The notes under the pieces are model-generated. The model did no database searches. It saw nothing but the letters and a program-made list of their open reading frames with translations, and was not told where the DNA came from. Of a stretch of DNA of 36,949 nt, positions 1 through 36,949 are shown one piece after another. The position numbers and the translations under genes are program-made. The DNA comes from a virus: positions 1 through 36,949 of IMG/VR virus record IMGVR_UViG_3300037247_001246; one strand, 5' to 3'. Numbering within the stretch: the stretch's first letter is position 1; each line of letters opens with the position of its first letter.

Positions 1-165
1 TTTTTTGCCCCTAAGCCCGCTCGTATCGATCGAATGAGAGGAGCGGATAGCAGCTGCCCCCTCAACCCCTCAGAAGCCCCTCAGATCCCCTCGATCTAGC
101 ATGAGGGGAACAGGATCGACTAGACGGGAAGACTCGTCAGAAGGGCAGGGGGAGACCCGAGGGGC
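1..165. other. Non-coding left edge with CCCCTC repeats
   Basis: No convincing gene is visible here. The window opens with a T6 run followed by GCCCC, which may be the tail of a terminator lying outside. CCCCTC occurs four times, starting at 58, 66, 77 and 87, and an inverted GAGGGG lies at 103-108. The roughly 10-bp spacing is compatible with a protein-binding cluster on one face of the helix, but that is only inference. Confidence 0.3.
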
Positions 166-166
166 A

Positions 167-206
167 AGAAAAAGGGCCCCGTCCCCCTGACAAAGGGACG
201 GGGCCC
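167..206 (-). terminator. Rho-independent terminator of the leftward operon
   Basis: A perfect 12-bp inverted repeat pairs GGGCCCCGTCCC (174-185) with GGGACGGGGCCC (195-206) around a 9-nt loop. Read on the minus strand it is followed directly by TTTTTCTT. It sits just after the last leftward gene, which is where the minus-strand transcript should end. Confidence 0.85.
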
Positions 207-224
207 GAACGGAAACGGGAATGT

Positions 225-776
225 CTACCGGTTCTCCCGGTGCCAGCACCAGCAAAGAGCCTGAAGCTCCGCCGGCGGAATGTCGAGCCGGGCGCCAACC
301 TCCCGGTAGGCTCTCACGGTGTCTCTGTAGCGCTTTGCCGTCAAGCGTGGGGGACCGGGGCCCCAGGCGACAGCTTGAGCATGGCGGTCGATACAGACGG
401 CCTCGTGATCCCCTAGGATGCAGGCATAGAACGCCCGGACCTTGTCCCCCCTTAGAACGTCGTGGGGATGCTCTCCTCCCAGGATCCTCTTGGCTTTCAC
501 CTTATTCGAGATGAACCCTGGACCGGGGATCGGCTGCCCGATCTTCCAAGCCTGCAGGATCCTCGGCGCCCAAACTAGCTGGTCATCCCAGACCTGCATA
601 GGTGAGAGAGCAGCGATCACGCCAGCGACCGTCCGAGTTGAGACATTATCGTAGGATCGCGCCAGCTCGGCGCAGAACAATCGAGCATCGACATACCAGC
701 GACGGGCCTTGTCGGCGCTCGGCCGATCGTCGAGCGCCCTACGGGCACACAGTTCGATCCGGTCGGCGAGGATCAT
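225..776 (-). CDS. DUF7178-like phage protein
   Basis: The protein has 183 residues. The start at 776 is chosen because GGGGGAAGGA lies just upstream and because it overlaps the preceding stop as ATGA; the longer frame to 929 lacks such a site. The segments ALSPMQVWDDQ, NKVKAKRILGGEHPHDVL, KVRAFYACILGD and EAVCIDRHA match from memory a family of small phage proteins (DUF7178) common in actinophage and Caulobacter phage genomes. The conserved K-A-x-x-I-L-x-G and C-I-D-R-H-A motifs suggest a helical fold with a nucleic-acid role, possibly helix-hairpin-helix-like, but no activity is established. It is the last gene of the leftward operon. Confidence 0.65.
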   Translation of the reverse strand: MILADRIELCARRALDDRPSADKARRWYVDARLFCAELARSYDNVSTRTVAGVIAALSPMQVWDDQLVWAPRILQAWKIGQPIPGPGFISNKVKAKRILGGEHPHDVLRGDKVRAFYACILGDHEAVCIDRHAQAVAWGPGPPRLTAKRYRDTVRAYREVGARLDIPPAELQALCWCWHRENR

Positions 777-1003
777 ACTATCCTTCCCCCATTCTTCTCG
801 GCATGCTCCATCAGAGCAAGGATGTCGGCGCGCGCTTGCGCGTCGGTCTGCTTCGAGCAAAAGAGGCAATCGCAATCGCAGGCTGTCCGTTGCCGTTTTA
901 GGAGCTGGCGGTAGCAGACCGTTCCGCACGTGTCGACGTGCATCCGCGGAAGCTTCAAGAGACGACCGCAGATAACGCAGTCCGGGATATCGGCAAGGTT
1001 CAT
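773..1003 (-). CDS. Small cysteine-rich zinc-ribbon-like protein
   Basis: This 76-residue protein has CVIC near the N-terminus, then C-G-T-V-C, then the cluster CDCDCLFC, enough thiols for one or two zinc sites. The start at 1003 follows CAGGGGGAACCG; the frame extends upstream to 1081 but without a ribosome site. It overlaps its downstream neighbour by 4 nt (ATGA) and the stop of the upstream gene in the same way, so all are probably made from one transcript. A small DNA- or RNA-binding regulator is possible; no family was recognised. Confidence 0.6.
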   Translation of the reverse strand: MNLADIPDCVICGRLLKLPRMHVDTCGTVCYRQLLKRQRTACDCDCLFCSKQTDAQARADILALMEHAEKNGGRIV

Positions 1004-1299
1004 CGGTTCCCCCTGTCGATGCTTTTGAGAATCTCTGTAGCCTGCAGGGAAGCCCGGGATCGTTGAACTGTCATGTAACAAAAATCCTGCAACAGATCGC
1101 TTAGGATGCGACGCAACTCGGGTGCTTGGGCCATCAGCCGGGCGTTAGCGTCGCGCTCAGTCGGGACGGTTCTGGGTTCTTTCCTGTCCATCCGAGCGAT
1201 TGCAAGCGTAGCATAGCCGTCAACGTCGATCGGTTCTTTTTTCCAGACCATGCCCGAGTGACAAACCCAAGGTCCAGACGTTGGCGTGAAAGTAGTCAT
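1000..1299 (-). CDS. ANARL-family hypothetical protein (copy 1)
   Basis: This 99-residue protein has the pattern TSGPW..., a variable middle, then PTERDANARLMAQAPELRR. Proteins with a GPW opening and an ANARLIAAAPELL core are widespread in phages and prophages, without a known function. A paralogue lies at 5742-6197 on the other strand and shares the block EPRTxPTERDANARLMAxAPELR. The start at 1299 gives an ATGA overlap with the preceding stop; the ribosome site is weak (AAGG close to the start), so translation is probably coupled. Confidence 0.7.
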   Translation of the reverse strand: MTTFTPTSGPWVCHSGMVWKKEPIDVDGYATLAIARMDRKEPRTVPTERDANARLMAQAPELRRILSDLLQDFCYMTVQRSRASLQATEILKSIDRGNR

Positions 1300-1931
1300 A
1301 CCTTGAACCCCGTTGCCCTTGCCGCCACCGTCGATCTCGGACACTCTGCCAGGATCGCCTTGACGGCATCGTTCAAGGGCCGACAATCCTCGGGCTCGGT
1401 AAAGTCCCAAGCATCGCCGAGCGTTTCGAGCGCCTTCCTGACGATCAGGGCAAGCGCTTTCGTCTTGCGGCATGCCGCACCTAGTCCGGTCGGAACGTGA
1501 GTCACTGTCCAGACACCGTCCGCGGTCTTGTGGATCGCCAGCCTGCCGCATCGAGAGAAGAAAGCATCGACTATCAGTCCCTGATCACCGTCGATCGTGA
1601 TCGAGAGCTTGCGCGATGTTTTCGCCGGTCCCTTGACCTTGGGCAAGCCTAGGTCGGTCTCCGTTCCGTCAAGCTCGGATCCGTCCTTGCCGAACCAGGC
1701 TTCAATCGAGCCATCGGCGATACCCGTTCGAATCTGTTCCCCCTTCGTTTCGAGGATCTTGCGCCAGCCCGTAGCCGACACTACGGCGCAAGCCTTGCCC
1801 TTGTGGTCAAGCAGGATCGCCCGATCGACGTCGAGACATTCGTTGGAGATCGGACAGAAGAAAGTCGGATGCCCGACGATCGAAGCGCGAACGGCTTCCC
1901 GACGCATCCGCGCCGTCAATGTGACCAGCAT
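1296..1931 (-). CDS. Hypothetical protein
   Basis: The protein has 211 residues. The start at 1931 overlaps the preceding stop as TGATG and has GAGAGGAGAG upstream. The N-terminal part contains C-P-I-S-N-E-C-L-D-V, a short CxxxxxxC element seen in other small phage proteins. The rest is mixed alpha/beta with a conserved-looking KLSITIDGDQG strand. No signal peptide or membrane segment is seen and no function was recognised. It belongs to the leftward early operon. Confidence 0.6.
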   Translation of the reverse strand: MLVTLTARMRREAVRASIVGHPTFFCPISNECLDVDRAILLDHKGKACAVVSATGWRKILETKGEQIRTGIADGSIEAWFGKDGSELDGTETDLGLPKVKGPAKTSRKLSITIDGDQGLIVDAFFSRCGRLAIHKTADGVWTVTHVPTGLGAACRKTKALALIVRKALETLGDAWDFTEPEDCRPLNDAVKAILAECPRSTVAARATGFKV

Positions 1932-2233
1932 CAGACCAGCTCTCCTCTCACGTCCGACCATTCGATCAGAACACAATCCTGGCCGAACTGATCGCGATAG
2001 ACGGCTGCAACGTAGCGCACATTCTCACGCCAAACGATACCATCGTCGCCGAGGATTGTCAGGATACGAACGATCTCGGAAGCCCCTTCCCAATATCCGA
2101 TCCCGTTTGTGACAGTGAAACCGGAGAATCTTGACGCTACTACGTTGTCGATAAACTGATTCCAGTCTCCCGGCAAGACGTGAAGCTTTCCGTTCTTGTT
2201 TGCTCCGAAGTAGATCGTTACTTTAAAGTTCAT
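1931..2233 (-). CDS. DUF3574-like protein without signal peptide
   Basis: This 100-residue protein starts after GGGACACC. The order of motifs, I-Y-F-G near residue 7, W-N-Q-F-I-D-N-V-V-A, R-F-S-G-F-T-V, G-x-W-E-G and Y-R-D-Q-F-G-Q-D-C-V-L, follows the DUF3574 pattern known from bacterial lipoproteins of unknown function. Those usually begin with a lipoprotein signal; here the domain starts at once, so the protein should be cytoplasmic. It is coupled to the next gene by TGATG. The match is from memory of the family pattern. Confidence 0.6.
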   Translation of the reverse strand: MNFKVTIYFGANKNGKLHVLPGDWNQFIDNVVASRFSGFTVTNGIGYWEGASEIVRILTILGDDGIVWRENVRYVAAVYRDQFGQDCVLIEWSDVRGELV

Positions 2234-2287
2234 GGTGTCCCTTTCCGTTTTTAGTCCGTGCGAAGGAAGCCGTCTTCGTTGGAGTTG

Positions 2288-2596
2288 TCAGAGTGTGCGG
2301 CGTTCCCGTTCTAGTTCTCTGCCCGCTGCTTCTGCGCGTTTTGTTCGGCGCGCTGCTTGGCGTTTTGCATCGATCACGACCATTCTGGATTCGTGCAGTT
2401 GGTTCCCGATGTTCGAGAGAACGTCTGCCAGTTCCTCCTTTTGATCGGCGCGCTTTGCTCCTGCACCGCGTTCCTCGGCGTGCAGAAAGCTTGAGTTGAC
2501 TACCGCTTTGGGAACCTCGACATCTAGGCCGAACACGTATCCCAGGAGCTCAATCTCTCGATCGGTCAAGGACAAGGTTACTGTGGTTCGCGTCAT
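2288..2596 (-). CDS. Coiled-coil hypothetical protein
   Basis: The protein has 102 residues. The N-terminus (TRTTVTLSLTDREIELLGYV) resembles a short strand followed by a helix, as in small ribbon-helix DNA-binding proteins. The C-terminal half is a charged helix rich in K, R, E and A, probably a coiled coil. The start follows AGTAGGGGGACACC, nearly the same leader as the gene at 2233. A regulatory role is possible but unproven. Confidence 0.6.
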   Translation of the reverse strand: MTRTTVTLSLTDREIELLGYVFGLDVEVPKAVVNSSFLHAEERGAGAKRADQKEELADVLSNIGNQLHESRMVVIDAKRQAARRTKRAEAAGRELERERRTL

Positions 2597-2605
2597 GGTG
2601 TCCCC

Positions 2606-2728
2606 CTACTTGCTCAAGGCTGAGACGGCCAGGGAAAGCAGAACGAAGGGGGCAAAGCCTAGGGCGCAAAGCAGGACGATACCGCGGAAGACCGCGCTAT
2701 CCCACAAGTCTCTAATCAGTGTCAACAT
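2606..2728 (-). CDS. Small single-pass membrane protein (40 aa)
   Basis: An ATG at 2728 opens a 40-residue frame ending at 2606, just before the ribosome site of the next leftward gene. The sequence is a charged N-terminus (MLTLIRDLWDSAVFRG) followed by one long hydrophobic segment (IVLLCALGFAPFVLLSLAV) and a short end. Upstream ACGGGAAAATG offers a modest ribosome site. It would be the first gene of the leftward operon. A role at the membrane, such as exclusion or host modulation, is a guess from topology only. Confidence 0.5.
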   Translation of the reverse strand: MLTLIRDLWDSAVFRGIVLLCALGFAPFVLLSLAVSALSK

Positions 2729-2832
2729 TTTTCATTTTCCCGTTTTGGTTTTCGTGTCAGGTTGGAGTTATCGGATCGGACCCCTCGATTCTTGAATCTT
2801 TTCCTGTTTTATTTTCTGACAAGATTCTAGGT

Positions 2833-2853
2833 TTTTTTCTCAAGGTCGAGAGC
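2833..2853 (+). repeat. Direct repeat, left copy
   Basis: A 21-bp element, T6 followed by CTCAAGGTCGAGAGC, recurs at 3413-3433 with a single change (G to A after CTCAAG). The two copies bracket almost the whole repeat region. On the minus strand each copy reads CTTGAGA followed by an A-tract. Confidence 0.75.
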
Positions 2854-2887
2854 CGATCAGCCGAACGGGTTTCCAGGATTCTCGAAA

Positions 2888-2911
2888 GAGCATCGGTCTA
2901 TTCCGATGCTC
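2888..2911. repeat. 9-bp inverted repeat
   Basis: GAGCATCGG (2888-2896) and CCGATGCTC (2903-2911) are perfect complements around a 6-nt loop. No T-run follows on either strand, so an operator or a cruciform is more likely than a terminator. Confidence 0.6.
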
Positions 2912-2921
2912 CGATCGATAG

Positions 2922-2956
2922 GTGCGGTTTCGCACAGGGTGTGCGGTTTCGCTCAC
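2922..2956. repeat. Two outlying units of the GTGCG-GTTT-CGCAC dyad family
   Basis: GTGCG-GTTT-CGCAC (2922-2935) is a perfect dyad, and GTGCGGTTTCGCTCAC (2941-2956) is an imperfect copy. Both match the unit type of the large array at 3148-3334 about 200 bp away. Confidence 0.65.
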
Positions 2957-3088
2957 TGGGAAAGAAGGATTGCGGCGGTCCCTCTTAGGGACTGTCTCGT
3001 CTCCCCTTTTTTTTTTCAAGCTGTCATGGGAGCACGTGATAGGAAAAACAAAAAAAAACGAGTTCCAAATAGTGAAAGTTATTTTTTT

Positions 3089-3135
3089 CGAGTAGGTGGA
3101 AAAACGCCCAAGCAAAAATCGAGTAGGTGAAAAAC
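3089..3135. repeat. Direct repeat CGAGTAGGTG-A-tract
   Basis: CGAGTAGGTGGAAAAAC (3089-3105) recurs as CGAGTAGGTGAAAAAC (3120-3135), 31 bp apart, about three helical turns. Both are followed by a C/G-rich tail. Confidence 0.6.
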
Positions 3136-3147
3136 CGTCCGGCTGTG

Positions 3148-3334
3148 GTGCGGCTCAGGCTCAGCGTGCGGCTCAGGCTCAGGCTCAGCGTGCGGCTCAG
3201 GCTCAGCGTGCGGTTCCGCTCAGGTGAGCGATTCCGCTCAAGTGAGCGATTCCGCTCAAGTGAGCGATTTCGCTCATGATGTGCGATCTCGCTCAGTGTG
3301 CGATTTCGCTCAGGGGCGGGCGGTTCCGCACACC
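3148..3334. repeat. Array of about ten short dyad iterons
   Basis: Consecutive units start at 3148, 3166, 3190, 3208, 3224, 3242, 3260, 3281, 3298 and about 3320, each 15-24 bp long and most 16-18 bp. Early units read GTGCGGCTCAGGCTCAGC; later ones read GTGAGCGATTCCGCTCAA, in which TGAGCG and CGCTCA form a perfect 6-bp dyad around ATTC. The unit changes gradually across the array, as expected for iterons evolving by duplication. It looks like a multi-site binding region for an initiator or regulator. Confidence 0.8.
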
Positions 3335-3340
3335 AGAAAG

Positions 3341-3424
3341 AGGACTGTATATGCTCCCCTTTTTTTAGGACTGTATTCGCTCCCCTTTTTTTTAGGACTG
3401 GAAACTCATCCCTTTTTTCTCAAG
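3341..3424. repeat. Three tandem 26-27-bp units AGGACTG...CCC-T-tract
   Basis: Units at 3341-3366, 3367-3393 and 3394-3424 each begin AGGACTG and end in CCC or CCCC plus six or more T. A fourth, diverged copy lies at 2987-3016 (AGGGACTGTCTCGTCTCCCC plus T10). The T-tracts recur at 26-27 bp spacing, which may bend or ease melting of the DNA. Confidence 0.7.
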
Positions 3425-3433
3425 ATCGAGAGC
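3413..3433 (+). repeat. Direct repeat, right copy
   Basis: This is the second copy of the 21-bp element at 2833-2853 (20 of 21 positions equal). It ends about 20 bp before the first rightward gene. Confidence 0.75.
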
Positions 3434-3454
3434 TCAGCATCCGATAAGGCCCGC

Positions 3455-3655
3455 ATGGAAACCTGGAAAATCACCATCACGTTCGAGAACACCAACACCG
3501 GCACGCGCAAGAAGGTCAAGGCGCGCAAGGGCTTTCCCGACCTGACTCCGATCATCGACATCGACGACGAGCTGATCAAGGAGGCCTCGAAGCAGCTCCC
3601 CAAGGGGAACTGGGAGGCCGACCTCTCGAACCACAACGGACCAGAGGAGGTATGA
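3455..3655 (+). CDS. Hypothetical small protein, first gene of rightward operon
   Basis: The protein has 66 residues. The start at 3455 is preceded by GATAAGGCCCGC. The same frame is open back to 3224, but that stretch merely translates the repeat array and is rejected. The N-terminus predicts beta strands (TWKITITFENTNTG) followed by a basic loop and a helix (DDELIKEASKQLPKG). No family was recognised. Confidence 0.6.
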   Translation: METWKITITFENTNTGTRKKVKARKGFPDLTPIIDIDDELIKEASKQLPKGNWEADLSNHNGPEEV

Positions 3656-3942
3656 TGCAGCTCTTCCACTGCCAGTGCGGCACCATCTACGGCGAGCGCT
3701 GCGAGTGGACTGGACCGGCCGCATATATGGTTGTGGTCGAGTGGATGCCGGACAGTCTCCGCGGTAGCCACACCGCGGCCGGCAACAGTGGAGACTGGCC
3801 CATGAATGGAGCCGAGCGTCTGGCGATACAATGGGAATGCGCGGGCCGCATTGTCAAGAACGAGGGAAGTCCACCTGATGGCTGCTGCTGGGTCAGCGAA
3901 GTTGTTGATGCGGCACCAGGTGATTACGCAGAGGAGGTTTGA
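3655..3942 (+). CDS. Hypothetical protein with CxC element
   Basis: There are two ATGs in tandem, at 3652 and 3655. The second is preferred because AGGAGG then sits 4 nt upstream, the same spacing as in the next gene. The product is 95 residues, opens with F-H-C-Q-C-G-T-I-Y-G and carries further cysteines (WEC, GCCW). It overlaps the previous stop and is coupled by TGATG to the next gene. Its function is unknown. Confidence 0.6.
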   Translation: MQLFHCQCGTIYGERCEWTGPAAYMVVVEWMPDSLRGSHTAAGNSGDWPMNGAERLAIQWECAGRIVKNEGSPPDGCCWVSEVVDAAPGDYAEEV

Positions 3943-4283
3943 TGAAGCTCTCACGGAAGCACTTCGAGAAGATGGCCAGCCTGCTCGGGCGCGCCCTTGT
4001 GGGCAATCGTGATCGAGTTGAGATCTTGGGGGACTTCCTGGTCCTGCTCAAGGACTCAAACCCGGCGTTTGATCCACAACGTTTCGTTGTCGCGGTCATC
4101 AACGCGACCAAGGAGGAGAAGGCAAGGGCACGGACAAAAGGAGATCCCAGCACTGAGAACACCCTGCGGGAGGCGCTGGAGACGATGCTCGATGTCCCGC
4201 GACCTGGATTTGCCGACTACGAAGCACGGCAGAACGTTGCACGATGCAAGGCCCGCGCCGCGCTGGGATTTGTATCACCATGA
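3942..4283 (+). CDS. Hypothetical helical protein
   Basis: The protein has 113 residues. The ATG at 3942 overlaps the preceding stop (TGATG), with AGGAGG 4 nt upstream. It is mostly helical and basic (SRKHFEKMASLLGRAL at the start; KEEKARARTKGD in the middle) and ends with an ATGA overlap to the next gene. No membrane segment is present and no family was recognised. Confidence 0.6.
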   Translation: MKLSRKHFEKMASLLGRALVGNRDRVEILGDFLVLLKDSNPAFDPQRFVVAVINATKEEKARARTKGDPSTENTLREALETMLDVPRPGFADYEARQNVARCKARAALGFVSP

Positions 4284-4453
4284 AGGGCAACGCACTACTC
4301 GGCTTTCTCTCCTGGGCTGCGAGCTGCTTCTCTGCTACGCCCGAGCGGGGGAGCAGTGTCCAACCTCGTCTCACGACCAGCGAGGAGAAGGGACGCGACC
4401 AGAGACGCCGTCGGCGGAAGCGGGCCAAGGCCAGCAAGAAGAAGAACCGATGA
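4280..4453 (+). CDS. Short protein with highly basic C-terminus
   Basis: The protein has 57 residues and is joined by ATGA overlaps to both neighbours. The N-terminal 20 residues are mildly hydrophobic (ALLGFLSWAASCFSA), possibly a weak signal or membrane-touching helix. The C-terminus is a run of R and K (RRRRRKRAKASKKK), typical of nucleic-acid binding. Its function is unknown. Confidence 0.5.
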   Translation: MKGNALLGFLSWAASCFSATPERGSSVQPRLTTSEEKGRDQRRRRRKRAKASKKKNR

Positions 4454-4689
4454 ACCGTCCCATCGTCACCCGCACCGAGCGCAAGCTGCTTGAAGTCTCC
4501 CGGAAGATCCGGGAGGCGAAGCCCAGCATCTCCCTGGCCGACGCGGACATCCTCGCGGTGCTCGGCGCCTTCGCGGCGCTCTCGACGGGTGTCAGGACTC
4601 GGGGGATCGACAAGCGAGAGCTGATCGCCCTCCTAGCGCGGTTGAGCAACAAGGAGATCAACGACGTTCTGGAGAGGCACACACCATGA
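4450..4689 (+). CDS. Hypothetical helical protein
   Basis: The protein has 79 residues and starts in an ATGA overlap. It is predicted all-helical: an N-terminal charged helix (RTERKLLEVSRKIREAK), then an alanine/leucine-rich segment (ADILAVLGAFAALS), then a helix ending NKEINDVLERH. The same frame is open far upstream (to 3997), but that extension runs against the strong genes at 3942 and 4280 and is not used. Confidence 0.6.
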   Translation: MNRPIVTRTERKLLEVSRKIREAKPSISLADADILAVLGAFAALSTGVRTRGIDKRELIALLARLSNKEINDVLERHTP

Positions 4690-4916
4690 GCGGCGTTCGC
4701 CTCGAACTGCAGCGCCTCATCGCCTACGAGAAGGGCGAGCTCAGCGCCCGGGAGCAAGTAGAGTTCTTTGCGTGCCTGATCCGCACCGGCATCGTCTGGG
4801 AGCTCCAGGGATCCTACGGCCGGACGGCCCAGGGACTAATCGTGACAGGCTGGATCAGCACCGCGGGAGAGATCGCCGACGACATTGACATGAAGTTGGA
4901 AGCGCTGGACTCATGA
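4686..4916 (+). CDS. DUF7417-like small phage protein
   Basis: The protein has 76 residues and begins in an ATGA overlap. LIAYEKGELSAREQVEFFACLIRTG followed by W-E-L-Q-G-S-Y-G-R-T-A-Q-G-L-I is the signature of a very common small phage protein found in early regions of many unrelated tailed phages (DUF7417 as I recall it). Its function is unknown. The C-terminal part here (EIADDIDMKLEALDS) is acidic. Confidence 0.7.
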   Translation: MSGVRLELQRLIAYEKGELSAREQVEFFACLIRTGIVWELQGSYGRTAQGLIVTGWISTAGEIADDIDMKLEALDS

Positions 4917-5137
4917 GCTGTCTAAACTGCGACTGCCCGACCTGCAAGCGGGACCGCGGCCGGCTAAACCGGCGCCGTGATCTGCAAACTCTCTGCTACT
5001 CTTGGCTATGGAACGCTACACCGGCCGAGGCTCGGCAGGAGCTGCAGGAAAGTGTCTTCAGCAAGAAGGAAGCCGCAGAGGTCATGCGTGCTCAGGGCTA
5101 TCCAGAGGAACAGATCATACAGGTTACAGGAGACTGA
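4913..5137 (+). CDS. Small protein with N-terminal cysteine cluster
   Basis: The protein has 74 residues and is ATGA-coupled to the previous gene. It opens with CLNCDCPTCKRD, four cysteines in eleven residues that could hold a zinc ion. A helical segment follows, and a UBA-like end (AAEVMRAQGYPEEQIIQV). No family was recognised. Confidence 0.6.
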   Translation: MSCLNCDCPTCKRDRGRLNRRRDLQTLCYSWLWNATPAEARQELQESVFSKKEAAEVMRAQGYPEEQIIQVTGD

Positions 5138-5141
5138 TACC

Positions 5142-5537
5142 ATGACACGCCGCAAGCTGAAGGTAGGAGATGAGCTCTACTGCGTCCCGCAGTATCGGTT
5201 AGGCTATCCACGCATCGTGACCATCGAGAAGATAGGACGCACGTGGGCAACGCTGGCGAGGAGCGAGGGACGCATCAGACTGTCCAGCTGGGAGCTCGAC
5301 AGTAGACAGTTCACCAGTTCGGGACGCTGCTACGAGAACGAAGAAGAGTATCTGGAATACCAGAGGCGGAAAGATGCACGCTTAGCGTTTGCTCGTGCTC
5401 GTGCATATACCACCATGCCCGAAGAGCTGACCCTCGACGACCTGCGCGAGATAGCCCACAAGTTGGGTTGTGGGGAAGCATTTGACAGAGAGCTCGCGCG
5501 TCGAGTCGCGATGCGAAAGGAGAAACTAAACAGATGA
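5142..5537 (+). CDS. Beta-barrel-like hypothetical protein
   Basis: The protein has 131 residues. The ATG at 5142 follows ACAGGAGACTGATACC. The N-terminal 70 residues (KVGDELYCVPQYR...IVTIEKIGRTWATL) look like an SH3-like small barrel seen in other phage hypotheticals, ending in the motif GRCYENEEEYLEYQRR. The C-terminal third is helical (LTLDDLREIAHKLG). No function is known to me. It is ATGA-coupled to the next gene. Confidence 0.6.
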   Translation: MTRRKLKVGDELYCVPQYRLGYPRIVTIEKIGRTWATLARSEGRIRLSSWELDSRQFTSSGRCYENEEEYLEYQRRKDARLAFARARAYTTMPEELTLDDLREIAHKLGCGEAFDRELARRVAMRKEKLNR

Positions 5538-5752
5538 GCACTGAGCACTCAACCGAGTGGGACGATGTCCTCTACATCTGTCAGTGCGGTTATCCAATCG
5601 TTCCGTGTCTCGACGAGAACGGGAAGCGCATCGGTGTCACGCACAGGACTATCGAAGAGGACGATCACCACTTCGCATTCTGGGCTGGGTTGCGGATTGC
5701 GGTCGTCGACAAAGGCACAAAGCCAAAGAGGAGTGAGCAACATGAATCCTGA
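5534..5752 (+). CDS. Hypothetical protein with CQCG motif
   Basis: The protein has 72 residues and an ATGA overlap with the previous gene. It opens D-V-L-Y-I-C-Q-C-G-Y-P-I-V-P-C, resembling the CQCG opening of the protein at 3655, so the two may share a small cysteine fold. The middle is acidic and histidine-bearing (EEDDHHFAFW). It overlaps the next gene by 11 nt. Confidence 0.6.
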   Translation: MSTEHSTEWDDVLYICQCGYPIVPCLDENGKRIGVTHRTIEEDDHHFAFWAGLRIAVVDKGTKPKRSEQHES

Positions 5753-6197
5753 ATACCGAACACTTCTGAACGCCGCGCGCGTCCATGCCCAGGAGCGCGC
5801 CACCCGTGAGCAGCAGGTGATGATCATCTACGAGGACACAAACTACTCCCGCATGTTCGTGCGCCCCCATGATGACTTGGCGCCACGCTGCTCCGTCATG
5901 GTCGAGGCCATCTCACCTGAGGTCCAAAAGAACGTGAGCAAGTCCCTGACTTTCGATCCGACCACTGGCCCCTGGGAATGCCGATGCGGCAGCGTCTACG
6001 CCGGCGATGTTCGTCTCGCGCTCATGGACCGAGAAGAGCCTCGCACGGCTCCGACCGAGCGCGACGCCAACGCTCGGCTGATGGCCAAGGCGCCCGAGCT
6101 GCGCGACGCCTTGCGCATGCTGATTCAGGGACGGAAGCCCGGGACTTGCGCCAACGCCGTCGCGCTCCTCAACCTCATCGACAGGGAGAACCAATGA
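5742..6197 (+). CDS. ANARL-family hypothetical protein (copy 2)
   Basis: The protein has 151 residues. The start at 5742 has AGAGGAG 8 nt upstream. The first 60 residues are unique. The C-terminal 90 match the leftward gene at 1000-1299: TTGPWECRCG, then EPRTAPTERDANARLMAKAPELR and an ending LLNLIDREN. The family is widespread in phages without known function. Having one copy in each divergent early operon implies duplication within this lineage. Confidence 0.75.
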   Translation: MNPEYRTLLNAARVHAQERATREQQVMIIYEDTNYSRMFVRPHDDLAPRCSVMVEAISPEVQKNVSKSLTFDPTTGPWECRCGSVYAGDVRLALMDREEPRTAPTERDANARLMAKAPELRDALRMLIQGRKPGTCANAVALLNLIDRENQ

Positions 6198-6415
6198 AGA
6201 GCTACACGAAGAGCTACACCTACCGCATCAAGCGGCGGACGTTCGTGGTCACGCGGTGCTCGAAGAGGGACAGAGCCGGCTACCCTGCTGGCTGGCTCGT
6301 CGTCGAGAATCTGCCCGATGGCTGGCACCGCGAGGTTGCCAGAGGACTCACCACGCTCCGCGAGGCGAAGGCAGCCGCGGAACTAGAGGTGCAATCAGAC
6401 GCTAAGGCACGCTGA
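6194..6415 (+). CDS. Hypothetical small basic protein
   Basis: The protein has 73 residues and is ATGA-coupled to the preceding gene. It has a tandem short motif at the start (KSYTKSYTYRIKRRTFVV), then strands and a final helix (TLREAKAAAELEVQS). It is net basic. No family or function was recognised. Confidence 0.55.
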   Translation: MKSYTKSYTYRIKRRTFVVTRCSKRDRAGYPAGWLVVENLPDGWHREVARGLTTLREAKAAAELEVQSDAKAR

Positions 6416-6417
6416 GG

Positions 6418-6612
6418 ATGCGCGCTCGAATAGAGAAGGACGGTCCTAGAAGCGTCCCTGGCACTTTCTACTGGAAGGTGATAGACTTGACTAGGGGTTA
6501 TGCGATCATGACCGCTCTGGATTCCGCAGGCGGAGCTGTGCGCTATGCCGAGACGCGCGGCTACACGGTCATCGGCGAGGACTGCTGTCACCATGACGAC
6601 CACGACGACTGA
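6418..6612 (+). CDS. Hypothetical protein with His/Asp-rich tail
   Basis: The protein has 64 residues and starts 2 nt after the preceding stop, with GCTGAGG almost touching the ATG, so translation is probably coupled. The C-terminus is C-C-H-H-D-D-H-D-D, a dense metal-binding-like tail. The overlap with the gene at 6593 is 20 nt. The family is unknown. Confidence 0.5.
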   Translation: MRARIEKDGPRSVPGTFYWKVIDLTRGYAIMTALDSAGGAVRYAETRGYTVIGEDCCHHDDHDD

Positions 6613-6808
6613 GAACCTGCTCCGCTCCTACCTGCAGCTCAGACTAGCTTTGCACGGTGCAGAAGCCAGCCTGAAGGATGGGCTGGATCACGGATTCCAC
6701 TTAACCCAGCGCAAGAACATCCGAGAGGTCGATCTGCCGATCATCAACAAGGCGCTCGCTGACAGCGACCAGGCCTTGGATGACGCTGGACTGTTCCCTG
6801 TCGAGTAG
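6593..6808 (+). CDS. Hypothetical helical protein
   Basis: The protein has 71 residues. The chosen ATG at 6593 gives MTTTTTENLLRSYLQLRLAL, a natural N-terminus. An upstream in-frame ATG at 6545 exists but would deepen the overlap. It is predicted to be two or three helices (NLLRSYLQLRLALHGAEASL; INKALADSDQALDDAG). Its function is unknown. Confidence 0.5.
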   Translation: MTTTTTENLLRSYLQLRLALHGAEASLKDGLDHGFHLTQRKNIREVDLPIINKALADSDQALDDAGLFPVE

Positions 6809-6854
6809 TCTTTCCTTCTTGTTCCGATCTTCTCAAACTACTGGAGGCACTACT

Positions 6855-7076
6855 ATGATGTTGCTCGATCGAAAAGTCTACCTGGAGTTCGTGCGAGAGG
6901 AGGCCTCTTTTCGTGCCGACGAACTACGCCGAAAGAACCGAGTCGTTTCTCATGGTCTCGATCGAGTCGAGATCCGTCGACTGCAGAAGATGCACGACGT
7001 CGCCGACCAGGAGCTGGCCGCCATCGATCTCGCGGACTTTCACGCCAGCACCATGTCAGAGGAGGACTTCTGCTAG
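6855..7076 (+). CDS. Hypothetical helical protein
   Basis: The protein has 73 residues. CTGGAGG lies 8 nt before the ATG at 6855; an ATG also follows immediately at 6858. It is charged and helical throughout (YLEFVREEASFRADELRRKN; RRLQKMHDVADQELAAIDL), ending in EEDFC. The previous gap (6809-6854) shows only this ribosome site. No family was recognised. Confidence 0.6.
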   Translation: MMLLDRKVYLEFVREEASFRADELRRKNRVVSHGLDRVEIRRLQKMHDVADQELAAIDLADFHASTMSEEDFC

Positions 7077-7279
7077 TGAGTGAGAACGAGCTTAAGCAGG
7101 CGATTCGAGAGGTGATTCGAACGATGCCTCTCATCGACTTCTGTCGATTCATCGGCCTCAAACCGAGTCCAGCTCAGAACCTCTTGCTGAAGAGCTTCGA
7201 GAAGCGCGCTCATCTTCGAGGACATCGCTGCGAGCACGAGCGACAGGGCAAGATTCGCGGACTGATCTGCCTGAACTGA
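7076..7279 (+). CDS. Hypothetical protein, GTG start
   Basis: The protein has 67 residues and begins at a GTG that overlaps the preceding TAG by one base. A helical N-terminus is followed by LIDFCRFIGLKPSPAQNLLLKSF. The C-terminus has C-E-H-E-R-Q-G-K-I-R-G-L-I-C, which recalls half of a zinc or endonuclease VII-type site but is too short to call. It ends just before the primase-helicase gene. Confidence 0.5.
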   Translation: MSENELKQAIREVIRTMPLIDFCRFIGLKPSPAQNLLLKSFEKRAHLRGHRCEHERQGKIRGLICLN

Positions 7280-7280
7280 G

Positions 7281-9983
7281 ATGACCAACATATCCTTGTC
7301 CGTCTTCCCCGACCAGCCGCGAAAGATGAAGGGGCTGGACTCGATCGACGACTCGGTGCGTCACGCTTTCGAGGTCGTCGACTTCATCAAGGGAATGAAC
7401 ACCGAGTGGGCTGGCGACGCTCACTTCGTCTGCTACACGGTCAAGGGTGAAGAGAGGTGGCCGAGGATCAACAAGACCGCGCTGCCCGGGCTGCTACGTA
7501 AGGGTGGCGTGGTTGAGGCGAACCTGATCGCTCTGGACTACGACTCCAACCTGAACGTCTCGGAGGACGTGTTGCAAGCGGCCGGCTGGGACGGCAGAGG
7601 CAAACTGCCGAAGGTCAAGTGGACGCCAGACCGACGCCGGGAGTTCGTCGACGCATTACGCAAGGTGCGTAGTGCATTCGAGGCGAGGGATCTCGCCTTC
7701 CCCTCGCTGATCTACTTCACCGAGAACGGCGCGCGGCTTGTGCATTTGTTGTCCGAGGGCGTGCCGGTGCAGGACGTAGAGCCGTTGATCCGCGGAATGA
7801 TCAAGGCCTACGGTGCCGCCGGCATGGTGATGGATCCGGCGTGCGTGGACTGGACTCGGTTCTTCCGTCTACCGAAGGTCATGCGTGACGGAGAGCCGAC
7901 CTGGACGAAGGACTACTACGTCTCGATCGAGGAGGACTCCTGGCTCGTGCCGCAGGCGATCGAGCCGGTAGGCAAGGAGCAGGCCTTAGACTACATCGAG
8001 GTGCCCGAGCTCGACGTCGACCAGCCAACGGCCGAGGCTGCGCGCGCGCTCGTCGAGACCCTGGTCGGCAAGGCGGTTCGCAAGACTCCGGTCTACCGGC
8101 GCGCGAAGGAGCGACTCTATCGCCGGGGCGCGGATCACTGTCACAACGTAGTCGTGCACCACGAGCCGATCGCGATCGAGGGACACCGCGACGTCAAGCT
8201 CCACGAGCTGATCGGGCAGGCGATCTGCCACCTCTACGACGTCGAGGGTGTGACGCCCCAGTTTATCTATGGACTGTTCTTGCCGAGCATCGAGCAGCTA
8301 GAGCCGGACCACGAGACACCTGACTGGTGCGGCAAGGCCTGGGACATGATCAAGCGCACCTGGCGCAAGGAGCAGGGAAAGGCGGAGCATCAGAAGCAGG
8401 TCGACGAGAAGGTCGCAGCGACTGAGGCCGACGACCTTCTCTCTCTGCTAGAGATCATGCGCGAGCACTATCCAAAGAGCAAGCTGCTGCACGCGGAGGA
8501 CGACGCTGTTGCGTTGCTGGAGCTGCAGCGCATGGGCATCATCATGACCGACGGCGACAACTTTCACGTGCTGCAGCGTGACGGCTTCTACATGAAGGAC
8601 AAGCGTAGCGCCGTGATGCTGCCCGGGATGGTTCGTGATCTCGGGATGTCGTTTTTGATGCCTCTAGAAAAGCTGGGAGCGAAGGGGGACATCATCCCTG
8701 TTGGAAGTGGTGACTTATTGCGTGACTACGGAAGACAAGTCGCGCGCGTCGTCGGACTCGCATGTCTGGAGGGTGCGCTCCTGGACCCCGAGGGCGCCCT
8801 CTTGATTCCTCTCTACCGACGCGCGAATCGACGGCCGATCTTTCACGAGGAGATCGACGCATGGCTTCGCCGTGCCACGACCCGCGAGGACTACAAGCGG
8901 TTGTTGAAGTGGCTCGCCTACGCGCTCGACTTCGAGGGCGGACCCATCTGCGCGCTTGTGCTTACTGGACTCCCAGACGTCGGCAAGAAGCTGATCTCTC
9001 GGGGCTTGTCGGAGTGCATCTTCGGCTCCCCCCAGCCTGGCTCAGGTGAGGACATCGTCGGCCAGTTCACGCCGGCCCTGCTGCAGACCCCGTTCATCGT
9101 GGTCGACGAGGGACTGCCAGTAGAACGCTTCGCGAAGAGGACCGCGGCCGACCAGTTCCGCCGCATGGTCTCGGGCGAGGGCATGAGTGTTGATCGGAAA
9201 TACCGGGCGGCCGTCGACGTGCGCAGCCCGGTGCGAATACTCTTTACGGCGAACAATCCCGAGATCGCCTTTAGCCTTATTGGGTCTCGAACCATGACGA
9301 AGCACGATCGCCTCGCCATCGGTCAGCGACTGCTGCACATACCCTTGCAAGCCGAGGCTGCGGCATACCTGCGCGCCAAGGGTGGGCGTCGACACACCGC
9401 GGGCTGGATCGCCGGTGACGCAGGCATGCTGTCCGACTACATCGTGGCCGAGCACTTCACGTGGCTCTACGAGAATCGTGTCGAGCAGTTCGGCCCAGCG
9501 GACATCGATCGCTTCCTGGTCGAGGGCAACCTCCATGCAGAGATCATCGAGGACATGCGTGCGTTATCAGGCGTGTCCCCAGAAGTCACCGAGGTCTGCG
9601 TCTACCTTGTCGAGACTCGCGAGCACATCGATCAGCTCAAGCCACTGATCGCGCGAGACGTCGACGACAATAACAACCCGGCCGTATACGTGACGACCTC
9701 GGCCGTGATCAACTACTACAAGGAGCACGGCAAGTTCGAGAAGCAAAGGAACTTCAACAACAGAAACGTCGGCATCGCCATGGAACAGGTTGCGGAACAC
9801 TGCAGCCCTGCAGGCGAAAAGAGGATCACTCTCGCCGGCAAGGAATCGAACCGCCTGCGATGGTGGAAGCTGGACCTGGAGTTTCTGCTGCGCTACGCCC
9901 GTAAGCACGGCCTGGAGTGTAGTAGAATGGAACAAATACTTGAGCCCCAAGAGCCCCAACATGAAGAACAGCAAGTGGGATAG
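7281..9983 (+). CDS. Primase-helicase (AEP-type primase fused to SF3-type helicase)
   Basis: This is a 900-residue replicative protein. The N-terminal primase region shows D86-Y-D88 (ALDYDSN), the NGARLVH motif with H155, and CVDWTRFFRLPKV with D190, the arrangement of archaeo-eukaryotic (PrimPol-like) primases. The C-terminal ATPase shows G563-LPDV-GKK570, a Walker B at FIVVDE (D609, E610) and the motif C/sensor SPVRILFTANNP (N658, N659), as in SF3/DUF5906-type phage helicases. The Walker A has Lys where Ser or Thr is expected after the catalytic lysine. The expected role is unwinding and priming at the origin. No Shine-Dalgarno site precedes 7281, so coupling to the upstream gene is likely. 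Confidence 0.85.
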   Translation: MTNISLSVFPDQPRKMKGLDSIDDSVRHAFEVVDFIKGMNTEWAGDAHFVCYTVKGEERWPRINKTALPGLLRKGGVVEANLIALDYDSNLNVSEDVLQAAGWDGRGKLPKVKWTPDRRREFVDALRKVRSAFEARDLAFPSLIYFTENGARLVHLLSEGVPVQDVEPLIRGMIKAYGAAGMVMDPACVDWTRFFRLPKVMRDGEPTWTKDYYVSIEEDSWLVPQAIEPVGKEQALDYIEVPELDVDQPTAEAARALVETLVGKAVRKTPVYRRAKERLYRRGADHCHNVVVHHEPIAIEGHRDVKLHELIGQAICHLYDVEGVTPQFIYGLFLPSIEQLEPDHETPDWCGKAWDMIKRTWRKEQGKAEHQKQVDEKVAATEADDLLSLLEIMREHYPKSKLLHAEDDAVALLELQRMGIIMTDGDNFHVLQRDGFYMKDKRSAVMLPGMVRDLGMSFLMPLEKLGAKGDIIPVGSGDLLRDYGRQVARVVGLACLEGALLDPEGALLIPLYRRANRRPIFHEEIDAWLRRATTREDYKRLLKWLAYALDFEGGPICALVLTGLPDVGKKLISRGLSECIFGSPQPGSGEDIVGQFTPALLQTPFIVVDEGLPVERFAKRTAADQFRRMVSGEGMSVDRKYRAAVDVRSPVRILFTANNPEIAFSLIGSRTMTKHDRLAIGQRLLHIPLQAEAAAYLRAKGGRRHTAGWIAGDAGMLSDYIVAEHFTWLYENRVEQFGPADIDRFLVEGNLHAEIIEDMRALSGVSPEVTEVCVYLVETREHIDQLKPLIARDVDDNNNPAVYVTTSAVINYYKEHGKFEKQRNFNNRNVGIAMEQVAEHCSPAGEKRITLAGKESNRLRWWKLDLEFLLRYARKHGLECSRMEQILEPQEPQHEEQQVG

Positions 9984-11739
9984 CTTCGACTTCGGCTACA
10001 CGCTGACAACGTCAGCGTCACAGATCGAGAGCTTTGCCGGCGACATCTACAACGCCAAGAAGGGTGAGGTGCACGGCGGATGCAACCGTCAATGGTGGTT
10101 CAAAAAGGTGCACAAGTTGCCCGAAGCAAAGGCTAGGGACGCCCGAGATTTCGGCGGGATCATGCACGAGGTTTGTGAGCGTTGGCTTCTAGCAGATGAC
10201 ACGGGCCGGGACAGGACAACGGGCGAGGCAGTCGATTCCTTCCCCGAGGGCTGGGACATCACGATCGGTCTGGCGGACGCAGCCTTGATCAAGACGCTCT
10301 TCCAGAAGGCGATCGACACAGGTATGCTGCGCCGGCAGCCCGATCGAAAGATCGAGGCTCCCTTTCAGATTGCAGTCTTGCCCGACGGGCAGGCCTCGGT
10401 GATCGGATTCCTGGACCTGCAGCTGCCTCGGGGCGTAGAGGACCACAAGACCACGGGGAACATGGACTGGGCCAAGAGCCGCGAGGGCCTACGTCAGAAC
10501 GTCCAGATGCTCCTCTACGGCTGCGTAGTGGCTCGGGAGTGGATGAACCGGGGCAAGGATCTGGACGACCTGAAGGCCGTGGAGCTGCGCCACAACGTCT
10601 TCCTGAAGGACTTTCAGCATCCACTGGTTCGACCAACGGGCACCGAGGTGGACATCGACACCCTCTCGAAGTTCTGGGACGACGTGATCGTCCCTGCCGC
10701 CAAGAAGATGCTATACTGGAAACAAGCTGGGATTCTAGTCGATGATTGGGCTAAAGTCGACGGCCCAAAACGACGAGGAGTCTGTAAAAAGTATGGGGGC
10801 TGTGACTTCCAGACGATCTGTGGAGTCACGGAAACTCCCAAGACATACCGCCAGCGCGTAGAGCGCACTGCACCACCCGAAACCACGGAGACCACAATGG
10901 GCAACATCTTCGACAAGCTGAAGCAACGAGACGAGAGCTCGGGGTCTTCAGCACCTTCCGATCCTCCGAACAAACCTGCCGAGCAGGTTTCCGAGCCAAC
11001 GACCGCCGTTGCTGACTCTGCTCCGCCGACGATCGCCACCGTGGCCCCTTGGGCTTTCCCAGGCTGTCGCGCCTGCGGAGGCATCGGGTTCTCTACGAAA
11101 GGTAAGCCCTGCACCCCCTGCGTGATTCAGGGCGCAAAGCAACCTCAAGGACCAGGACTACATCCGGACAGCTTCGATCTCCGCGCCGCCGACAGTGGGA
11201 TTTTGGTCTTCAAGGGCGATGAGCTGGTTGCAAGCATTCCGCTTGTCGGCACCGTCGAGGCGAAGGAGAACACCGCGCCCCAGAAGCCGAAGGAGGAGCC
11301 TGTTGCCGACGAGCCGCCCCCGCTCAAGGGACCAGTGGGGGTGATGATCTCGAAAGAGGAGAAGATTGCTCCCCTCGCTGGCCAGAAGAAGAGCGTCGAG
11401 CCGTCCAAGGCAAAGACCTCAGGAACCAAGCGGGGACGTCCCCGTCGTGGCTTCACGCTGCTCTACGGCGTCGTCAAGCGTGGCAAGGAGAACGTGCTCG
11501 ATCTCAACCTCGTCCTGCATCAGTATGGCAAGGAGTTGGCCGACGACCTAGGCTCGCCCAGCTACTGGGGCCTTGACGCCTTCAAGCGCCGCGAGTTCCT
11601 CGCGATGAAGGCCGAGGAGATCGCCGAGACGTTCGGCCCCGCGGTCGTCGTGGTTACGACCGACGACCCGGACATCCGGGCCTTTGCCGCGGCTCTGGAG
11701 CCCTACGCGGCCGACGTGTTCGTCGGGCTGAACAGGTGA
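9961..11739 (+). CDS. Cas4/RecB-like Fe-S nuclease fused to zinc-ribbon and C-terminal domain
   Basis: The product is 592 residues. The PD-(D/E)XK nuclease core shows H69 (GGIMHE), D152 (GFLDLQL) and E160-D-H-K163, then LRQNVQMLLYG. C41 together with C275, C281 and C287 (CKKYGGCDFQTIC) matches the iron-sulfur layout of Cas4 and AddB nucleases. A Pro/Glu-rich linker follows from about residue 313, then a DnaJ-like C369-x2-C372...C384-x2-C387 ribbon and a C-terminal alpha/beta domain of about 100 residues. The start overlaps the primase gene by 23 nt. An internal ATG at 10897 with GGAG upstream could release the C-terminal part alone. A role in end processing for recombination is likely. Confidence 0.75.
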   Translation: MKNSKWDSFDFGYTLTTSASQIESFAGDIYNAKKGEVHGGCNRQWWFKKVHKLPEAKARDARDFGGIMHEVCERWLLADDTGRDRTTGEAVDSFPEGWDITIGLADAALIKTLFQKAIDTGMLRRQPDRKIEAPFQIAVLPDGQASVIGFLDLQLPRGVEDHKTTGNMDWAKSREGLRQNVQMLLYGCVVAREWMNRGKDLDDLKAVELRHNVFLKDFQHPLVRPTGTEVDIDTLSKFWDDVIVPAAKKMLYWKQAGILVDDWAKVDGPKRRGVCKKYGGCDFQTICGVTETPKTYRQRVERTAPPETTETTMGNIFDKLKQRDESSGSSAPSDPPNKPAEQVSEPTTAVADSAPPTIATVAPWAFPGCRACGGIGFSTKGKPCTPCVIQGAKQPQGPGLHPDSFDLRAADSGILVFKGDELVASIPLVGTVEAKENTAPQKPKEEPVADEPPPLKGPVGVMISKEEKIAPLAGQKKSVEPSKAKTSGTKRGRPRRGFTLLYGVVKRGKENVLDLNLVLHQYGKELADDLGSPSYWGLDAFKRREFLAMKAEEIAETFGPAVVVVTTDDPDIRAFAAALEPYAADVFVGLNR

Positions 11740-12131
11740 GCAGGACTCTGGAAAAGATGGTCGACCGCCTGCAACGGGAGGTCGTGATGCTGGAGAAATC
11801 CCGGCAAGGACTCGCTGATGAGCGTGACCGGGCGATCCAGCATGTATCGCGCCTCAACCTTATCTGCCAGCAGCTCCAGCAAGAGAGCATCTACATCGCA
11901 GGCAAGGTAGGCGCGATCCTCAAGGCCTGCGTCCAGCTCAACGACGGCTCGCTGACGATCTCGACGACGCTCCTGGACAGCGTCAAGGGTCAGGTGCTGG
12001 TCCGTCACGATCGAAAGGTCGAGGGGACCGAGGACAAAGACCTGATCTACACGCTACGTGAGATGACTCCTGAGGAACAGCAGCAGCTCGCGCAGATGCA
12101 GGGACCAGCGAACGTAGAAAAGGCTGAATGA
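11736..12131 (+). CDS. Coiled-coil hypothetical protein, GTG start
   Basis: The protein has 131 residues. A GTG at 11736 overlaps the preceding stop as GTGA; an ATG at 11757 is the alternative. Residues 1-50 form a long charged coiled coil (LEKMVDRLQREVVMLEKSRQ; QQLQQESI). The second half has short strands and a Gln-rich helix (PEEQQQLAQMQG). Its place between a nuclease and an SF2 helicase suggests a replication or recombination accessory, but this is only from context. Confidence 0.6.
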   Translation: MSRTLEKMVDRLQREVVMLEKSRQGLADERDRAIQHVSRLNLICQQLQQESIYIAGKVGAILKACVQLNDGSLTISTTLLDSVKGQVLVRHDRKVEGTEDKDLIYTLREMTPEEQQQLAQMQGPANVEKAE

Positions 12132-14257
12132 CCGCCACTATGAGTTTAGAGCGGCTCATCAAGCGGGCAGAAGCGCGCCGCATGCTGTCCGCGTCCTCCG
12201 TTCCTTCGTCGATGAACGAGCTGCAAGAACGCAGCAAGAAGAGGGTGCACCCTGATCACCAGGAGCTCGCGCGCATTCTGGAGCTGGACTTCTGGCCGAT
12301 GCTCGACGAGGGTCAGTGCGAGGACATGAGCCGCACACACATCCTGGCACACGCCTTCGACGACGACTTTCGTTTGCTCCCAACGCAGGCGAGCGCACTG
12401 ACCGGCTACTACATGGCTGACGGTGGATTCTTCCCGATCGGTGTCGGATGGGGCAAGACGGGCATCTGCTTGATGACCGCCGAGGCCGCTTGGAAGAAGG
12501 GACTGCAGAAGAGCATCCTGCTCGTGCCACCGAACGCCCTGGAGCAGCTCATCAAGCAGGACATTCCCTACTGGCGGCGCCGTGTGTCGCTCTCTGTGCC
12601 CTTCCAGATCATCGGAGGCAGAGATACCGTAACCCGTCGCACGCTCTACAGGAGCGGCTACAAGGGCTGCTACATCATGCCCTACTCCTACTTGTCGGTC
12701 TCCGACACGATCGAGATGCTGGAGGCCATCGACCCTGATCTCGTCATCGCGGACGAGTGCCACAAGCTGAAGGACCGCACAAGGGCCCGCTTCAAACGAT
12801 TCAAGAACATGATGGTGGAACGCGATCGAGAGTTCGTCGCCATGTCGGGGACCATCACCTCGAAGTCGATCGAGGACTACCGACACCTGATCGACATGGC
12901 TCTCAAGGACAAGAGTCCGTTGCCGCGCAGCCCGAACATGGCGCTGTCCTGGAGTCGAGTGCTGGACGCCGGGGCGCAGATCACCGGGGACCACTTGACT
13001 GGACCCTTGGAGCCGTTGGTCGACTGGGCCAATAAGCATCGCGCTAAGAATGTCAAGCGTCTTTGCCTGACAGTGTCCGACCTGCGCGAGGCATTTCGGA
13101 TGCGCCTGCACTCCGCGCCGGGCGTAACGGCGACCGGGGACAATGAAGTCGGTGCATCGATCTCTATCGAGAACATAGACGACGAAGGACGTCACGAGGA
13201 AATCGAAGGCTGGGAGAAGCTCTCCCAGTTGATGAACCAGGTGCAGAAGGAATACATCACGCCCAACGGGGATGAGATCGACTGCCCGCTGAACATCTTC
13301 AAATGGCTGATCGAGTTGTCGACCGGTTTCTACAACGAGTTGATCTGGCCGACGCCGGAGCAGCTCATGAAGAGACATCCTCTCAACCGTAAGTCTGCAG
13401 AGCGAACTCTGGAGGCTGCGCGCAGTGCACATGGCATCGGTCAACTCTACAACAAGCTACTGCGCGGGTTCTTCATCGACTCGCCAGCAGGCATGGATAC
13501 GCCGATGGAGGTCGCGCGTCTGATCAACCAGAAGCCACACCTCATCCCCAACGATCTCGTCACCGCCTACAAGGTCTGGCATCAAGCCCTCGACGCAATC
13601 GAGGCGGAGTTCGGTTTCGTGCCTGAGCGCTACTCGCGCGCCGTGCGCGTCTGTCCGTTCAAGATCAACGCCGCTGTCGAGTGGGCGCAGGAACATCAAA
13701 GCGGCGGGATCCTCTGGGTCTACCATCGTGAGATGGGGAAGTGGCTCACCGAAGAGCTGAAGAAGGCTGGCCTGGATCCGGTCTACTGCCCCGCGGGCGC
13801 GAACGAAGAGATCAGCAGCATCTTCAGCCCGGAAGGAACCGGCAAGGGAGACCGTCTCGTAGTAGCCTCAATCATGGCCCATGGGGAGGCAAAGAACCTA
13901 CAACGGGCGCCTGCGCAGCTCTTCGTGCAGTGGCCCCGGGACGCGAAACAGGCGGAGCAGACGCTCGGCCGGGTGCTTCGCGTGGGCATCGAGAAGTTCA
14001 CGGACCACGTCACGGTCAACACGTTGAATCTCCTTCCCTACGATCACGTGCTGTTCGCCGCCTGTCTCAACGACGCCGTCTACCAGCACCAGACCGACTC
14101 TCGTCGCAAGATGGTGTATGCTGACTACGATCCCCTTCCGAGGATCTTCTCGCCTGAGTTCCTTCGCACCAGAGGCGCAAATCCCAGGATGCTGAACAAC
14201 AGACAGCGAGAGATGCTCAACGACAAGTTTGGAACTGACTGGGAGACCCAGATATGA
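12128..14257 (+). CDS. SF2 DNA helicase (DECH box)
   Basis: This 709-residue protein has motif I at G105-VGWGKT111, motif Ia around LLVPPNALEQ, motif II V-I-A-D209-E-C-H212, motif III A-M-S240-G-T, and motif VI near residue 609 (QTLGRVLRVG). The arrangement is that of phage SNF2/UvsW-type SF2 translocases. A long insertion lies between the two RecA-like lobes (about 280-490). It is ATGA-coupled to its neighbours. The likely role is branch migration or remodelling of replication and recombination structures, working with the Cas4-like nuclease and the RuvC-like resolvase. Confidence 0.85.
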   Translation: MTATMSLERLIKRAEARRMLSASSVPSSMNELQERSKKRVHPDHQELARILELDFWPMLDEGQCEDMSRTHILAHAFDDDFRLLPTQASALTGYYMADGGFFPIGVGWGKTGICLMTAEAAWKKGLQKSILLVPPNALEQLIKQDIPYWRRRVSLSVPFQIIGGRDTVTRRTLYRSGYKGCYIMPYSYLSVSDTIEMLEAIDPDLVIADECHKLKDRTRARFKRFKNMMVERDREFVAMSGTITSKSIEDYRHLIDMALKDKSPLPRSPNMALSWSRVLDAGAQITGDHLTGPLEPLVDWANKHRAKNVKRLCLTVSDLREAFRMRLHSAPGVTATGDNEVGASISIENIDDEGRHEEIEGWEKLSQLMNQVQKEYITPNGDEIDCPLNIFKWLIELSTGFYNELIWPTPEQLMKRHPLNRKSAERTLEAARSAHGIGQLYNKLLRGFFIDSPAGMDTPMEVARLINQKPHLIPNDLVTAYKVWHQALDAIEAEFGFVPERYSRAVRVCPFKINAAVEWAQEHQSGGILWVYHREMGKWLTEELKKAGLDPVYCPAGANEEISSIFSPEGTGKGDRLVVASIMAHGEAKNLQRAPAQLFVQWPRDAKQAEQTLGRVLRVGIEKFTDHVTVNTLNLLPYDHVLFAACLNDAVYQHQTDSRRKMVYADYDPLPRIFSPEFLRTRGANPRMLNNRQREMLNDKFGTDWETQI

Positions 14258-14565
14258 TCTCGATCGCACGCTTGCCTCTATATTCGACGATGTCACAGAT
14301 CGTGCAGATCCCCGACGACGCTGTTCCTCTAGCGATCATCGATCGAGGGGGCCTACCCTCGTTGTCCATCACGATCGACGACGCACAGCCCAACCATGAT
14401 CGCACGATACAGATGCGCGTTGGAGCCTGGAATCACATCGAGGGAGAGATCGACTTCGACCAAGACGACTACATCTATCTCGGCGTGCACGGCGACTTCC
14501 ATTTCTGGCTCAGTCGTCCGGACGCTGAGAGCTCTCTCGACAGGCTCAGCGCTCGCGGCAACTGA
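14254..14565 (+). CDS. Hypothetical protein
   Basis: The protein is 103 residues if the ATGA-coupled start at 14254 is used, or 91 from the ATG at 14290, where MSQIVQIPDDA looks like a natural N-terminus. Neither has a strong ribosome site. It is predicted mostly beta, with aromatic strands (DYIYLGVHGDFHFWLS). It is the last gene before a weak terminator. No family was recognised. Confidence 0.55.
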   Translation: MISIARLPLYSTMSQIVQIPDDAVPLAIIDRGGLPSLSITIDDAQPNHDRTIQMRVGAWNHIEGEIDFDQDDYIYLGVHGDFHFWLSRPDAESSLDRLSARGN

Positions 14566-14575
14566 GCGGTTTTTT
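14544..14575 (+). terminator. Possible weak terminator
   Basis: GCTCAG (14544-14549) pairs with CTGAGC (14562-14567) around a 12-nt loop, followed by GG and six T. The stem overlaps the end of the preceding gene. The short stem makes it weak. The sequence TTTTTTGCCCC after it also opens the window at position 1. Confidence 0.4.
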
Positions 14576-14605
14576 GCCCCCTCGGATTTTTTTCGGGAAT
14601 CGGGG

Positions 14606-14611
14606 TATACT
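14606..14611 (+). promoter_or_regulatory. TATACT box before the SSB-like gene
   Basis: TATACT lies 40 bp before the next start and fits a -10 element. No good -35 is seen at 16-18 bp. The same hexamer lies in other gene gaps of the window (see findings). Confidence 0.4.
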
Positions 14612-14650
14612 TTTCACGGACCAGTAGAAACCAAGACAAGGAGTAGATTC

Positions 14651-15214
14651 ATGGGACTTTTCAAAAACATCGAAAACGAGCGTGCAGCGACCGATCGCAC
14701 ACCTTTCGCCAAGGCCGGACACTACCTGGCCCGCATCGATCGCATGCGTGAAGGCAAAGGTCAAGTCGACGAAATCTCCTACGTTGCGATAGACCTCACC
14801 GTGTTGCACGTCTACCCGGACGGCGATACGCCCAAGACGGCTCCCCAAAACGAGCCGCGCAACTGGACCGACCAAGGCGAGGACGGCTGGCACCGAGAAG
14901 GCCAGGAGATGACTGTCTTCTACAAGGCATCGTGGAAGTCCGCTCAGGCCAACCTCAAGGCCTTCATCGCCAACGCATCCGGGTTGGAGGACCACGAAGT
15001 CACCGAGGAGGCGTGCGCGAAGATCAGCGCGGAGAAACTCCTGGACGGCGAGGTCGTCGAGCTACAGAACCGGGTCGTCGAGATCAAGAAGAGCGGTGCG
15101 CCCTTCACGCGCGTCTGGTGCGTGCGTAGAGTCGAGGGAGCTGAATACTGCAACGTCGTCAGTGACGAGGTTGCAGCGAAGTTCTTCCCGGACGGGTTCG
15201 CCTCCGACGAGTAA
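14651..15214 (+). CDS. Single-stranded DNA-binding-like protein
   Basis: The protein has 187 residues, with AAGGAG 9 nt before the ATG. The order of features, P-F-A-K-A-G-H-Y-L-A-R-I-D, then strands SYVAIDLTVLHVYPD and a C-terminal strand pair ending in an acidic tail (FFPDGFASDE), resembles OB-fold phage SSB proteins found beside PolA genes. The acidic tail is typical of SSBs, which use it to recruit partners. It probably has its own promoter (TATACT) and a hairpin follows, consistent with high, separate expression. The assignment is by pattern and context only. Confidence 0.55.
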   Translation: MGLFKNIENERAATDRTPFAKAGHYLARIDRMREGKGQVDEISYVAIDLTVLHVYPDGDTPKTAPQNEPRNWTDQGEDGWHREGQEMTVFYKASWKSAQANLKAFIANASGLEDHEVTEEACAKISAEKLLDGEVVELQNRVVEIKKSGAPFTRVWCVRRVEGAEYCNVVSDEVAAKFFPDGFASDE

Positions 15215-15230
15215 TCCCTTCCCCTTGGGG

Positions 15231-15270
15231 GGACGCCCGCGCTCCGCACCGGGCGTCCTCTCACATTTTT
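15231..15270 (+). terminator. Hairpin with delayed T-run
   Basis: GGACGCCCG (15231-15239) pairs perfectly with CGGGCGTCC (15250-15258) around a 10-nt loop. T5 comes only after TCTCACA, so termination may be partial. It separates the SSB-like gene from the polymerase gene. Confidence 0.6.
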
Positions 15271-15287
15271 CCCTGAGGCCTGCACCC

Positions 15288-17624
15288 ATGAATGTTCTAT
15301 CCTTCGACACCGAGACCTTTCTGATCGGACCTGGCGCTATCGCGCCGAAGATGGTCTGCTGCTCAGTTGCTGGCGAGGCAGGCGCCTACCTCGTGTCGAA
15401 CGGAGACGCCTCCGTCGTCGAGGACTTGCGCGGGCTCTTCGAGTCCGGACACATCCTCGTGGGTCACACGACCTCCTACGATCTGGCCGTGATCGCGACG
15501 AGCTACCCCGAGCTGGAGCCTCTCATCTGGGAGAAGCTGATAGCCGGGGAGATCACCTGCACGAAGATCCGCGAAAAGCTCCTCAACCTTAGCACCCACG
15601 GCCACGTCGAGAAGTTGAGACTGCCCGACGGTTCGTCGGAGAAGATCAAGTATCATCTCGCCACTCTTGAGCTGCAGTATCTTGGCATCGACCGCTCAGC
15701 CGAGAAGACCGTCGCGACTACATCTGATTCCGTGCGCGGGGACAGCTGGCGACTCAACTACGACACGCTCGATGGCATCCCCTTAGACAAGTGGCCGGCC
15801 GGGGCGATCAAGTATGCGCTCGACGACGCCGTCGGCACACTGCTGGTCTACGAGGCGCAGAAGAAACGGGTGGAGTCGATGGTCGGCTACGCCAGCCTGA
15901 GGACTGAGTTCTTTCGCACGGCTGTCGACTTCGCCCTGCTCCTCATCACGCAGCGTGGCATGTGCGTTGACGAGAACGAGTTCCATCGTGTCCAGGAGCG
16001 CGTCCAGAAGGCCCTGGGTGGCGAGACACTGGAACCCTTGTTCGAGGCCGGCATCCTACGCCGGGGCCAGCCAGTGCGTCCCTACTCACGTCAGTTCAAG
16101 AAGGCCTTTGAGATTCTGCAGATGCGCGTTAGCTCTATCGATCTGATCGATGATGCAGTTGTCTGGGAACCTCACCGAGAGTTGCTAGAAACTGAGGGCA
16201 TCAAGTTCAAGGCCACGGTCAAGCCCACACTCGATAAGAAGAAGCTAACCGCGCTGGTCGAGAAGACCTGCAAGACTATCGGGATTGGGGTGCGGAAGAC
16301 TGAGAAGGACAACACCATCACCGACGCCGAGGTAATCGAAGAGCTCGCACCCCACGATGAGGTGCTCACCGTCTACCAGCTTCGACAATCCCTGCAGAAG
16401 ATCGTGACGACCGAGCTACCGCGCATGATGTGGGAGGGGAAGCCGGCCGACCGTGTGCACTTCCGCTACGATGCCTTGAAGGAGACGGGACGCACGTCCT
16501 CCTACGGCACCGATCTTTACCCAAGTGGTAATGGCCAGCAGGTGGATCCGCGAGTGCGCCCCTGCTTCGTGCCCGAGGAGGGCTGTGTGCTACTGTCGGT
16601 CGACTACAACCAGCTCGAACTCGCAACGCTCGGGCAGACCGTCTACAACATCTTCGGCAGTTCCGTGCATCGGGATCTGATCAACGAGGGCTACGACCTG
16701 CACGCCTACCTGGGCTCGACGATCGCCTACCACCTACATCCTGATTTCCGTGAGCTCTGTAGCGGGGCAGACGCAAAGCAGGTCTATGCCAACTTCATAG
16801 AGTGCAAAGGACACTCCGAGGGTCTCTTAGCCAAGTTCTTCAAGCTTTGGCGCGGGCTGGCAAAGCCTGTTGGTCTCGGCTATCCCGGCGGGCTGGGCCC
16901 ATGGACGCTTCTTAGTATCGCACGCAAGAAGCCCTACTTCGTGGACATCAAGGAGATCGCCGCTCAACTGCCAGAGGATCAGTTCAAGAAGACCGAGCAG
17001 CTCGTGCGAGCGGCGAAAAAGTATCTCGGCATGTCCGAGATCGAGTTTACGTGGACTCCGATGTCGAAGGCCCTGGCCTTGGCCATCAAGCTCAGAGAAA
17101 TCTGGCTCGACACCTTCGACATGCGCAAGTATTTCAAGCACATCTCGGAGGACTGTAAGGACGATCGGAACAACCTCGGCACGCGCCCCGACGGCTCAGC
17201 AAAGGAGGCTTACTGCTACACCAGTCCGTTCGGCATGTTCCGTGCTGGCTGCTCCTACACGTCAGCGGCTAACGGTGAAGCTCTGCAGACCCCAGCTGCG
17301 GAGGGTGCGACGACCGCGGTCATAGAGACCGTGCGTGCGTGTCGCGACCGCTCGGTCGGTTCGATCCTCTACGGCTGCAAGGCGCATCCGGTCAACTTCG
17401 TGCACGACGAACTGATCCTCGACATCCCTGAGGACGACCTGATGCACGAGCGGGCCTTCGAGGTCGTGCGAATCATGGTTGAGTCCATGAAGAGAGTCGT
17501 CCCCGACATCGAGATCGGTGCCGAGCCGGCACTGATGCGGCGCTGGAACAAGGGGGCCGAGTCTGTTTTCGACAACGGACGGCTCGTCGTTTGGGAACCA
17601 CCTGAACTAGTGGAGGCAACATGA
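15288..17624 (+). CDS. Family A DNA polymerase with 3'-5' exonuclease
   Basis: The product is 778 residues from the ATG at 15288 (CTGAGG upstream); the open frame to 15096 belongs to the gap. Exonuclease motifs: FDTE (D7, E9), VGHTTSYD (D65) and YALDDAVGTLLVY near 174. Polymerase motifs: A at LLSVDYNQLELA (D439), B at R522-GLAK526-PVGLGYPGG, and C at FVHDELILDIP (H706, D707). There is no 5' nuclease domain. Counting from K526, the residue equivalent to E. coli F762 is Leu530. It is the replicative polymerase, and is ATGA-coupled to the next gene. Confidence 0.93.
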   Translation: MNVLSFDTETFLIGPGAIAPKMVCCSVAGEAGAYLVSNGDASVVEDLRGLFESGHILVGHTTSYDLAVIATSYPELEPLIWEKLIAGEITCTKIREKLLNLSTHGHVEKLRLPDGSSEKIKYHLATLELQYLGIDRSAEKTVATTSDSVRGDSWRLNYDTLDGIPLDKWPAGAIKYALDDAVGTLLVYEAQKKRVESMVGYASLRTEFFRTAVDFALLLITQRGMCVDENEFHRVQERVQKALGGETLEPLFEAGILRRGQPVRPYSRQFKKAFEILQMRVSSIDLIDDAVVWEPHRELLETEGIKFKATVKPTLDKKKLTALVEKTCKTIGIGVRKTEKDNTITDAEVIEELAPHDEVLTVYQLRQSLQKIVTTELPRMMWEGKPADRVHFRYDALKETGRTSSYGTDLYPSGNGQQVDPRVRPCFVPEEGCVLLSVDYNQLELATLGQTVYNIFGSSVHRDLINEGYDLHAYLGSTIAYHLHPDFRELCSGADAKQVYANFIECKGHSEGLLAKFFKLWRGLAKPVGLGYPGGLGPWTLLSIARKKPYFVDIKEIAAQLPEDQFKKTEQLVRAAKKYLGMSEIEFTWTPMSKALALAIKLREIWLDTFDMRKYFKHISEDCKDDRNNLGTRPDGSAKEAYCYTSPFGMFRAGCSYTSAANGEALQTPAAEGATTAVIETVRACRDRSVGSILYGCKAHPVNFVHDELILDIPEDDLMHERAFEVVRIMVESMKRVVPDIEIGAEPALMRRWNKGAESVFDNGRLVVWEPPELVEAT

Positions 17625-17893
17625 GCATCTGGAAGACGAAGCAAGTCAACGATCACTTTGTGACCGTCGGACGCAAGCAGCTCTACGCGGACGTCATGGA
17701 GGAGGTCCGCCGACTCAAGCCCGGGGAGACCTACTTCGCTGAGGAACTGCGCCGTCCGCGGGGCATCTCCGTCGAGACTCTGCGCAAACGGATCTCCTCG
17801 GCGGTGAGCCTGCACGTTCGATCGAGCTCTCGCTACCGGTATCGAGTCCACATCACCATCGACGGCCAGATCGCCGTCGAATGCCTCAAATAG
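17621..17893 (+). CDS. Hypothetical small basic protein
   Basis: The protein has 90 residues and an ATGA overlap with the polymerase gene. Residues 20-70 look like a winged or simple helix-turn-helix (ADVMEEVRRLKPGE; ISVETLRKRISSAV), followed by strands (RYRVHITIDGQIAVE). It is net basic. A DNA-binding role is plausible; no family was recognised. Confidence 0.6.
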   Translation: MSIWKTKQVNDHFVTVGRKQLYADVMEEVRRLKPGETYFAEELRRPRGISVETLRKRISSAVSLHVRSSSRYRYRVHITIDGQIAVECLK

Positions 17894-17937
17894 CCCATCG
17901 GGTGGAACGCCGAGCGGGTATGCTACCCTGTAGATCG

Positions 17938-18060
17938 ATGCAGCACTGTCAGAGCGGCTCATTCCAAAATGCTAACGAACCTCAAGCGGTGACAGCTTTG
18001 CAGGAGACTGGATCGACCAGAGCCATTACCCGTGGCTCTGTCTCAGGTGCAGTGGTTTGA
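17938..18060 (+). CDS. Possible 40-aa ORF within the same gap
   Basis: A 40-residue frame starts at the ATG at 17938 (MQHCQSGSFQNANEP...) and ends at 18060; a further in-frame ATG lies at 17920. There is no ribosome site. It coincides with the inverted repeats, so it may be chance. It is an alternative to the non-coding RNA reading. Confidence 0.2.
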   Translation: MQHCQSGSFQNANEPQAVTALQETGSTRAITRGSVSGAVV

Positions 18061-18102
18061 GGTAGCTCCCCCGTCGAGTGCAGGCGACGAGGGTCGAGCG
18101 GC

Positions 18103-18140
18103 AAGCCCGACCCTTGACGAGGGGGTCGGGCTTGTTTTTT
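18103..18140 (+). terminator. Strong rho-independent terminator
   Basis: AAGCCCGACCC (18103-18113) pairs perfectly with GGGTCGGGCTT (18123-18133), with a 9-nt loop, followed by GTTTTTT. It closes the replication transcript or the candidate small RNA. Confidence 0.92.
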
Positions 18141-18149
18141 GAGGTAGAC

Positions 18150-18155
18150 TATACT
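18150..18155 (+). promoter_or_regulatory. TATACT box before the lipoprotein protease gene
   Basis: TATACT directly follows the terminator and lies 22 bp before the next start, the expected place for a -10 element of a new transcription unit. No consensus -35 is visible. Confidence 0.45.
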
Positions 18156-18176
18156 GGACTCTAAAGAGGCTACGGA

Positions 18177-18836
18177 ATGCGATACTGGACACTGACACTG
18201 CTCCTGCTTCTCTCGGCTTGCACGGTCGCGATTCCTGGCGGTCGAGTGGGTGCAGCGAAGCAGGTCTGGAAACTAATCCGCATTGGTGGAGGAGCGACCG
18301 GCTTCCCGATCTACCAGACCTACAACGCTGATGATCGTATCTACACCGTCTGGTTCCTCACCGCAGGCCACGCCACCATAGGTGACAAGGATGCGATATG
18401 GGCTGCGACTCTGCGAAACGAGCGCGCTCTCTTCCGAGGTGTGCATACGATGCGTCACCCAAAGCTGGACGCTGCGCTGATCACGTTCCGCACACGGAAA
18501 CCGGTCAAGCTCCTCTCTGTCTCTGACCGCACCCCTGCGTTCGGTGAAGAAGTCTGGGCAGTAGGCTATCCACTAATGCTTGGTCCTTTCATCACCCCTG
18601 GCATTGTGTCTGGACCCGGCATGTTCTCAAGTTCGATCTATCGTGCCTCGACTGACGTCTACTCCGGAAGCTCTGGAGGCCCAGTCATCGATTCCCTCGG
18701 ACGAGTGGTTGGTATCAGCGTAGGCGCTGGCACGGACAAGAGAGCTTCCGACAACTGGATAATCGTCACGCACATGGCCTTCTTCGTTCCTACTTCGAAA
18801 ATCGTGGGCTGGCTGAAGGACAACGGACTGCAATAG
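18177..18836 (+). CDS. Lipoprotein trypsin-like serine protease
   Basis: This 219-residue protein starts after AAAGAGG. The N-terminus is a lipoprotein signal peptide (MRYWTLTLLLLLSAC) with the lipobox L-S-A-C15. The catalytic triad of a chymotrypsin-fold protease is visible: H65 in FLTAGH, D98 in HPKLDAALI and S166 in SGSSGGPVI. So the mature enzyme should be lipid-anchored and act on the outer side of the cell membrane or in the periplasm. It has its own terminator-promoter boundary upstream. Such a protein is unusual in a phage; superinfection exclusion or envelope remodelling are possible roles. Acquisition from a bacterial genome (a moron gene) is plausible. Confidence 0.85.
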   Translation: MRYWTLTLLLLLSACTVAIPGGRVGAAKQVWKLIRIGGGATGFPIYQTYNADDRIYTVWFLTAGHATIGDKDAIWAATLRNERALFRGVHTMRHPKLDAALITFRTRKPVKLLSVSDRTPAFGEEVWAVGYPLMLGPFITPGIVSGPGMFSSSIYRASTDVYSGSSGGPVIDSLGRVVGISVGAGTDKRASDNWIIVTHMAFFVPTSKIVGWLKDNGLQ

Positions 18837-18880
18837 CTCTCGATCAAAAATAAACCATCTGCATCTGAGGAGACCTGCAC

Positions 18881-19129
18881 ATGCCCTACATCTCACCCGG
18901 ACTTCGATCTGTTCTACGCCAAGAAAACGAAAAGCCGAAAACCCCTGGAGCCTTGAACTATGAGTTGACGCGCCTCATGCTGGTGTATCTCAAGACTAAA
19001 GGTCTGAGTTGGCAGACCCTCAATGACATCTCTGGCGCCATGACCGAGTCTCTTGCCGAGTTCCGGCGCCGTCACATTGTTCCGTTCGAGAAAGATGCGA
19101 TCCGCCGAAACGGAGACCTAGCAATATGA
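18881..19129 (+). CDS. DUF6899-like protein
   Basis: The protein has 82 residues, with GAGGAGACCTGCAC before the ATG. The pattern M-P-Y-I, G-A-L-N-Y-E-L-T-R-L, then L-N-D-I-S-G-A-M, EFRRRHIVPFE and a final NGD matches small phage proteins of family DUF6899, whose members lie beside nucleotide metabolism genes. Its function is unknown. It is ATGA-coupled to the next gene. Confidence 0.75.
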   Translation: MPYISPGLRSVLRQENEKPKTPGALNYELTRLMLVYLKTKGLSWQTLNDISGAMTESLAEFRRRHIVPFEKDAIRRNGDLAI

Positions 19130-19563
19130 CTACCAAGGACACGAACCCGAAGGACGCCATCGGGTCATCCAAGCCGCCGCTCTCCACGCTGCCGTGGCCG
19201 GTCCTCTACGAAGTCGGTGCCGCGATGCTGGAGGGAGGCTGCAAGTATCGCCGGCACAACTATCGCATCGCAGGCGTGCGCGCGAGCATCTACTTCGACG
19301 CTGCCATGCGCCACCTTGTGGCGTGGTGGGAGGGCGAGGACATCGACGCCGACTCGGGCATTCACCACATCACCAAGTGCATCGCCGGCCTCGTCGTGCT
19401 GCGTGACGCCATGATGCAGGGTATGCTTGCCAACGACGACCGCCCGCCTGCAGCCACGAAGGATTGGATGACTACAATCCAAGAGCGAGTCGAAGATGTT
19501 TTGGCTCGCCATCCAGAACCGCTTCCACCCTACACCCGCACTGATACCCCGAGGAAGTCATGA
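19126..19563 (+). CDS. dATP/dGTP diphosphohydrolase N-terminal domain-like protein
   Basis: The protein has 145 residues. T-N-P-K-D-A-I-G-S-S-K-P-P-L-S, then GAAMLEGGCKYRRHNYR, RHLVAWWEGEDIDADSG and HHITKCIAGLVVLRDA follow the family known as dATP/dGTP diphosphohydrolase N-terminal (PF18909 as I recall). The conserved E, H and D residues suit a metal-dependent nucleotide hydrolase of the MazG-like all-helical type. In some phages relatives adjust purine dNTP pools, including phages with 2-aminoadenine DNA. Here the role is inferred. ATGA joins it to both neighbours. Confidence 0.8.
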   Translation: MTTKDTNPKDAIGSSKPPLSTLPWPVLYEVGAAMLEGGCKYRRHNYRIAGVRASIYFDAAMRHLVAWWEGEDIDADSGIHHITKCIAGLVVLRDAMMQGMLANDDRPPAATKDWMTTIQERVEDVLARHPEPLPPYTRTDTPRKS

Positions 19564-20012
19564 AGAAGAAAGTCTATCTTGCCGGTCCCATCTCAGGACT
19601 CACCTACGCCGAATCTGCATGCGGATGGCGAGAGGCGATCAAACTACTTCTGCCCGAGTTCGATCTCTTCTCACCCATGAGAGGCAAGGACTTTCTTGCA
19701 GACGAAGGAGTTCTCTGGGGCGCCTACGCACGCCATCCGATGTCATCCGTCAACGGCATCCTGGGACGCGACCGCAACGACGTCCGCACCTGCGATTTGA
19801 TGATCGCGTGCTTCTTGGAGGATCAAGGAAAGCCCAGCCTTGGCACCGCTATGGAGTTCGGCTGGGCTGACGCATGGCGCAAGCCGATCATTCTGGTTGC
19901 TCATCCCTCAAATGCACACTGGAACCATCCGATGCTGCAGGGCGCCGCCGTCTACAGAGTAGATAGCTTGCACGTCGCAGCTGATCTAGCCAAACATCTA
20001 CTGCTGCCATGA
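19560..20012 (+). CDS. Nucleoside 2-deoxyribosyltransferase-like protein
   Basis: The protein has 150 residues. VYLAGPISG at the N-terminus, R-D-R-N-D-V-R-T-C-D-L-M-I-A-C-F in the middle and S-L-G-T-A-M-E-F-G-W-A near residue 100 form the core of the nucleoside deoxyribosyltransferase/DUF4406 fold. The enzyme group exchanges or cleaves bases on deoxynucleosides or nucleotides. E103 in AMEFGWA is the likely catalytic acid. With the preceding gene it forms a two-gene nucleotide-pool cassette. Confidence 0.75.
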   Translation: MKKKVYLAGPISGLTYAESACGWREAIKLLLPEFDLFSPMRGKDFLADEGVLWGAYARHPMSSVNGILGRDRNDVRTCDLMIACFLEDQGKPSLGTAMEFGWADAWRKPIILVAHPSNAHWNHPMLQGAAVYRVDSLHVAADLAKHLLLP

Positions 20013-20581
20013 GCGATCGCGTGCTCGGAATCGGGATCGACCCCGACACAAAGAACTCGGGGATCGCCGTCGTCCAATACTCCAACCCGCTGGCGGATGG
20101 CCTCGGCTGCTACCAGATCGTGGAGGTGGCTCTTGCGCGCGCCCAGGGACGCAAGACGAAGGACCGACGGGTAGCCATGAGTAATGCACTGTGGACGACC
20201 CTGGCTGGCCTGGAGATCCCCTACGGAGTTGCAGTCGGTGTCGTCGAGTGGCAGGCCCTGCGACCCTACGGGGAGAAACGGCCGAATAACATCGTCGATC
20301 TCTGCGGGGTCGCTGGCATGGCGATCACTGCTCTGTCGCGTCACGTGTCGGCGACCACCTCAATCATCGCCCCGACGCCCGGGGACTGGACGAAGGGGCT
20401 CCCAAAAGAGGTGCGTGCGAACCGCATCATCCGACGCCTGCAGCTTTCCCCCGATCTGAAAGACTTCGAGAACATCCCCCCGTCGTTGCGGCATCACGCG
20501 ATGGACGCGGTCGGGCTGGCCGTCTGGGGAATCGATCTCGCTAGAACAGGTGGACTTCCGCCACCTCTTCCTTGGGTCTGA
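20009..20581 (+). CDS. RuvC-like Holliday junction resolvase
   Basis: This 190-residue protein has an RNase H-like fold with D11 in GIGIDPDTKNSGIA, E80 in VGVVEWQALRP and H163-x2-D166 in RHHAMDAVGLAVWG, the usual acidic set of RuvC enzymes. It resolves branched DNA before packaging and is a natural partner of the SF2 helicase and Cas4-like nuclease. It is ATGA-coupled upstream. Its last 41 bp overlap the end of the convergent gene at 20541-21113. Confidence 0.85.
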   Translation: MSDRVLGIGIDPDTKNSGIAVVQYSNPLADGLGCYQIVEVALARAQGRKTKDRRVAMSNALWTTLAGLEIPYGVAVGVVEWQALRPYGEKRPNNIVDLCGVAGMAITALSRHVSATTSIIAPTPGDWTKGLPKEVRANRIIRRLQLSPDLKDFENIPPSLRHHAMDAVGLAVWGIDLARTGGLPPPLPWV

Positions 20582-21113
20582 GAAGATCCAGCTCGCCCAG
20601 GAAGTCGACGATGCACGTCTCGATCTCCGCGATGGCGATCGGCGTGACCTCGGTCTGCAGCCCGCGGAGCCCAGCGGACTCGAAGAAGGGGTGAGGATCT
20701 GCCGGTCCGACGCGCTTCGTCATGATGATGCGCCCCTCGCGGACCAGCCGATTGAACTTTGACTTCGACAGGATCAGGCGACGGATGTCCGTCACTCGCA
20801 CAGGGTAGTTCCGGGAGCCCCCGTCGATGCGTGGATCCTCGTCCGGGTTGCTGAAGAAGACCATGAACTTCCCCTTCTGGATCGGACCACGCCCGTCGTG
20901 GTAGTAGATGGCCCAGTAGAAGGGAAGATGGACGAGGCCGTCGACCTGATCGGAGCCGACCTGCTCCAGGCGAATCTCCATGCTCTCGCGCAGCGCCTTT
21001 CCGCGACGACTGTCGGTCGCCAGGGCGAGGATGGCTGCTCGGGCCCGCCGGCGAGCCGCCTCGGCCGCTCGAAGGGCGACCTCGACCAGAACCTCCTGGG
21101 GGTTACATGCCAT
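20541..21113 (-). CDS. HK97 gp10-like head-tail/tail completion protein
   Basis: The protein has 190 residues on the minus strand, starting inside the end of the portal gene (11-nt overlap). A helical N-terminus with many Ala and Arg is followed by L-P-F-Y-W-A-I-Y-Y-H-D-G-R-G-P and, near the end, G-P-A-D-P-H-P-F-F-E-S-A. The order of a tyrosine strand, a charged loop and the PxxPFFxxA-type helix is that of HK97 gp10-like neck/tail proteins. It ends 41 bp inside the convergent resolvase gene. Confidence 0.55.
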   Translation of the reverse strand: MACNPQEVLVEVALRAAEAARRRARAAILALATDSRRGKALRESMEIRLEQVGSDQVDGLVHLPFYWAIYYHDGRGPIQKGKFMVFFSNPDEDPRIDGGSRNYPVRVTDIRRLILSKSKFNRLVREGRIIMTKRVGPADPHPFFESAGLRGLQTEVTPIAIAEIETCIVDFLGELDLLRPKEEVAEVHLF

Positions 21114-22530
21114 TGTGACCGATCATGGCGAGTTGAGACAGCAGCAGACGCGCCGGCTTGGACATCTTGTCGAAAGCCGACTTCTGCAGCCCGTCCGCGA
21201 TGTCACGATCCTCGGTCGCAGCCTGTCCCATGTCGTCCTTCATGCGTCCGACAGTATCCATCGGCCGCATCTTCTCCAGAGCCTCGCTGAGCTCTGTTAT
21301 GACCGTCTGCAGCTCGAAGTCCCCCGGCTTCAGCCCGAGTCCACCGTTGCGCGTGCTGTCGCCGAGAGTGCAGTCGAAGATCTCCTCGATCGTGTCCTGC
21401 TTCGGGCCGATCACTAACGCCTGGAAGGCGAGCACCGCGTTCGACAGCTCGTTCGTTGCGCCCATCTTCCCGGGGATCAGGATGCCGGCGAGCGCCGGCG
21501 GCACTCGGTGCGCGGACACGACATTCATGCTCAGCGCCTCGACCATGTTTCGGAAGAACTCTCCGTCCTGGGACTCGTTGCCGGCGAGCTTCTCTATCTG
21601 CACCTTGGCTTCGCTGCTGGGAATGTTGAGAGCGATTGACTTGTGAGTGTTGCCGAGACCGATCTGGGCTTTGAGAGAATCTTCGATCTTCTTCCAGTCT
21701 TGGTTGCGCAACTTCACGCCTATGACGAACAGCATGAACTCTGGCACACCTCTATTGAGATGAAAATCGAACTGGTGCTGCACCATGGCCTGCGCCAACT
21801 CGATGTAGGCAACAGCCGCGAGCCAGTTCGGCACACCGTAGTAGCGACTGAGCGCGCTCGGCTCTGGAAAGTGGATCAACTCGGAGTGCTTCCGTTTCGC
21901 ATCCTGTTCGGTGATCTTGTGACGCGCGAAGAAACCATCGAGATCTCCGAACTTAGCGAACTTCTTACCGATTCCCGAGGAGCCCTGGGAGGCGCTACCC
22001 CGATCGATGACCTCGAAGTGAAGATCATACTGATCGTTCTCGATGTTCACCCAGACATCGCGCGCCGGCATCCAGTGAAGGCCCGTGATTTTGGCGTCAG
22101 CTGACGGATCACTGCGCACTACTTCCAGGTAGGCGTTGCCAAGATTCTCGTAGTCCTCGGAGACCTGCAGCAGCGTGTGCTTCCACGAGATGTTGGTAAA
22201 GGGATTGAGCTTCTTGTGCGTCTCTTTCGAGACATGGCCCAGGCCGACGGTAGAGATCTTCTTCGCGTCGATGCAGGCAGAATGGTGCGGGTTAAACGCT
22301 TTGAACTCGGCTACCGCGTTGAAGTTGAAGGGACGAGACTTGATTCCCGAGGCAACGCCCTGCTTGCTGGACTCGTTCTCGGCAGCCGCCTTCATGATCG
22401 TCACCAGCAGGCCTTCACCTGCTTCGCCCAGGTCCGGATAGAGCGGATGGCCCATACCTGGGACAACTTTTACGGCGATCGTGTGCTCTGCGTCGGACTT
22501 CTTCGACGACTTTTTTGGGGTGCTGGCCAT
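21103..22530 (-). CDS. Phage portal protein
   Basis: This 475-residue minus-strand protein has GNAYLEVVR, a conserved H-F-P-E-P-S-A-L-S-R-Y-Y-G-V-P-N-W segment, and V-P-P-A-L-A-G-I near residue 345, features of the PBSX/P2 Q-type portal group. The portal is the dodecameric ring through which DNA enters and leaves the head. The start is preceded by AGGAGCTCCAAAAG. The gene faces away from the head gene cluster at 22672, which is unusual; a terminase gene was not found next to it. Confidence 0.85.
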   Translation of the reverse strand: MASTPKKSSKKSDAEHTIAVKVVPGMGHPLYPDLGEAGEGLLVTIMKAAAENESSKQGVASGIKSRPFNFNAVAEFKAFNPHHSACIDAKKISTVGLGHVSKETHKKLNPFTNISWKHTLLQVSEDYENLGNAYLEVVRSDPSADAKITGLHWMPARDVWVNIENDQYDLHFEVIDRGSASQGSSGIGKKFAKFGDLDGFFARHKITEQDAKRKHSELIHFPEPSALSRYYGVPNWLAAVAYIELAQAMVQHQFDFHLNRGVPEFMLFVIGVKLRNQDWKKIEDSLKAQIGLGNTHKSIALNIPSSEAKVQIEKLAGNESQDGEFFRNMVEALSMNVVSAHRVPPALAGILIPGKMGATNELSNAVLAFQALVIGPKQDTIEEIFDCTLGDSTRNGGLGLKPGDFELQTVITELSEALEKMRPMDTVGRMKDDMGQAATEDRDIADGLQKSAFDKMSKPARLLLSQLAMIGHNGM

Positions 22531-22615
22531 CTTTTGGAGCTCCTATTGGATGCGGGCAGCGAGTGGGAGATTTTCTCGACCAAGAAAGACTACCACTCCT
22601 GGTGATCTTGTGTAG

Positions 22616-22621
22616 TATAGT
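22616..22621 (-). promoter_or_regulatory. TATACT box facing the portal gene
   Basis: The minus strand reads TATACT here, 86 bp before the portal start, in the same context as other TATACT boxes. On the plus strand the same bases read AGTATA, with the overlapping TATAGT serving as a possible -10 for the protease gene. Confidence 0.35.
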
Positions 22622-22633
22622 AGGAGATTCACC

Positions 22634-22660
22634 ATGGTGTGGATCTTTCCCCTTCTCTAG
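22634..22660 (+). CDS. Possible 8-codon leader peptide
   Basis: AGGAGATTCACC precedes an ATG at 22634 that opens only MVWIFPLL before a TAG. The stop lies 11 bp before the start of the protease gene. A leader with such a good ribosome site may tune translation of the downstream gene by reinitiation. It may also be chance. Confidence 0.3.
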   Translation: MVWIFPLL

Positions 22661-22671
22661 CTAGGAACCCC

Positions 22672-23787
22672 ATGGTCAAGCGACGCATCAAGAAGGCGCG
22701 CTGCAGAATCATCTCATTGTGTCCCCGTGGCATGAGCAAGACCAAGGCTTTGTTCAAAGACGCGGACGGCAATCCCTACACCGAGTTCTCGGCCGCTGCT
22801 CGCATGCGTAAGGGCGCTGAGGGACTGCTGGACATTCTCGTCTACGTTCCAGAACACGAGGATGCAGAGGGTGACATCGCCAGCAAGGAGGTGATCCGAG
22901 ACATCGCGCACAACTTCATTCCGTGCATGGAGGGATCTGGTATCGATCTTCTCCACAGCCTGGAGACGTTGAGCCCCGAGGACGCACACATCTGCGAGAC
23001 CTACATCGTGCAGAAGAGCGATCCCCGCTTCGTCGACGTGATCGACGATGATGGCAAGCCGATCGATCCTGAGGGTTCGTGGGGCGTCACGATCAAGCTC
23101 GACAACCCTGTCATCCGCTCGCTCTACGAGACCGACGGCTGGCATGGCGCAAGCATGTATGGAGCAATGATCGTCGAGCCTCTAACCAAATCTGACTTCA
23201 CTGCTGCCTTGGCCAGCCGCCTGGGCACTACCCCCAACTCCCAGGAGAATGACATGAACGAAGAGAAGTTCGCAGAGATGCTGAAAGCATTCGGTGTGAG
23301 CCTCACGAGCGCGCTGGCCAAGTCGCTCGAAGGTCTGAAGCCCGTGACCAAGCAGGTCGATGATCCAAAGCCGGTCGCCGATCCGAAGCCAGCCGTAATC
23401 GAGTTCGTCGGCGACGCCGAGAAGCTCGAAGACATCGAGGCTCACGAGGAGAAGCTTTTCAAGGCCCACCTTGATTTCGGCAAGCCCGAGGATCTCGCCA
23501 AGTGGAAGGCCTACATCACCAAGAAGGCAGCGGACGCGAAAGCGGCCGACGGCAAGGGTGACGGCGAAGGCGACGACGGCAAAGGCGAGACCGTGGAGCT
23601 GGTCAAGGCCAGGCAGCGCGTCGCCGAGCTGGAGAAGGCGAGCAAGCAGGATACCAAGGACGTCGAGTCCGGCGACAGCGCTGAGACCAAGATGTCCAAG
23701 GGTCGTGTCTACGGTCGTGAGCTCGCGCAGCGTCTGATGAAGGCACAGAACAGTCACAAATACGGCAGGGTCGTCAGGGCTTCCTGA
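22672..23787 (+). CDS. XkdF-like head maturation protease with C-terminal scaffold
   Basis: The product is 371 residues from the ATG at 22672 (CTAGG upstream); GTG at 22639 is an alternative. Residues 50-170 follow the XkdF/S78_2 prohead protease pattern: L-V-Y-V-P-E-H-E-D-A-E-G-D, H95 in IDLLHSLE, C-E-T-Y-I near 110, and S161 in GWHGASMYG. The rest is an Asp/Lys/Ala-rich helix typical of scaffolding proteins. It sits directly before the decoration and capsid genes. It would cleave scaffold and capsid during head assembly. Confidence 0.8.
   Translation: MVKRRIKKARCRIISLCPRGMSKTKALFKDADGNPYTEFSAAARMRKGAEGLLDILVYVPEHEDAEGDIASKEVIRDIAHNFIPCMEGSGIDLLHSLETLSPEDAHICETYIVQKSDPRFVDVIDDDGKPIDPEGSWGVTIKLDNPVIRSLYETDGWHGASMYGAMIVEPLTKSDFTAALASRLGTTPNSQENDMNEEKFAEMLKAFGVSLTSALAKSLEGLKPVTKQVDDPKPVADPKPAVIEFVGDAEKLEDIEAHEEKLFKAHLDFGKPEDLAKWKAYITKKAADAKAADGKGDGEGDDGKGETVELVKARQRVAELEKASKQDTKDVESGDSAETKMSKGRVYGRELAQRLMKAQNSHKYGRVVRAS
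23254..23787 (+). CDS. Nested scaffold protein from an internal start
   Basis: Within the protease gene, CCCAGGAGAATGAC is followed by an in-frame ATG at 23254, 6 nt after AGGAG. The resulting 177-residue product (MNEEKFAEMLKAFG...) is the helical scaffold part alone. Lambda uses the same design (C and Nu3). The ribosome site is better than that of the full-length gene. Confidence 0.6.
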   Translation: MNEEKFAEMLKAFGVSLTSALAKSLEGLKPVTKQVDDPKPVADPKPAVIEFVGDAEKLEDIEAHEEKLFKAHLDFGKPEDLAKWKAYITKKAADAKAADGKGDGEGDDGKGETVELVKARQRVAELEKASKQDTKDVESGDSAETKMSKGRVYGRELAQRLMKAQNSHKYGRVVRAS

Positions 23788-23822
23788 GCGTCCACCACTT
23801 CAACCCCCAAGGAGAACCAATC

Positions 23823-24227
23823 ATGGCACTCGAAAAGAAGGATCTCGGACGCACCGACGTCGTGTTCCCCGAATCGTCTCCCCGGCTGTTCGCCAAGGAG
23901 AACAAATCAGTCAAGATCGCAATCGATGCGGGCGCGATCGTCTACGAAATCGGCTTCCCTCTCCAGGAGAGCGCGACGCCTGGAACCTACGAGCCTTGGG
24001 CCAACGCCAGCGGCAAGGACATTTCCTGTTTCATCGATCCCTCCCGTCACCAGACGTCCTCGACCGGCGAGACCCTGGCTGTCGTGCTGACCGTGGGCGA
24101 TGTGCACCGCGACGCAGTCGTGCTTCCCTCAGGTGAGACCCAGCCCAATCTCGACGCGCAGCTCAAGACTGTGGAGCTCCGCTTGCGTAGCATCCACATC
24201 GACGGACTGGTCGACATTTCCCTCTAG
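23823..24227 (+). CDS. Head decoration protein
   Basis: This 134-residue protein lies between the protease and the capsid gene, the position of lambda gpD. It is mostly beta: KIAIDAGAIVYEIGFPL, a proline-rich loop, then an alanine-rich segment and D-V-H-R-D-A-V-V-L-P-S-G. The N-terminal stretch (VVFPESSPRLFAKEN) matches the open-arm segment of gpD-type proteins. AAGGAG lies before the ATG. It stabilises expanded heads at three-fold sites. Confidence 0.7.
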   Translation: MALEKKDLGRTDVVFPESSPRLFAKENKSVKIAIDAGAIVYEIGFPLQESATPGTYEPWANASGKDISCFIDPSRHQTSSTGETLAVVLTVGDVHRDAVVLPSGETQPNLDAQLKTVELRLRSIHIDGLVDISL

Positions 24228-24261
24228 GGTGAACCCCTACTAACCCCCCCAGGAGAACAAC

Positions 24262-25302
24262 ATGGCACTCCCCAAGATTCTCGAATGGTTCACCCTCACA
24301 GAGATGGTGGACGAGTTCAAGTCCCCGGCAGCTTTCATCAGGAATCTTGTTTTCGGCAACGTCAGAACCCTGACGACCGAGAACATCGTCTACCGGATCC
24401 AGGAGAAGTCGCGCAGGATCGCGCCCTTCAGTGTTCGTGGACGTGAAGCCGTCATGAGTGGCGGCTACAGCGAGCGTGAGGTCAACTTCACGGCTCCCAA
24501 CATCCGCACCAAGCGACCACTGGATGCCGTAGACCTTCTGTTCCGACGTCACGCTGGCGACCAGATCTTCGCAGGTTCGGACAACGTGCGTGAGGCTGCG
24601 GAGCGCGAGGTCGCGCTTCAGCTGCAGGCTCTGAACGACGAAGTCGCGAACGCCGAAGAGTGGTTGTCGGCTCAGGCGATCCGTGGACAGATCGACTATG
24701 TGTCCGGCGACGAGGCGGCCTTCACGATCGACATGCAGCGTCCGGCAGGCAACGACATCGTCATCACCACAAAGTGGGATCAGGCCGGTGCGGAACCCCT
24801 GACCGACGTCAAGTTGGCCAAGAGGGTCATGCACGACGAGGTCGGGCTCAACCCCATGGTGTGTCTCCTCGGCTCCGATGCGTGTGACGTGTTCCTTCAG
24901 CAGACCGAGATTCAGCGCTTGCTGGACATCCGCAACATGCGGGTCGGCTTGGTCGATGGAACTCGCGACATCGACGAGCTGGGCGCCATGCCCCTGGGCA
25001 ACTGGGGTGGCATCGACTACTGGGCTTACACCCGAGAGGTCGAAGTCAGCGGCTCCAGCGAGCCCCTGGTCCGGCCGAAGTTCGCCGAGTTCCTGAACGT
25101 CAGCCCGTCCGCGTTGCACACGCTCTACTACGCGGCCATCCCCGACCTCGATGCGTTCGAGGGTGGGTCGTTCGTCGGCCGACGCTTCTCGAAGTCGTGG
25201 CGCACGCCCGACCCGTCCGAGCAGCAGATCCTCGTGCACGCGAGGCCTCTGCCGATCATGCGGCGTCCGGGTTCCACCGTCTCGATGCAGATCGTTACCT
25301 GA
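24262..25302 (+). CDS. Major capsid protein (lambda gpE-like)
   Basis: The protein has 346 residues, close to the 341 of lambda gpE. Supporting segments are TENIVYRIQEKSRRIAPFS, S-G-G-Y-S-E-R-E-V near 68, the helix ADAVDLLFRR-type region, and the C-terminal L-V-H-A-R-P-L-P-I-M-R-R-P strand. The HK97 fold is expected. A good AGGAG precedes the ATG. The 85 bp after it hold a strong hairpin. Confidence 0.85.
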   Translation: MALPKILEWFTLTEMVDEFKSPAAFIRNLVFGNVRTLTTENIVYRIQEKSRRIAPFSVRGREAVMSGGYSEREVNFTAPNIRTKRPLDAVDLLFRRHAGDQIFAGSDNVREAAEREVALQLQALNDEVANAEEWLSAQAIRGQIDYVSGDEAAFTIDMQRPAGNDIVITTKWDQAGAEPLTDVKLAKRVMHDEVGLNPMVCLLGSDACDVFLQQTEIQRLLDIRNMRVGLVDGTRDIDELGAMPLGNWGGIDYWAYTREVEVSGSSEPLVRPKFAEFLNVSPSALHTLYYAAIPDLDAFEGGSFVGRRFSKSWRTPDPSEQQILVHARPLPIMRRPGSTVSMQIVT

Positions 25303-25307
25303 TCTCC

Positions 25308-25360
25308 ATCAGTGGTATACTGGGAACGGGGTCTGTAGACTCCGTTCCCAGAACACTGAT
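25308..25360 (+). other. Compound hairpin behind the capsid gene
   Basis: The inner stem pairs CTGGGAACGG (25320-25329) with CCGTTCCCAG (25342-25351), continued by GTCT-GT-AGAC across a G-T pair, giving about 15 bp with a 2-nt loop. Outer arms ATCAGTG (25308-25314) and CACTGAT (25354-25360) are also perfect. No T-run follows, so it is not a standard terminator. RNA protection, processing or a protein-binding site are possible. Confidence 0.75.
25316..25321 (+). promoter_or_regulatory. TATACT box inside the hairpin
   Basis: TATACT lies between the outer and inner arms of the hairpin, 66 bp before the next gene. If it is a -10 element, the transcript would begin inside the inner stem. Confidence 0.3.
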
Positions 25361-25386
25361 CGTTGTTTGACCCAAAGGAGCTACCC

Positions 25387-26034
25387 ATGACCAGAAAGAT
25401 CATTGCCTGCAAAACCGTCAAAGGTCCGAACCGAAGCCTGAGTGGCCGAGTGCAAGTCGGCAGAGTCTACAAGCCCGGTGACGAAATCCCTGCGGACCTG
25501 ACGGACAAGCAACGCATGCAGATTTTGTTCGACGAGGGCGTCCTTCGCTACGAAGGCCAGGAAGCTCACCAGCCCGAACCCGAGAGTAAGATCCCGCTTG
25601 GCACCGCCAAGGAGGACGGCCCTCCACTGTCCATGAAGTCCGGAGACAACGACGACAACGTCGACGTGCAGCTCAACGCCATCAAGGCTGATCAGGCCAG
25701 GCGCACGGCGCGTGGAGAGAAGGTCGGCGCCGAGCTGGACGCAGAGATGCGCGCCAAGGAAGACGCCGCGGCTGCCGCGGCTGTCGAGGAAGACGCTGAG
25801 GAAGCCATCGAGGTCGTCGGGGGTGCCGAGATGCGCGCCCTGGCCGCTGAGGAGGCCGAGATGCGCGCCCTGGCCGCTGAGGAGGCCGAGATGCGCGCCC
25901 TGGACGAGCAGCATGAGCAGCTCGACGACGCCCAAGACGAGCAGCGCACGGTCGAGGTGAAGGCCCAGACGGGCGAGATCCTTGATTCGGGCGAGCACGA
26001 GGAAGACGGCGACGAGATCAGGGTGAGCGAGTAG
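25387..26034 (+). CDS. Hypothetical acidic head-region protein with repeats
   Basis: The protein has 215 residues, with AAGGAG 7 nt before the ATG at 25387. The N-terminus (TRKIIACKTVKGPNRSLSGR) is basic and strand-like. The C-terminal half is strongly acidic and alanine-rich, with the decapeptide AEMRALAAEE in tandem. Its position between capsid and connector genes fits a head-associated or assembly protein. No family was recognised. Confidence 0.6.
   Translation: MTRKIIACKTVKGPNRSLSGRVQVGRVYKPGDEIPADLTDKQRMQILFDEGVLRYEGQEAHQPEPESKIPLGTAKEDGPPLSMKSGDNDDNVDVQLNAIKADQARRTARGEKVGAELDAEMRAKEDAAAAAAVEEDAEEAIEVVGGAEMRALAAEEAEMRALAAEEAEMRALDEQHEQLDDAQDEQRTVEVKAQTGEILDSGEHEEDGDEIRVSE
25825..25905 (+). 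repeat. 30-bp in-frame tandem repeat
   Basis: GCCGAGATGCGCGCCCTGGC starts each unit at 25825, 25855 and 25885; the first two are full 30-bp copies and identical by eye, the third is partial. They encode AEMRALAAEE. Exact identity implies recent duplication. Confidence 0.85.
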
Positions 26035-26038
26035 TCTG

Positions 26039-26659
26039 ATGGCCCTGGTCGCGGTAGAGCCTCTGTTCGTCGACGATCTAGAAGATCTCAAGGCCGAGCT
26101 TCGGCTCACCGGCGCCGACGAGACGAAGGACGTCGAGCACATCATCCGGCGCGGAGTCCTAGACTTCCGCGTCTGGTTCGCTCACCGTGCCGGCCTCGGG
26201 ATCCTCAACGGTCTCAAGGCGATCACATTCAAACCTGATCCCACGACCGAGGATGAGTATCGGCGCGCCGCAGCGCGGCTCCTGGAGATCAAGTCTGTCT
26301 GGCGCTTCCTGCTTCAGCAGCTTCGGGCACTCTTCGCAGACTCAAGCGGAGGCGCCTTCCAGGGATTCAACGATGAAGGTGTCTTGCGTCAGCTCGACTC
26401 GGATGACCTTGAGGTCTTGTTCGAGCAGTGCGATGTGCAGATCGAAGAGCTCTACCAGTTCGTGCTCGGCTTTGAGTCGTTGGGCGAAGACAGCGGGATC
26501 CACGTCTTCGATGGTTCGTCCGACAGACAGAATCTGTTCTTCCCGGGCGGCACGATCTTCCCCCATGTCGGTAAGTTCCCCGGCAACTTCATCGTGCCGA
26601 CGCTGTCTCTGACCTTCGACAATGAGCTCGACGCACTACACCGTCGATTGGAGGACTGA
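26039..26659 (+). CDS. Head-tail connector/neck protein candidate
   Basis: This 206-residue protein begins 4 bp after the preceding stop. The N-terminal half looks helical, with a repeating leucine/acid pattern (DDLEDLKAELRLTGADETKD) as in gp6-like adaptor proteins. The C-terminal part is beta and ends with FDNELDALHRRLED. Its position after the capsid gene and before the tail completion gene is that of connector proteins. TGATG joins it to the next gene. The assignment is mainly positional. Confidence 0.5.
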   Translation: MALVAVEPLFVDDLEDLKAELRLTGADETKDVEHIIRRGVLDFRVWFAHRAGLGILNGLKAITFKPDPTTEDEYRRAAARLLEIKSVWRFLLQQLRALFADSSGGAFQGFNDEGVLRQLDSDDLEVLFEQCDVQIEELYQFVLGFESLGEDSGIHVFDGSSDRQNLFFPGGTIFPHVGKFPGNFIVPTLSLTFDNELDALHRRLED

Positions 26660-27120
26660 TGGTCTCTACCGTTGGTGTCCTCACGCTCAGTGATCGGATC
26701 GACGCGGCCATCCGTTACAGGTTCTTGGCACACAGGTTCCCCTGCGTGAAATGGATGGGACAGGGGCCGAATACGACAAGACGCACGGGTCCGACCGATA
26801 CAGAGGTGCAGACCCTGCTCATTCGTCCATTGACTCAAGGCTTTACCGATGCCAACACCACACAGTGTGGTGGACGCAAGCAGGACCGAGAGTTGTGGAC
26901 CTGGATCGCGGTCGCACACTTCCACGGTCAGGTATGTCTCGAAGCGTTCGAAGAGGAGCTGACAGACAACCCTATCACTATCGTTCGCGATGGTGTGAAC
27001 CTCTTTCGACAGATCAACATCTCGTTGCTCGACGCGACGTATGAACACCCAGTAGAAAAACAATCATCCCACGGGACCAGGGTCACTTACCGTTTCCAAG
27101 CAGACCTGAGCCCTATCTAA
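26659..27120 (+). CDS. Tail completion/terminator protein candidate
   Basis: This 153-residue protein lies directly before the tail tube gene, where tail terminator proteins are encoded. It opens with a helix (LSDRIDAAIRYRFLAHRFP), then strands ending H-G-T-R-V-T-Y-R-F-Q-A-D-L, a common ending of tail terminator folds. No firm family match was made. Confidence 0.5.
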   Translation: MVSTVGVLTLSDRIDAAIRYRFLAHRFPCVKWMGQGPNTTRRTGPTDTEVQTLLIRPLTQGFTDANTTQCGGRKQDRELWTWIAVAHFHGQVCLEAFEEELTDNPITIVRDGVNLFRQINISLLDATYEHPVEKQSSHGTRVTYRFQADLSPI

Positions 27121-27139
27121 CCTCCCAAGGAGAATCGAC

Positions 27140-27994
27140 ATGCTCGGAATCAACACATCCGGTAAGCCCGACGTAAGGGATTACCATCTGGGGCGCGGCT
27201 GCGTGTTCCTGGCTGAGATCGACACATCGACAGGTCTGCCGGTCGAGTGCTACCGAGACCTCGGCAACACGCCATCGGCATCCATCAGCGTCGACGTCGA
27301 GGAGCTGACGCACCGCGCCAGTCTCTGCGGCGGGGCTGCTCAGGTCGATCGCAGACTCATCATCCAGAGAACTATGAATGTGAGTCTGACCCTGGAGGAG
27401 CTGAACCACGCCAACGTGGCGCTGTTCTTCTCGGCGACCGTAGACTCTCCGGCCAACCCTGCCGTCGCAGGCATCACCTCGTTCTCGCTGACCACCTCTC
27501 TGGCGACCGAGTGCTGGTATCCGCTGCAGACCGTCGGTGGCGTGCGAGCTCTCGGGATCGACGAAACCAACTTGACGGTGACGGACGTCACGGGCGCGCC
27601 TCAGGTGCTAGTCGGTGGCGACGACGACTTCAAGGTCGATGAGAAGATGGGCATGATCTTCTTCAACGCCGGGGGCACCAATGGCTTGCTTGGCGACGGC
27701 ACCGAGTCGATCGACGTTGAGCTCGCGGCCGATGCTGGCGCGCCGGCGACCATCGAGCGGGTCAACGCCCTCAAGCAGACCGAGAAAGAGTATGCCGTGA
27801 AGCTGGTCATCGAGAACGCCAACAACGCCAACGAGCAGGTCGAGCTGGAGTTCCACAAGGCCAGTGTCGCGGCCGACGGCGAACTGTCCCTGATCAGTGA
27901 CGAGCTGGCTCAGCTGGGCCTCTCATTCGTGGCCCAGCAGAATGCCCTGTTGCCGGGGTCTCCGACCCTGACCATCAGCAAGGCGGTCGGCTAG
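27140..27994 (+). CDS. Major tail tube protein
   Basis: This 284-residue protein has CCCAAGGAGAATCGAC before the ATG. It opens with G-R-G-C-V-F-L-A-E-I-D, then Y-R-D-L-G-N-T-P-S-A-S-I-S-V, then a beta-rich body, as in tail tube proteins that form stacked hexameric rings. Position before the chaperone pair and tape measure supports it. The C-terminal third (LISDELAQLGLSFVAQQNALL) may be an added domain. A hairpin follows. Confidence 0.8.
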   Translation: MLGINTSGKPDVRDYHLGRGCVFLAEIDTSTGLPVECYRDLGNTPSASISVDVEELTHRASLCGGAAQVDRRLIIQRTMNVSLTLEELNHANVALFFSATVDSPANPAVAGITSFSLTTSLATECWYPLQTVGGVRALGIDETNLTVTDVTGAPQVLVGGDDDFKVDEKMGMIFFNAGGTNGLLGDGTESIDVELAADAGAPATIERVNALKQTEKEYAVKLVIENANNANEQVELEFHKASVAADGELSLISDELAQLGLSFVAQQNALLPGSPTLTISKAVG

Positions 27995-28005
27995 ACATCT
28001 CTGTA

Positions 28006-28036
28006 GGAGGGAGAGTTGCCCTTGCGCTCTCCCTCC
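28006..28036 (+). terminator. Hairpin between tail tube and chaperone genes
   Basis: GGAGGGAGAG (28006-28015) pairs perfectly with CTCTCCCTCC (28027-28036) around an 11-nt loop. Only ATCCCTTTC follows, so it would stop transcription partially at best. It may lower expression downstream of the abundant tube protein. Confidence 0.5.
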
Positions 28037-28068
28037 ATCCCTTTCACGTTTGACCAAGGAGCTACCTA

Positions 28069-28707
28069 ATGAGTAATCTGCTCAAGAAGCTGGGCGCCCT
28101 GCGCAAAAAAGCGACCCCGCACACAATCATGGGAACGGAGTTCCACTTCTACCCTGTCCGAGTGGCCCGAGTTGTCTCCGGGGAGATGAAGATGCTCATT
28201 GAGCCCATCACCCGTGCAGCCAGCGTCATGTTCGACAACTCGGCCCGCGACGTGCAGATCACCGAGGAGGTGACTTCCGACGTAGTCGTTCGACAAAGCA
28301 ATGCGATCAGCCCCGAGCTGGCACAGTTCCGTGCCAAGCGTCGGGACAAGGCCATCGATGAGGCGATGAGCATCCTCCTGCGCGACGAGACGCGCTACGC
28401 TATCGGCAGGCTGATCCTGGATTCACTACGTGACGATCACCCGAACAAGAATCCCTCGGACGAGGAGGTCGCAGAGTTCGTCGACGCACCGGAGATGGAT
28501 ATTCCGGTCTTCATCGAGTTCATCAAGGGCTTCTTGAAGGCTAACACGGCCATGTTCGGTGACTTGGGAAACTCCCTTCGGGGGATCGTGAAGCAGAAGA
28601 TGGAAGAGGTTCTGCAACGCTCTCCCGACTCCGGAGCAGCACAAGACGAACTGACCAAGGCGGAAACAGAGCTAGAAGGCGACGGGAGCAAGATTCCGCA
28701 GTCGTAG
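28069..28707 (+). CDS. Tail assembly chaperone (G-like)
   Basis: The protein has 212 residues, with AAGGAGCTACCTA before the ATG. It is alpha-helical with an acidic C-terminus (KAETELEGDG) and lies between tail tube and tape measure, the place of the lambda G gene. A canonical slippery heptamer occurs inside at 28566-28572, and the -1 frame stays open to 29012. These proteins coat the tape measure during tail assembly. Confidence 0.75.
   Translation: MSNLLKKLGALRKKATPHTIMGTEFHFYPVRVARVVSGEMKMLIEPITRAASVMFDNSARDVQITEEVTSDVVVRQSNAISPELAQFRAKRRDKAIDEAMSILLRDETRYAIGRLILDSLRDDHPNKNPSDEEVAEFVDAPEMDIPVFIEFIKGFLKANTAMFGDLGNSLRGIVKQKMEEVLQRSPDSGAAQDELTKAETELEGDGSKIPQS
28566..28572 (+). other. Slippery site GGGAAAC for -1 frameshift
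   Basis: In the frame of the chaperone, codons read TTG GGA AAC, so G-GGA-AAC fits X-XXY-YYZ. Lambda uses GGGAAAG for the same purpose. A tight CCC-TTCG-GGG hairpin (28574-28583) follows almost at once. The -1 frame is open from 28545. Confidence 0.75.
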
Positions 28708-29012
28708 AGGAGGACGGCTACGACTCGCTTGTAGACGCCATCCTCAAACTGACGTTCAGGACCGGCTGGTCGCTCGACGACATCCTGGACCTGGACATCG
28801 AGACCTTCAACGGACTGGTCGAGACGTGTCTCCGGATCGAGTATCTAGAGAAGTCAGAGGCCGCCTGGACGGCGATGATCGCCTCCCAGGGTCGAGAGAA
28901 GGACATGAAGAGGTGGATACGACAGTGGAACGAGATCATCTACGGCTCGGACAGCAAGTCCAAGGATGTAGGAGACCTCGACGCTTTCATTCGAGAGGTA
29001 GGTAGCTTCTAG
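28572..29012 (+). CDS. Tail assembly chaperone extension (T-like), made by -1 frameshift
   Basis: From 28572 the -1 frame codes 146 residues to the TAG at 29010-29012. It has no start codon with a ribosome site. The first 35 residues are an Arg/Gly/Ser-rich linker; the rest (DGYDSLVDAILKLTFRTGWSLDDILDLDIETFNGL) has the helical look of T-type chaperones. The fused product would be about 314 residues. Lambda GT is the model: the extension binds the tape measure and tube. Confidence 0.75.
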   Translation, partial: LPSGDREAEDGRGSATLSRLRSSTRRTDQGGNRARRRREQDSAVVEEDGYDSLVDAILKLTFRTGWSLDDILDLDIETFNGLVETCLRIEYLEKSEAAWTAMIASQGREKDMKRWIRQWNEIIYGSDSKSKDVGDLDAFIREVGSF

Positions 29013-32000
29013 TGGCCATCGACCGCGGCGGACTCCAGTTTCGCATCAGTGTCAGGGACAGCTTCTCGCGAGGGATCCGTCGATTCCGCGAGGAGCTGGT
29101 CCGTGCCCGTCGCTCGTTCCGCGAGTTCCGTAGAGATGTGGAGCGCGCCGGCGCCGGACAATCACAGGTCGCCGGCAGCATCCGTCGCACCCGGGTCGAG
29201 CTGCAGAAGCTCCAGACCGTCCAGTCTCAGTCCGCCGGCACGAGCCGCTCGACCTCCGCCCAGCAGGTCCAGGACGCCCGGCGCATACGACGCGGCATCG
29301 GGCGCGTCGTTTCCGAGCTGAAGAAGCAGAGCGCAGAGCTGTCCCTGATCCGCAAGCAGTGGAACGCGACCGGCAGAGCAGCCCAGAGGGCGGGGCTCGC
29401 GGCACGAAACAGCGCCCGTAGAGGCGCGCGTGGCGTCCGCCGGCTGAATCGAGACCTGAAGACTACCGAGAGCACGGCCAACCGGGTGGCCTTCACGTTC
29501 CGGCGTCTCTTCGGTATCCTCGCGGCCTTCACCATCGCCCGCGAGCTGCTCTCGGGCTTCCGCAACCTCGTCGTCTCTGGCGTGTCCTTCAACACAGAGA
29601 TCGAGCAGAGCCAGCTGGGGCTGGCCGGCATCCTTACGTCGACCTCGAATATCCGAGACGCCCAGGGAGAGCTCGTCAAGGGGGCCCAAGCCTTCGTCCT
29701 GGCGCAGGCCGAGGCCCGCCGGCAACAGGAGCTCCTCCGGACGGATGCCCTCGCCACCACTGCGACCTTCCAGGAGCTCCTGGCTGTCTTCCAGGTCGCG
29801 CTCGGCCCCGGACTAGCCCAAGGACTCCGAGTAGACGAGATCCGCACCCTGTCGGTCTTGGTGTCCCAGGCGGCCTCTGCGATCGGGTTGGCACAAAATC
29901 AACTGTCGGAAGAGATTCGTGCCCTCCTGACGGGCCAGATTCGCGAACGAACGACGCGGATCGCCCAGGTCTTGGCCCTCACGAACGAGGACATCCGGGC
30001 CGCCCGGGAGCAGGGGCAGCTCTTCGAGTTCCTGCAGGAGCGCCTGGCTGGCTTCGACCTCGCCGCCCGCAAGGCGGCCCGGACCATCCCTGGCTTCCTG
30101 GCCAGGATCCGAGATGCCTTCGGTCTCGTCTCTGGGCGCGCCGCGTTGGAGTTCACCGAAGAGGTCGAACGGTCTCTGGAGGGGATCTTCGAGCTTCTGA
30201 CGCAGGAGCTCCAGACGGAGGAGGGTCGCACGATCTTGACCCCGAACCCGGCGGTCGTCGAGGTCTTCCAGGGGATCTTCGACGCGCTGACCAGAATCGT
30301 GCGCGTCGCACGCGACCTGCTCGCACGCACAGGCCTAGAACCCTTCGTGTCCACGGCGCGCCTCCTGTCGCGCGTGCTGGAGATCATCGGCATCTTGCTA
30401 GTCGACATCGGTATCGGAGCAGCCCGAGCCTTTGCCCAGGTCCAAGCTGTGCTCGGTCCGATCCTGTCCATCATCTCAGCTATCCTGGGATCGAGTAGCG
30501 ACGTCAGTAGCGCGTTCAACGAGGTCGTCGCAACGCTGGCACAGATTGTCACCCTCATCGCTGCCGTCCGCATCGCCACGCTCGCCTGGGCCGGTGCCGT
30601 TGCACTTGTTCGAGGCGGCCTTGCCTTCATCGCGACTCTTCGTGCGCTCATCTCTGCGACCAAGGCGATCGAGGGTGGTTTCCTGGCCATCAACTCAACG
30701 CTGCTTGTTCTCCGCGCCAACGGCTTGGCAGCTGCTGCAACCCTTGTTGCTCTTCCCGCCATACTAGCCGGCATCGTTGCTCTCGTCTTCCGCCTTTCAG
30801 AGGAAGCGGCCGGCGTGAGTCTGAAGTTCGAGACCATCGTCAAGATCATCGGGGTGCTGCTGCAGACCGCATTGGAGAACGTCGTCACCTCGTTCCAGGT
30901 CAGCTTCAATGCTGTGCTGATCGTGGTGAACAAAGTCTTCTCTGTGATCACAGTCGGCTTGTCCAAGCTCCTTGATGTCGCATCCACTGTTGCTGGAGTC
31001 TTCAGCCCTGAACTATCAGGCAAGATTGCTGCTGCTGCAGTCGATCTGGAGTTCGCAGCCGTCGGCTTCACACGTGCTGCAGCTGGCTTCGGTAAAGAGG
31101 TCGATGAAGGAGTCGCGAACCTAGCAAGCACTGGCGAGAAGTTCACCAAGGCATTGAATGATGTTCTCTCGGGTGCTGGTGCAGACCGCACATTGGGAGA
31201 GTTCATTACGGATTTCAGCCAGGATGTCTCCGCAGCGATCTCCAACTTCTTTGGTGCCGTCCAGAAGAGCACCAAGGACGCCCAGGATGCTGCCGACCAG
31301 GCAGACTTCGTTGGCCGGTCGCGTGCACTGACCGAGGAAGACCGGAAGCGCACGCTGCAGCTCCAGCAGCAGGCAGATTTGCTACAACTCCAAGCTGCCG
31401 GACAAGCACGTCTGCTCCAACTGACTCAAGCCGGAGTCTCCTCGGCCGAACTGAATGCACAGAGACTGCGTAACACTATCAATCTGGAGCAAGAACGTGC
31501 TCAGCAACGTATCGCCAATCTCGACGTAGAGATTGCTAAAACGAAAAAGGCAGCTGATGCTGAACAAAAGGGTTCAGTCCTGCGGAATAGTCTGCTGGAA
31601 CGGGCCGCTCTCTTAGAAGCACAGAAGGCTGCCCAGGTCGGTCTGACCAATACCAACTTGGAGCTGCAGCGCGAGAAACTAGAGTTGCTGGAGGAACGTG
31701 CTCGTGGATTGATCGACGAGGGCCTCGGCAGAGGATTGCTGAACTTCGTGGATCAGTTCGGTAACGCCTTCGAAGCTGGTGTCAAGATCGCCGAAGGACT
31801 CGTCAACAGGCTTGCCACTTTTCTCACGACTGTGCTCACTGACTTCCTGACAGCGATGTTCGATCCGGAGAACAAGACCGCCTTCAAGGAACGTCTTGGT
31901 CTGTTCTTGCAGGACATCGGGCGATTGATCATCGATCAGCTCGTCAAGCTCTTGATCGCGACCGCCATCGCCAAGGCCTTCGGCGTGCCGCTGCCAGGAG

Positions 32001-32512
32001 ATTCTACACCTCCGCCCTCCATTGATCTCGCGGAGGGTGGATCGGTTCCCGGCACTGGACCGCGCGTCACTCCACCCCCAGGAGTTGCTCGATCAGATAC
32101 CGTGCCCGCCTTGCTGACACCGAAAGAGTTCGTCCACCCAGTCTCCGCCGTCAAGAACTACGGCCTGGAGGTCATGGAGTCGATCCGCAAGGGACTCATC
32201 AACCCAGCGGCGCTCAAGGCTTTGGCCGGCGTCGGCAAGATGCGCAGTCTGCGCGCGGTCGCACATCGAGGACCAGGCTTCCGGGAGGGCGGACTCGTCA
32301 GTGATCAGCTCAGCATCGCGAACGAGCTCGCTGCGACCGCTGATACTGCCGAAGACACAGCCGCGGGTCAGCCCTCGCAGGCCTTTCTTGTCGCGAATGA
32401 TCAACTGATGGACACCCTGCTCGCCGGCGGAAAGAGATCCTTCCGTCGTTATTTGCGCGACAACGCCCAGGATTTCGACGGGATTTTGCGAGGAGGTCGC
32501 ACAGGTGGCTAA
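29012..32512 (+). CDS. Tail tape measure protein
   Basis: The protein has 1166 residues and starts with a GTG that overlaps the preceding TAG. The N-terminal 130 residues are basic coiled coil (RRFREELVRARRSFREFRRD). Several hydrophobic segments follow (RLFGILAAFTIARELLSGF; EIIGILLVDIGIGAARAFAQV; VTLIAAVRIATLAWAGAVALV), then a long coiled coil near 770-870 and a Pro-rich C-terminus. This layout is typical. By the usual rule of 1.5 angstrom per residue the tail would be about 175 nm long. Its last 8 nt overlap the HNH gene. Confidence 0.9.
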   Translation: MAIDRGGLQFRISVRDSFSRGIRRFREELVRARRSFREFRRDVERAGAGQSQVAGSIRRTRVELQKLQTVQSQSAGTSRSTSAQQVQDARRIRRGIGRVVSELKKQSAELSLIRKQWNATGRAAQRAGLAARNSARRGARGVRRLNRDLKTTESTANRVAFTFRRLFGILAAFTIARELLSGFRNLVVSGVSFNTEIEQSQLGLAGILTSTSNIRDAQGELVKGAQAFVLAQAEARRQQELLRTDALATTATFQELLAVFQVALGPGLAQGLRVDEIRTLSVLVSQAASAIGLAQNQLSEEIRALLTGQIRERTTRIAQVLALTNEDIRAAREQGQLFEFLQERLAGFDLAARKAARTIPGFLARIRDAFGLVSGRAALEFTEEVERSLEGIFELLTQELQTEEGRTILTPNPAVVEVFQGIFDALTRIVRVARDLLARTGLEPFVSTARLLSRVLEIIGILLVDIGIGAARAFAQVQAVLGPILSIISAILGSSSDVSSAFNEVVATLAQIVTLIAAVRIATLAWAGAVALVRGGLAFIATLRALISATKAIEGGFLAINSTLLVLRANGLAAAATLVALPAILAGIVALVFRLSEEAAGVSLKFETIVKIIGVLLQTALENVVTSFQVSFNAVLIVVNKVFSVITVGLSKLLDVASTVAGVFSPELSGKIAAAAVDLEFAAVGFTRAAAGFGKEVDEGVANLASTGEKFTKALNDVLSGAGADRTLGEFITDFSQDVSAAISNFFGAVQKSTKDAQDAADQADFVGRSRALTEEDRKRTLQLQQQADLLQLQAAGQARLLQLTQAGVSSAELNAQRLRNTINLEQERAQQRIANLDVEIAKTKKAADAEQKGSVLRNSLLERAALLEAQKAAQVGLTNTNLELQREKLELLEERARGLIDEGLGRGLLNFVDQFGNAFEAGVKIAEGLVNRLATFLTTVLTDFLTAMFDPENKTAFKERLGLFLQDIGRLIIDQLVKLLIATAIAKAFGVPLPGDSTPPPSIDLAEGGSVPGTGPRVTPPPGVARSDTVPALLTPKEFVHPVSAVKNYGLEVMESIRKGLINPAALKALAGVGKMRSLRAVAHRGPGFREGGLVSDQLSIANELAATADTAEDTAAGQPSQAFLVANDQLMDTLLAGGKRSFRRYLRDNAQDFDGILRGGRTGG

Positions 32513-32963
32513 GGTATACTGTTTCAATGTGAAGCGTTTTTGGTCAAAAACGAAACGAGTCGGTGTCTGTCTGGAATGGCAAGCTGGCCGCACTGTTGAC
32601 GGATACGGACGGTTCCACTACCAAGGAAAAATGGAGCTTGCACATCGAATAGCATGGGCTCTTACTCATGGCAGCATGCCTATTCTGAATGTTTGTCACA
32701 GCTGCGATAATCCTGCATGTGTAGAGCCAGCTCATCTCTTCGAGGGATCACAAAAAGACAACATCGCAGATGCTGTGAACAAAGATCGCATGTCGCATGC
32801 TGTGCGACGCAATCACAAGACTATAGATTGGTCAGAAGTTCACCAGATTAGACAACTCTACGCAGCAGGAGGCGTGACACAGGCGCAACTCGCTTCTAGC
32901 TTTGGTGTATCCCAACCTCAAATCAGTCGTATTGTGCGAGAGCGCCGTTGGAGTTTCTCATGA
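32505..32963 (+). CDS. HNH homing endonuclease with C-terminal helix-turn-helix
   Basis: The protein has 152 residues, starting at a GTG with AGGAGG 8 nt upstream. It shows K-R-F-W-S-K, G-Y-G-R-F, A-H-R-I-A-W, and the site C64-H65-x-C67-DNPAC72-x-x-P-x-H77-L, the HNH_3 pattern. Residues 108-150 form a helix-turn-helix (VTQAQLASSFGVSQPQISRIV) for site recognition. The base composition is visibly more AT-rich than in the neighbours, a sign of recent entry. It starts inside the tape measure end and stops by ATGA overlap, so it keeps the operon coupling. Confidence 0.9.
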   Translation: MAKVYCFNVKRFWSKTKRVGVCLEWQAGRTVDGYGRFHYQGKMELAHRIAWALTHGSMPILNVCHSCDNPACVEPAHLFEGSQKDNIADAVNKDRMSHAVRRNHKTIDWSEVHQIRQLYAAGGVTQAQLASSFGVSQPQISRIVRERRWSFS

Positions 32964-33997
32964 CACTCAGATTCGTTGAAGGCTTCGAGGTCGATCGCTC
33001 GACAGGCTATCACGCTCGAAAGTATGCTTCCGCATCGTCCATGGATACCTATGGCACGGGGCGACTGCACGGCTTCGCACTCACCACCTCTAGCGCGAAC
33101 TGGACGACACGGTCGCTGGGATCACAGAATACCTGGACGATCGGCATCGGGATGCTGCACTTCAACGCGACTGTATCAGCCTCCACGACGCCACAGATCA
33201 TCATCCGCCGTGGCGTGAATGAGCAACTCCGATTGGAGTTCGAGAAGGGTGTTGGCAACACGTTTCATTTCAAGGTCATGCGCGGATCTACGTCGCTTGG
33301 CGTGACGTCCGATTTCACAGCCCTCAACTGGCACTACTTCGAGTTCGAGGTCACGATCGATCCGGTCAATGGCGCCTTCGAGTTCCGTGAGAATGGACTT
33401 GTCGATCTCATCGACGCCGGCCCCGTCAACACGGCTGACGACGGCGTAGCAGGCGCGGATGTGTTCGATTGGCAGATCAACAACAGCAACTTCCGAGTAG
33501 ACGACATCTACATCCTGGATGACCAAGGTTCCATCAACAACACCTTCCTCGGCGACTCCGTGGTCGAGGGTCGTCTACCGACAGGCGATGGCTTCTTGAG
33601 TCAATGGACCCCCGTAGATCCAGCAGGTGCACACTGGGCCAACCTTGATGATGCTGCAGCTTTTCCAGAGCCGGGAACGACCTCCAACAACTCGATCATC
33701 GAAACCTCGACGATCAGCAACATCGATCTCCTTACATTCAGTGCACTGACTTTCATCACCGGTCAGATTCACGTCGTGCAGCTCATGGCCCACGCTAAGC
33801 TAGACGTAGCCGGCACACGAACAGCTCGACATAAAATCCGTTCTGGAGGTTCAAACTTCGATGGATCCTCGTTCGTAGTCAACTCCACGGCCTTCCAGAC
33901 CTTCTTCGATCTTGTTGAGACTGATCCCAACACAGGGGTCAAGTGGACGATCGCGAACCTCAATGCCGCCGAGTTCGGCGTAGAGTTGGTGAGCTGA
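32960..33997 (+). CDS. Tail-associated jellyroll-like protein (paralogue 1)
   Basis: The protein has 345 residues. The ATG at 32960 overlaps the HNH stop as ATGA. It is beta-rich throughout: L-R-F-V-E-G-F at the start, then a concanavalin-like core with EQLRLEF, F-K-V-M-R-G-S-T-S-L-G, W-H-Y-F-E-F-E-V-T-I-D-P-V-N-G-A-F-E, and F-R-V-D-D-I-Y-I-L-D-D. The same order appears in the next gene, so they are tandem paralogues. Such proteins line the tail shaft or tip, or bind surface sugars. ATG overlaps the next gene by TGATG. Confidence 0.65.
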   Translation: MTLRFVEGFEVDRSTGYHARKYASASSMDTYGTGRLHGFALTTSSANWTTRSLGSQNTWTIGIGMLHFNATVSASTTPQIIIRRGVNEQLRLEFEKGVGNTFHFKVMRGSTSLGVTSDFTALNWHYFEFEVTIDPVNGAFEFRENGLVDLIDAGPVNTADDGVAGADVFDWQINNSNFRVDDIYILDDQGSINNTFLGDSVVEGRLPTGDGFLSQWTPVDPAGAHWANLDDAAAFPEPGTTSNNSIIETSTISNIDLLTFSALTFITGQIHVVQLMAHAKLDVAGTRTARHKIRSGGSNFDGSSFVVNSTAFQTFFDLVETDPNTGVKWTIANLNAAEFGVELVS

Positions 33998-35022
33998 TGG
34001 CACTCCTATTCGTAGACGATTTCACAAGCTGGCGTCCTCAGAGTGGTGGCAACGATCAGAGCCTACGCAAGTGGGGCAACGTCACCAACATCACAGGCTC
34101 TCAGGCAGGATTCGAGTTCGGACTCGGAACGAACATCACCAACGGCACCATGACCTCGGTCGATCTTGGATCGAAGCTGACCTGGATCATGCAGTTTGCG
34201 ATTTCCTTTTCAAGCAATATCTCAGCTTCCACCGATGCCCACATCATCTGGTTGGAGGGCGACGTCGAGCAGCTTCGCCTTCAGGTCCGACGCAAAACCT
34301 TTGCGAGTAGTTCCTTCCTAGACGGTTCGCAATACTTCCTCGATGTGAAACGTGGCTCAACCACGATCGGAACGGTCGGGCCTTTCTGGGCAACGCGCTA
34401 CAACTTCTTCGAGATCAAAATCACATTTGATCCCGTGGTCGGAGCCTTCGAGATAAGACACGCTGTTGACGCCAGTGGAACTTCTAAGGTCAACTCCACC
34501 TATGCTTCTTTGCTGTCCGTAAGTGCGGTCAACACGACCGATACCGGCGGAGCCAACGCTAGTAAGTTCCAGCTCCAGGCGTTCACCAGCACCAATGTTG
34601 CCTGGGACCACCTCGTGGTCAAGGATGACTCTGGATCGTTCAACAACGGCTTCTACACCCGTCCCGCCCTGGTCTACGACCAGACGCCCGTGGCCGACGG
34701 CGTGCAGTCTGATTGGACACTCGTTGGCGGACTCTTGAAAGACGTGCTTGACGATAACCAAATCACCAGAGATGATGACAGCGACCGCATTCAGTCGGAT
34801 GTTCCAGGAGATATTTCACTCATCGGGCCTGGCTTGAGAGGTCCGCCTGTGGTTGTTGGTCCGTTCGAGCTCCCACTGAACGCTGTCGTTCACGGAGTCA
34901 TCCTGGAATCACTCATGGCCATGGGAGTGGAGGCACCCGCAACGTGCGTCACGTCTATCGCAATCTCGCAGATACCCGAGCCTTCAGCCCAGCTCATCTG
35001 CTCTCAGGCACGACGCTCTTGA
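33997..35022 (+). CDS. Tail-associated jellyroll-like protein (paralogue 2, C-terminus frameshifted)
   Basis: This 341-residue protein as read shares with its neighbour L-F-V-D-D-F, EQLRLQV, D-V-K-R-G-S-T-T-I-G, F-F-E-I-K-I-T-F-D-P-V-V-G-A-F-E and D-H-L-V-V-K-D-D-S-G-S. After about residue 312 the frame loses all likeness to paralogue 1 and ends RRS. The matching C-terminus is found in the -1 frame up to 35120. A one-base loss near 34928-34933 explains it, or a sequencing error. The repaired protein would be about 374 residues. Confidence 0.65.
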   Translation: MALLFVDDFTSWRPQSGGNDQSLRKWGNVTNITGSQAGFEFGLGTNITNGTMTSVDLGSKLTWIMQFAISFSSNISASTDAHIIWLEGDVEQLRLQVRRKTFASSSFLDGSQYFLDVKRGSTTIGTVGPFWATRYNFFEIKITFDPVVGAFEIRHAVDASGTSKVNSTYASLLSVSAVNTTDTGGANASKFQLQAFTSTNVAWDHLVVKDDSGSFNNGFYTRPALVYDQTPVADGVQSDWTLVGGLLKDVLDDNQITRDDDSDRIQSDVPGDISLIGPGLRGPPVVVGPFELPLNAVVHGVILESLMAMGVEAPATCVTSIAISQIPEPSAQLICSQARRS

Positions 35023-35120
35023 TAGAAACCGACATCTTCGAGCAGAACCCCATCTCTGTCGCAGCCTGGACAGCCCAAGAACTGTTCGATGCACAGTTTG
35101 GATACGAGCTGCAGTCCTAA
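34931..35120 (+). pseudogene. Displaced C-terminus of paralogue 2 in the -1 frame
   Basis: The frame GGTRNVRHVYRNLADTRAF and, later, ETDIFEQNPISVAAWTAQEL ends FGYELQS. It aligns with GTRTARHKIR, V-E-T-D-P-N-T-G-V-K-W-T-I-A-N-L-N-A-A-E-F-G-V-E-L-V-S of paralogue 1. No start codon with a ribosome site opens it, so it must be part of the gene before it. Confidence 0.65.
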
Positions 35121-35123
35121 GCT

Positions 35124-36806
35124 ATGGTTGCTGTTGACGTCACCCGCTATCCGTTTGAGACTCTAGCTCAGGCTATACCTACGGCCTTAGCAAGTCGTTT
35201 CACGAGCATGGCGATTGCCGAAGCCAATGCCGCTGATGACGCCGACGCCACCGTCGCGGTCACTCGCTACAGCTTCGAGACTCTAGCCGTTCAACTACCT
35301 TCAGTGGCTGCTGTCCCTCGCTTCACCAGCATGGCAATCGCTGAAGCCAATGCCGCTGATGACGCCGATGCCACCGTCGCGGTCACTCGTTACAGCTTCG
35401 AGACTCTGGCCCTTCAGGTATCACTTGCCCATGTCCCTCGCTTCACCAGCATGGCGATTGCCGAAGCCAATGCCGCTGATGACGCCGACGCCACCGTCGC
35501 GGTCACTCGCTCCAGTTTCGAAGTGCTCGCACCTCGATTCATCCAACTTGCGAGCACAGCCTTGCCTGGTGGACTCACTGAATACTTCGCCAACAACTGG
35601 GCCAACTCGGTCGAGATCGAGACCACCTATCGCACCGATATCACCAGAGGGGCGCAGTCTGTGGCCGAGGACCGGGTGCAGGTATGGGAGCGACCAGAGC
35701 GTGTGGTCAAGATGCGCTGGACAGAGATCGGTCCAGACGAGAAACAGAATCTAGAACGGCTTCTGACTCAGCTCCGACGCATGCAGGCGGAGCAGTGGGT
35801 AGTGCCTATCTATCCTGATCATCCTTGCGTCACAGAGGATGCTGCTTCAGGACAACCGATCATCAAGGCTGACGTCTCTCGCGGGCGCTTCTTCACCAAC
35901 ACACGAGTCCTCGTCGTGCCGATTCAGTGCGATGGTGACACGCAGCTGCCGGACGGCACGGGTCAGTTTCACTTCTCATCGATCGCGACGAAGGTCTCTG
36001 ATGAAGAGATCGTGTTGGCCGACGACCTCTCCTTCCCCGTGACTGCAAACATGGCGGTGATCATTCCGATGATCGTGGTGCACCCGAAGCTGCAGATCGA
36101 GATCAAGCAGCACCACAGCAGACTCTGGGATGTTACGTTGGAGTTCGAAGAAGTCAAAGGCACGACCACTCTTCCACCACTGCAGGATGATCAGCCTGAC
36201 AACTTCGATCAGTATCGCGGTATTCCGATCCTTCGCTCCCGACACAACTACAAGAATCCCTTGTCTATCGAACTGTTTCACGAGGGTGAGTTCGTCGACA
36301 TCGGACGCAGCAAGGCTGTGCATCTTCGCGGCGAGTTCGCTCGCGTTAAGCATCCACTGAAGTTCATCGAGAATCGTGAGATCGGCTGGGACTACATCAG
36401 CTTCTTCGATTCTCGACGTGGACGCTTACGCGCATTCTGGTTCATAGATCAAGAAGACATCTTCCGCATCGTCGACCTCACCTCGACGTTCATCGACATC
36501 GATCCGATCGGAGACTTCGCAGACTTTAACTTGGACATGGAGTTCTTCGGGTTCGAGATGAAGGACGGCACGGATTTCGTTCGTGAGATCACCACAATCC
36601 AATCCGTCGCTGGAGTCTTTAGGCTCACTGTGGCCGACACCCTACCCGCTCTAGATCCCAACGACGTCAAGTTGGCTGGCCGCGCCCATCTTACCCGCAT
36701 GCTCAAGGACTCTCTCATTGAAAAATGGCGACACTTCGATCTCGTCGAGTTGTCGATCCCGGTGATCAGTCTTCTTGAGGAGAAAAACGTAGATCTCACC
36801 CCATGA
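35124..36806 (+). CDS. Tail tip/baseplate-type protein with N-terminal repeats
   Basis: The product has 560 residues; no clear ribosome site precedes the ATG at 35124, which lies 3 nt after the upstream stop. Residues 1-140 consist of about 3.3 repeats of 40-41 residues (RFTSMAIAEANAADDADATV...TRYSFETLA). The rest is beta-rich: KMRWTEIGPDEKQNLERLL, then R-E-I-G-W-D-Y-I-S-F-F-D-S-R-R-G-R-L-R-A-F-W near 445, as in distal tail or hub-type proteins seen downstream of tape measures. The final gene overlaps by ATGA. The exact role is not certain. Confidence 0.6.
   Translation: MVAVDVTRYPFETLAQAIPTALASRFTSMAIAEANAADDADATVAVTRYSFETLAVQLPSVAAVPRFTSMAIAEANAADDADATVAVTRYSFETLALQVSLAHVPRFTSMAIAEANAADDADATVAVTRSSFEVLAPRFIQLASTALPGGLTEYFANNWANSVEIETTYRTDITRGAQSVAEDRVQVWERPERVVKMRWTEIGPDEKQNLERLLTQLRRMQAEQWVVPIYPDHPCVTEDAASGQPIIKADVSRGRFFTNTRVLVVPIQCDGDTQLPDGTGQFHFSSIATKVSDEEIVLADDLSFPVTANMAVIIPMIVVHPKLQIEIKQHHSRLWDVTLEFEEVKGTTTLPPLQDDQPDNFDQYRGIPILRSRHNYKNPLSIELFHEGEFVDIGRSKAVHLRGEFARVKHPLKFIENREIGWDYISFFDSRRGRLRAFWFIDQEDIFRIVDLTSTFIDIDPIGDFADFNLDMEFFGFEMKDGTDFVREITTIQSVAGVFRLTVADTLPALDPNDVKLAGRAHLTRMLKDSLIEKWRHFDLVELSIPVISLLEEKNVDLTP
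35196..35537 (+). repeat. In-frame tandem repeats of 123 and 120 bp
   Basis: Units begin at 35196, 35319 and 35439 (CGxTTCACxAGCATGGC...), spaced 41 and 40 codons. Most positions of the first 80 bp are equal, while the 10-12 residues after FETLA differ between units. A partial unit precedes at about 35127. Confidence 0.85.
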
Positions 36807-36949
36807 CACAAGCCATAGACAGACCAGAGAAGGGACTCTTTCATCGAGTCACGTTCCGCTTCGGAAATCCCGAGATCATCGTGCGCCTCACGAACTGGGA
36901 GTCCGATCAAGGTTTCTTCGTGTCGTTGCCGACCATGGACATCGAAGTG
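36803..36949 (+). CDS. Partial tail protein gene (runs off the window)
   Basis: The first 49 residues (MTQAIDRPEKGLFHRVTFRFG...) are seen before the window ends. The gene is joined by ATGA overlap to the preceding tail gene. The strand pattern and place fit another minor tail or hub gene, but the fragment is too short to name. Confidence 0.6.
   Translation, partial: MTQAIDRPEKGLFHRVTFRFGNPEIIVRLTNWESDQGFFVSLPTMDIEV

Follow-up and report, generated by a model that had tools for sequence, protein, structure and literature searches.

A graded array of dyad repeats between divergent early genes as a candidate replication origin of an uncultivated phage

The gap and its repeats

The window analysed here is the whole of IMG/VR virus record IMGVR_UViG_3300037247_001246, an incomplete record (a fragment) of 36,949 bases. 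Near its left end a non-coding gap separates leftward from rightward early genes (Table 1). The gap heads a transcription unit in which the gene for a primase-helicase is reached 3.8 kb further along, while the 2.6 kb to its left code for proteins other than terminase. The original prediction had placed a repeat array in a gap between divergent early genes, 4 kb ahead of the primase-helicase, and the ORF map agrees, with the gap at 2597–3454 and the gene start at 7281. Elsewhere in the window, a leftward island of two genes (20541–22530; a portal-like ORF at 21103–22530 and an ORF at 20541–21113) lies amid rightward genes, and the portal-like ORF likewise runs against its neighbours in relatives, G001 and G007 among them. 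A tail-associated gene contains 123-bp tandem repeats at 35195–35521; the homologous gene of relatives contains 114-bp repeats.

Table 1. Genes and sequence features in and around the early-gene gap (window coordinates)
Feature	Position	Strand	Basis or remark
First leftward gene, 102 aa, no known family	2288–2596	−	ORF starts at 2596
Non-coding gap, leftward and rightward early genes either side; proposed origin and early control region	2597–3454 (858 bp)		ORF map
32-bp direct repeat, left copy (TTTTTTCTCAAGGTCGAGAGC...)	2833–2864	+	Family D6, 84% to the copy at 3413
Left-cluster unit GGTGCG-GTTT-CGCACA	2921–2936	+	Weight matrix, arm-pair check
Left-cluster unit TGTGCG-GTTT-CGCTCA	2940–2955	+	Pattern search, weight matrix
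Single GGGACTGTCTCGTCTCCCCTTTTTTTTTT repeat after the left pair, fourth T-tract copy	2988–3016	+	Repeat search, matrix scan
A/T-rich stretch, candidate unwinding element	3044–3103		Holds the start (3049) of the record's least stable 40-bp window
TCGAGTAGGTGRAAAAMCGYCC, two copies just upstream of the array, 22-bp pair	3088–3109, 3119–3140	+	Family D8
Units 1–3, GTGCGG + GGCTCA type, 18, 24 and 18 bp	3148–3206	+	Repeat searches
Units 4–10, TGWGCG-RTTY-CGCWCA	3207–3332	+	Starts 3207, 3225, 3243, 3261, 3280, 3297, 3317
Three 26–27-bp T-tract repeats AGGACTGTATWYGCTCCCCTTTTTTT	3341–3419	+	Repeat searches, stability scan
32-bp direct repeat, right copy	3413–3444	+	Family D6
First rightward early gene, 66 aa, no known family	3455–3655	+	ATG at 3455, in frame to 3655
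Primase-helicase, 900 aa, candidate initiator	7281–9983	+	AEP Prim-Pol N-domain, SF3-type helicase (DUF5906), probable winged-helix C-domain

Ten units arranged head to tail at 3148–3332 and two more at 2921–2955 emerged from direct reading and from repeat searches. The graded run of about ten units that had been predicted is therefore real, and the two outlying units, expected at 2922–2956, are present at 2921–2936 and 2940–2955. Units 1–3 are of the GTGCGGCTCAGGCTCAGC type, with an extra GGCTCA bringing one of them to 24 bp, while TGWGCG-RTTY-CGCWCA fits the seven remaining array units as well as the left pair; centre-to-centre spacings within units 4–10 are 18, 18, 18, 19, 17 and 20 bp. A perfect dyad had been attributed to the later units. 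This holds for three array units (3225, 3243 and 3261), but the other dyad-type units carry one or two arm mismatches. Arm pairing amounts to 4–6 of 6 positions in each of the nine dyad-type units, making them imperfect inverted repeats, and their spacers (RTTY or RTCT) all point the same way (9/9), which suggests that the units act as oriented direct repeats and not as palindromes alone. The pattern TGNGCG-N4-CGCNCA occurs eight times in the record, every time within the gap, whereas 200 Markov sequences contained it 0.17 times on average and never more than twice, and a weight matrix derived from the units scores 18–26 bits in the gap and at most 12 elsewhere in the record.

The gap also contains repeats that were not part of the original prediction: the T-tract repeats at 3341–3419 with their copy at 2988, the 32-bp repeat at 2833 and 3413, and the 22-bp pair at 3088 and 3119. 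Together, the repeats leave no more than 40 bp before the ATG of the first rightward gene (3455). When 40-bp windows of the record were compared in a nearest-neighbour scan, the four of lowest stability that do not overlap all fell in the gap (3049, 2789, 2698 and 3386), and a second low-stability stretch, at 3359–3425, overlaps the AGGACTGTATWYGCTCCCCTTTTTTT repeats. An iteron-type origin is expected to combine several similar direct repeats of about 17–22 bp in a single orientation with adjoining A/T-rich DNA that is easily unwound; the array provides the former and, by the 40-bp stability scan, its flanks provide the latter.

Two perfect inverted repeats lie near the left cluster: a 9-bp stem (GAGCATCGG-N6-CCGATGCTC, 2885–2908) to the left of the two units, which might be a leftward terminator or a structural element, and a hairpin, GTCCCT-CTT-AGGGAC (2978–2993), directly before the left T-tract repeat. 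The string TTTGGTTT at 2744, which we had taken to be a possible NrS-1 polymerase motif, was discarded: it occurs once in the record, where chance would give about 0.4 copies, and the literature searched did not contain it.

GC skew had been put forward as a check on the location of an origin. The detrended cumulative minimum of the window does fall close to the array, at 2559, yet it is weak evidence in a fragmentary record with divergent transcription at that point. The same two reasons make skew too weak to use in the records generally; in G008 the minimum lies 10.8 kb from the array.

Arrays at the corresponding gap of relatives

Megablast of the first 25 kb of the window against 50,697 phage genomes and tblastn with the primase-helicase gave no match, and IMG/VR single-protein scans with the primase, capsid and polymerase yielded no relatives. 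By sequence comparison the phage is isolated, direct searches having given nothing close, and relatives surfaced in IMG/VR only through helicase and capsid alignments. G001, at 55% identity and with collinearity between primase and tail, came up when the SNF2-like helicase was aligned with a distant homologue, and G007–G015 followed from there, while the capsid alignment led to G018, whose primase-helicase is 36% identical to that of the window. Eight of the relatives found in this way were aligned with the window primase-helicase or judged collinear by tblastn; G002–G005 are more distant and have only replication genes in common with the window. Two scans with the repeat itself were set aside: a single-iteron scan of IMG/VR returned 11 isolated matches, about chance level, and a tandem-dyad scan picked out L021, where the repeat is coding, and L022, a cyanobacterial contig; by tblastn, no relative of the window proteins is encoded in either.

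A repeat array is present at the corresponding gap in most relatives that have the region, with lineage-specific units of about 6–26 bp. In G003, a divergent gap of about 1.3 kb extends from the terminase genes to the primase and contains a 17-bp array (TCATAATGCKACACGAC), followed by three TCGAATTAAA-like A/T-rich decamers between array and primase. The G008 contig (55.6 kb) starts and ends inside a 19-bp array (CTCCGGCTCGCCTGCGGGG; L056:1–202 and L064:19516–19656), which suggests a circular genome broken by the assembler at the array; beyond the array lie two dyads, GGACT repeats, an A-rich tract and then the first rightward gene. In G007 the start of the contig cuts through a 13-bp array, after which come 14 A's and the first gene, and in G014 eight or more 26–27-bp units (TAGCAAGGSCCGTGCCAG) adjoin an A-rich tract. 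Clusters of TTGCCACA in G005, GTGGTACA in G002 and CATGGTC in G004 occupy gaps beside primase or helicase genes. G011 and G012 have no large array, their gap holding a dyad pair only, and the contigs of G013 and G010 end too soon upstream for an array to be judged.

These arrays were ranked in a scan for repeated words, defined as 8-mers over-represented in 400-bp windows. First place goes to the gap in G000, G003, G005, G008 and G014, and second place in both G002 and G004, the ranks of G008 and G014 not being independent tests because their gaps were chosen after the arrays had been seen; the gaps of G002–G005 were defined by position beside replication genes, and the rows for ctsHD2, G001 and G015, which have no defined gap, were left out. 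The single least stable 40-bp window falls in the array gap in G003, G014 and G007 also.

The best match to the iteron matrix in the 17 kb of G018 is TGTGCGCTTTCGCTCG (L078:3560), which scores 17.9 bits, the next match scoring 11.3. As the best of 30 simulated sequences reached 17.2 bits, there is modest support for TGTGCGCTTTCGCTCG as a degenerate iteron common to G018 and the window. The site is in non-coding DNA, and just downstream are GGACTGGACTCGC repeats (GGACTG) ending in GGACTGGAAA, and then the first gene; this order of iteron, GGACTG repeats and first gene is the same in the window, and the genes flanking the G018 site are not divergent. Conservation in relatives, the other check proposed for the array, thus gave a divided answer: the unit is absent from most of them, with one degenerate copy in G018, but the architecture is kept.

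G018 carries a second origin-like candidate at its contig edge (L078:1–930), where an array of CTCGCC hexamers gives way to about 900 bp that include a TA-rich stretch. Its early genes also include long 18-bp coding repeats (CAACGCCCGGGTCTACGG; L078:5092–7054) resembling those of hexapeptide-type repeat proteins, and similar 18-bp repeats occur in G008 (L064:17532–18037).

A candidate initiator and the function of the gap

The N-domain of the 900-aa primase-helicase models as an AEP Prim-Pol (best match 6zp9, Z 9.4, rmsd 4.6, 159 aligned residues). The SF3-type helicase was identified by profile (PF19263, DUF5906, E 8e-7, above the cut-off, with weak E1 helicase matches too), an assignment that stands on sequence profiles alone because the full-length AlphaFold model is poor across the helicase region (residues 531–765, pLDDT under 50). 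When folded with seven relatives, the C-terminal 144 residues gave a model with pLDDT 78, whose best structural matches, weak at Z 6.3 or below, are mostly winged-helix DNA-binding domains; the C-terminus is therefore modelled as a probable winged helix. Since the P4 α protein binds origin repeats with such a C-domain, the primase-helicase is, by analogy, a candidate initiator. Downstream of its gene, between 9983 and 10493, no inverted repeat of 18 nt or more, and hence no 3' stem-loop, was found. In G013 (L053:4687–9405) the primase-helicase and the downstream exonuclease form one open frame of 1572 aa, either a fusion or a sequencing error.

The direct repeats in one orientation, the low-stability flanks, the location in front of the replication operon and the recurrence in relatives lead us to lean towards a model in which the gap at 2597–3454 is a replication origin composed of iterons and a DNA-unwinding element, and in which it stands at the start of the early operon and probably shares DNA with its promoters. 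An initiator of the phage, which may be dimeric given that the 16-bp sites are dyads, would bind the direct repeats at 3148–3332 and 2921–2955, bend or wrap the DNA and open the A/T-rich stretches on both sides (about 3044–3103 and 3341–3425), whereupon the Prim-Pol/SF3 primase-helicase would be loaded. The primase-helicase may itself be the initiator, acting through its C-terminal winged helix. We infer that replication would start here, possibly with autoregulation, and the origin and the early control region may be one and the same DNA, as in other phages. The model is tempered by the fact that promoter-bearing gaps are often A/T-rich anyway. Arguing against an origin, the least stable part of the G008 record lies outside the array gap, the distance from array to primase varies from about 0.3 kb (G003) to 11.5 kb (G014), and G005 combines an array with a DnaB-like helicase instead of SF3, so that arrays do not track one initiator type.

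The original prediction had proposed either an origin or a multi-site operator; an origin-like control region fits the context, but the data do not separate the two. As an operator, the dyads would be bound cooperatively by a repressor or activator dimer that controls the divergent early promoters and has no role in the start of replication. Dyads of 16 bp suit a dimeric regulator, the genes on either side of the gap are oppositely transcribed, the repeats approach the first rightward ATG as closely as described above, and CTGCC-N5-GGCAG dyad pairs are found in the early gaps of G008 and G011. However, ordinary operators hold fewer than ten same-orientation sites, and the A/T-rich repeats beside the sites are better suited to an origin. 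Moreover, no regulator or repressor gene was recognised among the neighbouring ORFs, where the small early proteins are without families, and no sigma-70 promoter was found in the gap at 2597–3454. We consider a pure operator possible but rather unlikely.

Binding of the array by the small terminase, as a packaging recognition site (pac or cos region), is improbable. The small terminases of some phages do bind repeated sites, the gap directly adjoins terminase genes in G003 and G005, and the large terminase belongs to the leftward block across the gap in G007, G008, G011 and G014; in these four, however, it lies 2–9 kb from the array, no terminase was recognised among the window ORFs scanned, and low-stability repeats are no packaging feature. 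Some centromeres resemble tandem oriented repeats near early genes, and the array could in principle be the partition centromere (parS/parC-like) of a phage-plasmid, but the ORFs scanned in this incomplete record include no recognisable ParA/ParM-like or RHH ParB-like protein, and neither lysogeny nor plasmid genes were seen, making this function very unlikely. It is just as doubtful that the array acts as RNA, its transcribed hairpins serving to terminate transcription or to regulate at the RNA level. Either strand folds better than its shuffled versions (z −3.5 and −4.1), but dyad repeats fold well by construction, and the T-opposite-T arm mismatches at 2940, 3280 and 3297 are uncompensated, two grounds on which the RNA-hairpin reading was rejected; in addition, no terminator follows the array and there is no Rfam match.

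Comparison with known origins

In lambda, and also in Stx phages, oriλ consists of tandem O-protein iterons of about 18–19 bp that are imperfect inverted repeats beside an AT-rich tract (PMC7466680). The window units are likewise imperfect inverted repeats beside A/T tracts, but lambda's 4–6 iterons lie inside the initiator gene O, whereas the roughly 12 of the window are non-coding and form two clusters, and the window phage has its own primase-helicase and DNA polymerase. The origin of the ICP1 satellite PLE, a RepA_N system, resembles the gap as a non-coding region with several repeat families, which in PLE are needed for replication; among the proteins of the window, however, none was recognised as RepA_N. 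Both lambda and RepA_N replicons thus provide precedents for dyad iterons next to A/T-rich DNA (PMC7466680, PMC7145576), although the original prediction knew of no described phage iteron of this form.

The P4 α protein is a primase fused to a helicase whose C-terminal domain binds origin repeats (PMC4234260). The window protein is similarly a phage primase joined to an SF3 helicase, with a probable C-terminal DNA-binding domain in the model and with repeats at the candidate origin, but the P4 primase is of the Toprim type and the window N-domain an AEP Prim-Pol. Closer in domain order (AEP primase, SF3 helicase and, in the window protein, a probable winged helix) are the AEP-SF3-winged-helix replicases of pRN1 and Bordetella phage BIP-1, for which a stem-loop 3' of the replicase gene has been proposed (PMC4234260). 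The window gene differs in being without a 3' stem-loop and in having a repeat array upstream instead.

What is less ordinary here is that unit sequences differ among relatives that keep the layout, and that an AEP-SF3 replicase is linked to upstream repeats and not to a downstream stem-loop. We tentatively raise the possibility that the origin has kept its position and layout among relatives while its iteron sequence was swapped wholesale, and that the AEP-SF3 replicase uses the upstream iterons in place of a 3' stem-loop. If this were true, wholesale iteron replacement would signify that origin and initiator evolve together rapidly, possibly to keep origins exclusive when phages co-infect a cell. 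The turnover of units under a constant layout offers a natural series for how origin-initiator specificity changes. The origin reading itself, if right, would provide a testable origin for an uncultivated phage group with AEP Prim-Pol/SF3 primase-helicases and would contradict, for this group, the proposal that replicases of this kind as a rule come together at a stem-loop 3' of their own gene.
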